From Phycisphaerales bacterium (lineage in GTDB: Bacteria > Planctomycetota > Phycisphaerae > Phycisphaerales > SM1A02), in the NCBI GenBank assembly GCA_018883105.1, contig VEQS01000003.1:1-42314 (forward strand): 42,314 nucleotides of DNA. Direction: 5' to 3'. The notes under the pieces were generated by a model, which had not been told where the DNA came from, made no database searches, and saw nothing but the letters and a program-made list of their open reading frames with translations. Positions within the stretch are counted from its first letter, which is position 1. Each line of letters begins with the position of its first letter. Both the position numbers and the translations under genes were made by a program. Below are positions 1 to 42,314 of the stretch, one piece after another.

Positions 1-598
1 CCGTGGCGGCCGCCATCGCGATGCCGGGGAGCCACGCGCTCCACCCGGCGGGCACGCCGTCCACGAACCCGGCCTTCCAGCGCTGCGACACCAGGCCCGC
101 CACCAGCATGCCGACGATCACGGCGACATTGGTCGACATGTTGACGATGCCGTTGGCGCGCGCGATCCGGTCGCGGTCGACGAGCTCGGCGATCATCCCG
201 TACTTCACCGGCCCGAAGAAGGCGCTCACGGTCGAGAACGCCGCCAGCGCGGCCAGCGCACCCCACGCGGACCCACGGGCGAACTCGAACGCGGTGAACG
301 CCGCCACCCCGATCGACACCGCCTTCAGCACCACGGTGACGCGCGACTTGGAGCAGCGGTCGGCGATCCGGCCGCCGAAGGCGCTGAGCAAGACGAACGG
401 CGCCACGAACACGACGCCGACGAGCCCGTTGCCACCGTCGCCGAACACCGTCTCCCACGGGGCACCGACGGCCACCGCGAAGGAGAGCGTGCCCTTGATC
501 ACGTTGTCGCTCGCCGCCTCGAAGAACTGCGTGAAGAGGAGCGACAGGAACCCGCGGTTCCAGAGCGGTGCGCGTGCGTCGGTCGGCAGGGACTCCAC
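1..598 (-). CDS. MFS transporter, N-terminal part (runs off the window)
   Basis: The frame starts with GTG at 598 and reads to the window edge without a stop, giving about 199 residues of an integral membrane transporter. The N-terminus is short and cytoplasmic (begins MESLPTDARAPLW) and is followed by hydrophobic segments. The motif GGRIADRCSKSR at about residues 79-90 is the MFS loop 2-3 signature (G-x-x-x-D-R-x-x-R/K). A second segment reads FFGPVKYGMIAELVDRDRI and is followed by NGIVNMSTNVAVIVG, the arrangement seen in LplT-like and multidrug-type MFS proteins. The substrate cannot be told. GTG is chosen because a CATACT -10 box lies 6 nt upstream and no ATG lies between it and the hydrophobic region. 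It is divergent from the sulfotransferase gene with only 36 nt between the starts. The family call is firm; the C-terminal half is missing from the window. Confidence 0.82.
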   Translation of the reverse strand, partial: MESLPTDARAPLWNRGFLSLLFTQFFEAASDNVIKGTLSFAVAVGAPWETVFGDGGNGLVGVVFVAPFVLLSAFGGRIADRCSKSRVTVVLKAVSIGVAAFTAFEFARGSAWGALAALAAFSTVSAFFGPVKYGMIAELVDRDRIARANGIVNMSTNVAVIVGMLVAGLVSQRWKAGFVDGVPAGWSAWLPGIAMAAAT

Positions 599-604
599 GC
601 GCGC

Positions 605-610
605 AGTATG
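605..610 (-). promoter_or_regulatory. Candidate -10 box, MFS gene
   Basis: CATACT on the minus strand, 6 nt before the GTG start. It sits back to back with the -10 candidate of the divergent gene. No -35 box is recognisable. Confidence 0.4.
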
Positions 611-620
611 ACGGCTCGGC

Positions 621-626
621 TAGAGT
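621..626 (+). promoter_or_regulatory. Candidate -10 box, sulfotransferase gene
   Basis: TAGAGT, 8 nt upstream of the ATG at 635. A transcript starting 6-8 nt downstream of it would begin at or next to the start codon. No Shine-Dalgarno sequence lies between. Confidence 0.45.
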
Positions 627-634
627 GACGCCCG

Positions 635-1216
635 ATGACCGAGCGCGAACCGGTGTACGTGGTGTCGGGGCTCCCGAGGTCGGGAACGAGCCTGGCGATG
701 CAGATGCTGCACGCGGGCGGCATCCCCGCGGTCACCGATGGCCTGCGCACGCAGGACGACGACAATCCGCGCGGCTACTTCGAGTTCGAGCGCGTCAAGC
801 AGCTGCGAACCGACAAGGCGTGGCTCGACGACGCCGCCGGCAAGGCGGTGAAGGTGATCCACCTGCTCCTCATGGAGCTGCCGGACGACCGGCCCTACCG
901 CGTGGTGTTCATGCAGCGCGACCTGCGCGAGGTGGTGAAGAGCCAGTCGACGATGCTCGCGCGGAGCGGCCGCGCGGGCGGCGGGCTGCCGCCCGAGCGC
1001 CTGATGGCCGTGTACGAGCAGCAGCTGAAGACGGTCGATGCATGGCTCGCCGCGCGCCCAGGGTTCGGGGTGATGCGCGTGCCCTACGCCGAGCTGGTGC
1101 GGGACCCGGGTGGATGGGTGCCCACGATCGCCGATTTCCTGGGGCGACCGCTCGACCGCGCGGCGATGCATGAGGCAGTCGATCCGGCGCTTCATCGAAA
1201 TCGCGCCCAAGGCTGA
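635..1216 (+). CDS. Small sulfotransferase-family protein
   Basis: 193 residues. The N-terminus carries VSGLPRSGTSLAMQML (about residues 9-24), the P-loop-like 5'-phosphosulfate-binding loop of PAPS-dependent sulfotransferases. The middle contains FMQRDLREVVKSQSTML (about 91-107), matching the 3'-phosphate-binding R...S segment of the family. Membership predicts a soluble fold that transfers a sulfuryl group from PAPS to an unidentified acceptor. At 193 residues it is shorter than most members (usually 250-300), so it is a minimal version, and activity is not certain. It stands alone, divergent from an MFS gene. The start is the first ATG after a -10-like box; there is no clear ribosome-binding site. 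Confidence 0.75.
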   Translation: MTEREPVYVVSGLPRSGTSLAMQMLHAGGIPAVTDGLRTQDDDNPRGYFEFERVKQLRTDKAWLDDAAGKAVKVIHLLLMELPDDRPYRVVFMQRDLREVVKSQSTMLARSGRAGGGLPPERLMAVYEQQLKTVDAWLAARPGFGVMRVPYAELVRDPGGWVPTIADFLGRPLDRAAMHEAVDPALHRNRAQG

Positions 1217-1315
1217 TAACGATGCCTTTGCGGCCACAGCAGGCAGCGTCCATCCGGTTGCCAAAATCCGGGCGGATTTCGTGACAGGTTGGACGTGCAG
1301 ATTGCGTTTATGCAG

Positions 1316-1334
1316 ACGCAGACAGTGTCTGCGT
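1316..1334. promoter_or_regulatory. Perfect inverted repeat upstream of first dockerin gene
   Basis: ACGCAGAC, three bases, GTCTGCGT. It lies in the 169-bp gap between the sulfotransferase stop and the dockerin gene, about 50 nt before the start codon. It could be an operator, a leader hairpin or a weak terminator for the upstream gene. No T-run follows, so a regulatory or leader role is somewhat more likely. Confidence 0.4.
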
Positions 1335-1370
1335 GAGTGCACCCCCACGCCCGCGTCCGGAACGTTCCAC

Positions 1371-1376
1371 AGGAGA
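1371..1376 (+). promoter_or_regulatory. Shine-Dalgarno site of first dockerin gene
   Basis: AGGAGA, 9 nt before the ATG at 1386. It fixes the start just ahead of a signal peptide, although the reading frame stays open far upstream (to 1110). It is one of the few strong ribosome-binding sites in the window. Confidence 0.65.
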
Positions 1377-1385
1377 CTTGAGTCC

Positions 1386-2981
1386 ATGGCATCCAACCGC
1401 CCGCTGAGCACCCGCCTCGGCTTCCACTTCGCCGCCTGCGCCACCGTCGCGGCCGCCCAGGCTGCGCACGCCGAGGTCGTCCGGTGGGACTGCAACCTCG
1501 TGATCCCGGCCAACTTCGACGGCCTCTACATCAACATCGCCACGCAGGGCACGGGCACCAGTTCCACGTCCTCCGCCGGCTGGGACATCAACCCATACGG
1601 CGCGACGACGCTCAACTTCTTCGCCTCCACCACGGCGCCGAACCCGACGACGACGTATCTCCGGACGCAGACGACCGGCGGCCCGAGCCGGCTGCAGGAA
1701 GGCACGGCGATCGGCGCGTCCGGTCCCTTCGCCAACAGCACCGCGGCGGTGATCAGCGCGACCGGCGTCGGTTCGAACGGGTGGACCATCAACTCGGTCA
1801 ACTACTTCGGCTTCCGCTTCTACAACGAGACGACCGGCGCCGTGAACTACGGCTTCGGCGCCATGCAGGTCGGCGCGACGGCCGCGCAGCGGACCCTGCT
1901 CTTCCTCTCGTACGAGAACAACGGCACCGCGATCGTGATCCCGCCGTCGGGACCGTACGACCCCTGCGCAACCAGCAACCCGTCGGCATCGATCGGCGCA
2001 AACACGGTCACCTACCGTGACGACGCCACCGTGGCGAACGTCACCGCCTGCGGCGGGACCATCTTCCGCGCCAACTACTACCGCTTCACGGCGGGAGACG
2101 CCGGCAGCTACACGTTCCAGACCTGCCCGACGTCCGGCGCCGCCAGCATGGCGCTCCTGAGCGCGTGCGACTCCTCCGCGTCCGTGCTCGCCTGCGGCAC
2201 CTCGGCCTGCGGTGGAACCGGCTCGACCGTGACCACCACGCTGGCCGCCGGCGCCTCCGTCTGGCTGGCGGTCGGAAAGTCCACCGCAGACGCGAACCTC
2301 GGCAGCACGGTGCCCATCACCGTGACGGCGCCGCCGATCGCGGCATGCGTGAACGCGGCGAGTGCCCCGTTCGGCATCAGCCCCTTCAGCAACGCGGGCC
2401 AGACCGTCGACCAGACCGTGCTGTCCGCCGCCACCGGCGGTACGACGTCCATCATCTACAAGGCCGCTTGGTACAAGTTCGTCCCAGGAGTGAACGGCCT
2501 GTACACGTTCAGCCTCTGCGGCTCGGTGAACGACACCAAGATGGCGCTCGGCACCGCCTGCCCCGCCTCGGGCCAGACCTTCCAGTCGCTCGCCTACAAC
2601 GACGACACCTGCCCGTGCTCGTCGGGCTGCGGAACCGGGACCACGCAGCCCAGCTACTCCAGCAAGATGGGCGCGGGCCAGACCACGGGCATCGTCCTGA
2701 ACACCGAGCTGACCGCCGGCACCACGTACTACATCGTGGTCGGCGGGTTCGGGGCGACCACCGCGGCCGTCAGCGGCAACCTGGAGATCACGGGCCCGCC
2801 GCAGCCGAACTGCCCCGCCGACCTGAACGACGACGGCTTCGTCAACGGCGATGACCTGGGCATCCTGCTGAGCCAGTGGGGCGCGTGCGCCTCGTCGTGC
2901 TCGGCCGACTTCAACAACGACGGCTTCGTGAACGGCGACGACCTCGGCGTCCTCCTGGCCGCCTGGGGCGCCTGCCCGTAA
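1386..2981 (+). CDS. Secreted protein with PPC-like modules and a dockerin-type tail
   Basis: 531 residues, probably exported by Sec. A signal peptide covers about residues 1-29 (ends AAQAAHA). An unclassified N-terminal domain follows, then two modules of about 125-150 residues, starting near 193 and 318. These resemble bacterial pre-peptidase C-terminal (PPC-like) beta-sandwich domains, with repeated W/YxFxP, TxxxY and YYIVVGGFG strands. The C-terminus (about 475-531) has two Ca-binding loops of the form DxNxDGxVNxxDL, the dockerin type I pattern, each followed by a W-G motif; the chain ends WGACP. The second module is clearly related to a module in the next protein downstream, so the two genes are paralogues in part. 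No enzymatic domain is visible. It is probably a cell-surface or secreted binding protein; the ligand is unknown. A strong hairpin terminator follows. Confidence 0.8.
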   Translation: MASNRPLSTRLGFHFAACATVAAAQAAHAEVVRWDCNLVIPANFDGLYINIATQGTGTSSTSSAGWDINPYGATTLNFFASTTAPNPTTTYLRTQTTGGPSRLQEGTAIGASGPFANSTAAVISATGVGSNGWTINSVNYFGFRFYNETTGAVNYGFGAMQVGATAAQRTLLFLSYENNGTAIVIPPSGPYDPCATSNPSASIGANTVTYRDDATVANVTACGGTIFRANYYRFTAGDAGSYTFQTCPTSGAASMALLSACDSSASVLACGTSACGGTGSTVTTTLAAGASVWLAVGKSTADANLGSTVPITVTAPPIAACVNAASAPFGISPFSNAGQTVDQTVLSAATGGTTSIIYKAAWYKFVPGVNGLYTFSLCGSVNDTKMALGTACPASGQTFQSLAYNDDTCPCSSGCGTGTTQPSYSSKMGAGQTTGIVLNTELTAGTTYYIVVGGFGATTAAVSGNLEITGPPQPNCPADLNDDGFVNGDDLGILLSQWGACASSCSADFNNDGFVNGDDLGVLLAAWGACP

Positions 2982-3010
2982 GCGCGATCGCCGGCACCAC
3001 GTCCCTCCCC

Positions 3011-3038
3011 GCGGCCCGCGCCAACTGGCGCGGGCCGC
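3011..3038 (+). terminator. Hairpin terminator after first dockerin gene
   Basis: A perfect 12-bp stem (GCGGCCCGCGCC / GGCGCGGGCCGC) with loop AACT, 29 nt after the stop codon and followed by GTGCTTT. The tail GCGTGCTTT recurs after the second dockerin gene. Confidence 0.75.
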
Positions 3039-3063
3039 GTGCTTTCCGGCCATGCCCGAACGA

Positions 3064-3093
3064 GAAAGCCCAAGGCGAATGCCTTGGGCTTTC
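3064..3093 (-). terminator. Hairpin terminator of tRNA-Pro
   Basis: A perfect 13-bp stem (GAAAGCCCAAGGC / GCCTTGGGCTTTC) with a 4-nt loop. On the minus strand it starts 10 nt after the tRNA 3' end and ends in a CTTTCTCGTT stretch. It could also back up the plus-strand terminator, since the two units converge here. Confidence 0.75.
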
Positions 3094-3103
3094 GAGTGAG
3101 GAG

Positions 3104-3178
3104 TCGGGGTGACAGGATTTGAACCTGCGGCCTCTTGCTCCCGAAGCAAGCGCTCTAGCCAAGCTGAGCTACACCCCG
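3104..3178 (-). tRNA. tRNA-Pro (anticodon CGG)
   Basis: Read on the minus strand, this folds as a complete cloverleaf of 75 nt. The acceptor stem CGGGGTG pairs perfectly with CACCCCG, with discriminator A at 3104. The D arm is GCTC...GAGC. The anticodon stem CTTGC/GCAAG holds loop TTCGGGA, giving anticodon CGG. The T arm is GCAGG-TTCAAAT-CCTGT. The 3' CCA is not encoded. A strong hairpin follows at once. In such GC-rich DNA this tRNA serves the common CCG codon. Confidence 0.95.
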
Positions 3179-3344
3179 CCGCGACCTGCCCATCTAGGCA
3201 GGCGCGCAATGGTAATGCAGATCGCCTTGGCCGTGCGTCCTGCTTTCACGGCCGCATGAAATCCGCGGCTGCAAAGGGGTTATCGCGCTCGGCGCCCGGC
3301 GGGCCGAATCTCCGGCCCATCCCACGAATCGCCTGAACCAAAGT

Positions 3345-3372
3345 TTGTGCCCGTGAGATGCGGGGTTACATT
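3345..3372 (+). promoter_or_regulatory. Possible promoter, second dockerin gene
   Basis: TTGTGC (3345-3350), 16 nt, then TACATT (3367-3372), about 90 nt before the ATG at 3462. The match to a sigma-70 consensus is partial. The rest of the 283-bp gap (3179-3461) shows nothing else I can name. Confidence 0.25.
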
Positions 3373-3461
3373 GACCTTGACCGTGACGGCTCCGCTGGCG
3401 CCCGGGTGGTGCCATTCGGAGTTCGCATCCTCTCCACTTCACCATCGGGAGCAACGCAGAC

Positions 3462-5831
3462 ATGAACGCATTCCTCACGCGCCTTTCGACCGCTGCCGCG
3501 TCGGCACTGGTTGCGGCCGCATCGGCCTCCGCGCAGAGCACGGTCAACATGGCCGGTTGGCAGACCTGGGGCGGCATCGCTGCTGCCGCCAACTCGTCGA
3601 CCACCGTCACGATCCCCGGCAGCGCGACCGGCGTGAGTGCGTTCGCGTACGCGTCGCTTTCCTACGAAGCCATCAACGGCAGCTATTGCAGCGAGTTGCG
3701 CATGCGCGTGGAGATTCCGGGTTCGACGACGCAGTTCATCGTGCTGAGCCCGACCGGCGCGCCGACCGCCCCCGGCCCGTACTCCGAAGCCGGCCCCGGC
3801 ACCGTGGCCGGCGGCGCGGCCTTCGCGATTCCCGCCGGCACCACCCAGCTCAAGGTCTTCGTCTACGAGTCCTTCAACGACGGCGGCGATGCGACGCAGG
3901 ATGCCCAGATCTCGGCCGGCACGCTGACCATCACCTACGGCGCCCCGCCGCCGCCGCCGCCCGGCTGCGGAGATGCCGCAGCCGTCACCGTGGGCAGCAC
4001 GCCCTTCGCCACGTCGGGTGGGGCCAACGGGCAGCTGGTCACCACCAACGCCGACGGCACGTTCACCTCCACGATCTACGGGCCGCAGTGGTTCAAGTTC
4101 ACCCCCACGGTGACCAGCAACTACGAGATCAGCCTCTGCAACAGCGTCGGTGACACCAAGATCGCCATCGGCACCACGTGTCCGTCGGCAGAGACGGTCC
4201 CGATGACGTCGCTCGGATACAACGACGACAGCTGCGCATGCGCGTCGGGCTGCGCGGGCAACTACTCCAGCCGCCTCAACCTGGGCAACACGGGCCTGCC
4301 GCTCCTGACCCCGCTGCAGGCAGGCACGACGTACCGGATCATCGTGGGCAGCTTCGGCGCCACCACCGGCGCCACCTCCGGCAACATGGTGATCACGGCG
4401 ATCGCCCCGCCAGCGCCGCCCAACACCTGCACCGCCCCGCTCAACGCGGTGGTGGGCGCGAACAACGTTTCGCTCGACCCCAACGGCACCGCGCTGCCGG
4501 TCGACTGCGCCTTCGGCAACCCGATCAGCAAGCCGGGCTACGCCCGCTTCGTGCCGCCCGCCACGGGCCTGTACGCCGCGGACACCTGCGCCGGCACCGC
4601 GGACACGGTCATGGCCGCCATGACCACCTGCGGCGACATCGGCTCGATCATCGCCTGCAACGACGACGACTGCGGCCTGCGCTCGAAGGTCGTGTTCCAG
4701 GCGACCCAGGGGCAGCCGGTGTTCATCGCCGTCGGCCTCTACAGCACGACGGCGGCTCCGCCGGCCAGCGGCATCCCGCTGACCATCGCGGAGATCCAGG
4801 ATCCGTGCACCAACCCGACGAACGCGATCGTCGGCGACAACACGCTCGCCACCGACCCGAACGCGCCGAACCTCGACCTCACGGGGATCTGCGACCCGGG
4901 CACGTTCGGAGACGACGTCGTCGCGCGCGCCACGTACCTGAAGTTCGTGGCACCGGAGACGCGCAGCTACCGCGTCGGCACCTGCGCCGGCACGGACGAC
5001 ACCCGCATCGCGGTGCTCGCCACCTGCGGCGACGCGACGTCCACGATCGGCTGCGACGACGACAGCTGCGGCACGCCGGACGACGATTGGTGGGCCTCGA
5101 CGATGTTGTTCAGCGCCACCGCCGGCACGACCTACTACATCGCCGTCGGCGCATACCAGGAGCCGGGCTTCACCGCCCCGCTGCCGCCCGAAATCGTCGT
5201 GAACATCACGACGGACGTCGACCCCCCGCCGCCGTTCGACGCGTGCGCGGCGGAGAACATCGGGACCGCCGTCCTGGGCAACAACGTGGTCACCCCGAAC
5301 GCCCAGTACCCGGCGCTCGACGTGACCGGCTCGCCCTGCACCTTCGAGGTCGCCCCGCAGGCCATTGCCCGCGCGAAGTACCTCCGGTTCACGGCCAACG
5401 CCACCGGCACGTACCTCTTCGAGCAGTGCGGCGACACGGGCACCACCGTCGATGGCCGCATGGGCCTCCTGACGACGTGCGGCGATGCGTCCACGTTCCT
5501 GATCTGCGACGACGACGGCTGCACCGGCGGTGCCGCCCCGTTCACCTCGCGGTTCCAGTACGACCTGACCGCAGGCCAGCAGGTCTTCCTGGTGGTGGGC
5601 GGCTACAGCAACGCGGCCACGGGTCCGTTCAACGTGCTGATCACCGGCCCCGGCGCCGGCGGCTGCATCCCGGACCTGAACGACGACGGCTTCGTGAACG
5701 CCGACGACTTGGGCATCCTGCTCGCCCAGTGGGGTCCGTGCTCGGGCTGCTCGGCCGACTTCGACCAGAACGGCTTCGTCAACGGCGAAGACCTCGGCCA
5801 GATGCTGAACGCCTGGGGCGCCTGCCCCTGA
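3462..5831 (+). CDS. Large secreted protein with four PPC-like modules and a dockerin-type tail
   Basis: 789 residues. The signal peptide is about residues 1-24 (ends ASASA). An N-terminal domain (about 25-165) is followed by a short proline run (PPPPPPG) and four related modules starting near 168, 320, 446 and 592. Each has paired cysteines, an FxxP or RFxxP strand, an acidic NDDxC or DDDxC segment, and a final (Y)xIxVGxxx strand. The acidic segments could bind calcium; that is inference. The tail (about 734-789) has two dockerin-type loops, DLNDDGFVNADDL and DFDQNGFVNGEDL, and ends WGACP. The first of the four modules is closest to the last module of the preceding gene product. The function is unknown; a surface or extracellular binding role fits. 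GGGAG about 10 nt before the ATG may be the ribosome-binding site. It is a single-gene unit with its own terminator. Confidence 0.8.
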   Translation: MNAFLTRLSTAAASALVAAASASAQSTVNMAGWQTWGGIAAAANSSTTVTIPGSATGVSAFAYASLSYEAINGSYCSELRMRVEIPGSTTQFIVLSPTGAPTAPGPYSEAGPGTVAGGAAFAIPAGTTQLKVFVYESFNDGGDATQDAQISAGTLTITYGAPPPPPPGCGDAAAVTVGSTPFATSGGANGQLVTTNADGTFTSTIYGPQWFKFTPTVTSNYEISLCNSVGDTKIAIGTTCPSAETVPMTSLGYNDDSCACASGCAGNYSSRLNLGNTGLPLLTPLQAGTTYRIIVGSFGATTGATSGNMVITAIAPPAPPNTCTAPLNAVVGANNVSLDPNGTALPVDCAFGNPISKPGYARFVPPATGLYAADTCAGTADTVMAAMTTCGDIGSIIACNDDDCGLRSKVVFQATQGQPVFIAVGLYSTTAAPPASGIPLTIAEIQDPCTNPTNAIVGDNTLATDPNAPNLDLTGICDPGTFGDDVVARATYLKFVAPETRSYRVGTCAGTDDTRIAVLATCGDATSTIGCDDDSCGTPDDDWWASTMLFSATAGTTYYIAVGAYQEPGFTAPLPPEIVVNITTDVDPPPPFDACAAENIGTAVLGNNVVTPNAQYPALDVTGSPCTFEVAPQAIARAKYLRFTANATGTYLFEQCGDTGTTVDGRMGLLTTCGDASTFLICDDDGCTGGAAPFTSRFQYDLTAGQQVFLVVGGYSNAATGPFNVLITGPGAGGCIPDLNDDGFVNADDLGILLAQWGPCSGCSADFDQNGFVNGEDLGQMLNAWGACP

Positions 5832-5873
5832 TGGCCGGGCCAAGGGGCCCGGACCATCCGACCTGACACCTTC

Positions 5874-5906
5874 CGCCGCCCGCACCGTGACCCGGTGCGG
5901 GCGGCG
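5874..5906 (+). terminator. Hairpin terminator after second dockerin gene
   Basis: A perfect 14-bp stem (5874-5887 / 5893-5906) with a 5-nt loop, followed by TGCTTT. It has the same GCGTGCTTT tail as the terminator at 3011-3038. Confidence 0.75.
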
Positions 5907-5986
5907 TGCTTTGCCAGCCCGATAAACGCACGCTGCCGCGGACCGAATCGGGAAATCATGGGAATTCCCGGCCGCCGGGGCTAACC

Positions 5987-5992
5987 TAGAGT
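5987..5992 (+). promoter_or_regulatory. Candidate -10 box, metalloprotease gene
   Basis: TAGAGT inside CTAACCTAGAGT, 59 nt upstream of the ATG at 6052. CTAGAGT is identical to the box in front of the sulfotransferase gene (620-626), but here it leaves a leader of about 50 nt. Confidence 0.35.
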
Positions 5993-6051
5993 CTCGGGAC
6001 GGCGTACAGGGACTCCGAACCGCGCCTGCACACCACGGAAGACCAGACCCC

Positions 6052-8466
6052 ATGACCACGCTCTTCGCCGCGATCCTGTCGGCCGTCATGCTCGCCCCGA
6101 ACGCCCAGCCGCAGAAGGCGGTGCCGTCGGCGCCCGAGCCGCGCACCCAGGTGATGACGATCGACGTCGACGCGCTCCGCTCGCTGCCCGTCGGTGCCAA
6201 GATGCCGCGGTCGATGGACGCCCTCGGCGCCCGCGGGATGGTGGTCACCGGCCACGTGCCGCAGGATGCCGCCGGTTCGCCGGGCGCGGAGATGTTCATG
6301 TTCGAGGATCCGGTGAACCCGGTCTGGCGCGGCCGGCTCCTCCTCAACGAAGGCCGCGTCAGCGGCGTCGTCTACGTGAACCAGAACCTGCGCGTCACCC
6401 TGTCCGGCCACCCGAAGGGCCGCACCGAGCTGAAGTTCGAGGATCCGATGGGTGACCTGCCGTGCGGATTCGGAACGCTGAACGAGGTGGGCGAGCGCAA
6501 CGGCCCCATGATGCCGCCGGTGGAGTCGCTCGTCCTGCCGCCCTGCAGCGACGACATCGTGATCGACGTGCTGATCGCCTACACGTACCGCCTGTGGCTC
6601 GACATCGAGCAGACCTACCTCATCGAGGACCGTGCGCGCTGGTCGATCGGCGACCTCAACGAGACGTCGCTGCGGTCGGACGCGGGCGCGTACTTCCGGC
6701 TGGTGGGCATCCGTCGCCTGTCGTCGCAGCACATCGAGGGCAGCGCGATGGCGTGCGACCTGTACCACCTCCGCGAGGAGGGCGAGCCGCCGGTCTTCGA
6801 CCCGCCGTGCTTCGACTCGCCGGTGGACGAGGGCAAGTGGGACGAGGTTCACGAGTGGCGCGATGAGCTGAAGGCGGACCTCGTCTGCCTGTTCCGCGCC
6901 GACGGCGCCGATGCCTGCGGACTGGCCAACCTCGGCGGCGGCAGCGCTGCGGCGTCGGACCTCGGCTTCTCGGTGGTGGCCTGGGGCTGCGTCCCCGGCC
7001 AGACCGTGACGCACGAGCTCGGCCACAACATGGGCTGCTGCCACGCGCCCAACGACGGCGGCGGGTGCGAGAACGGCGGCCTGAACCCGGATTCGTACGG
7101 ACACCGCTTCGAGGCCTTCCCCTTCGGCCCCAACGGTCCGCCGCAGACCTACCGCACGGTGATGGCGTACGACCCGGGCACGCGCATCCCGCACTACTCG
7201 AACCCGCAGATCAACTACCTCAACGTCCCGACCGGCGCCCTCGTGTGCCAGTTCGACCGCGAGGACGCGGAGTGCAACGTGCCCCAGGGCTGCCAGACCG
7301 AATGCCCGGGCCGCGACAACGCGAAGACCATCCGGCAGACGCGTTCCAACATCTCGAAGTACCGGTGCTCCGGCTTCCCTGCCCCGACGGTGCGCGCGTG
7401 GGGAGGCTGGGACAACGGCCAGACCCCGCCCCCGCCCGGCGTCAACCTGACCATCCAGGTGGCCGCGGGTGGGCCGCACATGATGGCCCTCAAGGTGAAC
7501 GGCACCGTCAGCGCCTGGGGTGTCGGGCCCGGCGCCGTCGGCGTCGCGCCGAACTATGGGCAGGCGCAGGTGCCGTTCGGGCTTTCGAACGTCAAGCAGA
7601 TCGCCGCGGGCGGCGTGCACTCGCTGGCCCTCCTCAACAACGGCACGGTGGTCGGCTGGGGCGCGGGCGAGACCAACTCCGGCATCTCGCCGCACTTCGG
7701 CCAGTCGGTCGTCCCGACGGACCTGGCCAACGTGGTCGAGATCGATGCAGGCGGCTTCCACTCCGTCGCACGCCTGCAGGACGGCTCGCTGCGCGCATGG
7801 GGACGCAACGAGAGCGGCCAGTGCAACCTGGGCACGGCGACCAACTGGGTGCAGGTGCGCGCCGGTGCGACGCACACGCTCGCCCGCAACGCCGCCGGCG
7901 CGATCGTCGCCTTCGGTGATCCGGCGAACGGCCAGTCCAACGTGCCCACCAACCTTCCGGCAACCGTCGACGTCGACGCCGGCTGGTCGCACAGCGTGGC
8001 GGTGACCGGCACCGGCGTCGTGCGCGCCTGGGGCGCCGGTTCGAATGCGCTGCTGACGGGCATTCCGCCGCACTGGGGCCAGTCGATCGTGCCGACCGCG
8101 GCGCAGACGGGCGTCAGCAAGGTGGCGGCCGGCTACTGGCACACGGTTGCCCTGAAGACCAACGGCACCGTCGTCGTGTGGGGCCGCAACGACAACCTCC
8201 AGGCCACGGTGCCCAACGGGCTCACGAACATCGTCGGCATCGCCGCCGGCAAGGACACGACCGCGGTGCTCCGCGGGCCGCTGCCCACGCCGTGCCCGAC
8301 GGACCTGAACGACGACCGCACCACCGACGGCAACGACCTCGGCATCATGCTCGGCATGTGGGGTCCGTGCGCCGGGCCAAGTTGCCTGGCGGACCTGGAC
8401 GGCAACTCGTACGTCGATGCCGACGACCTTGGCCGGCTGCTCGCGAGGTGGGGCCCCTGCCCCTGA
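6052..8466 (+). CDS. Secreted metalloprotease with RCC1-type repeats and a dockerin-type tail
   Basis: 804 residues, with a short export signal at the N-terminus. After a prodomain-like region the zinc site HELGHNMGCCH lies at about 321-331 (H321, H325 and H331 as ligands, E322 as base), the HExxHxxGxxH signature of metzincins. A Met-turn, VMAYD, lies near M371. This matches reprolysin-like (M12B-type) peptidases. From about residue 444 to 740 there are repeats of the RCC1/BLIP-II type (AAGxxHSxALxxxGxVxxWG), a likely seven-bladed propeller used for binding. The C-terminus (about 745-804) has two dockerin-type loops, the first degenerate (DLNDDRTTDGNDL), and ends WGPCP. It is probably an extracellular protease targeted by the propeller. 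No clear Shine-Dalgarno is seen. The domain calls are strong; the substrate is unknown. Confidence 0.85.
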   Translation: MTTLFAAILSAVMLAPNAQPQKAVPSAPEPRTQVMTIDVDALRSLPVGAKMPRSMDALGARGMVVTGHVPQDAAGSPGAEMFMFEDPVNPVWRGRLLLNEGRVSGVVYVNQNLRVTLSGHPKGRTELKFEDPMGDLPCGFGTLNEVGERNGPMMPPVESLVLPPCSDDIVIDVLIAYTYRLWLDIEQTYLIEDRARWSIGDLNETSLRSDAGAYFRLVGIRRLSSQHIEGSAMACDLYHLREEGEPPVFDPPCFDSPVDEGKWDEVHEWRDELKADLVCLFRADGADACGLANLGGGSAAASDLGFSVVAWGCVPGQTVTHELGHNMGCCHAPNDGGGCENGGLNPDSYGHRFEAFPFGPNGPPQTYRTVMAYDPGTRIPHYSNPQINYLNVPTGALVCQFDREDAECNVPQGCQTECPGRDNAKTIRQTRSNISKYRCSGFPAPTVRAWGGWDNGQTPPPPGVNLTIQVAAGGPHMMALKVNGTVSAWGVGPGAVGVAPNYGQAQVPFGLSNVKQIAAGGVHSLALLNNGTVVGWGAGETNSGISPHFGQSVVPTDLANVVEIDAGGFHSVARLQDGSLRAWGRNESGQCNLGTATNWVQVRAGATHTLARNAAGAIVAFGDPANGQSNVPTNLPATVDVDAGWSHSVAVTGTGVVRAWGAGSNALLTGIPPHWGQSIVPTAAQTGVSKVAAGYWHTVALKTNGTVVVWGRNDNLQATVPNGLTNIVGIAAGKDTTAVLRGPLPTPCPTDLNDDRTTDGNDLGIMLGMWGPCAGPSCLADLDGNSYVDADDLGRLLARWGPCP

Positions 8467-8480
8467 CGCGGGCGCGAGAC

Positions 8481-8507
8481 GCCGGGGCACCCGCGAGGTG
8501 CCCCGGC
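8481..8507. terminator. Hairpin between convergent genes
   Basis: An 11-bp perfect stem, GCCGGGGCACC / GGTGCCCCGGC, with a 5-nt loop. It lies 15 nt after the metalloprotease stop and 22 nt before the stop of the minus-strand gene, so it can serve both. No T-run is present on either side. Confidence 0.55.
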
Positions 8508-8529
8508 CCGATGCAGATCGACGCGCGGC

Positions 8530-11310
8530 TCAGCGGCGGATGATGCCCATCGGCATGCCGCCGACGAAGTTGCCGTAGCGGTAGTTGCCGCCGTAGTAGC
8601 CGCCGCCGTACATCCCCCAGCCGCCCCAGCCGAACATGGAGTTGTTCACGCCCATGCCTCCGCCGGAGTAGCCGCTGCGGGCCGGGCCGCCGGAGGGCGC
8701 GTAAATGCCGCCCGTGTAGCCGCTGGTCACGCCGCCGCCGGAGAAGCGCGACCAGTTGGGGTCGCCGCCGAACTTCGACCAGCCGTCGTTGTAGCCGCCG
8801 ACGATCCCGCGGGCGCCGGTGTAGCCGCTGTAGCGGCCATAGGCGCGTTCGCCGTTCTGCCAGCCGGGGTTGCCGTAGCCGCCCTGGCCGCCGGGTGCGC
8901 CACCCTGCGCCTGCGCGGGGGCGGGCGCCTCGCGACGGTCCCATCCGCCGCCGTTCCAGCTGCCGCCGCGGCGGTAGTCGTCCGGCGGTCCACCCGACTG
9001 CGGGGGCTCCAGGCCCTCGCGGCGGTCGGCGTAGTTGGTCTCTCCGCGCGCGAAGGCGCCACGGGGGCTGCCGTCGAAGTTGTGGTTGGGATCGGGACGG
9101 AAACCGTCCATCGACGCCTGGCGCGCCGACGAGGCGGCTGCGGCGGAGCCGTCCTGCTCTCGGAAGCCGGGTGCGCCGGCGGCGGATGCCGGCGCCGGCG
9201 CGTTGCCGTCGGCGGTGGTTGCGTGCCAGCCGTCGGTGCCGCGTGCGTACGTCGCGCGGCCACGCTGCTGGTAGACGCGACCGTCGCGGCCGGCGACGAC
9301 GTCGTCGTCCGCACCGCCGGCGTGGCGCCAGGGATTGGCGGCAGCGGATGGGGTGGGCGCGGCGGCGGCGGGAGCGGTGGCCGCCGCCGCAGGCATGCCC
9401 GGGGACGCCGCCCGGTTGCCGGCGCGCATGGCCCCCGACCATCCGCGGCGGTAGGCAGCACCCCAGTGGCGCTGCCACCAGCCGTCGGCGTCGATCGTGC
9501 CCCAGGGATGGTGGCCCCAGCCCCAGGCGCCGCCGAAGCCCATCGCCAGCGCGTGCCCGGTGTCGAAGCCGAGGCCCGGGCCCCACCAGCCGCCGGCCGA
9601 CCACGCCGGGCCGCACTGCAGGTCGTACTCGCTCCAGCCCGGCGCGACCTGGCTCGTCCAGCCCGCGTAGCCGAACGACATCGGCGGCCCGAAGGTGATC
9701 GGTGCCCCGACGTAGTCGCCCCAGATCGCATCGTCGCCGGGGGCGGCGGCGCCGCCGGCCGGGGCGGGCAGGCGCAGCCCGGGGTTCGATGCACCCGTGC
9801 CGAACACCACGACGTCGCCATCAAAGAAGCTGCTGGCATAGCCGGCCGTGTACGAGAACGTCACCGCGTCGGCGGTGGCGTTCAGGACACGCACGAAGGT
9901 CACCGGGTACGCGGGACAGGTGGGAGGCAGCGCGTAGATCGCCTCCGGCACCGCGTCGCACAGCGTCCACGGGCCGGTCGCAGCCGGGGCCGTGAACCAT
10001 GCGGCGTCCTGGCAGAGGTAGAAGGCGCCCTCGCACCCGATGACGGGCCACGTGGCGTTCGCGGCGATCGTCATGCCGGTGCCGTCGACCGGCTGCATGC
10101 GCGGTGCGTCGCCCACGTACGACACCGATGCCTGCGCCTTCGCGCGGTCGAGCGTGGCCACGTGCGGCACCTGCTGCTGGTACGACGCGTCCTTGGCGGC
10201 GGAGGTGCCGGGTACGGCGGCGAGCACGCTTCCCCAGGTGCCGCGCGGATCGATCGCGGCGAAGGATGTGGGAAGCGCCGAGGCACGAAGCGAGGTCCAC
10301 GGACCGTTGACGAGATCCTTCGCGGCGAACCAGCGGCCCGAGGCCAGGAGCCACCAGGACCCACCCGAGCCATCGGTGAAGAGCTCGGCGCCGCAGTTGC
10401 GCACGGCGTAGAGGCCATCGGCCACCTGCGCGAGGTCCGGGGCGCCGTCGATGCTGACGACGACCGTCGGCTCGGTGCAGGTGAGGACATCGGGCACGCG
10501 GCCGGGCGCCGGGATGGCGGGCGCTGGCGCGCCGGGCGCGCGTGGCGGCAGCGCCGCCTCGATGGCGGCGGCGGCCGCGGCGGAGGGAGCCGCACCGGCG
10601 ACCCACGGCCCGCGGAAGGACGATGCCTGCAGCCACGTCGCGGTCCCGACCCGCGTGAACCACGTGCCGCTGCCGGCATCGAAGGCCAGGAGCGACCCGG
10701 CGTTGCGCGCGATGCCGACGCCGGGGGCCACCTCGCGCAGGACGGGCGGGCCGTCCATGACCAGCGCCACGGTCGGGCGGTCGACCACGCGGATCGCGGG
10801 CATCGCGCCCGGCACCACGCGCCCGGCGGCAGGCGACATGGCCGAGAGCTGCATGTTCTCCAGGGCCGCCGCGCGCTGCACGGTGAAGTCGGCGCCCATG
10901 AGCATCTGCTGGAGCACCGCCATCAGCTTCGAGGCGTCGCCTCCCGAGGAGAGCGCCGCGCCGCGCACCTGCATGTCCGAGACGTGGATGAGGCCGGCCG
11001 CGAGGTCGTCGCCCACCGCGCAGTCGAAGCGCATCGAGCCGTAGGCGGGCGACCCGCCCGCCGGCGTGGCGCTGAAGGCGGCGCGCGCCGAGGCCGTGGT
11101 GCCCACGATCGACTCGAACTGCGGCGAGTAGAGGACGTAGGCCACGCCTTCGACCACGGCAGCCTGCGGCCACAGCGTCTCGCCGTTGTCGAGGGCCGGC
11201 GCGGGCGGCAGGTTGTCGACGAGCGCCGGGTGCGCGCCGACCTGCGCAAGCGCCACGGCACCGAGGAGGAGGATGGGAGATGCGATGACGGCGAGCCGGG
11301 CGGTTGGCAT
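8530..11310 (-). CDS. Secreted protein of the carbohydrate-binding family V/XII type, Gly/Tyr-rich tail
   Basis: 926 residues. The start is the ATG at 11310, which opens a signal peptide (MPTARLAVIASPILLLGAVALAQ); the frame stays open to 11415 but that would add a charged extension overlapping the divergent promoter region. The body (about 30-560) has repeated modules with a GPW core (WLQASSFRGPW, RWFAAKDLVNGPW, AWFTAPAATGPW) followed by IxxxPPxxPxYxVTFVRV and a VVVFGTG strand. This pattern is found in proteins annotated as carbohydrate-binding family V/XII; the name rests on weak similarity and no ligand is established. From about 560 on it is rich in Gly, Trp, Tyr, Asn and Pro with many GYxG and GGxYG units, likely extended or beta-stacked. 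No catalytic motif is seen. It is probably a periplasmic or surface protein. Confidence 0.7.
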   Translation of the reverse strand: MPTARLAVIASPILLLGAVALAQVGAHPALVDNLPPAPALDNGETLWPQAAVVEGVAYVLYSPQFESIVGTTASARAAFSATPAGGSPAYGSMRFDCAVGDDLAAGLIHVSDMQVRGAALSSGGDASKLMAVLQQMLMGADFTVQRAAALENMQLSAMSPAAGRVVPGAMPAIRVVDRPTVALVMDGPPVLREVAPGVGIARNAGSLLAFDAGSGTWFTRVGTATWLQASSFRGPWVAGAAPSAAAAAAIEAALPPRAPGAPAPAIPAPGRVPDVLTCTEPTVVVSIDGAPDLAQVADGLYAVRNCGAELFTDGSGGSWWLLASGRWFAAKDLVNGPWTSLRASALPTSFAAIDPRGTWGSVLAAVPGTSAAKDASYQQQVPHVATLDRAKAQASVSYVGDAPRMQPVDGTGMTIAANATWPVIGCEGAFYLCQDAAWFTAPAATGPWTLCDAVPEAIYALPPTCPAYPVTFVRVLNATADAVTFSYTAGYASSFFDGDVVVFGTGASNPGLRLPAPAGGAAAPGDDAIWGDYVGAPITFGPPMSFGYAGWTSQVAPGWSEYDLQCGPAWSAGGWWGPGLGFDTGHALAMGFGGAWGWGHHPWGTIDADGWWQRHWGAAYRRGWSGAMRAGNRAASPGMPAAAATAPAAAAPTPSAAANPWRHAGGADDDVVAGRDGRVYQQRGRATYARGTDGWHATTADGNAPAPASAAGAPGFREQDGSAAAASSARQASMDGFRPDPNHNFDGSPRGAFARGETNYADRREGLEPPQSGGPPDDYRRGGSWNGGGWDRREAPAPAQAQGGAPGGQGGYGNPGWQNGERAYGRYSGYTGARGIVGGYNDGWSKFGGDPNWSRFSGGGVTSGYTGGIYAPSGGPARSGYSGGGMGVNNSMFGWGGWGMYGGGYYGGNYRYGNFVGGMPMGIIRR

Positions 11311-11317
11311 GGGTGCG

Positions 11318-11323
11318 ATGGTA
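11318..11323 (-). promoter_or_regulatory. Candidate -10 box, carbohydrate-binding-type gene
   Basis: TACCAT on the minus strand, 7 nt before the ATG at 11310, with no Shine-Dalgarno between them. It supports the short start and a leaderless transcript. Confidence 0.4.
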
Positions 11324-11357
11324 CGGAGCGCGAGGCGGAGCCACGCCGCGGCACCAC

Positions 11358-11363
11358 TAGGAT
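11358..11363 (+). promoter_or_regulatory. Candidate -10 box, nagB-type gene
   Basis: TAGGAT, 9 nt upstream of the ATG at 11373. It is divergent from the TACCAT box at 11318-11323, with 34 bp between the two boxes. Confidence 0.4.
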
Positions 11364-11372
11364 GCATGCGCG

Positions 11373-13352
11373 ATGGGAACCGTTGCCGACGCCCGACGGA
11401 GCGAATCGAGCGCACCCACGTCGCCGGCCCGCACGAGCACCTGGGCCGGCGAGCGCCTGCCCGTGACGATCCACGAGCGTCCGCGGGATGCCAGCGCCGC
11501 GGTCGCCCGCGCGATCGCCGGGTGCATCCGCGCCAAGGCCGCCATCGGCGAGCGATGCGTGCTCGGCCTGGCCACCGGCAGCACGCCGACGTCGGTCTAC
11601 GAGGAACTGGTGCGCATGCACCGCGAAGGGGGCCTGTCCTTCGCGAACGTCGTCACGTTCAACCTCGACGAGTACTGGCCGATGGCGCCGAACAAGCTGC
11701 AGAGCTACCGGCGCTTCATGGACGAGCACCTCTTCTCGCACATCGACATCGACCAGGCGAACGTCCACCTGCCGTCGGGCACGGTCGCAGCCACCGAGGT
11801 GCATGCCCACTGCGAGGCCTACGAGCGCATGATTGCCGACGCCGGCGGCATCGACCTGCAGCTCCTCGGGATCGGCCGCACCGGCCACGTCGGGTTCAAC
11901 GAGCCGGGATCGTCGCGGGCGAGCCGCACGCGCCTCATCACCCTCGACCGCGTCACCCGCAAGGACGCCGCGTCCGACTTCTTCGGCGAGGAGCACGTGC
12001 CGCTGCGGGCGCTCACGATGGGAATCGCCACCATCCTGGAGGCGCGGCGCGTCGTGCTGCTCGCCTTCGGCGAGGGCAAGGCGGACGTGGTATCGCGCCT
12101 CGTCGAGGGCCCGGTCACCGACGCGGTGCCCGCCACGTTCCTGCAGGGGCACCCGTGCGCGGAGGTCCACCTCGACCAGGCGGCGGCGGGCGCGCTGACG
12201 CGACGGCGCTGCCCGTGGGTCTCGGGGACGGTCACGTGGGACGCGCGCATGGTGCGGAAGGCGGTGGCGTGGCTGGCGTCGACGGTCGGCAAGCCCGTCC
12301 TCAAGCTGACCAACGAGGACTACAACGAGCACCACCTCCAGGACCTGCTGGCGATCCACGGGCGCGCCCACCAGATCAACCTGCAGGTGTTCCGCGACCT
12401 GCAGGAGACGATCACCGGCTGGCCGGGCGGGAAGCCCGCGGCGCACAAGCAGCCGGGCGACATCGACCGGCCGCGCGACCGCGTGTTCCCGAAGCGGGTG
12501 CTGGTCTTCAGCCCGCACCCGGACGACGACGTGATCTCGATGGGCGGGACGCTGATCCGGCTGGTTGACCAGGGTCATGAGGTGCACGTCGGCTACCAGA
12601 CCAGCGGCAACATCGCGGTCTTCGACGGCGATGCGCTGCGCTTTCTCGACTTCGCCAGCGACTTCAACGCCCGCTTCGGCTTCGAGGGCCCGCGCACCGA
12701 GCGGCTGGAGGTGGCCCTTGCCCAGCGGCTGCGCGCGAAGCGTCCCGGCGAGGTCGACGCCCCCCAGATCCAGGAACTGAAGGCGCTGATCCGCCGGGGC
12801 GAGGCGAAGGCCGCCTGCGCGCTGTGCGGGATTCCCGAGGAGCGCGCACACTTCATGGACATGCCCTTCTACGAGACCGGCCGGGTGCGCAAGCGGCCGA
12901 TCGGCGAGGAGGACATCCGCCTGACCGTGGAGCTGCTGCGCCGCATCGAGCCGCACCAGGTGTACGCGGCCGGTGACCTGAGCGACCCGCACGGCACCCA
13001 CCGCGCGTGCCTCAACGCGGTGTTCCGCGCCCTCGAGCGCGTGCGCGGCGACGCATGGGCGCGTGACTGCGAGGTGCTGCTCTACCGGGGCGCGTGGCAG
13101 GAGTGGGACGTCGAGGACATCGACATGGCGGTGCCGCTCTCCCCGGAGGACGTCACGCGCAAGCGGATGGCGATCTTCAAGCACCAGTCGCAGAAGGACC
13201 GCGCCCCGTTCCCGGGAATCGACGACCGCGAGTTCTGGCAGCGCGCCGAGCAGCGCAATGCCGCCACTGCCGCACGGTACGACGCGCTCGGGCTTGCCGA
13301 GTACCAGGCGCTCGAGGCATTCAAGGTCTGGGACGGATCACCGCTCGATTGA
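11373..13352 (+). CDS. nagB: Glucosamine-6-phosphate deaminase fused to a PIG-L deacetylase domain
   Basis: 659 residues, cytoplasmic. Residues about 30-285 are a NagB isomerase/deaminase domain with LGLATGSTPTSVYEEL (phosphate loop), TFNLDEYWP (D99) and LGIGRTGHVGFNEPGS (H172, E177). After a helical linker, about 375-640 form a PIG-L/LmbE domain with SPHPDDD (H382, D384, D385) and a second metal site DPHGTHRAC (H540, H543). The fused arrangement (about 640-660 residues) is known from Bacteroidetes and planctomycete NagB proteins. The likely role is conversion of amino-sugar phosphate to fructose-6-phosphate plus ammonia, with the PIG-L part removing an N-acetyl group from GlcNAc or a derivative. 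The position of E. coli NagB Asp141 is Thr170 here. An alcohol dehydrogenase gene follows after 20 nt. The fold is certain; the exact substrate of the second domain is not. Confidence 0.88.
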   Translation: MGTVADARRSESSAPTSPARTSTWAGERLPVTIHERPRDASAAVARAIAGCIRAKAAIGERCVLGLATGSTPTSVYEELVRMHREGGLSFANVVTFNLDEYWPMAPNKLQSYRRFMDEHLFSHIDIDQANVHLPSGTVAATEVHAHCEAYERMIADAGGIDLQLLGIGRTGHVGFNEPGSSRASRTRLITLDRVTRKDAASDFFGEEHVPLRALTMGIATILEARRVVLLAFGEGKADVVSRLVEGPVTDAVPATFLQGHPCAEVHLDQAAAGALTRRRCPWVSGTVTWDARMVRKAVAWLASTVGKPVLKLTNEDYNEHHLQDLLAIHGRAHQINLQVFRDLQETITGWPGGKPAAHKQPGDIDRPRDRVFPKRVLVFSPHPDDDVISMGGTLIRLVDQGHEVHVGYQTSGNIAVFDGDALRFLDFASDFNARFGFEGPRTERLEVALAQRLRAKRPGEVDAPQIQELKALIRRGEAKAACALCGIPEERAHFMDMPFYETGRVRKRPIGEEDIRLTVELLRRIEPHQVYAAGDLSDPHGTHRACLNAVFRALERVRGDAWARDCEVLLYRGAWQEWDVEDIDMAVPLSPEDVTRKRMAIFKHQSQKDRAPFPGIDDREFWQRAEQRNAATAARYDALGLAEYQALEAFKVWDGSPLD

Positions 13353-13372
13353 CCGACACGAGGAACCCGAAC

Positions 13373-14419
13373 ATGAGCACCAAGGCCTACGCCGCACCGT
13401 CCGCCACCGAACCGCTCGGCCCGTTCGCGATCGCGCGCCGCGCGCCCGGCCCGACCGATGTCGAGATCGACATCATGTTCTGCGGCGTCTGCCACAGCGA
13501 CCTGCACTTCGCGCGCAACGAGTGGGGCGGATCCGTGTACCCGATCGTCCCCGGGCACGAGATCCTGGGGCGCGTCACGCGCGTGGGCGCGAAGGTGACG
13601 CGCTTCCGGGCCGGGGACCTCGCGTCGGTGGGGTGCATGGTCGATTCCTGCCGCACCTGCGACCACTGCCGGCGCGGGCTCGAGCAGTTCTGCAAGGGCG
13701 GCGCCACGTTCACCTACAACGGGCCCGACAAGCACCTCGGCGGCATGACCTACGGCGGCTACTCCGAGAAGGTGGTGGTCGACGAGGCGTTCACGCTGCG
13801 CGTTCCCGCGAACCTCGATCCCGCGCGCGCCGCACCGCTCCTCTGCGCGGGGATCACCACGTGGTCGCCGCTCAGGCACTGGGGCGCCGGGCCCGGGAAG
13901 AAGGTCGGCATCGTGGGCCTGGGCGGCCTGGGGCACATGGGCGTGAAGTTCGCGCGCGCGCTCGGCGCGCACGTGGTCCTCTTCACCACCTCCACGGGCA
14001 AGGTCGCCGACGGCATGCGCCTCGGTGCGCATGAGGTGGTGATCTCGAGCGACGCGGACGCGATGGCAAAGCATGCGGGCACGCTCGACCTGATCGTCGA
14101 CACCGTCTCCGCGGACCACCCGATCGATGCGTACCTCTCGCTCCTGGCGCTCGACGGCGCGATGGTGATGGTCGGCGTGCCGCCGAACCCGCAGCAGGTG
14201 CACGCGTTCAGCCTCATCGTGCCGCGCCGGACGCTGGCAGGCTCGCTCATCGGCGGCATCGCCGAGACGCAGGAGATGCTCGATTTCTGCGGCACCCACG
14301 GCATCGCCTGCGACATCGAGCTCATCCGCATGGACCAGATCAACGAGGCCTACGAGCGCATGCTCCGCAGCGACGTGAAGTACCGCTTCGTGATCGACAT
14401 GGCCTCGCTCAAGGGCTGA
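13373..14419 (+). CDS. Zinc-dependent NAD(P) alcohol dehydrogenase (YahK/CAD type)
   Basis: 348 residues, a medium-chain dehydrogenase/reductase. The catalytic zinc site is CGVCHSDLH at about residues 37-45, with GHE in VPGHEILG. The structural zinc is held by CRTCDHCRRGLEQFC. The Rossmann nucleotide loop is GIVGLGGLGHMGVKFA. The closest familiar pattern is YahK / cinnamyl-alcohol-dehydrogenase-type aldehyde reductase, typically NADPH-linked and broad in substrate. The ATG at 13373 follows a GAGG Shine-Dalgarno (in CACGAGGAAC) and is chosen although the frame is open further upstream inside the nagB gene. It lies 20 nt after nagB on the same strand, so the two are likely cotranscribed, but no shared pathway is obvious. 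The family call is firm; the substrate is unknown. Confidence 0.88.
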   Translation: MSTKAYAAPSATEPLGPFAIARRAPGPTDVEIDIMFCGVCHSDLHFARNEWGGSVYPIVPGHEILGRVTRVGAKVTRFRAGDLASVGCMVDSCRTCDHCRRGLEQFCKGGATFTYNGPDKHLGGMTYGGYSEKVVVDEAFTLRVPANLDPARAAPLLCAGITTWSPLRHWGAGPGKKVGIVGLGGLGHMGVKFARALGAHVVLFTTSTGKVADGMRLGAHEVVISSDADAMAKHAGTLDLIVDTVSADHPIDAYLSLLALDGAMVMVGVPPNPQQVHAFSLIVPRRTLAGSLIGGIAETQEMLDFCGTHGIACDIELIRMDQINEAYERMLRSDVKYRFVIDMASLKG

Positions 14420-14451
14420 CCGGCACCGCCCCGGAAGGGAGGCGGCGCGCC

Positions 14452-14457
14452 TACCAT
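14452..14457 (+). promoter_or_regulatory. Candidate -10 box of the menaquinone operon
   Basis: TACCAT, 7 nt before the menF ATG, with no Shine-Dalgarno between. It is the only candidate promoter seen in the 45-bp gap before menF. Confidence 0.4.
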
Positions 14458-14464
14458 TGGCCGA

Positions 14465-15826
14465 ATGTCCCGGCTGCAGCCGCCGCACACGACGCCGCTC
14501 GACGACGCGCCGGCCACGGCCGCTTCCGCGGCGATGGCCATCGCCGGGCGGCTGGACGCGCTGCAGCCGCCCGCCGGGCGTGCCTTCCTGCGCATCGAGG
14601 CGCGGCTGGAACAGGCGGATGCCATGGCATGGCTGCGTTCGGCCCCCGCCGGATCGAGGCGCTACTTCCGCGACCGCCAGGGGCGCCTGGAACTCGCCGG
14701 GATCGGGATCGCAGCGGAAGAGGAACTCGGGGCGCACGCCGCGTGGGCGCAGCATGACGCGCCCGGTGCGACGGGGACGGCCGCGGCATGGTTCGTGGCG
14801 ATGCCCTTCGACCGCGCGCGGCCGCGAGACCGGGAATGGACGTCCTTCGGCATGGGCGGATGCGTGCTGCCCGAGGTCGAGCTGCGGCGCACCGGCGACG
14901 CAGCGACGCTGTGCGTCCATGTCACGGCATCGACCGACCGCGCGGCGCTTCGCGCATCGCTGGAGGCGCTTGCACGCCCGGCGGATGCGTGCGTCGTCGA
15001 ACCCGCGCTCGTGCGCGAGGACGACGTGGGCGACGAGGAGCGGTGGATGCGCGCGGTCGAGTCGGCCCTGGCGCGCATCCGTTCCGGGGAGTTCCGCAAG
15101 CTGGTGCTGGCACGCCGGCGGCGGTACCGCGCGAGCGCGGCGCTCGAGCCGGTGGGAATCCTGGCACGGCTCGGGGCGCGCGAGTCGCGCGGGTTCCGCT
15201 TCCTGGTGGAGGCGGCGCCCGGGCGGTCGTTCCTCGGCGTGACGCCGGAGCGGCTCGTGTCGCGCGCGGGCGCCAACGCCCGCAGCGAGGCCGTCGCCGG
15301 CACGCGGCCGCGCGGCGTGGACGCCGCGGCCGACCGGCTGCTCGGGGAATCGCTGCAGGCAAGCACCAAGGACCGTGCCGAGCACGAACTGGTGGTCGAG
15401 CGCGTGCGCGATGCGCTGGCCGGGTGCGCGGCGACCATCCGAACCGACGCCCAGCCACGGCTGCTCCGCCTGGCCTACGTGCAGCACCTGCAGACGCGCG
15501 TGCACGCGGCGCTGCGGGCGGGCGTCGGCGACGCGGAGCTCGTCGCAGCGCTGCACCCGACGCCGGCGGTGGCGGGAGCGCCGGTCGCTGCGGCCACCGA
15601 GGCGCTGCGCGCGCTCGAACCATTCGACCGCGGTCTCTACGCCGGCCCGGTGGGCGTCGTTTCGCGCGACGGAGCCGAGATCGCGGTCGCCATCCGCTCG
15701 GCGCTCGTCGTGGGCGACGTGCTGACGGCGTTTGCGGGGGCGGGGATCGTGGATGGCTCGGACCCCGCCGAGGAGTGGCGCGAGACCGGCCACAAGCTGC
15801 TGGCGTTCGAGGGGCTCGCACGCTGA
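14465..15826 (+). CDS. menF: Isochorismate synthase MenF
   Basis: 453 residues, a cytoplasmic Mg-dependent chorismate-utilising enzyme that converts chorismate to isochorismate, the first committed menaquinone step. The family motifs sit in the C-terminal two thirds: GEFRKLVLARR near residue 212 (the Lys is the general base), FLGVTPERLVSR, EAVAGTRPRG, a KDRAEHELVVERV helix, LHPTPAVAG, and the metal-binding end EEWRETGHKLLAFE. The N-terminal 130 residues are poorly conserved, which is normal. The length fits the family (430-460). It is the first gene of the operon, starting 45 nt after the alcohol dehydrogenase. The menD ATG follows 4 nt after the stop codon. The men context separates it from the salicylate- and anthranilate-type relatives. 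Confidence 0.92.
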   Translation: MSRLQPPHTTPLDDAPATAASAAMAIAGRLDALQPPAGRAFLRIEARLEQADAMAWLRSAPAGSRRYFRDRQGRLELAGIGIAAEEELGAHAAWAQHDAPGATGTAAAWFVAMPFDRARPRDREWTSFGMGGCVLPEVELRRTGDAATLCVHVTASTDRAALRASLEALARPADACVVEPALVREDDVGDEERWMRAVESALARIRSGEFRKLVLARRRRYRASAALEPVGILARLGARESRGFRFLVEAAPGRSFLGVTPERLVSRAGANARSEAVAGTRPRGVDAAADRLLGESLQASTKDRAEHELVVERVRDALAGCAATIRTDAQPRLLRLAYVQHLQTRVHAALRAGVGDAELVAALHPTPAVAGAPVAAATEALRALEPFDRGLYAGPVGVVSRDGAEIAVAIRSALVVGDVLTAFAGAGIVDGSDPAEEWRETGHKLLAFEGLAR

Positions 15827-15830
15827 CGCC

Positions 15831-17519
15831 ATGCGCGATGCGCCGAACCTGAACCTCGCGTGGACATCGCTTGCGGCCGAGGAATGCCGGCGGCTCGGGG
15901 TGCGCCACGCGGTGGTGAGCCCGGGTTCGCGCAGCGCGCCGCTCGCGGTGGCCTTCGCGCGGCAGCCGGGCATCGAGGTGCACGTCGCCCACGACGAGCG
16001 TGGCGGCGCCTTCATGGCGCTTGGCATCGCGCAGGCGACGGAAGTGCCGGCATTGGCCATCATGACGAGCGGCACCGCGGTGGCGAACGCGCTTCCTGCC
16101 GCGGTCGAGGCGCGCATGGCGCGCGTGCCGCTCCTCGTGTTCGCAGCCGACCGGCCGCCGGAGCTTCGCGACTGCGGCGCCAACCAGTCGATCCCGCAGG
16201 CGGGGCTCCTCGACGGCGCGGTGCGCTGGTCGGCGGACCTGCCCTGCCCCACGACGGAGGTTCCCGCCGAGTACGTGCTCTCGACCGTCGACGAGGCGTT
16301 TGCGCGTGCCTGCGGACTGTCCGGCGGCCATGCGGGTGCCGTGCACCTGAACTGGCAGTTCCGCGAGCCCCTGGCGCCGGAGGAGCGGGCATGGGACCGG
16401 GCATGGCTTGGATCGATCGCGCGCTGGACGCGCGGCGGTGCCCCGTGGCGCACGACGCTGTCGGTCGAACCGGAACCCCTGGCCGTCGACGACGGCATCG
16501 TGGTGGCTGGCCTGGGCGCTGACCGATGGCTGCCGGGGTCCTGGCGCGGGACGGTGCTCGCCGATGCCGCAAGCGGCAGAGCGGACGCCGGCCGCGTGGG
16601 CGCAGACCTGGTGCTGCGCACGGCCGCCGACTGCGTGCCGCTTGCGGAGGCGCTCGCCCCGCCGTGCATCACGATGGTGGGCGGCGGCATCGCCTCCAGG
16701 CGGATCGGGGAATGGGTGGCGCGGCAGCCGTGCCCGGTGGTCACCGTGGGCGCGGGCGATCCGCGCCAGGATCCGAGCCATCGCGCGGCACTCGCGGTCT
16801 CGGGCGGCGTGACGCTGGTGGCCGGACGTGGACTGCGCGCGCATCCGGCGTGGACGCGCGCGATGCGCATCGCGACTGCGGCCGCCGCGCGTGCGCTCGC
16901 CGCGGACACCCGGCTCACCGAACCCACGGCGATCGCGACGACGATGGCAGCGGTGGCAGGCGCGCGGTGCGGCACGGTGTTCCTCGGGTCTTCGATGCCG
17001 GTGCGCGATGCCGATTTCATGGCGGTCGCCCCGCCCAAGGGCTGGACGACCGCGGCGAATCGCGGGGCAAGCGGGATCGACGGCCTGATCTCGACGGCCA
17101 CCGGCCATGCGGCAGCGAGCGGTGCGCCCGTGCTCGCGGTGGTCGGCGACGTGAGCGCGCTGCACGACCTGAATGCCCTGCAGCTGGCCTCGACGCTCGA
17201 CGTGCCGCTCGTGATCCTGGTCCTCAACAACGACGGCGGCGGCATCTTCCGGTACCTGCCGATCGCCCGGCATGCGGACGTGTTCGAGCGCCTCTTCGCC
17301 ACGCCGCACGGCCGCACGTTCGCGCCGGTGGCGCGTGCGTTCGGGCTCGCCGCGGAGTCGCCGCGCACCCGCGCGGCGCTCGGAACCGCGGTGCGGCGGG
17401 CACTCCGGCGCCGCGGGGCCACCCTGATCGAAGTGACGTGCACGCGCGAGGCGAGCGAGCGCGCGCGTGCCGAGGCCGTCGCTGCCGCCGATGCGGCGCT
17501 GCGACGTTCATTCCGGTGA
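15831..17519 (+). CDS. menD: SEPHCHC synthase MenD
   Basis: 562 residues. This ThDP- and Mg-dependent enzyme joins the succinic semialdehyde unit from 2-oxoglutarate to isochorismate to give SEPHCHC. The N-terminal isochorismate-binding segment is VVSPGSRSAPLAVA. The catalytic Glu is E56 in AHDERGGAFMALG. The motif TSGTAVANALPAAVEA follows, and the C-terminal ThDP/metal motif is GDVSALHDLNAL...NNDGGGIF near residues 444-470. The length matches the family (550-580). The start is the ATG at 15831, 4 nt after the menF stop; the frame is open further upstream but only inside menF. The next gene, menH, begins 7 nt after its stop, so the two are cotranscribed. Confidence 0.94.
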   Translation: MRDAPNLNLAWTSLAAEECRRLGVRHAVVSPGSRSAPLAVAFARQPGIEVHVAHDERGGAFMALGIAQATEVPALAIMTSGTAVANALPAAVEARMARVPLLVFAADRPPELRDCGANQSIPQAGLLDGAVRWSADLPCPTTEVPAEYVLSTVDEAFARACGLSGGHAGAVHLNWQFREPLAPEERAWDRAWLGSIARWTRGGAPWRTTLSVEPEPLAVDDGIVVAGLGADRWLPGSWRGTVLADAASGRADAGRVGADLVLRTAADCVPLAEALAPPCITMVGGGIASRRIGEWVARQPCPVVTVGAGDPRQDPSHRAALAVSGGVTLVAGRGLRAHPAWTRAMRIATAAAARALAADTRLTEPTAIATTMAAVAGARCGTVFLGSSMPVRDADFMAVAPPKGWTTAANRGASGIDGLISTATGHAAASGAPVLAVVGDVSALHDLNALQLASTLDVPLVILVLNNDGGGIFRYLPIARHADVFERLFATPHGRTFAPVARAFGLAAESPRTRAALGTAVRRALRRRGATLIEVTCTREASERARAEAVAAADAALRRSFR

Positions 17520-17526
17520 TCAGCCG

Positions 17527-18246
17527 ATGCATCGCGTGACGCTCGTGCACGGGTTCCTCGGCGCGCCCGAAGACTGGGACGGCGTCGCGGCGGCGCTCGG
17601 AGGCACCGTGCGCTGCGACCGCGTGGACCTGCGCTCGCTCGGCTGCGGATCGGTGGCCGCGGCGGCGGAGCGGCTCTCCGCGCACCTGGCGCGCGAGGCG
17701 CCCGGCGTGCTCGTCGGCTATTCGCTCGGCGGGCGCCTGTGCCTCGCCGCCGCCGCGATGCGCCGGCTGACGATTCCGCTCGTCCTGCTCTCCGCAAGTG
17801 CGGGCATCGAGGACGCCGATCAGCGCGACGCGCGTGCCCGCGAGGATGACGCGCGCGCCGGGGCGATCCGGCGTGACGGCTTGCCGGCCTTCGTCGAGCG
17901 CTGGTACGGGATGCCGATGTTCGCGCGCCTGCGGACGATGCCGGACTTCGCGTCGGTGCGTGACCGACGCGCCCGCGGCGACGGCGAGTTCTGGGCGACG
18001 TGCGTCGCGGGGTGCTCGCCCGGCCGTTCGGCCGGCGCGTGGGGCGTGCTTCCGTCGCTGCCGCACGGCTCGGCGTTTGCGGTCGGCACCGAGGACGATC
18101 GCTATAGTCTGCTTGCCGATCGCGTCGAGCGGGAGGCCACGCACGTGCGCGTTGAGCGCATCGCCGGCGCGGGCCATGCGCTCCCCATCGAGGCCCCCGA
18201 GCGCTGCGCAGCGCTGGTCGAACACGCACTCCGGAACACCCCATGA
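17527..18246 (+). CDS. menH: SHCHC synthase MenH (alpha/beta hydrolase)
   Basis: 239 residues. MenH eliminates pyruvate from SEPHCHC to give SHCHC. It has the alpha/beta-hydrolase fold: an oxyanion segment [12 protein letters not shown] at the N-terminus, the nucleophile elbow GYSLGGR with S66, and the catalytic His in [12 protein letters not shown] (H217). An acid in the VGTEDD segment probably completes the triad. The size is slightly below E. coli MenH (252). The start is the first ATG after the menD stop and opens the expected VTLVHGF strand. Its stop overlaps the menB start (ATGA at 18243-18246), so translation is probably coupled. The position between menD and menB makes the assignment firm, although sequence alone would only say alpha/beta hydrolase. 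Confidence 0.88.
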
Positions 18247-19115
18247 CCGCCAAGCCGCCCGTCGCCAAGCCATCCACCGAGACCGCCGAGCGCATCCGCC
18301 CCGCCCTCGACTGGCGCGAGGTGGACCTTGGGTTCAGGGAAGTGCGCTGCCACGTGGCCGAGGGCATCGCGAAGATCACCATCAACCGCCCCGAGGTGCG
18401 CAACGCCTTCACGCCGCGCACCGTGGAGGAGATGCGGAAGGCGCTCCTGGCCGCGAAGGAGGATCGGTCCGTCGGTGTCGTGATCCTGACCGGCGAGGGC
18501 GAACGCGCCTTCTGCGCCGGCGGCGACCAGCGCATCCGCGGCCACACCGGATACCGGTCCGAAGGCGGCAGCGAGATGCTCAACGTGCTGGACTTCCAGC
18601 GCGAGATCCGCACGTGCCCCAAGCCCGTGGTGGCCATGGTCGCCGGATGGGCGATCGGCGGCGGCCACGTGCTGCACATGATGTGCGACCTCACCATCGC
18701 GGCCACCAACGCCCGCTTCGGCCAGGTCGGGCCGCGCATGGGGAGCTTCGACGGCGGGTACGGCGCCAGCTACATGGCGCGCATCATCGGCCAGAAGCGC
18801 GCCCGGGAGATGTGGTTCCTCTGCCGCAGCTACTCCGCCGAGGAGGCGCGCGACATGGGCCTGGTGAACGCGGTGGTCGGCGTGGCCGAGCTCGAGGAGG
18901 TCACCGTGCAGTGGTGCCGCGAGATGCTCGCGAACTCGCCGACCGCGATCCGCGCGCTCAAGGCCGCGCTCAATGCCGACTGCGACGGGCAGGCGGGTCT
19001 TCAGGAACTCGCCGGCATCGCCACGATGCTCTACTACATGTCCGACGAGGCGAAGGAGGGCCGCGACGCGCAGCTCGCCAAGCGCCGTCCCGACTTCCGC
19101 AAGCACGCGCCGTGA
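18243..19115 (+). CDS. menB: 1,4-dihydroxy-2-naphthoyl-CoA synthase MenB
   Basis: 290 residues, crotonase superfamily. MenB closes the second ring of OSB-CoA to form DHNA-CoA. Visible motifs are [32 protein letters not shown] (substrate and oxyanion region), [17 protein letters not shown] (oxyanion hole), [20 protein letters not shown] and [19 protein letters not shown]. The C-terminal stretch [19 protein letters not shown] is essentially diagnostic for MenB among crotonases. The length agrees with E. coli MenB (285). An SD-like AGG is not evident; translation is probably coupled to menH by the ATGA overlap. The stop overlaps the GTG start of menA (GTGA). Confidence 0.96.
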
Positions 19116-20044
19116 ACGGGGCGGGCGCCCAGCCGCACCCGGCCCCCGGTGCCCGCGCGTGGATCGGCGCGATCCGCGCGAAGACGCTCGGTGCCTCGCT
19201 CTGTCCGGTGGCGATGGGCGCCGGCCTTGCCTGGCATGATGGCGCGTTCGCGTGGATCCCGGTGGTCGCCGCGCTCGCCGGCGCCGGGCTGCTGCAGGTG
19301 GCAAGCAACCTGGCGAACGACCTCTTCGACGGCCTGCGCGGCACGGACTCCGGAGCCCGGATCGGGCCGGTGCGCGCGGTGGCGAGCGGCGCGATCTCGG
19401 CACGAGCGATGGCCGTCGCGCTGGCGCTGGTGCTGGCGGCGGCCGCGGTCCCGGCGGCCTGGCTCTCGATGCATGCGGGCGCGTGGTTTGCGGTGATCGG
19501 CGTGGCCGGCGCGGTGAGTGCCGTGGCCTACACGGCGGGACCGATGCCGCTCGCCTATGTCGGGCTCGGCGACCTCTTCGTGTTCGCGTTCTTCGGACCC
19601 GTGGCGGTGGCCGGCACGCGCGCGGCCTGCGACGGCACCTGGAGCGGCGAGGCGGCGTTCCTGGGAATCGCGCCCGGGGCGATCGGCATGTGCCTGCTGG
19701 CCACCAACAACCTGCGCGACCGCGTCGGGGATGCGGAGAGCGGCAAGCGCACCCTCATCGTCCGGTGCGGCGAGCGATTCGGCCGTGCGCTCATCGCCAC
19801 GTGCCATGCCGCGGCAATCGCCGTCCCGGTGGCGACGTGGGCCGCGTGGCAGCTGCCGGCCGGGGCCATGGCTGCGTCCGCGGTGGCGGCCGGATTCGTG
19901 CCGGTGTCGGTCGCCGTGCTGCGCGGGCGCGACGGTACGGCGCTCAATCGAACGCTCGCCGGATTCGGCGCGATGCTCTACGCCTACGGCGTGGCGTTCG
20001 CGGCGGGACTGGTGCTGACGCCCGGTGCGGGGGATGCGTCGTGA
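19112..20044 (+). CDS. menA: 1,4-dihydroxy-2-naphthoate polyprenyltransferase MenA
   Basis: 310 residues, integral membrane UbiA-family prenyltransferase. It attaches the polyprenyl tail to DHNA, giving demethylmenaquinone. The two aspartate-rich Mg-diphosphate motifs are visible: [16 protein letters not shown] (near residue 66) and [15 protein letters not shown] (near 200). Between and after them lie several hydrophobic helices (for example [18 protein letters not shown] and [15 protein letters not shown]), as expected for 8-9 membrane segments. It begins with GTG at 19112, overlapping the menB stop as GTGA; the frame is open further upstream but only inside menB. Its stop overlaps the menC GTG in the same way. 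The family is certain, and the DHNA substrate follows from the operon. Confidence 0.92.
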
Positions 20045-21033
20045 CGGACGTGCGCGTGCGCATGCTCCGGGTGCGCTTTCCGGTTCGGGAGGGCGATCGT
20101 CCGGTCATCGGCGTTCCCGCGCGCGATGCGGTCTTCGTGCGGCTGGATCGCGATGGACGCTCAGGGTTTGGCGAATGCGCGCCCCTCGGCGGCGGGGATG
20201 CGGCGCTTGGAGAGTGCGAACGTGCGCTTGAGGCGTGGGCATCGGACGGCGCAACTGCCGACGCCGCCACGCGATTGCCGTCGCCGGCATGGTTCGCGGC
20301 GTCTGCGGCAATCGAGACGCTCGCCGGATTCGGTGCGGCGCCGGGAGCCCCCGTCGAATCAGCGTCCTACTTCGGCGCGGGTCCCGCGGCACTCGACGAC
20401 GTGGCGATCGCCCGCCTCCGCCATGGTGCCGTGATCAAGGTGAAGATCGGTCGCGCGCCTGCGGCCGAGGAACGGCGGATGCTCGAGCGCATCCTGCGCG
20501 AGATCCCAGGCACTCTGCTGCGCCTCGACGGCAACCGAAGCATGCGGCTCGATGACTGCGTCGCGCTCGTGCACGGACTGCCGGTGGAGCGGTTCGAGTA
20601 CCTGGAAGAGCCGGTCGCCGATCCAGCCGACCTCGGGCGTCTTCGGGACCGCACCGGGATCAAGTTGGCCCTCGACGAGCTCGTCCTCGATGCGTCGACC
20701 GAGGCATGCGACCTGCGCGACCGGCTGGGCGCCGGCGGCGGCGCGTGCGCCTGGGTGATCCGCCTCTCCCGCACCGGATCGCTCGACGAGGTGCGCCGCA
20801 CCATGCGCATCGCCGCCTCGCGCGGATGCGATCCCGTGCTGTCCACCGCGTACGAAAGCTCGTGGACGATCCGGCTGGCCGCGCACCTCGCGCATTCGAT
20901 GAATTCCAGGGGGCGGCCACACGGCCTGGGCACGGCGGAAGTCCTGGAAGCGGACGCGTGCGCGCCCGCCACGCTTGCCTCGGGACGCGTGCCGTGCGGG
21001 CCGCTCCCCGTTCCGCTCGAGGGTCGATGGTGA
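20041..21033 (+). CDS. menC: o-Succinylbenzoate synthase MenC
   Basis: 330 residues, enolase superfamily. MenC dehydrates SHCHC to o-succinylbenzoate. The KxK motif (VIKVKIG, K133 and K135), the metal ligands D163 (LRLDGN), E190 (YLEEPV) and D212 (LALDE) and the capping-domain N-terminus (SGFGECAPL) are all present. The expected second catalytic lysine, which normally lies in a (V/A)xIKP strand after the third metal ligand, is instead R241 in WVIRLSRTGSLDE. The rest of that segment (TGSLDEV) aligns well, so this looks like a true substitution. The start is GTG at 20041, overlapping the menA stop; an in-frame ATG nine codons on (MLRVRF) would cut the first strand. The stop overlaps menE. The identity is firm from the operon; activity with Arg is open. 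Confidence 0.88.
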   Translation: MTDVRVRMLRVRFPVREGDRPVIGVPARDAVFVRLDRDGRSGFGECAPLGGGDAALGECERALEAWASDGATADAATRLPSPAWFAASAAIETLAGFGAAPGAPVESASYFGAGPAALDDVAIARLRHGAVIKVKIGRAPAAEERRMLERILREIPGTLLRLDGNRSMRLDDCVALVHGLPVERFEYLEEPVADPADLGRLRDRTGIKLALDELVLDASTEACDLRDRLGAGGGACAWVIRLSRTGSLDEVRRTMRIAASRGCDPVLSTAYESSWTIRLAAHLAHSMNSRGRPHGLGTAEVLEADACAPATLASGRVPCGPLPVPLEGRW

Positions 21034-22265
21034 GCGGTCCCGGACCGGTGGTCGCGCTCCGCGTGCGCCCGGGCGTCGATCCGATGCCGTGGCTGCGCGA
21101 ACTGTGGCGACGCGGCACCACGGTGCTGCTTGCCGCCGATGCGATGCCAGACACGGCGCGTGCCGGCATGATGGCGGCTGCCGGGACAAGCGAGGAGATC
21201 GATGCCGCGTCCGTGCCGATCGCCTCGTCCGACGGCACGCCGCTTCGTGCCGCCGACCATCCGGACGCGGCCGGCGTCCTGGTATCGACGAGCGGCAGCT
21301 CCGGCACGCCCCGCCTCGTCGAGCTCTCGCTGGCTGCGCTGGTGTCGAGCGCCGAGCGGGGTGCGACGGCCGTCCCGTTCGGGCCCGGGGACACGTGGCA
21401 TGCCTCGCTGGCGCCGCACCACGTCGGTGGCTTGATGCTCCACGTGCGCGCCGCCGTCCTCGGCGGCGCCGTGCGGCATGCGCCACTTCCGCGCACCTGG
21501 GCCGAGGTCGATGGATGCACCCACGTGTCGCTCGTGGCAGCGCAGCTCGCCCGGCTGCTCGAGGATCCCGCGGGGCCGCCGCGAACGCTCAAGGCCGTGA
21601 TGCTCGGCGGCGGACCGAGCCCCGCCATGCTCCGGCGCGCGGCCCTGTCGCGCGGGCTGCCGCTCTTCGTCACCTACGGCATGACCGAGTCCGCCTCGCA
21701 GGTGGCCACGTGCCGGCCGGCGATGGCCGATGCCGACACCCTTGCGGGCCCGCCGATCCCCGGCGTGCGCATCGAGGCGGACTCGGTTGCGGCGGATGGC
21801 ACCGGTGAGCTCACGGTCGACGGCCCCGTGCTGGCGCGTGCCATCATCGACGGCGGCCGACGCCTTGCATTGACCCGCCCGCATCGCACGCGAGACGCCG
21901 GATTCATCGATGCCCTCGGACGCATCCACGTGGTCGGCCGCCTGGATGCCGTGATCAACTCCGGGGGACGCAAGGTGCACCCCGAGTCGATCGAGCGCAC
22001 CCTCTGCTCCGTGGCCGGCGTGCGCGCCGCGTGTGTCGTCGGCGTCGCGCATCCGCGCTGGGGGCAGCGGCCGGTGGCGTTCGTCGACGCCGCGGAAGCC
22101 GCCGCCGCCGCCATCGACCGCGCGCTGCGTGCCGTGCACCCGCCGCACGAGATGCCCGACGCGATCCTCCGGATGCCGGATGACGAGGCCGGTGCGATGA
22201 AGCCGTCGCGGGCCCGGCTTGCCGCGCGCCTCGCCGCCGGCGAGCGATTCGACGCGTTCAGCTGA
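21027..22265 (+). CDS. menE: o-Succinylbenzoate-CoA ligase MenE
   Basis: 412 residues, ANL superfamily (AMP-forming acyl-CoA synthetase). MenE activates OSB to OSB-CoA. Motifs: P-loop STSGSSGTPRLVELS, the A5 motif YGMTESAS, the hinge GRLDAVINSGGRKVHPESIE, and a C-terminal catalytic Lys in GAMKPSRARL. At 412 residues it is compact compared with typical MenE (450-490); the N-terminal domain is the shortened part. The start is ATG at 21027, overlapping menC by 7 nt; GTG at 21030 is a possible alternative. It is the last gene of the operon. Its 3' end overlaps the convergent thioesterase gene by 8 nt. Confidence 0.92.
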   Translation: MVSGPGPVVALRVRPGVDPMPWLRELWRRGTTVLLAADAMPDTARAGMMAAAGTSEEIDAASVPIASSDGTPLRAADHPDAAGVLVSTSGSSGTPRLVELSLAALVSSAERGATAVPFGPGDTWHASLAPHHVGGLMLHVRAAVLGGAVRHAPLPRTWAEVDGCTHVSLVAAQLARLLEDPAGPPRTLKAVMLGGGPSPAMLRRAALSRGLPLFVTYGMTESASQVATCRPAMADADTLAGPPIPGVRIEADSVAADGTGELTVDGPVLARAIIDGGRRLALTRPHRTRDAGFIDALGRIHVVGRLDAVINSGGRKVHPESIERTLCSVAGVRAACVVGVAHPRWGQRPVAFVDAAEAAAAAIDRALRAVHPPHEMPDAILRMPDDEAGAMKPSRARLAARLAAGERFDAFS

Positions 22266-22689
22266 TCGTCGAGGTCGCCGCCTGCGACGCCGCCAGCAAG
22301 GTCCGAAGGCGCTCCGGCAGTCCGATCGCGCGCCCGGACGCGGGGTCGACCGAAACACGCCGCACGCGCACGGCGATCGCGACGCGTCCCCCCAGCTCCA
22401 TCGCCCACGCAAGCGTGAAGCTGGTCTCGCCGACGCCGACGCCGGCAAGGCGCATCACGACCCGGTCGCCGACGCGGACGGGGCACGAAAAGTCGGCCTC
22501 GCAGTGCACGACCGGCGTCGGCGCAAGCATGCCTTCGAGCATCTCGCGGAGCAGGATGCCGCCACCCTCGAGCCAGCGTTCGAACGACTCCTGCTCGAGC
22601 ATGAAGGCGTTCGGGAAGAAAATCACGCCCGCGGCATCCGAGTGCGACAGCCGGATGGTCACGGATTCCTGGAGGCGGCCGGCATTCAT
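22258..22689 (-). CDS. Hot-dog thioesterase, probable DHNA-CoA hydrolase
   Basis: 143 residues, 4-hydroxybenzoyl-CoA thioesterase family (single hot-dog fold). The active-site segment LSHSDAAGVIFFPNAF (about residues 15-30) has the D-x-x-G arrangement of the family. It is followed by EQESFERWLE and a VHCEADFSCPVRVGD strand. Enzymes of this type hydrolyse 1,4-dihydroxy-2-naphthoyl-CoA in cyanobacteria and plants, the step missing between MenB and MenA in the adjacent operon, so that role is likely here. It is on the opposite strand and converges on menE. The start ATG overlaps the stop of the upstream methyltransferase-like gene (TGAATG), but a -10 box 6 nt upstream may give it its own transcript. 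A truncated paralogue lies at 23182-23379. The family is firm; the substrate is inferred from context. Confidence 0.8.
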   Translation of the reverse strand: MNAGRLQESVTIRLSHSDAAGVIFFPNAFMLEQESFERWLEGGGILLREMLEGMLAPTPVVHCEADFSCPVRVGDRVVMRLAGVGVGETSFTLAWAMELGGRVAIAVRVRRVSVDPASGRAIGLPERLRTLLAASQAATSTIS

Positions 22690-23189
22690 GGCCGCACGAT
22701 AGCGCGGTCGATCGCCGTGTTCCGCAGAAGCACGTCGTCGTCGTACCGCCTGACGATCTCGAAGCCGGGGAGCATGCCCAGCAGGTCCCCGAGCGTCGCC
22801 TGCCCCTCGTACAGCTCGACCTGCTTCTTCGGCTTCCTGATCGATCCCGACTGGTCCCGCCCCTTGGGGTACTCCTCCCGCGACGCGGGGAAGCCTGCGG
22901 GAGGCTGGCCGCTGCTGACATGGAACTCCGTCCGCCCGTTCACGGCGCCGAGGGCCAGCTGGTGCAACGTGACGCGCCGGTCGCGGATTGCCGTGCGGAA
23001 GTGCTCGCACGCCCGGGGATCGGGCTCGAACGCGTGTACCTGCGCGCCCGGGAAGGCGTGGAGCAGCATCGGCGTGTGCATGCCGCGGTTTGCGCCGACC
23101 TCGAGCACCGTCCGGGCACCGACGCCCACCATGGCGCGCAGGAACGCCCCGTCGACCGGGGTGGGGTGGATGGGCGGGAGGTCAGGCAT
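22686..23189 (-). CDS. Shortened FkbM-type methyltransferase, probably internally deleted
   Basis: 167 residues. The first half is a recognisable SAM-binding start of the FkbM family: VLEVGANRGMHTPMLL (motif I), VHAFEPDPRACEHF (acidic loop) and a VTLHQLALG strand. After SIRKPKKQ the chain jumps to VELYEGQATLGDLLGMLPGFEIVRRYDDDVLLRN, which matches the extreme C-terminus of the same family. The central block, which normally carries the TLD and K/A-D-V-E/Q-G motifs (roughly 60-80 residues), is absent, while the frame is intact. It is therefore either a dead remnant from an in-frame deletion or a minimal protein with another role. The start at 23189 overlaps the end of the truncated thioesterase; the stop overlaps the start of the intact thioesterase. 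Confidence 0.65.
   Translation of the reverse strand: MPDLPPIHPTPVDGAFLRAMVGVGARTVLEVGANRGMHTPMLLHAFPGAQVHAFEPDPRACEHFRTAIRDRRVTLHQLALGAVNGRTEFHVSSGQPPAGFPASREEYPKGRDQSGSIRKPKKQVELYEGQATLGDLLGMLPGFEIVRRYDDDVLLRNTAIDRAIVRP
22696..22701 (-). promoter_or_regulatory. Candidate -10 box, intact thioesterase
   Basis: TATCGT on the minus strand, 6 nt before the ATG at 22689. The surrounding GCGCTATCGTG is repeated exactly in front of the truncated paralogue (23386-23391), so the duplication carried it along. Confidence 0.4.
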
Positions 23190-23379
23190 CGCGCGTCGCA
23201 CCGCCGATCGGCGCAAGCGTCCCGTCGAGCATGCCGCGCACGCCCATGCCGCCCGCCTCGAGCCAGCGCTCGAGGAATTCCTGCTCCACCTCGAAGGCCG
23301 CCGGGAAGAACATGACGCCGGCCGCGTCCGTGTGGGACAGCCTGACCGGGAACTCGTGCCTCGCGGGATCGCCGTCCAT
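23182..23379 (-). pseudogene. Truncated duplicate of the hot-dog thioesterase
   Basis: 65 residues (72 if the in-frame ATG at 23400 is used). It aligns with the first half of the intact thioesterase at 22258-22689: LSHTDAAGVMFFPAAF against LSHSDAAGVIFFPNAF, and EQEFLERWLEAGG against EQESFERWLEGGG, with the same GCGCTATCGTG upstream. After TLAPIGG the homology stops and the sequence runs into the methyltransferase-like gene, so the second half of the hot-dog fold is missing. The active-site Asp/Gly segment is present but a half fold is unlikely to be stable. GAGG lies just before the ATG and could also act as a ribosome-binding site. Most likely it is a relic of a tandem duplication. Confidence 0.75.
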
Positions 23380-23385
23380 GTCCTC

Positions 23386-23391
23386 ACGATA
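23386..23391 (-). promoter_or_regulatory. Candidate -10 box, truncated thioesterase
   Basis: TATCGT on the minus strand, 6 nt before the ATG at 23379. It duplicates the box at 22696-22701. Confidence 0.35.
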
Positions 23392-23402
23392 GCGCGGCAT
23401 TC

Positions 23403-23430
23403 CGGCGGCCTGCGCGATCATCGGCCGCCG
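23403..23430 (-). terminator. Possible hairpin at end of glycosyltransferase gene
   Basis: CGGCGGCC and GGCCGCCG form an 8-bp stem with a 12-nt loop around the stop codon of the glycosyltransferase gene. There is no T-run, so this is a weak call. Confidence 0.25.
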
Positions 23431-24344
23431 CGCCGGGCGAGCAGCTCGTGGACGTAGCCGACCTTGTAGGCACGCCGGACGCGGGCCTCCGTGATGGCTG
23501 CCGACGGCCCATGGCGAAACGAATCGACCACGGATCGGACGACGCACTGCAGGTTCTGGCTGAGCAGGCAGGCACGCGACCATCGCACCCGGATCCGGCC
23601 GCAGGCGCGGTCGAAGTACGCGGCGGACCTTCCCATGCGGCCCGACATCCGGATGACTTCCTTGCCGTCGATCCGGGAGGTGTCGAAGTGGTGCAGCACG
23701 GCGGCGGCGTCTCCGCAGGCTCCGACGATCCTGAAGCCCATGCCGGCCAGCTGCTCGGAAAACAGCGTGTCGTCGAAGAAGCCGAGGGACTCCGGACCCG
23801 GACCGAGCAACTCGTCGAATCCGTGGACGCGGGCGAGCACGGAGCGCGCGAAGCACATGTTGGCCCCGACCATCCGCCGCGGAGACGCGAAGTCGACCTC
23901 ATGGGTCGATGCCACGAAGCCCATCCGGCGTTCCAGCGGTGTTCCGCGCATGGCGACCGCGAGGTGCGGCGGAATCCGGACTTCACCTGCCACAGCATCC
24001 GCGGCACCGGACAGGATCGGCCGCGACATGGACTCGATCCACGTCGGCGGCACGCGCACGTCGTCGTCCGTCCAGAGGAGGACGTCACCGCGCGCCTCCA
24101 GGATGCCGCGGTTCCGTGCACGGGACAGCCCGGGCCGTGGCTCGGCGACGGAGCGGATCGGAAACGCACCGCCGCCAACCCCGTCCAGGACGTGGCGGGT
24201 GTGGTCGGTCGATCCGTTGTCGACGACCAGCGCATCGACCTCGGCGCCCGCCGGCACGACACATCTCAGGATGGTCTCAAGCGTCGCACGCAGGCTGTCC
24301 GCCCGGTTCCGCGTGCAAACGATGACGGACACGACCCTGGGCAC
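23418..24344 (-). CDS. Family 2 glycosyltransferase
   Basis: 308 residues, GT-A fold, inverting type. The N-terminal nucleotide-binding strand is VVSVIVCTRNRADSL, followed by ALVVDNGSTDHT and GLSRARNRGI. The metal/UDP site is WTDDDV (D93-D95), and FFDDTLFSEQL near residue 190 probably carries the catalytic acid region. No strong membrane helix is visible, so it is soluble or peripheral. The start is GTG at 24344, 10 nt after the stop of the autotransporter gene, which suggests cotranscription. The acceptor is unknown. Possible acceptors are surface polysaccharide or the autotransporter passenger, by analogy with the glycosylated autotransporters TibA and AIDA, whose transferase is also a neighbour (those are heptosyltransferases of another family). 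Confidence 0.85.
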   Translation of the reverse strand: MPRVVSVIVCTRNRADSLRATLETILRCVVPAGAEVDALVVDNGSTDHTRHVLDGVGGGAFPIRSVAEPRPGLSRARNRGILEARGDVLLWTDDDVRVPPTWIESMSRPILSGAADAVAGEVRIPPHLAVAMRGTPLERRMGFVASTHEVDFASPRRMVGANMCFARSVLARVHGFDELLGPGPESLGFFDDTLFSEQLAGMGFRIVGACGDAAAVLHHFDTSRIDGKEVIRMSGRMGRSAAYFDRACGRIRVRWSRACLLSQNLQCVVRSVVDSFRHGPSAAITEARVRRAYKVGYVHELLARRGGR

Positions 24345-24354
24345 GGCTGCGGGA

Positions 24355-27300
24355 TCAGAAGGGTATCTGGATCCCGGCCCTGCCGCCGTACACCTGCGTG
24401 TCGGAGAGGAACATCCCGTTGAACGAGGCGAACAGCGTCAGTCCGTCCGGCAGCGCCAGCTCGACGCCGGCCTCGACGCTTCCGCCGTAGAGCGTCTCCA
24501 CGTCGCCGTAGACCGAGATGGGCGGCAGAGACGTGAACGGGTTGGTGGCGGTGACGCCCCAGTCGCCGACCGGCACGAACGCCGTGAACGCTGCGCCGAC
24601 GAACGGCGTGATCACCGAGCGCCCCGAGCGGATGCCATCCATGTACCGCGCTCCCACCGAGGGCTGCAGCGCGGACGCCGACTGGCTGCCCACGGCCAGG
24701 TTGAGGCTGCCCGCGCCGGACTCGGTGTAGGACCCCTGGTTGAAGTAGTTGTAGGCCACGCGCACGTAGGGCGACAGGTACGAGTCACCGCCCGCGGGCA
24801 GGTTGAAGCCCGTCTCGCCCATGAACGACGCGGACCACGCGTTGCTGCTCGAGGTGGCCGTGCGCACCACGCCGGGCACGTAGATGTTGCGCGTGCGGTC
24901 GATCATGGTGTACGCACCCGTGACGGCGCCGGAGAGGTACCACTCGCCGCGATCGGGCACCCAGCTGCCGTACATGCCGAAGTCGACGCCGTTGAGCGTC
25001 ATGGACTCGTCGACCAGGCCGCCGGTCACGCTGACGGAGCCCGGGATGTACCCGACGAACCCGCCCAGGATGCCGCCGTCGCCGACGACCGTGTCCACGC
25101 CCGCCGCCACGTTTCCGAGCGTCGAGTCGTAGGAGGTCTGCGCCCAGTTCTGGTTGCTGAACGAGCCGGTGAATCCGAAGCCGCGTGCCCAGCCGCGCAT
25201 GCCCTCGTCGGGCGTCGGCCCGTTGAGCTCGGCGCCGAAGGCCTTGCGGCGCGTGGTGGCGACCGACTGTGCCACGGCGGTCGAGCGGGGTCCGCCCGTG
25301 CCGCGCTGCCGCGGCGGCGCCGTGGGAGCGGTCATCTGCGGGCGCAGCTGCATGAGGCGCTCCATCGCAAGGTCGCCCGCCTCCGACATTCCGAGCATCA
25401 GCGTGGTGGGTAGTGCGTAGGGGTTGGCCGGGGCGGAGACGGCCACCACCGAGCTCGCGTAGGCCGCGGGACTGGTCTGCAGCAGCAGCTGGGTGGCGAC
25501 GAAGTCCGTGTCGCCCGTCGAGGTCTGCGCCAGGAGGTTCATCGCGGCCGCGGACTGGTTGACCTGCTGGTTCTGGACGACGCCGACGTTCGCGTTGCGG
25601 TTCACCGTGGTCCCGCCAACCTGGACCGGCACGACGACGTTCGTGTCCGTGGTGCCGGGAACCGGCAGCGGATCCGGGCCGCCGATGCCGAGGATCGAAA
25701 CCGAGAAGGCGGTGCCCGTGTATCCCACGGTGAAGCCCGCGCCGAGGAAGCGCGTCTCGCCGCTCTGGTTCAGCGCGCGCGTGGTGGGGAGCCCGGTCAC
25801 CGGGTCGATCGTGACCACGTTGACCGTGCCGAAGGTGCCGTTGAGCCCGCCCGTCGCCGACACCACGGTGTAGGTGTCGGTCACGCCGGGCGTGGGAATC
25901 CAGTTGCCGCCCGAGTTGTCGAACACCGTCGGGTCGAAGACCAGGCTCGCGGTCGAGCTGCCGGCCGTGAACGATCCGCCGACGGCCAGCGCGTCGGCGA
26001 CGCCGGTGCCGCCAGAGGCGGAGAGGAAGTACGACTGCAGCACGGAGGATGCTGCGAGGGCGGCGTTGCCCGTCACGTTGAGGACCGAGGTCGCCGACAC
26101 GCCGCGATCGCCGAGTTCCAGGCGGCCGTCGAACCCGGAAGGTCCGGCGATCGAGCCGATCGTGCCGATGCCGCCGAAGGTCACCGGTGCCCCGCCGGCG
26201 ACCGAGGACAGGCCTGCCGAACCGAGGTTTGCGCCGTCGAGCGTGAGCCGGGCGCCGTCCGTGAGCGAGATCGCGCCCGAGAAGGTCGATGCAGTGCCGT
26301 CGCCGACCGTCAGGTCGATGTCGTCGAGGTTCAGCGTGGCGGAGGCAGCCGAGAGGAGCCCGCCCTGCGCATTGATGGCGGCGGTCGGCGTGCCCCCGGA
26401 CAGGTTCACCGTGCCCTCGACGGTCAGGGACTGGGCGTTGCCGAACGCGAGGGCGGTGCCGATCTCGGCATCGATGCCGCCGGCCGCGCTGCCGTCGAGC
26501 ACGAGACCATCGAGGCCGACGGATCCCTGCGTGTTGATCGTCACGTCGACGCCGTCGACGATCGTCAGGCCATCGAAGCTGCCCGTGAGCGCGAGGGTCA
26601 TGCCCGCGGTGGCCCCGCCCGTCCGCGAGAGCTCCAGGTTGCCGGTGCCGCTGGCGAGGCCGGAGAGCGTCAGTGCGGCGGCGGCGGCGCCGGAGGTGCG
26701 GAAGGTCGCGTTGCCCGCGAGCACCAGGGCTCCGTCGTAGCTGGCGGCGGTGGCGCCCGTGTAGTCGACGGTGGCCGCGGCATTGAACGTCATCGCGCTG
26801 ACGCCGTTGAGCCATGCGACGTTGCTGACCGACAGGCTGGAGCCGGTTTCCATCCGAACTCCGCCGGTGAACGTGCTGGCGGCGCCATCGACGGCCAGCG
26901 CGATGTTCGAGAGCGAGAGCGTCCCGGCGCCCGACATGGTCCCGGTGAGCGTGAGCGACGACGCCGGGCCGGTGCCGGAGATCGAGGCCACGCCCGTCCC
27001 GACCGACAGCGCCATGCCCGACGTGACGGCCGTCGCGCCCGTGTACGACAGCGCGGTCGCGGACCCGTCGGCATTCATCGCCAGGCTGGTGGCCTCGGTC
27101 AGCCACTCCGCATTGGAGACCGTGAGCGTCGATCCGCCGCGGAGGCCCACCGCGCCGGTGTACGTGCTGGTCGCTCCGCCGATCGTCACGGCCATTCCGC
27201 TCAGCGTCAGCGCCCCGCCGCCCTGCATTTCGCCGTCGACGGCGAGCGTCGTCAGCGCGCCGCCGGTGCCGGTGCCGACGATCGTCGACGTGTCGGCGAC

Positions 27301-28743
27301 GACGAGGTTCTGCGAGGCACCGATCGTCAGGCTCGTCCCGGCAGTCAGGGTGGCAAGGTCGAGCGTCAGGCCCGTCGAACCGATGGACTCCTGGGTGTCG
27401 ATCCGGACGTTGGCCGTGTCGACGATGGTCTGCCCGGCGAATCCGCCGGTGAGCGCAAGGACGATCGTCGGATCGGCCGTGGCGGCCGAGTGCTCGAGCG
27501 TCAGGTCACCGGTGCCGGACACCGCGCCCGAGAGCGTGAGGGTGCCTACCGATGCTCCCGAGGTGCGAATGGCGGCATTCGCGCCGAGCGTCAAGGTGCC
27601 GTCGAACGTCGCAGCGGAGGTGCCCGAGTACTCGACGGCGGCCGCATCGTCGAATTGCAGGGCGCCGAGCTGGTCGACGAACACGGCATTGGCCACGGCC
27701 AGCGAAGAGCCGGTGTCGAGCGTGATGCCGCCGGTGAACGTGGACGTGGCGCCGCTGCCGATGGTCATCGCAATGTCAGTCAGGGCGAGCGTCCCGGTGC
27801 CGGACATCGAGCCATCCACCGTGAACGTCTGCGGCCCGCCCGAGCCTGCCATGGCCGACGTGCCCTCGACGGCGAGGGCCTGCGCCGCGTCGATCGCGAG
27901 GGCGGTGCCGGCGGTCAGCGTGCCGCCGTCGATCGTGAGGCCGGCGGACCCGATCGACGCCTGCGTGTCGATCTGGACGTTGGCGCCGTCGATGATGGTG
28001 CGGCCCGTGAAGCCACCCGCCAGGCCAAGGGTGATCACTGGCGCCGCCGTCACGCCGGTCGCGTGCTCGAGCCGAAGGTCGCTCGAACCGGAGATCGCGC
28101 CGGTGAGCGCGAGCGTGCCGGTGTCCTGCGTGGTCGAGATCACGGCCTCGCCGGGGGTGGCGCCGGTGGACAGGACGAGCGCACCGGCGTAGGTGACGGC
28201 CGTCGCACCGCCCCAGGTGAGCGTCGGGGTGCCGGCGTTGCTGTTCAGCTCGATCGACGTCGCGCTCGTGAACCAGTCGGCCTGTTCGATGACAAGCGCG
28301 CCGGGGCCGCTCACGACGAATGTGCCGGCGAAGCCGGTGAGGAAGCTGTTCTGCCCGAGGGTCAGCGTGCCGCCCTGGACGCCGATGCTGCAGGTTCCGG
28401 TGGCGATGTTCCCCGCATGCGGCACCGCGCTGGCGATCGTGAGGGAGGTCCCCGTCAGGTTGAACACGCCGATCGCATTGTTCATGCTCCAGGAGTTCGT
28501 GAACGTCCCGGGGGCCGTGACCTGCAGGATGCCCGCCGTCCCGTCGCCCTGCACGAAGGACAGCGTGCCAGCCGTCTCGAGGTCCGCAGCCGAGATCGCG
28601 GTCGGCGGATCGCCGCCGGTCACGACGGTCTGCGCGCTCGAGGAGCAAGCCAGCCACGTCGACAGCGAGGCCGCGGCCACGGCCCGGCCCCGGCACCGGA
28701 ACGGCGAACAGACAGACCGCGAGCGTGGAAAGCGCGCTTCCAT
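24355..28743 (-). CDS. Autotransporter with a beta-helical repeat passenger and C-terminal barrel
   Basis: 1462 residues, type Va secretion. The signal region runs to about residue 37 (arginine-rich start, hydrophobic AVAAASLSTWLAC, then SSAQ). The passenger, to about residue 1050, is Gly/Ala/Thr/Ser-rich with short repeated strands (LTLSG, TGSGxL, STFTGGI), typical of a right-handed beta helix. It includes longer repeats containing GGFxGxTIxDxANVxIDTQ. A linker/helix region follows. The last 280 or so residues (about 1180-1462) form an outer-membrane barrel with GWARGFGFTGSF, alternating aromatic strands and a terminal Phe (GIQIPF). No protease or lipase site is seen, so an adhesin-like role is plausible. 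The start is ATG at 28743; a TTG at 28761 is possible. It is followed closely by a glycosyltransferase gene. Confidence 0.85.
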   Translation of the reverse strand: MEARFPRSRSVCSPFRCRGRAVAAASLSTWLACSSSAQTVVTGGDPPTAISAADLETAGTLSFVQGDGTAGILQVTAPGTFTNSWSMNNAIGVFNLTGTSLTIASAVPHAGNIATGTCSIGVQGGTLTLGQNSFLTGFAGTFVVSGPGALVIEQADWFTSATSIELNSNAGTPTLTWGGATAVTYAGALVLSTGATPGEAVISTTQDTGTLALTGAISGSSDLRLEHATGVTAAPVITLGLAGGFTGRTIIDGANVQIDTQASIGSAGLTIDGGTLTAGTALAIDAAQALAVEGTSAMAGSGGPQTFTVDGSMSGTGTLALTDIAMTIGSGATSTFTGGITLDTGSSLAVANAVFVDQLGALQFDDAAAVEYSGTSAATFDGTLTLGANAAIRTSGASVGTLTLSGAVSGTGDLTLEHSAATADPTIVLALTGGFAGQTIVDTANVRIDTQESIGSTGLTLDLATLTAGTSLTIGASQNLVVADTSTIVGTGTGGALTTLAVDGEMQGGGALTLSGMAVTIGGATSTYTGAVGLRGGSTLTVSNAEWLTEATSLAMNADGSATALSYTGATAVTSGMALSVGTGVASISGTGPASSLTLTGTMSGAGTLSLSNIALAVDGAASTFTGGVRMETGSSLSVSNVAWLNGVSAMTFNAAATVDYTGATAASYDGALVLAGNATFRTSGAAAAALTLSGLASGTGNLELSRTGGATAGMTLALTGSFDGLTIVDGVDVTINTQGSVGLDGLVLDGSAAGGIDAEIGTALAFGNAQSLTVEGTVNLSGGTPTAAINAQGGLLSAASATLNLDDIDLTVGDGTASTFSGAISLTDGARLTLDGANLGSAGLSSVAGGAPVTFGGIGTIGSIAGPSGFDGRLELGDRGVSATSVLNVTGNAALAASSVLQSYFLSASGGTGVADALAVGGSFTAGSSTASLVFDPTVFDNSGGNWIPTPGVTDTYTVVSATGGLNGTFGTVNVVTIDPVTGLPTTRALNQSGETRFLGAGFTVGYTGTAFSVSILGIGGPDPLPVPGTTDTNVVVPVQVGGTTVNRNANVGVVQNQQVNQSAAAMNLLAQTSTGDTDFVATQLLLQTSPAAYASSVVAVSAPANPYALPTTLMLGMSEAGDLAMERLMQLRPQMTAPTAPPRQRGTGGPRSTAVAQSVATTRRKAFGAELNGPTPDEGMRGWARGFGFTGSFSNQNWAQTSYDSTLGNVAAGVDTVVGDGGILGGFVGYIPGSVSVTGGLVDESMTLNGVDFGMYGSWVPDRGEWYLSGAVTGAYTMIDRTRNIYVPGVVRTATSSSNAWSASFMGETGFNLPAGGDSYLSPYVRVAYNYFNQGSYTESGAGSLNLAVGSQSASALQPSVGARYMDGIRSGRSVITPFVGAAFTAFVPVGDWGVTATNPFTSLPPISVYGDVETLYGGSVEAGVELALPDGLTLFASFNGMFLSDTQVYGGRAGIQIPF
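26500..28050 (-). repeat. Imperfect repeats within the autotransporter passenger
   Basis: Three related blocks lie near 27940-28030, 27375-27460 and 26510-26600. Each encodes a variant of G(G/S)F.G.TI(I/V)D..(N/D)V.I(D/N)TQ.S(I/V)G..GL. They are separated by unequal distances (about 570 and 860 nt) and embedded in further shared strands, consistent with duplication of beta-helix segments. Confidence 0.6.
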
Positions 28744-28773
28744 GATGGGTTCCGTCGGCAAGGCGGGGCGAGA

Positions 28774-28779
28774 AAGTTA
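28774..28779 (-). promoter_or_regulatory. Candidate -10 box, autotransporter gene
   Basis: TAACTT on the minus strand, about 30 nt before the ATG at 28743 (12 nt before the alternative TTG at 28761). Confidence 0.35.
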
Positions 28780-28907
28780 GGCCAATCTCGGCCGGACGAC
28801 CCTCTCCGCTGGGCATGGCCGAGAATCCATGCGGCCGCAGCGCCCGGCGCCGGACACTCCTCACGATTCCGCCCAATCGATGCTTCGGGCCGCAAACAGC
28901 CGAGTGG

Positions 28908-28913
28908 TATGTT
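28908..28913 (+). promoter_or_regulatory. Candidate -10 box, aminomutase operon
   Basis: TATGTT, 7 nt before the ATG at 28921, with no Shine-Dalgarno between. An alternative in-frame ATG at 28909 lies inside this box, which argues for the start at 28921. Confidence 0.4.
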
Positions 28914-28920
28914 CGAACCC

Positions 28921-30372
28921 ATGGATTACTCCTACGCCCCCACCGAGCGCGAGAAGGCCTTCCTGGCGAAGGTCGAGGACACCCGCCACGAGCGCGACAT
29001 CATCAACGGCCTCGACCCCTTCCTGAGCGAGAAGGTGCCGCCGGACATGATGGGCCTCTACACGCCGCAGGAGCTGGTGCAGCTGCGCGTCCTCAAGGGC
29101 ACCGAGCGTGACCTCGAGAAGCGCATGCCGGTGAAGGTGACCCGGCACTACTTCGAGCTCGCGAAGCAGAGCGCCCCGCTGCGCCGCCTGGTGAAGGCCG
29201 ACCCGGCCGAGACCATGGACCTCGCCGGCAGCGAGGACCCCGGCTTCCAGATGGACTACAGCCCTGTCGAGGGCATGCTGCACAAGTACGAGATGGGCCT
29301 GCTGTACGTGATCTCCACGTGCTCGGCCCACTGCCGCTTCTGCTACCGCGAGGAGCTGATCGCCCGCAAGGAGATCAAGCGCCAGGACGGCACGGTGGCC
29401 AAGAAGGGCCTGGCCAACATTCCCGACGTCATTGGATACGTCAAGCGCTTCAACGCCGAGGTCGCCGCCAACGGCGGCCGTCACCCGGTCTGCGGGCGCG
29501 AGAAGCTTCGCGAGATCCTGATGTCCGGCGGCGACGCGATGGTGCTCCAGAACACCAAGATCGCCGCGTGGCTGGCGGCCTTGGCTGAAGCCGGCATCGA
29601 GTCGATCCGCATCGGCACCAAGGAAATGGCCTTCTACCCGCAGCGCTTCGACGAGGCGTTCGTGGCCATGCTGGACAACTTCCACAAGGCGTACCCCGAG
29701 GTCGGCCTGCACATCGTGGTGCACTTCGAGCACCCCGACGAGTTCCTGGCCAAGGACGCCGGCGGCGAGTACGTGCGCGACGGCCAGGGCTTCCTGCAGT
29801 GGGTGCCCGCGACCGGCGACGCGATGCGCCGCCTGGCGTCGCGCGGCTGGCTGAGCGTCGAGAACCAGTCCCCGATCATCAAGGGGATCAACGACGACCC
29901 GGACGCCCTGCGCATCCTGCAGCGCGAGTTCAAGCGCGCCGGCGGCGAGAACCACTACTTCTTCTGCGGCCGCGACATCATCGCCTACCGCGCCTTCAAC
30001 GTGCCGATCGAGCGCGCCTGGCAGATCCTCAACGAGTCGCAGAAGGGCCTTTCCGGCGTCGAGCAGCACGCGCGGCTCTCGATCACCCACTACAAGGGGA
30101 AGACCGAGGTCAACGCCGTCACCAACAAGCCGATCCCGGGCCTGAAGGGCAGCGAGAACGGCGTGGTGATCTTCAAGATCCTGCGCAGTTCCGGCGCCGC
30201 CGCCGACAAGGGCAAGGTCTGCATCGTGGGCCGCAACCCCGAGTCGCTGTGGTTCGACGGCTACAGCGACCGCGTGCTCTTCGACGAGGCCGGGCTGTAC
30301 GACTACTCGCGCGTCAAGATGGCGCGGGTGACGCACGCCGCGCCGCCGGTGCCCGCGCCCGCCTGCCGATGA
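28921..30372 (+). CDS. KamA-family radical SAM aminomutase (lysine 2,3-aminomutase-like)
   Basis: 483 residues. The [4Fe-4S]/SAM motif is CSAHCRFC (C134, C138, C141). The barrel motifs of the lysine 2,3-aminomutase family follow: ILMSGGDAMV, IRIGTKEMAFYPQRF, VVHFEHPDEF and NQSPIIKGINDD. The likely PLP lysine is in HYKGKTEV. Such enzymes move an amino group from C2 to C3 by a PLP-bound radical. The cysteine context (CRFCYREE) differs from classical enzymes (CRHCTRR), and there are inserts, making it longer than the usual 410-470. Of the two aspartates that hold the lysine side chain in the clostridial enzyme, I can align only the first with confidence (FCGRD); near the second I see no Asp. The substrate may therefore not be lysine. 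It heads an operon; its stop overlaps the next start (ATGA). Confidence 0.85.
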   Translation: MDYSYAPTEREKAFLAKVEDTRHERDIINGLDPFLSEKVPPDMMGLYTPQELVQLRVLKGTERDLEKRMPVKVTRHYFELAKQSAPLRRLVKADPAETMDLAGSEDPGFQMDYSPVEGMLHKYEMGLLYVISTCSAHCRFCYREELIARKEIKRQDGTVAKKGLANIPDVIGYVKRFNAEVAANGGRHPVCGREKLREILMSGGDAMVLQNTKIAAWLAALAEAGIESIRIGTKEMAFYPQRFDEAFVAMLDNFHKAYPEVGLHIVVHFEHPDEFLAKDAGGEYVRDGQGFLQWVPATGDAMRRLASRGWLSVENQSPIIKGINDDPDALRILQREFKRAGGENHYFFCGRDIIAYRAFNVPIERAWQILNESQKGLSGVEQHARLSITHYKGKTEVNAVTNKPIPGLKGSENGVVIFKILRSSGAAADKGKVCIVGRNPESLWFDGYSDRVLFDEAGLYDYSRVKMARVTHAAPPVPAPACR

Positions 30373-31079
30373 TCGACAAGCGCCTCGCGAGCGTGCGCGA
30401 GGCCGTGGCCGACGTCTTCGACGGCGCCACGGTCATGATCGGCGGCTTCGGCGAGGCCGGCAGCCCGATCGAGCTGATCCACGCCCTGATCGACCAGGGC
30501 GCGAAGGACCTCGTGGTCGTGAGCAACAACACCGGCACCGGGCTCGTGGGACTCGCGGCGCTGCTCCGCGCCGGCCGGGTGCGAAAGGTCGTCTGCTCCT
30601 TCCCGAAGACCGCCGGGTCGACCGTCTTCCCCGATCTCTACCGTGCCGGCAAGGTGGAGCTCGAGCTGGTGCCGCAGGGAACGCTCGCCGAGCGGATCCG
30701 CGCCGGAGGCGCGGGCATCGCCGCCTTCTACACGCCGACCGCCGCCGGCACGCCGCTCGCCGAGGGCAAGGAGGTACGGGAGTTCGGCGGCCGCGAGCAC
30801 GTCCTCGAGCACGGCCTGCGCGCCGACTTCACGCTCATCAAGGGACGCACCGCCGACACGCACGGCAACGTGATGTACCACCGCACCGCGCGCAACTTCG
30901 CGCCGATGATGGCGACCGCCGCGGCGGTGACCGTCGTGCAGGCGGCGGACGTGGTCCCCGCCGGTGCGCTCGACGCCGAGTCGATCGTGACGCCCGGGAT
31001 CTTCGTCGACCGCGTGGTGCACGTGCCGGAGCCCGCGCTCGAGTCGGCACTCAACGAGGCGGGGGCGAGCTACCCATGA
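30369..31079 (+). CDS. 3-oxoacid CoA-transferase subunit A, PcaI-like
   Basis: 236 residues, family I CoA-transferase alpha subunit. Visible are the glycine loop MIGGFGEAGSP (about 23-33), VSNNTGTGLVGLAALL, KVVCSFPK, ELVPQGTLAERIRAGGAGI and a TPGIFVDRVV end. The combination GLAALLRAGRVRKVVCSFP and the TARNFAPMMATAA stretch resembles 3-oxoadipate CoA-transferase PcaI more than the acetoacetate or ScoA types; this is a judgement from memory of those sequences. With subunit B it moves CoA from succinyl-CoA to a 3-oxo acid. The ATG overlaps the aminomutase stop, and the stop overlaps the subunit B start, both as ATGA, so the three are translationally coupled. Confidence 0.87.
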   Translation: MIDKRLASVREAVADVFDGATVMIGGFGEAGSPIELIHALIDQGAKDLVVVSNNTGTGLVGLAALLRAGRVRKVVCSFPKTAGSTVFPDLYRAGKVELELVPQGTLAERIRAGGAGIAAFYTPTAAGTPLAEGKEVREFGGREHVLEHGLRADFTLIKGRTADTHGNVMYHRTARNFAPMMATAAAVTVVQAADVVPAGALDAESIVTPGIFVDRVVHVPEPALESALNEAGASYP

Positions 31080-31774
31080 GCGCGGCACCCGGCACGAAGC
31101 CTGCCGCGCCCGAGGCCATCGGCTGGACCCGCGAGGGCATCGCCGAGCGCGTCGCACAGGACATCCCCAACGGCTCGTACGTGAACCTGGGAATCGGCAT
31201 TCCCGAGCTCGTCGCGCGCTACGTGCCCGCCGGGCGGACGCTCGTCTACCACACGGAAAATGGGCTCCTGGGCATGGGCCCCTCCCCTGCCGCCGGCGCG
31301 GGCGACCCCGAGCTCATCAACGCGGGCAAGCGCCGCGTCACCATGATGCCGGGCGCCGCGTTCTTCGACCAGGCCACCAGCTTCGCGATGATCCGCGGCG
31401 GGCACCTTGACCTCAGCGTGCTGGGCGCGCTGCAGGTGGCGGCGAACGGCGACCTCGCCAACTGGTCGACCGGCACCGACGACGCGATTCCCGCCGTCGG
31501 CGGGGCGATGGACCTCGTGGCCGGCGTGAAGCGCGTGTTCGTGATGACCACGCACGTCACCAAGGAAGGCACGCCGAAGCTCGTCGAGCGCTGCACGTAC
31601 CCACTCACGGGACGCGGCGTGGTGACGCGCGTCTACTCCGACCTTGCCGTCATCGACGTGACGCCGCAGGGCTTCCGGCTGGTGGAACTCGCCCCCGGCG
31701 TGGGCTTCGACTACCTGCAGGAACGGACCGGCGCGCCGATCCTGCAGGACCGCACGCGCCAGGCAGGAGCCTGA
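31076..31774 (+). CDS. 3-oxoacid CoA-transferase subunit B, PcaJ-like
   Basis: 232 residues, beta subunit carrying the catalytic glutamate E61 in YHTENGLLGMGPSP, which forms the enzyme-CoA thioester. Other family segments are YVNLGIGIPELVARY, GAAFFDQATSFAMIRGGH and the end DYLQERTGAPI. GDLANWSTGTDDAIPAVGGAMDL matches the PcaJ form; ScoB and OXCT proteins instead read NWxxPGKMVKGxGGAMDL. It is therefore more likely specific for a 3-oxoadipate-like or other functionalised 3-oxo acid than for acetoacetate. The start overlaps the subunit A stop; the aminotransferase start follows 2 nt after its stop. Confidence 0.87.
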   Translation: MSAAPGTKPAAPEAIGWTREGIAERVAQDIPNGSYVNLGIGIPELVARYVPAGRTLVYHTENGLLGMGPSPAAGAGDPELINAGKRRVTMMPGAAFFDQATSFAMIRGGHLDLSVLGALQVAANGDLANWSTGTDDAIPAVGGAMDLVAGVKRVFVMTTHVTKEGTPKLVERCTYPLTGRGVVTRVYSDLAVIDVTPQGFRLVELAPGVGFDYLQERTGAPILQDRTRQAGA

Positions 31775-31776
31775 CC

Positions 31777-33123
31777 ATGGCAACCCCCGCAACTGCGCAC
31801 GCATCCGCACCCGTCCCGACCGCCAGCCGCAGCGCCGAGCTCTTCGAGCGCGCCAAGAAGGTGATGCCGGGCGGCGTGAGCCGCAACACCGTGCTCTGGT
31901 CGTCGGTGCCGCCCTACGTGGCGCACGGCGAGGGCTGCCGCGTCACCGACATCGACGGCGTCACGCGCATCGACTTCGCCAACAACGTGGCGTCCCTGAT
32001 CCACGGACATGCGTACCCGCCGGTGGTGCAGGCCGTGGCCGCGCAGCTCGCCAAGGGCACCGCGTTCATGATGGCCACCGAGCAGGAGGTGCTGCATGCC
32101 GAGCACGTCTGCTCGCGCAGCGGCGGCTTCGACCGCATCCGGTTCGTCAATTCCGGCACCGAGGCGGTGATGGCGGCGCTGAAGGCCGCGCGCGCCTTCA
32201 CCGGCCGGCCGAAGATCGCCAAGGTCGAGGGCGCCTACCACGGCGGCTACGACTACGTGGAGACCAGCCAGGGATCGACCCCCAAGGACTGGGGCAGCAT
32301 CGACCACCCCAACCGCGTGCCGCTCGTCCACGGCGCGCCTCAGTCGGCAATGGAGGACGTGGTGGTCATCCCCTTCGACGACGTCGACCGCTCGATCGCG
32401 CTGCTTGACGAGCACCGCGCGGACCTCGCCTGCGTGCTCCTTGACCTGATGCCGCACCGGGTGGGCCTCAAGCCCGCATCGAGGGCGTTCGTGCAGGCCA
32501 TGCGCGAGTGGGCGTCGCGAAACGGCGCGCTCCTCGTCCTCGACGAGGTCATCACCTTCCGCACCGAGTACGGCGGCGCGCAGCAGGGCTACGGCGTGCA
32601 CGGCGACCTGACCGCGCTCGGCAAGATGATCGGCGGCGGCTTCCCGGTCGGCGCGCTCGCGGGCCGGGCCGAAGTCATGGAGGTCCTCAACCCCGGCGCG
32701 CCGAAGCTCCTCTTCCCGCTCTCGGGCACGTTCTCGGCGAACCCGGTCACCATGACCGCGGGCCGAATCGCGATGGAGCACTTCGACCGCCCGGCCGTCG
32801 CGCGACTCAACGCGCTCGGCGACCGGGCACGTCACGGGATCGCCGAGGCCATCGCACGCACCGGCGCACCCGCGAGCGTCACCGGCGGCGGATCGATGTT
32901 CCGCGTGCACATGAAGGCCGCCGTGCCCGCCAACTACCGCGAGGCCTACGCGACCCCCGAGGAGAACAAGCGGCTCAAGCTGATGCTCGAGCACCTCTTC
33001 GCCGAGGGCTTCCTGATGGTGGGCACGTGCACGGGCATGCTCTCGACGCCGATGACGGAGTCGGAGGTCGACGCGCTGGTGGCGGCGATGGAATCCGGCT
33101 TCCGGCGGATGGCGACGGCCTGA
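31777..33123 (+). CDS. Class III aminotransferase, beta-amino-acid/GSA type
   Basis: 448 residues, PLP-dependent fold type I. The PLP lysine is K283 in [15 protein letters not shown], and the pyridine-nitrogen Asp is in VLDEVITFR. Substrate-side motifs include [33 protein letters not shown] and [11 protein letters not shown]. The overall pattern fits the branch that holds glutamate-1-semialdehyde aminomutase and the beta-phenylalanine and other beta-amino-acid transaminases. It is not a likely hemL: the PGGVSR...VPPY region and the operon context favour a catabolic beta-transaminase. In this operon it would take the beta-amino acid made by the KamA-like enzyme and yield the 3-oxo acid used by the CoA-transferase. 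It is the last gene of the operon and converges with the thiolase gene (24-nt gap). Confidence 0.82.
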
Positions 33124-33147
33124 GCGCCGCAGGCGCCCCGGCGCGAC

Positions 33148-34353
<1,206 letters not shown>

Positions 34354-34362
34354 CGGCCGCGA

Positions 34363-34368
34363 AGCGTA
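34363..34368 (-). promoter_or_regulatory. Candidate -10 box, thiolase gene
   Basis: TACGCT on the minus strand, 9 nt before the ATG at 34353, in the 26-bp gap after the GNAT gene. Confidence 0.35.
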
Positions 34369-34379
34369 CCGAGCGCGTG

Positions 34380-35069
34380 TCAGGCCTTCCGCGGCACGCG
34401 CGAAAGGTCGAACTCCGCCGGCGGCGGGCACTCGGGGTTCACCCACTGGATGACCGCGGCCCAGCCGGCGCTCTCCTCGTCGTGCGGCAGGTAGCCGCGG
34501 ATCGCCGTGATCGCGTCCCAGCCGTCGTGCAGGTGCGCGGTCAGCACCGGGTCGGTGACCTCGGCGCGCTTCACGCGCCCGATGTAGTCGTCCGGCGCGA
34601 TCGCCGTGGAGACGCGGCCATACCCTGGCATGCGGCTGCCGCCCACCATGCGCCAGAGCCGCTTCGCCTGCACCAGGCCGCGCGTCGCCTCGGTGAGCGC
34701 GCGCCCGAGCCCATGGTGCTGGTGCCCGGGATGCACGAAGAGGTCGGCGCCGTACAGCGTGTGCCCCTTCGGGTCATGGTCGGAGAACGTCCCGCCTGCC
34801 GTCAGCGCATCCCACGAGTCGTCGACATGGAAGTGCATCATGTTGACGAGGAGCGTGAAGTGCGCGCCCGCGACCGCGGCCGACGGCACGTGCTCGACCA
34901 CGAACTGCCCCTCCGGGAAGAGCGCGTGGTGGGCGCGAAGCTCGCCCTCGGTATAGGGCCGCTCGGTCGGGTAGACGTCGGCGCAGATCGCGGAAATCTC
35001 GGCATGGTCGCCGTCGCGCATCGCGCGGATGACGTAGCCGTCGGGAAGGTGGCGCTGGGCGTGTTCCAT
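34380..35069 (-). CDS. GNAT-family N-acetyltransferase
   Basis: 229 residues. The acetyl-CoA pyrophosphate loop is [17 protein letters not shown] (Q/RxxGxG/A form) near the middle, preceded by the strand TLYGADLFV. The C-terminal half (GGSRMPGYG, then [37 protein letters not shown]) resembles the acetyltransferase half of bifunctional GNAT/carbon-nitrogen hydrolase proteins such as YhcX; here it stands alone. The acceptor is unknown. Because a lysine-aminomutase-like gene lies nearby, beta-lysine acetylation was considered, but the sequence does not resemble AblB. AGGAG (35077-35081) 7 nt before the ATG is a good ribosome-binding site. It lies between the helicase and thiolase genes on the same strand, 28 nt after the helicase stop. 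Confidence 0.78.
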
Positions 35070-35076
35070 GGCTTGG

Positions 35077-35081
35077 CTCCT
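35077..35081 (-). promoter_or_regulatory. Shine-Dalgarno site of the GNAT gene
   Basis: AGGAG on the minus strand, 7 nt before the ATG at 35069. It fixes this start and shows that SD-led genes occur beside the apparently leaderless ones. Confidence 0.6.
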
Positions 35082-35097
35082 GCTGCGATCGGGATTC

Positions 35098-36747
35098 TCA
35101 CTTCTTCGGCCGGATCCCGAGGTCGCGGTTCACCTTGAGCTTGCGCCCGCGCATCGTGGCGCCGCGCAGCGAGCGGATCACGTGGTCGACGTCGCGCGCC
35201 GGGAGCTCGACCAGAGAGTATCCCTCGGCGATCTCGATGTCGCCGATGGAGCGCGGGTTCACCCGCGCCTCGTTGGCGATCGCACCGACGATGTCGGCGG
35301 GACGCATGCCCATCCGCGTGCCGCCGGAGATGTAGATGCGCACCATGTCGCTCGACTCGGCGCGCCCGGGGGCGCGCTGCGGTCGCGCGAAGCTCTCGAT
35401 GACGGGGATGTGCGGCTCGTCGTGGGCGTCGCCATCCCCGTCTCCTTCCGACGCCTCGTGCGCCAGCCGGATGGCCGCGGCGGCCACGTCCATCGGGTCG
35501 AACTCGGATGCCAGCGCCTCCGCCACGGCCCGGTAGGCATCCAGGTCGCCGGCGACCACGGCGTCGCGCACGGCCGCGCGCGTCATGTCCATGCGGTGCG
35601 CCTTGACGTCCCGCGGCGTCGGCACGGTGCAGATGGCGATCCGCTGCTTGGTCGCGTGCTCGATGTTCCGCAGCAGCCGGTGCGCGCGCGGGTCGGCCAG
35701 AGTGATGGCCACGCCCTCGCGCCCGGCGCGACCCGTGCGCCCGATCCGGTGCACGTACGCCTCGGTGGAAGATGGCACGTCGAAGTTCACCACGTGCGTC
35801 AGGTGCTCGATGTCGATCCCGCGCGCGGCGACGTCGGTGGCCACGAGCAGGTCGACCGTGCCGCCGCGCGCGCGCGACATGACGCGGTCGCGCTCTGCCT
35901 GCGACATGCCGCCGTGCAGCGATGCCACGCGGTACCCGCGGCCGGACAGCCGGTCGGCCAGCTCGTCGACGTCCAGGCGCGTGCGGCAGAAGACGAGCGC
36001 GAGCGTCGGCGACTCGAGGTCGAGCACGCGGCCGAGCGCCGCCACCTTGTGTGCGCGCGGCACGATGTACGCCACCTGCCGGACCTTGGGCATCGACCCG
36101 GGCTTCGCGGCGTCGCGCGCGATCAGGATGCGCTCCGGGTCGCGCAGGTGCCGCTCCGCGATGGCCGCGATGCGCGGCGGCAGCGTCGCGGAGAAGAGCG
36201 CCGTCTGCCGGGTCTCGGGTGCGGCCTCCAGGATCAGCTCGAGGTCCTCGGCGAAGCCCATGTCGAGCATCTCGTCGGCCTCGTCGAGTGCGATCATGCG
36301 CACGTCGGCGAGGTCGAGCGTCTCGCGCCGAAGGTGGTCGAGCGCGCGCCCCGGCGTCGCCACCACCACGTGCGCCCCGCGACGAAGCCCCGCCACCTGG
36401 CGGTGGAACTCCTGGCCGCCGTAGATCGGCACCACCGAGGTGCCGAGCTTGCGCCCGTAGCGGTGGAAGGCCTCGGACACCTGGACGGCGAGTTCGCGCG
36501 TGGGCACGAGGACGAGGGCAAGCGGGCGGCCCGGGGCCGGGCGCTGGTCCGCGAGCCGCTGCAGGATCGGCAACGCGAACGCCGCCGTCTTGCCGGTGCC
36601 GGTCGCCGCCTGTCCGAGGAGATCGCGCCCCGCAAGCAGCGGCCCGATCGCCGCGCGCTGGATCGGCGTCGGCTCCTCGTAGCCGAGCGAAGCAAGCTCC
36701 GCGACGAGGTCCGCACCGAGCCCGATGTCCGCGAAGGTGTCGCTCAT
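35098..36747 (-). CDS. DEAD-box RNA helicase with DbpA-type RNA-binding domain
   Basis: 549 residues, ATP-dependent RNA helicase. All core motifs are present: Q motif (GYEEPTPIQ, to residue 30), Walker A ATGTGKT (48-54), PTRELA, TPGR, the DEAD box D155-D158, SATLP, and in the second RecA domain VFCRTR, VATDVAARGIDI and HRIGRTGRAG. The C-terminal 80 residues (about 470-549: RIYISGGTRMGMRPADIVGAI ... ) form the DbpA/CsdA RNA-binding domain, seen in helicases acting on 23S rRNA or in cold-shock RNA remodelling. An acidic linker precedes it. The start is the ATG at 36747, 6 nt after a TACCTT box; the frame is open far beyond but only across the divergent gene. DbpA and CsdA/DeaD cannot be separated here; the longer linker leans to CsdA. 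Confidence 0.93.
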   Translation of the reverse strand: MSDTFADIGLGADLVAELASLGYEEPTPIQRAAIGPLLAGRDLLGQAATGTGKTAAFALPILQRLADQRPAPGRPLALVLVPTRELAVQVSEAFHRYGRKLGTSVVPIYGGQEFHRQVAGLRRGAHVVVATPGRALDHLRRETLDLADVRMIALDEADEMLDMGFAEDLELILEAAPETRQTALFSATLPPRIAAIAERHLRDPERILIARDAAKPGSMPKVRQVAYIVPRAHKVAALGRVLDLESPTLALVFCRTRLDVDELADRLSGRGYRVASLHGGMSQAERDRVMSRARGGTVDLLVATDVAARGIDIEHLTHVVNFDVPSSTEAYVHRIGRTGRAGREGVAITLADPRAHRLLRNIEHATKQRIAICTVPTPRDVKAHRMDMTRAAVRDAVVAGDLDAYRAVAEALASEFDPMDVAAAAIRLAHEASEGDGDGDAHDEPHIPVIESFARPQRAPGRAESSDMVRIYISGGTRMGMRPADIVGAIANEARVNPRSIGDIEIAEGYSLVELPARDVDHVIRSLRGATMRGRKLKVNRDLGIRPKK

Positions 36748-36753
36748 CGGCAC

Positions 36754-36759
36754 AAGGTA
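36754..36759 (-). promoter_or_regulatory. Candidate -10 box, DEAD-box helicase gene
   Basis: TACCTT on the minus strand, 6 nt before the ATG at 36747, without a Shine-Dalgarno. Confidence 0.4.
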
Positions 36760-36765
36760 TTCGGA

Positions 36766-36778
36766 ACGCACGGTGCGT
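36766..36778. promoter_or_regulatory. Inverted repeat between divergent promoters
   Basis: ACGCAC-G-GTGCGT, a perfect 6-bp palindrome with a 1-nt centre, lying between the helicase -10 (36754-36759) and the DUF3754 -10 (36793-36798). It could be a shared operator. It is short, so chance is possible. Confidence 0.25.
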
Positions 36779-36792
36779 GCGTCGGCGCTCAC

Positions 36793-36798
36793 TACCAT
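36793..36798 (+). promoter_or_regulatory. Candidate -10 box, DUF3754 gene
   Basis: TACCAT, 12 nt before the ATG at 36811. The same CTACCATT precedes menF. Confidence 0.35.
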
Positions 36799-36810
36799 TC
36801 GCGCCCGGCC

Positions 36811-38016
36811 ATGACTCCTGCCCGGCCCACCGACCACTCGATCCCGGCGACGCTCGACGAGGTGCTGCGCTGGACCGAGGCGGACCACGCTCGTCCCGGC
36901 ACGCCCGCGGCCAAGACCGTGCGGCTCCTGGTGGCGCTGCTTCGCCTGGAGGCCGGCACGCGCGCCGACACCCTGAAGCGGCTGCATGAGGCCACGGTCG
37001 GCGCGGGCGGCGGCCCGGAGTCGCCCGCATGGGGAGCGCTGGTGGCCGCCCTCGGCGAGCTGATGCAGCGCGCCAACTACCGCGAGATCAGCGGCGCCGA
37101 GCTGCAGGAGGCGTTCGAGTCGCAGGCCCTCTCGGCGGTGCGGATCGAGGTGGACATGGAGGCGTTCAGCGCCATGCACATCCATGCCCGCGGCAAGGAG
37201 CGACGGAGCGAGGTCATCGTGTCGCTGTTCGGGCTGCGCAGGCGGCGCGTCGACTTCGACGTCCTCGACCGCGTGTTCGTCCTGACCTGCATGAACGACG
37301 CGCCCGCGCAGGACGCCCGGGTGAAGGGCCACGGCGGTGCGGACATCCGACCGGTGCGGCTGAACCTGAAGCTCTTCCGAGGCATCCCGGTGCCCGACAT
37401 GGAGATGCTGCTGCCGAACACGCGGCTGCGAATGCGCCGCATCGACCAGGCGGTCGTCTTCGTGCCGGCGGCGATCAGCATCGGGCTGGCGGCGTCGAAG
37501 GTGCTCTTCTCGATCACCGCGATCATCGGCCTGGTCAAGTTCTGGATCGGCCTCCAGCAGGAACATCCGGTCGCAAGCGGCGGCTGGGGCCTGGTGGCGG
37601 CCGGATCGTTCACGCTGCTCGGGATCACCATGGGCGCGTGGACCAAGTACCAGAAGCGACGGCTCGAGTACGCCAACGCGCACTCGAACACGCTCTACTT
37701 CCAGACGCTCGACAGCGAGGCCGGCGCGTTCCTTCGCGTGATCGACGAGGCGTTCGAGGAGGAAGCCAAGGAGTCGGTGCTCGCGTGGGCGTTCCTGCAC
37801 GCGCACGGGCCCGCGTCGGAGCGGGCGCTCGACGAGCGGATCGAGCGGTGGATCCACGAACGCACCGGGCGCCACTGCGACTTCGAGGTGGACGACGCCC
37901 TCGCGAAGCTCGCGCGCCTCGGATTGGCGGCGCGCGCCGGCGAGACGTGGACGGCCACCGCCCCCGATGCCGCGGCCGCCGGGCTGCGCGCCCGATGGGA
38001 CGCGGCGGCCGGCTGA
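36811..38016 (+). CDS. DUF3754 (TMEM143-type) membrane protein
   Basis: 401 residues. The N-terminal soluble part contains NYREISGAELQEAF and IEVDMEAFSAMHIHARGKERR, the opening pattern of DUF3754/TMEM143 proteins. Two hydrophobic segments follow, at about 214-246 (AVVFVPAAISIGLAASKVLF ...) and 257-279 (GLVAAGSFTLLGITMGAW). A cytoplasmic C-terminal domain has NTLYFQTLDSEAGAFLRVIDEA and looks winged-helix-like at the end. No enzymatic motif is known for the family, and its function is unknown in bacteria. The start ATG is the first in the region after the divergent helicase promoter. It is a single gene; the dienelactone-hydrolase-like gene converges on it 19 nt away. Confidence 0.78.
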   Translation: MTPARPTDHSIPATLDEVLRWTEADHARPGTPAAKTVRLLVALLRLEAGTRADTLKRLHEATVGAGGGPESPAWGALVAALGELMQRANYREISGAELQEAFESQALSAVRIEVDMEAFSAMHIHARGKERRSEVIVSLFGLRRRRVDFDVLDRVFVLTCMNDAPAQDARVKGHGGADIRPVRLNLKLFRGIPVPDMEMLLPNTRLRMRRIDQAVVFVPAAISIGLAASKVLFSITAIIGLVKFWIGLQQEHPVASGGWGLVAAGSFTLLGITMGAWTKYQKRRLEYANAHSNTLYFQTLDSEAGAFLRVIDEAFEEEAKESVLAWAFLHAHGPASERALDERIERWIHERTGRHCDFEVDDALAKLARLGLAARAGETWTATAPDAAAAGLRARWDAAAG

Positions 38017-38030
38017 CGGGGCGCCGGCCG
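38006..38030. terminator. Possible hairpin between convergent genes
   Basis: CGGCCGGC / GCCGGCCG, an 8-bp perfect stem with a 9-nt loop over the DUF3754 stop codon. It has no T-run. It may serve the convergent pair; the call is weak in DNA this GC-rich. Confidence 0.3.
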
Positions 38031-38035
38031 GGGCC

Positions 38036-38809
38036 TCATCCCGCCTTTGGCCACGGGCACGTCTTGACGCGCAAATCCCAGTGCGGCCCGAAAACCTCGG
38101 CCAGGAAGTCCTTGGTCATCTCGAAGCTGCGCGCGTCGGCGAGCGGGTTGAACTGCATGCCGTTCGCCGCGTCCTGCGCCTGCGGGTTCGTGAACGCGTG
38201 GCCGCAGCCGCCGAAGCCGTGGACCTGCCAGTCGGCGCCGTGGTCGTGCATCTCGCGCGCGAAGTCGAGCACCGCCTGCGGGCGCGCCATCGGGTCGTTC
38301 CAGCCGTGCAGCGCCAGCACGCGCGCACCCATCGTGGTGGCACGCCGCACCTGCGCGGCTTCGAAGGCGCCGAGCAGACCGTGCAGGCTCACCACCCCGC
38401 GCACGCCGGGCGTTCCCCACCGCGCGACATCCAGCGCGCACAGGCCGCCGAAGCAGAAGCCGATCGCGCCGATCCGGTCGGCATCGACCATGGGAAGCGA
38501 CTTCAGGTGGCGGATGGCCGCCTCGGCACGCTGGCGCAGCAGGCCGCGGTCCTTGACGAGCGGGGTCATGAGCGCGCCGTTCTCGTCGGGGTTCGAACCG
38601 CGCTTGCCGGCGCCGTACATGTCGACCGCAAGCGCCGCGTAGCCGAGCCCCGAGAGCCACTCCGCCTTCTCGCGCTCGAACGCCGAGCATCCCGACCACT
38701 GGTGGAAGACGAGCACCCCAGGCCGGCGCTGCGTGCGTGCCCCGTCGAAGGCCAGGTAGCCCTCGTACGTGGCGGATCCGTCGGAATAGGTCTCGTTGGC
38801 GGCATGCAT
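38036..38809 (-). CDS. Dienelactone-hydrolase-family protein
   Basis: 257 residues, alpha/beta hydrolase of the DLH family. The nucleophile elbow is GFCFGGLCAL, with cysteine in the nucleophile position as in dienelactone hydrolase. A VLALHGWNDPMA strand carries the Asp, and the His is in GFGGCGHAFTNP. The N-terminal LVFHQWSGCS and AVDMYGAGKRG are typical of the group. Family members hydrolyse dienelactone in chlorocatechol breakdown, but most homologues outside aromatic-degradation operons have unknown substrates, and no pca or clc ring-cleavage gene is near. No signal peptide is seen. The start is the ATG at 38809 (MHAANETYSDG); the frame is open upstream to 38956 through a hairpin-rich leader, which I take as non-coding. 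Confidence 0.83.
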   Translation of the reverse strand: MHAANETYSDGSATYEGYLAFDGARTQRRPGVLVFHQWSGCSAFEREKAEWLSGLGYAALAVDMYGAGKRGSNPDENGALMTPLVKDRGLLRQRAEAAIRHLKSLPMVDADRIGAIGFCFGGLCALDVARWGTPGVRGVVSLHGLLGAFEAAQVRRATTMGARVLALHGWNDPMARPQAVLDFAREMHDHGADWQVHGFGGCGHAFTNPQAQDAANGMQFNPLADARSFEMTKDFLAEVFGPHWDLRVKTCPWPKAG

Positions 38810-38821
38810 GGTGGGGGGTGT

Positions 38822-38858
38822 CCTGGTGCGGCGGGCCACGTGGGGCCCGCGGACCAGG
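38822..38858 (-). promoter_or_regulatory. Two-part leader hairpin upstream of the DLH-type gene
   Basis: An outer stem CCTGGT/ACCAGG (38822-38827 / 38853-38858) and an inner stem GCGGGCC/GGCCCGC (38831-38837 / 38844-38850) enclose a 6-nt loop. With the -10 candidate at 38862-38867 the transcript would begin inside or next to this structure. It could stabilise the mRNA or regulate translation. The sequence resembles no riboswitch I know. Confidence 0.4.
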
Positions 38859-38861
38859 CGC

Positions 38862-38867
38862 ATCGTA
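38862..38867 (-). promoter_or_regulatory. Candidate -10 box, DLH-type gene
   Basis: TACGAT on the minus strand, about 53 nt upstream of the ATG at 38809. Unlike most boxes here it would leave a leader of about 45 nt. Confidence 0.3.
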
Positions 38868-38958
38868 GGAACCCGCCATGCACGGATGCCCGGCGGGAAT
38901 CTCGGGAAAAATGGCGGCCTTTCCCGGAACGCGTCCGCGCCATGCCCACCATGCACGC

Positions 38959-40296
38959 ATGCAACGCGAAGCGTTCATCGTCGTGACGGCGGCGTGCCTG
39001 TCCGCGGCCGGCGCCTGGGGCGCGGAGGGACCGCCGGTTCGCTGGCGGCCGCTCGGCGTCCTGGAGGCGGCCTCGGCCGACCGGGCGGCGGTCGGGCCGC
39101 GCGTCGCCTTCGGCCCGGACGGCCGACTCTGGATCGGCCCGTCGCGCGACATGGATGTCGGCGACGGGCCCGCGCGGGTGCATGCGGTGACGCTGCCGCA
39201 CGGATGGCCGTCCGAGGCCGCGGCGTGGATGACGCTCACGCATCCCGGTGCCGACCGCTCGGCCGGGATCGGCGCGGCGATCGCATGCACGGCCCGCGTG
39301 GTGGCGCTGGGCGCACCGCATGCCGGGTGCGGGCACGATGCGTGCGACGCCGGCCACGTGCTGCTGCACGCGCCCGGGCAACGCGGCGCCACCGTGCTTG
39401 CGCCGCCGAGCGCCGAGCCCGGTGCCCAGTTCGGAGCGGCCGTGGCCGCTGCCGGTGACCTGCTTGCCGTCGGCAGCCCGCGCGCCGACGGCGGCCCGGA
39501 CGCCGCCGACGCCGGAGCGGTCGACGTCTTCGGCATCGCGGCGGGCCCCGACGGCACGCTGCACGCACGACCCATCGCACGGCTTGCCCCACCGACGCAG
39601 TCCACGAGCGGACGGTTCGGGGCATCCATCGCGACCGACGGCGATCGCATCGCCGTCGGCGAGCCCGGGGCGGGGACCGGCACGCCCCGCCCCGGCGCCG
39701 TGCATGTGTTCCGCCGCCACGGCGATGCGTGGCGGCTCGAGGTCACCTTGCGCGCGTCCGCGGGTGCGGTCGGATGGCACGGTGCCGCCGTCGCACTCGC
39801 GGGCGCAAACCTCCTGGTGGGTGCGCCGGTCGCACGCCCATGGGGCGCGGGCACGCCGCGGGTCGGCGCCGTGGAGCACTGGCAGCTCTCGCCCGCCGGG
39901 TGGCGCCGCGTGCGCACGGTCGCTCCGGACGATGCTGCAGGCGAGGGCGCGGGGTTCGGCAGCGCGCTCGCGATCCTGGGCGACACGGCGGCCATCGGCT
40001 CACCCGGGGATGACCTGCTCGGCGAGGACGCCGGCGCCGCGTACGTGTGCGACCTCGCGACCGGACGCGCCGACCGGCTCGACGCGCAACGCGCGGGCAC
40101 GGGCGACGGGCTCGGCGCAAGCCTGTCGTTCGGGCTCGTTCCCGGCGCCGCACGAGAGCGCGCACGCCTCGTCCTGGCGGTCGCCGGACGCCGTGACCCG
40201 GAGGCCGCGCCGCACGCCGGCGCCGTCGAGTGCTTCACGCCGGGGCCGCTGCGCCTGGCCGGCGCGCGCGGCTCACGCCTCCGGCACCTCGCATGA
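38959..40296 (+). CDS. Secreted FG-GAP repeat protein
   Basis: 445 residues. The signal peptide is about 1-22 (MQREAFIVVTAACLSAAGAWGA). The body has at least five repeats of the FG-GAP (integrin-alpha-like propeller) type: QFGAAVAAAGDLLAVGSPRAD, RFGASIATDGDRIAVGEPGAG, WHGAAVALAGANLLVGAPVAR, GFGSALAILGDTAAIGSPGDD and LGASLSFGLV, each followed by GAVxVF- or AAYVCD-type strands. These propellers usually bind ligands or other proteins on the cell surface; no enzyme domain is present and no dockerin tail is visible. The start is chosen at the ATG that opens the signal peptide (38959) although the frame begins further upstream. The 3' end overlaps the convergent dus gene by 24 nt. Confidence 0.8.
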   Translation: MQREAFIVVTAACLSAAGAWGAEGPPVRWRPLGVLEAASADRAAVGPRVAFGPDGRLWIGPSRDMDVGDGPARVHAVTLPHGWPSEAAAWMTLTHPGADRSAGIGAAIACTARVVALGAPHAGCGHDACDAGHVLLHAPGQRGATVLAPPSAEPGAQFGAAVAAAGDLLAVGSPRADGGPDAADAGAVDVFGIAAGPDGTLHARPIARLAPPTQSTSGRFGASIATDGDRIAVGEPGAGTGTPRPGAVHVFRRHGDAWRLEVTLRASAGAVGWHGAAVALAGANLLVGAPVARPWGAGTPRVGAVEHWQLSPAGWRRVRTVAPDDAAGEGAGFGSALAILGDTAAIGSPGDDLLGEDAGAAYVCDLATGRADRLDAQRAGTGDGLGASLSFGLVPGAARERARLVLAVAGRRDPEAAPHAGAVECFTPGPLRLAGARGSRLRHLA

Positions 40297-41502
40297 CGTG
40301 TCGGCACCGTCCATCGCGGCCGCGGCACCGTCCTCCGGAACCACCGCGGGCGCCCACCCCATCGCGTGCGCGCGTGCCTGTGCGGCCTCGCCGTAGTGGC
40401 GGTCGATCACCGCCGTCCACTCGGCGCCGGTCTCGCAGCGGATGAAGTCGTGCTTCACGTCGGCCGCCCACGGGTGGTGGCGCGCGAACTTGATGCCGAA
40501 CTTGCGCATGTGCCGCCCCGTGCGCGGCGCGCCATGGATCACCTCGCTGAAGCGCCAGTGCGCCAGCAGCACGTCGCGCTGCTCGGCGATCGACGGCCCG
40601 ACCGGCGCGCGCCCGGCCATCATCTCGCGCGCCTGGCGGAAGATCCACGGGTTGCCGATGCAGCCGCGCGCCACGCTCACCGCGTGCACGCCGCACATGT
40701 CCATCATGCGGAAGACGTCGTGCACCGTCCAGATGTCGCCCGACCCGAAGATCGGCCGGTCGGGGTGGCGCGCCACCAGGTCGCGCAGGAACTCCCAGCG
40801 CCCCGGGCCCGTGTAGCGCTGCTCAACGGTGCGGCAGTGGACGGTGGCCCAGAGGTACCCGTGCTCGTACGCCGCGTCGAAGATGCGCTCGAAGGCCATG
40901 GCCATCGACGGGGTGTCGTCGTAGGCGCGGCGCAGCTTGACGGTGCAGGGGATCGACGCCGGCACCGCCGCGCGCACGGCGCGCAGGATGTCGACGGCAT
41001 CCCCCGGGTGCGCCAGGAAGTGGCCGCCGCGCGCACGCCGGCGGATCTTCTTCACCGGGCACGCCAGGTTCACGTCGATCACCTCGTAGCCCATCCCGGC
41101 CAGGATCTCGGAGCCCCGGGCCATCTCGTCGGGGTCGCTCCCCATGATCTGCCCGGCGATCGGGTGGTCGTCGAGCCCCGCGGCGCGGTTCTCCTCCAGC
41201 TCGCCCATCCCCACCTCGCTCGCGATCAGGTCGGGATCCTCCTTGCGCCGGCCCTTGCCGCCGTTGATGAGCGTGCGGTCGAGGAGTGCCTCGGTGACGC
41301 AGAACGGGGCCCCGTGCGTGCGCGCCACCAGCCGCATCGCGCCGTCGGAGTAGCCGGCCAGCCCCGCCTGGAAGAAGGGCGCGTCGAAGCCCGGGACATG
41401 CGCCAGGATGCGCGGATCGGCACGCACCATGCGGGCAGTCTCCGCGACCGGCCGCGACAGCGTGCGCGGGGGGATGGCGGAGGGTTCGAGCTCGACGCCC
41501 AT
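40273..41502 (-). CDS. dus: tRNA-dihydrouridine synthase
   Basis: 409 residues, FMN- and NADPH-dependent reductase that makes dihydrouridine in the tRNA D arm. The TIM-barrel start is FFQAGLAGYSDGAMRLVAR. The catalytic cysteine is in NLACPVKKIRRRARGG, where bacterial Dus proteins usually read NxGCPxxK. VKLRRAYDD, TVHCRTVEQRYTG, FGSGDIWTVHD and VSVARGCIGNPWIF are the substrate- and FMN-phosphate-binding segments. It is longer than DusA/B/C (310-345), with extra residues at both ends. The start is taken as ATG at 41502, preceded by GAAGG at about 10 nt; an ATG at 41529 is possible but overlaps the -10 candidate. The subclass (DusA, B or C) is not determined. Confidence 0.88.
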   Translation of the reverse strand: MGVELEPSAIPPRTLSRPVAETARMVRADPRILAHVPGFDAPFFQAGLAGYSDGAMRLVARTHGAPFCVTEALLDRTLINGGKGRRKEDPDLIASEVGMGELEENRAAGLDDHPIAGQIMGSDPDEMARGSEILAGMGYEVIDVNLACPVKKIRRRARGGHFLAHPGDAVDILRAVRAAVPASIPCTVKLRRAYDDTPSMAMAFERIFDAAYEHGYLWATVHCRTVEQRYTGPGRWEFLRDLVARHPDRPIFGSGDIWTVHDVFRMMDMCGVHAVSVARGCIGNPWIFRQAREMMAGRAPVGPSIAEQRDVLLAHWRFSEVIHGAPRTGRHMRKFGIKFARHHPWAADVKHDFIRCETGAEWTAVIDRHYGEAAQARAHAMGWAPAVVPEDGAAAAMDGADTSCEVPEA

Positions 41503-41526
41503 GGTGCGCGGACCTTCGGACTGGGG

Positions 41527-41533
41527 CATACTA
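41527..41533. promoter_or_regulatory. Overlapping divergent -10 boxes
   Basis: CATACTA on the plus strand contains CATACT (41527-41532), 10 nt before the small exported-protein gene. The complementary strand contains TAGTAT (41533-41528), 26 nt before the dus ATG at 41502. The two promoters would share the same base pairs and could exclude each other. Confidence 0.35.
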
Positions 41534-41542
41534 CGGGCGCCG

Positions 41543-41989
41543 ATGCGCGCGCTTCCCAAGGTCCTCGTGGTCCTCGCGGCCGTCGCCTGCACCGCCGCGG
41601 GCGCGTGCCAGCGCTACCCGTACGACCCGACGAAGGCGACGCGGGCCTATCCCGCGCAGCTCGGGCAGGGCTCGCTCGTCGACATCCAGGTGATCCCGGA
41701 CATCGGCAACGGCAACATCAAGCTCGTGAACGCCACGGGCACCACCTACCGCGACTTCGACCTCTGGCTCAACCAGCGCTACGTGCGCCATGTCGACGAA
41801 CTCGGCTCCGGCCGCACCCTCGAGCTGCCGGTCGAGAGCTTCTGGGACGAGCGCGGCGAGGGACCGTTCCCGGGCGGGTGGTTCCGCTACTACCAGCCGA
41901 CGCCCATCGTCCTGGTGCAGATCCAGGTGGCCCCGGACAAGCCGCTCGTCGGCCTGGTCACCAAGCCGCCGGACGCCGACCGGCGCTGA
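41543..41989 (+). CDS. Small exported protein, possible lipoprotein, unknown function
   Basis: 148 residues. The N-terminus MRALPKVLVVLAAVACTAAGACQRYPYD has a signal-peptide shape and ends in a cysteine that could be lipidated, but AAGAC is a poor lipobox (no Leu at -3), so the lipid anchor is uncertain. The mature part is about 125 residues, predicted mostly beta: VDIQVIPDIGNGNIKLVNATG, YRDFDLWLNQRYVRHVDEL, LELPVESFWDERG and PIVLVQIQVAP. I do not recognise the family. It is divergent from dus and convergent with thyX. The start is the only ATG before the hydrophobic segment. Confidence 0.65.
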   Translation: MRALPKVLVVLAAVACTAAGACQRYPYDPTKATRAYPAQLGQGSLVDIQVIPDIGNGNIKLVNATGTTYRDFDLWLNQRYVRHVDELGSGRTLELPVESFWDERGEGPFPGGWFRYYQPTPIVLVQIQVAPDKPLVGLVTKPPDADRR

Positions 41990-42019
41990 CGGCGACACGG
42001 GGCGCGCCGCCGGACACGC

Positions 42020-42314
42020 TCACCCCAGCCCAAGCCGCACGCGCTTCGCCTCCCACTCGGCGATCTCGCGCTTGTTGTCGGTGGCCAGCGGCGTGCCGCT
42101 GCGCATCGCCTCGACCTCCAGGCGGGTCAGGTGCATGCCCTCCAGGCGGTAGTCCTCGAAGGCCTCGCAGCTCACGGGCACGATCGGGCGGATCAGTTCG
42201 TACATCGCGCGCGCGAACACCTGGATCTCCATCTGCGCGTGCGGGTCCATGCGCAGCGAGAGGAAGTGGAAGATGTTGTGCAGGTCGCACTTCCAGTACC
42301 ACTCGGTGTAGACG
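42020..42314 (-). CDS. thyX: Flavin-dependent thymidylate synthase ThyX, C-terminal part
   Basis: The last 97 or so residues are inside the window; the N-terminus lies beyond the edge. VYTEWYWKCDLHNIFHFLSLR and MDPHAQMEIQVFARAM are the strongly conserved C-terminal part of ThyX, containing the NxxHFLxLR dUMP/FAD contact region and the HAQxEI helix. ThyX makes dTMP from dUMP with methylene-tetrahydrofolate, FAD and NADPH. The RHRxxSxNExSxRY signature would be outside the window. The chain continues to a short C-terminal tail ending RVRLGLG. The assignment is secure despite the partial sequence. Confidence 0.93.
   Translation of the reverse strand, partial: VYTEWYWKCDLHNIFHFLSLRMDPHAQMEIQVFARAMYELIRPIVPVSCEAFEDYRLEGMHLTRLEVEAMRSGTPLATDNKREIAEWEAKRVRLGLG

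Follow-up and report, generated by a model that had tools for sequence, protein, structure and literature searches.

In the window, i.e., the whole 42,314-nt stretch of DNA analyzed here (contig C204 of a MAG of 2.76 Mb in 255 contigs, 86.9% complete, with 6.14% contamination), a conventional type Va autotransporter (AT) gene and a polysaccharide-type GT2 glycosyltransferase gene very probably adjoin through a local rearrangement and not as a glycosylation pair. The features of the region are compiled in the table.

Features around the AT and GT2 genes (positions refer to the window)
Feature	Position	Strand	Remarks
Type Va AT gene	24355..28743	-	1462 aa, C-terminus ...GIQIPF; start ATG 28743, stop ending 24355; TTG at 28761 is a possible alternative start of the frame
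AT signal peptide, probable	28630..28743	-	residues 1-38; hydrophobic stretch followed by ...SSSAQ, as judged from the sequence
AT passenger, modeled part	25678..27054	-	residues 564-1022; beta-helix like pertactin
AT translocator beta-barrel domain	24418..25191	-	residues 1185-1442; PF03797 and fold match
Spacer, AT stop to GT2 start	24345..24354	-	exactly 10 nt
GT2 glycosyltransferase gene	23418..24344	-	308 aa; start GTG 24344, stop ending 23418
Truncated 4HBT thioesterase copy	23182..23421	-	79 aa; 4-nt overlap with the end of the GT2 gene
FkbM-family methyltransferase gene	22686..23189	-	about 66 internal residues missing; TIGR01444, E 7.1e-13
Intact 4HBT-like thioesterase gene	22258..22689	-	weak thioesterase matches under cut-offs; convergent with the menaquinone block

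The AT is a genuine and normal type Va protein. PF03797 matched its C-terminal domain with an E value of 2.9e-37 (129 bits versus a Pfam cut-off of 26). A fold model of the C-terminal 899 residues, computed together with seven homologues (mean pLDDT, 70.7; pTM, 0.54), reached pLDDT values of mostly 75 to 95 in the passenger part and moderate values, about 40 to 80, in the barrel. The modeled barrel has 12 long strands, and its best structural matches were the translocators of NalP, EstA, EspP, and AIDA-I (the top entries scoring between Z 27.0 and Z 30.0), such as NalP 1uyn (Z, 30.0; rmsd, 2.1; 279 aligned residues) and AIDA-I 4mee (Z, 27.0; rmsd, 2.5; 283 aligned residues). Model residues 1 to 459, which represent the passenger, aligned with pertactin (2iou_G: Z, 19.4; rmsd, 4.9; 396 aligned residues; 1dab: Z, 18.2). 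The first-pass annotation had described a type Va AT with a terminal Phe and a GT2 gene 10 nt after its stop; this description is borne out by the PF03797 hit, the barrel and pertactin fold matches, and the exact length of the spacer. A C-terminal barrel, a terminal Phe, and a beta-helical passenger within a single polypeptide are shared with the known type Va ATs (NalP, EstA, EspP, and AIDA-I, with pertactin as the counterpart of the passenger). In contrast to these, the window AT has a planctomycete host and a passenger that matched no Pfam family up to 0.01, nor did the AT protein match any NCBIfam model up to an E value of 1. Segment-wise BLAST uncovered internal repeats in the passenger (e.g., residues 177 to 338 versus 372 to 530, with 51% identity), and self-BLAST of the whole passenger returned the self match only. 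The fold of the model and the presence of a BamA gene in the same genome (contig C177; an Omp85 domain and five POTRA stretches), which the earlier annotation had named as a point to confirm, suggest that the protein would be exported by Sec and inserted by BAM, exposing its beta-helical passenger on the cell surface.

The host is a planctomycete, as had been deduced before from the sequence, and a freshwater one. Finding such an AT in this group had been considered notable, which proved overstated. When up to six PF03797 candidates were scored in each of 397 genomes of the class, drawn evenly from a larger group, 88 genomes had a match at 1e-3 and 79 had one over the cut-off. Type Va ATs are thus widespread in this planctomycete class.

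The GT2 product carries PF00535 on residues 6 to 124 (E value of 2.8e-23) and an acidic DDD motif within LLWTDDDVRVP. GT2 is a GT-A family; a single-sequence fold model of this one was poor (pLDDT, 41). Its frame is intact and opens at the first ATG/GTG/TTG codon past the preceding in-frame stop. A later start (GTG 24257), favored by a codon-bias gene caller, would remove part of the PF00535 domain. GTG 24344 thus appears to be the better start, because the domain begins at residue 6 and the relatives of the protein in the class mostly align from about residues 2 to 6 (G379, which is among the best, aligns from residue 25). Spacings such as 10 nt are usual within operons. Together with the run of 4- to 8-nt overlaps that chains the genes 3′ of GT2, the spacer gives the region an operonic look. 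The spacing makes cotranscription of AT and GT2 likely, a relationship that entails no functional link.

Gene order in related bacteria argues against such a link. Eight of the 13 other genomes of the genus encode an AT orthologue with an intact barrel; another (G003) retains a barrel remnant at the same site, and a short contig of yet another (G002) carries pgl with an N-terminal AT portion next to it. The orthologous AT loci of the genus occupy a site between pgl and ruvX-manC (the names ruvX and manC were assigned by us from the sequences, and loci L107 and L108 were read by BLAST only). Upstream of the AT, pgl was found in all seven loci whose contigs extend that far, those of G005 and G011 starting within the AT gene. 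The AT is followed by ruvX in four genomes (G001, G004, G009, and G003 with its remnant) and by a GH9 endoglucanase gene in five (G005, G007, G008, G010, and G011). Beyond the latter, ruvX and manC appear in four of the five loci, the G008 contig ending inside the GH9 gene. In G006 and G013, pgl and manC are separated by 468 and 439 nt, which leaves no room for an AT between them. None of these nine AT loci (eight orthologues and the G003 remnant) had a GT2 match. We extended the comparison to 109 distinct genes with an AT hit (E value of ≤1e-3, stop included), nine of which were dropped for having less than 1,200 nt of downstream sequence. A GT profile derived from 23 sequences, including that of the window, and covering this GT2 type only, found a match within 1,500 nt downstream of the AT in the window alone among the remaining 100. 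Of these genes, 36 are strong hits (E value of <1e-20), so weaker ones may be other barrels. A conserved AT-GT pair, the lack of which had been named beforehand as refuting the original proposal, was rejected on these counts (0 of 9 genus loci; among the 100 AT-hit genes, that of the window alone). A pairing that arose in this lineage only would escape such a comparison. Since the two genes are not neighbors in related bacteria, there is no good reason to see GT2 as decorating the AT.

In the window, the AT lies between kamA and the men block, away from the site occupied in its relatives. We asked how far this could reflect a fault of assembly or binning, with the contig joining pieces that are apart in the chromosome. 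The fragmented and partly contaminated state of the MAG would allow it, and the pgl and manC genes that mark the usual AT site are missing from this assembly. Further, two genes next to GT2 are broken, and the flanking blocks were never met together in the loci read (the men block occurs in G013, G006, and partly in G001; the kam block occurs in G004 and others). Against an artefact, the blocks on either side come from one and the same genus, AT and GT2 are each uninterrupted, and their GC contents (0.697 and 0.710, respectively) are in line with that of the window, though the GC3 of GT2 (0.86) is the lowest of the 22 window genes (0.87 to 0.97 for the others). With menE at 0.87 and menD at 0.88 coming close, this value would be no clear sign that GT2 is compositionally foreign DNA. 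We therefore regard an artefactual junction as unlikely and favor a rearrangement in the genome itself.

The relatives of GT2 point to the kind of enzyme that lies next to the AT. A search of 61 genomes yielded the self match (E value of 1.8e-206) and matches at 1e-3 in 54 genomes, its own included, as expected because the family is large. The best match among the 60 other genomes was 1.5e-18 over 110 residues, the best one within the genus was 6.8e-10, and no GT2 orthologue was found in the genus in this search. Across the class, where up to five candidates were scored per genome, 51 of the 397 genomes (its own included) matched at 1e-15, the best relatives being those of G166, G379, G149, and G124 (3.2e-54 to 2.8e-51; 40 to 49% identity). 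We inspected the wider regions in eight of the 50 other genomes and compiled gene lists for six of them (L154 to L159). In all six loci, further glycosyltransferase genes adjoin, as judged by protein starts, one of them being Pfam confirmed (Glycos_transf_1 in L154). Five of the six loci have a Pfam-confirmed ABC transporter gene (L154, L156, L157, and L158) or flippase gene (Polysacc_synt in L159); L155 was judged by protein starts, and the one protein tested from it had no Pfam match. In L156 (G149), a second relative of GT2 overlaps an FkbM methyltransferase gene by 7 nt. Clustering of the transferase with polysaccharide enzymes in relatives had also been named as refuting the original proposal; the closest class relatives examined do sit in polysaccharide-type clusters, and their gene company would make GT2 itself polysaccharide-type. 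If still active, it would probably transfer a sugar in surface-polysaccharide synthesis, as its relatives suggest.

In keeping with this assignment, the best NCBIfam profile for GT2 was EPS_EpsD (NF041875; E value of 6.3e-23, far below the model cut-off). Weaker matches were to AglG-type (1.9e-13), AglJ-type (4.7e-4), PgfS (0.0095), and PglI-type (0.035) models, which we take to represent protein-glycosylation pathways. The best solved relative was 9jma, a GalNAc(5)-diNAcBac-PP-undecaprenol glucosyltransferase of the PglI type (6.9e-7), and the last structure match was polypeptide N-acetylgalactosaminyltransferase 12 (0.0052). GalNAc(5)-diNAcBac-PP-undecaprenol glucosyltransferase builds a lipid-linked glycan and does not modify protein directly. 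The resemblance of GT2 to protein-glycosylation enzymes is remote and does not decide its substrate. Glycosyltransferases for exopolysaccharide or ABC-exported polysaccharide, as typified by EpsD, share the family and the gene company of the class relatives of GT2. The window GT2 differs from them in scoring below the EpsD cut-off and in lying beside an AT, outside a polysaccharide cluster, where the adjoining genes are a truncated thioesterase copy and an FkbM gene broken by a deletion.

The first-pass annotation had proposed that GT2 glycosylates the passenger, by analogy with ATs whose transferase is encoded next door, and had regarded this passenger as beta-helical and rich in Ser and Thr. 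The beta-helix holds in the modeled part, whereas the enrichment is only moderate, because Ser plus Thr amount to 24.4% in passenger residues 39 to 1150 and already to 18.3% in the barrel itself. The same passenger residues contain seven N-X-S/T sequons. AIDA-type acceptor repeats were sought in the passenger and rejected, with no NCBIfam match up to an E value of 1 and none in two orthologues up to 0.01. According to PMC4358343, TibC resembles GT-B enzymes and binds iron through four cysteines, and an AAH/TibC-type gene is often followed by an adjoining AT gene. The window shares with the AAH/TibC heptosyltransferase systems a glycosyltransferase gene adjoining an AT gene. It differs in that its enzyme is a GT2 and is encoded downstream of the AT. 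Membership of the AAH/TibC family, for which TIGR04414 (BAHT) is the profile, was rejected: this model was absent from the 21 NCBIfam matches of GT2 up to an E value of 1, and it had no match in the window's assembly at its 86.9% completeness. An unrelated enzyme could still play an AAH/TibC-like role as a dedicated O-glycosyltransferase, acting on the Ser/Thr-rich passenger while the latter is still in the cytoplasm and awaits export. This is suggested by the short spacer on one strand, the difference in Ser plus Thr between passenger and barrel, the intact GT2 frame, and the remote matches to protein-glycosylation enzymes. However, the pair occurs in one genome only among the AT genes examined, the relatives of GT2 reside in polysaccharide-type clusters, neither GT2 nor the assembly matched TIGR04414, no NCBIfam model recognized the AT, and the transferase gene is here the second one, whereas AAH/TibC-type genes often precede the AT gene. 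We thus consider this role very unlikely, and closely spaced genes do not by themselves amount to an autotransporter glycosylation module. It is hardly credible that this lineage alone adopted GT2 as the dedicated O-glycosyltransferase of the AT, which would make it a planctomycete enzyme convergent with AAH/TibC. With the pair unconserved, the relatives polysaccharide-type, and the AAH/TibC model without a match, the proposal of passenger glycosylation by the neighboring GT2 finds no support. In the class sample (up to four candidates scored per genome), TIGR04414 matched 46 of the 397 genomes at 1e-3, of which 45 were under the cut-off, as was the E. coli control, and G230 alone was over it. 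Glycosylated planctomycete ATs would be better sought beginning with the AAH/TibC-type gene of G230.

Under the favored reading of a local rearrangement, GT2 probably arrived in a small glycan cassette, comprising GT2 and the FkbM gene, that is now partly degraded. The breaks in this cassette are evident. PF05050 reaches only profile position 73 of 173 in the FkbM gene, just under the cut-off, and the deletion removes 66 residues in frame relative to an uninterrupted homologue in G013. The thioesterase copy lying between GT2 and FkbM had no Pfam match. Compared with the intact thioesterase gene further downstream, it shows 73% DNA identity over 199 columns and 62% protein identity across residues 9 to 58 of 142. 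None of the relatives read shows the GT2-thioesterase-FkbM block, which is unconserved and apparently decaying; its broken genes could stem from either natural decay or an assembly fault. The intact thioesterase, which forms no part of the AT system, is a candidate MenI.

Among the neighbors of the autotransporter gene seen in this analysis, a GH9 endoglucanase recurs more often than any glycosyltransferase. It lies immediately 3′ of the autotransporter in five relatives (loci L065, L066, L068, L069, and L070), and the one endoglucanase scanned of these five, that of L070, contains CBM2 and CBM3 modules plus a dockerin match below the cut-off. The genes pgl and manC, which flank the autotransporter in relatives, found no match at 1e-20 across the window's own assembly (G000), so that the usual autotransporter site is out of view there. 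A second autotransporter of this assembly shares 33% identity with the first over residues 541 to 1462 of the latter.

Features discussed in the text (coordinates without a locus handle are window positions)
Feature	Location	Strand	Remark
Menaquinone gene block with convergent thioesterase	14465-22689		Gene names from sequence reading
4HBT-like thioesterase, convergent with the men block	22258-22689		
Truncated thioesterase copy and FkbM methyltransferase	22686-23421		
Divergent KamA-family radical SAM gene and three further genes	28909-33123		
Second autotransporter of G000	L071:2-2827 (G000:C62)	+	Cut at contig start
AAH/TibC-type autotransporter heptosyltransferase gene	L259:9048-10328 (G230:C14)	+	TIGR04414

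A profile search for AAH/TibC-type heptosyltransferases passed the TIGR04414 cut-off in only 1 of the 397 genomes sampled from the window's class, namely, G230 (590 bits against a cut-off of 200). No autotransporter was recognized near this gene in 20 kb with the profile of the window autotransporter family, a weak negative because the same profile also missed the known autotransporter of G230. The PF03797 (autotransporter beta-domain) match listed for this genome lies on another contig than the heptosyltransferase gene, at L260:8011-11331, and holds nine T5SS/PEP-CTERM repeat stretches.

On one side of the window autotransporter lie genes that we take, from our reading of the sequence alone, to be menF-D-H-B-A-C-E. 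The 4HBT-like thioesterase convergent with them occurs in 4 of the 14 genomes of the genus (G000, G001, G006, and G013), and since men homologues adjoin it in every one of these, it is a candidate DHNA-CoA thioesterase. The FkbM methyltransferase gene bears an internal, in-frame deletion; together with the truncated thioesterase copy, it retains a chain of 4- to 8-nt overlaps with the neighboring genes. On the other side, the KamA-family gene (KamA is present in 9/14 genus genomes) scores under all NCBIfam cut-offs listed. After it come genes for two subunits of 3-oxoacid CoA-transferase, then one for an aminotransferase similar to glutamate-1-semialdehyde aminomutase; the set resembles the Bacillus yod-kamA operon.

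Three public records bear labels at odds with the autotransporters that they carry: L170, a G009 contig from the window's genus, is titled Chitinophaga pinensis, L174 is titled Rubrivivax, and L175 is titled Acidimicrobiia. All three are probably mislabeled or misbinned MAG contigs.
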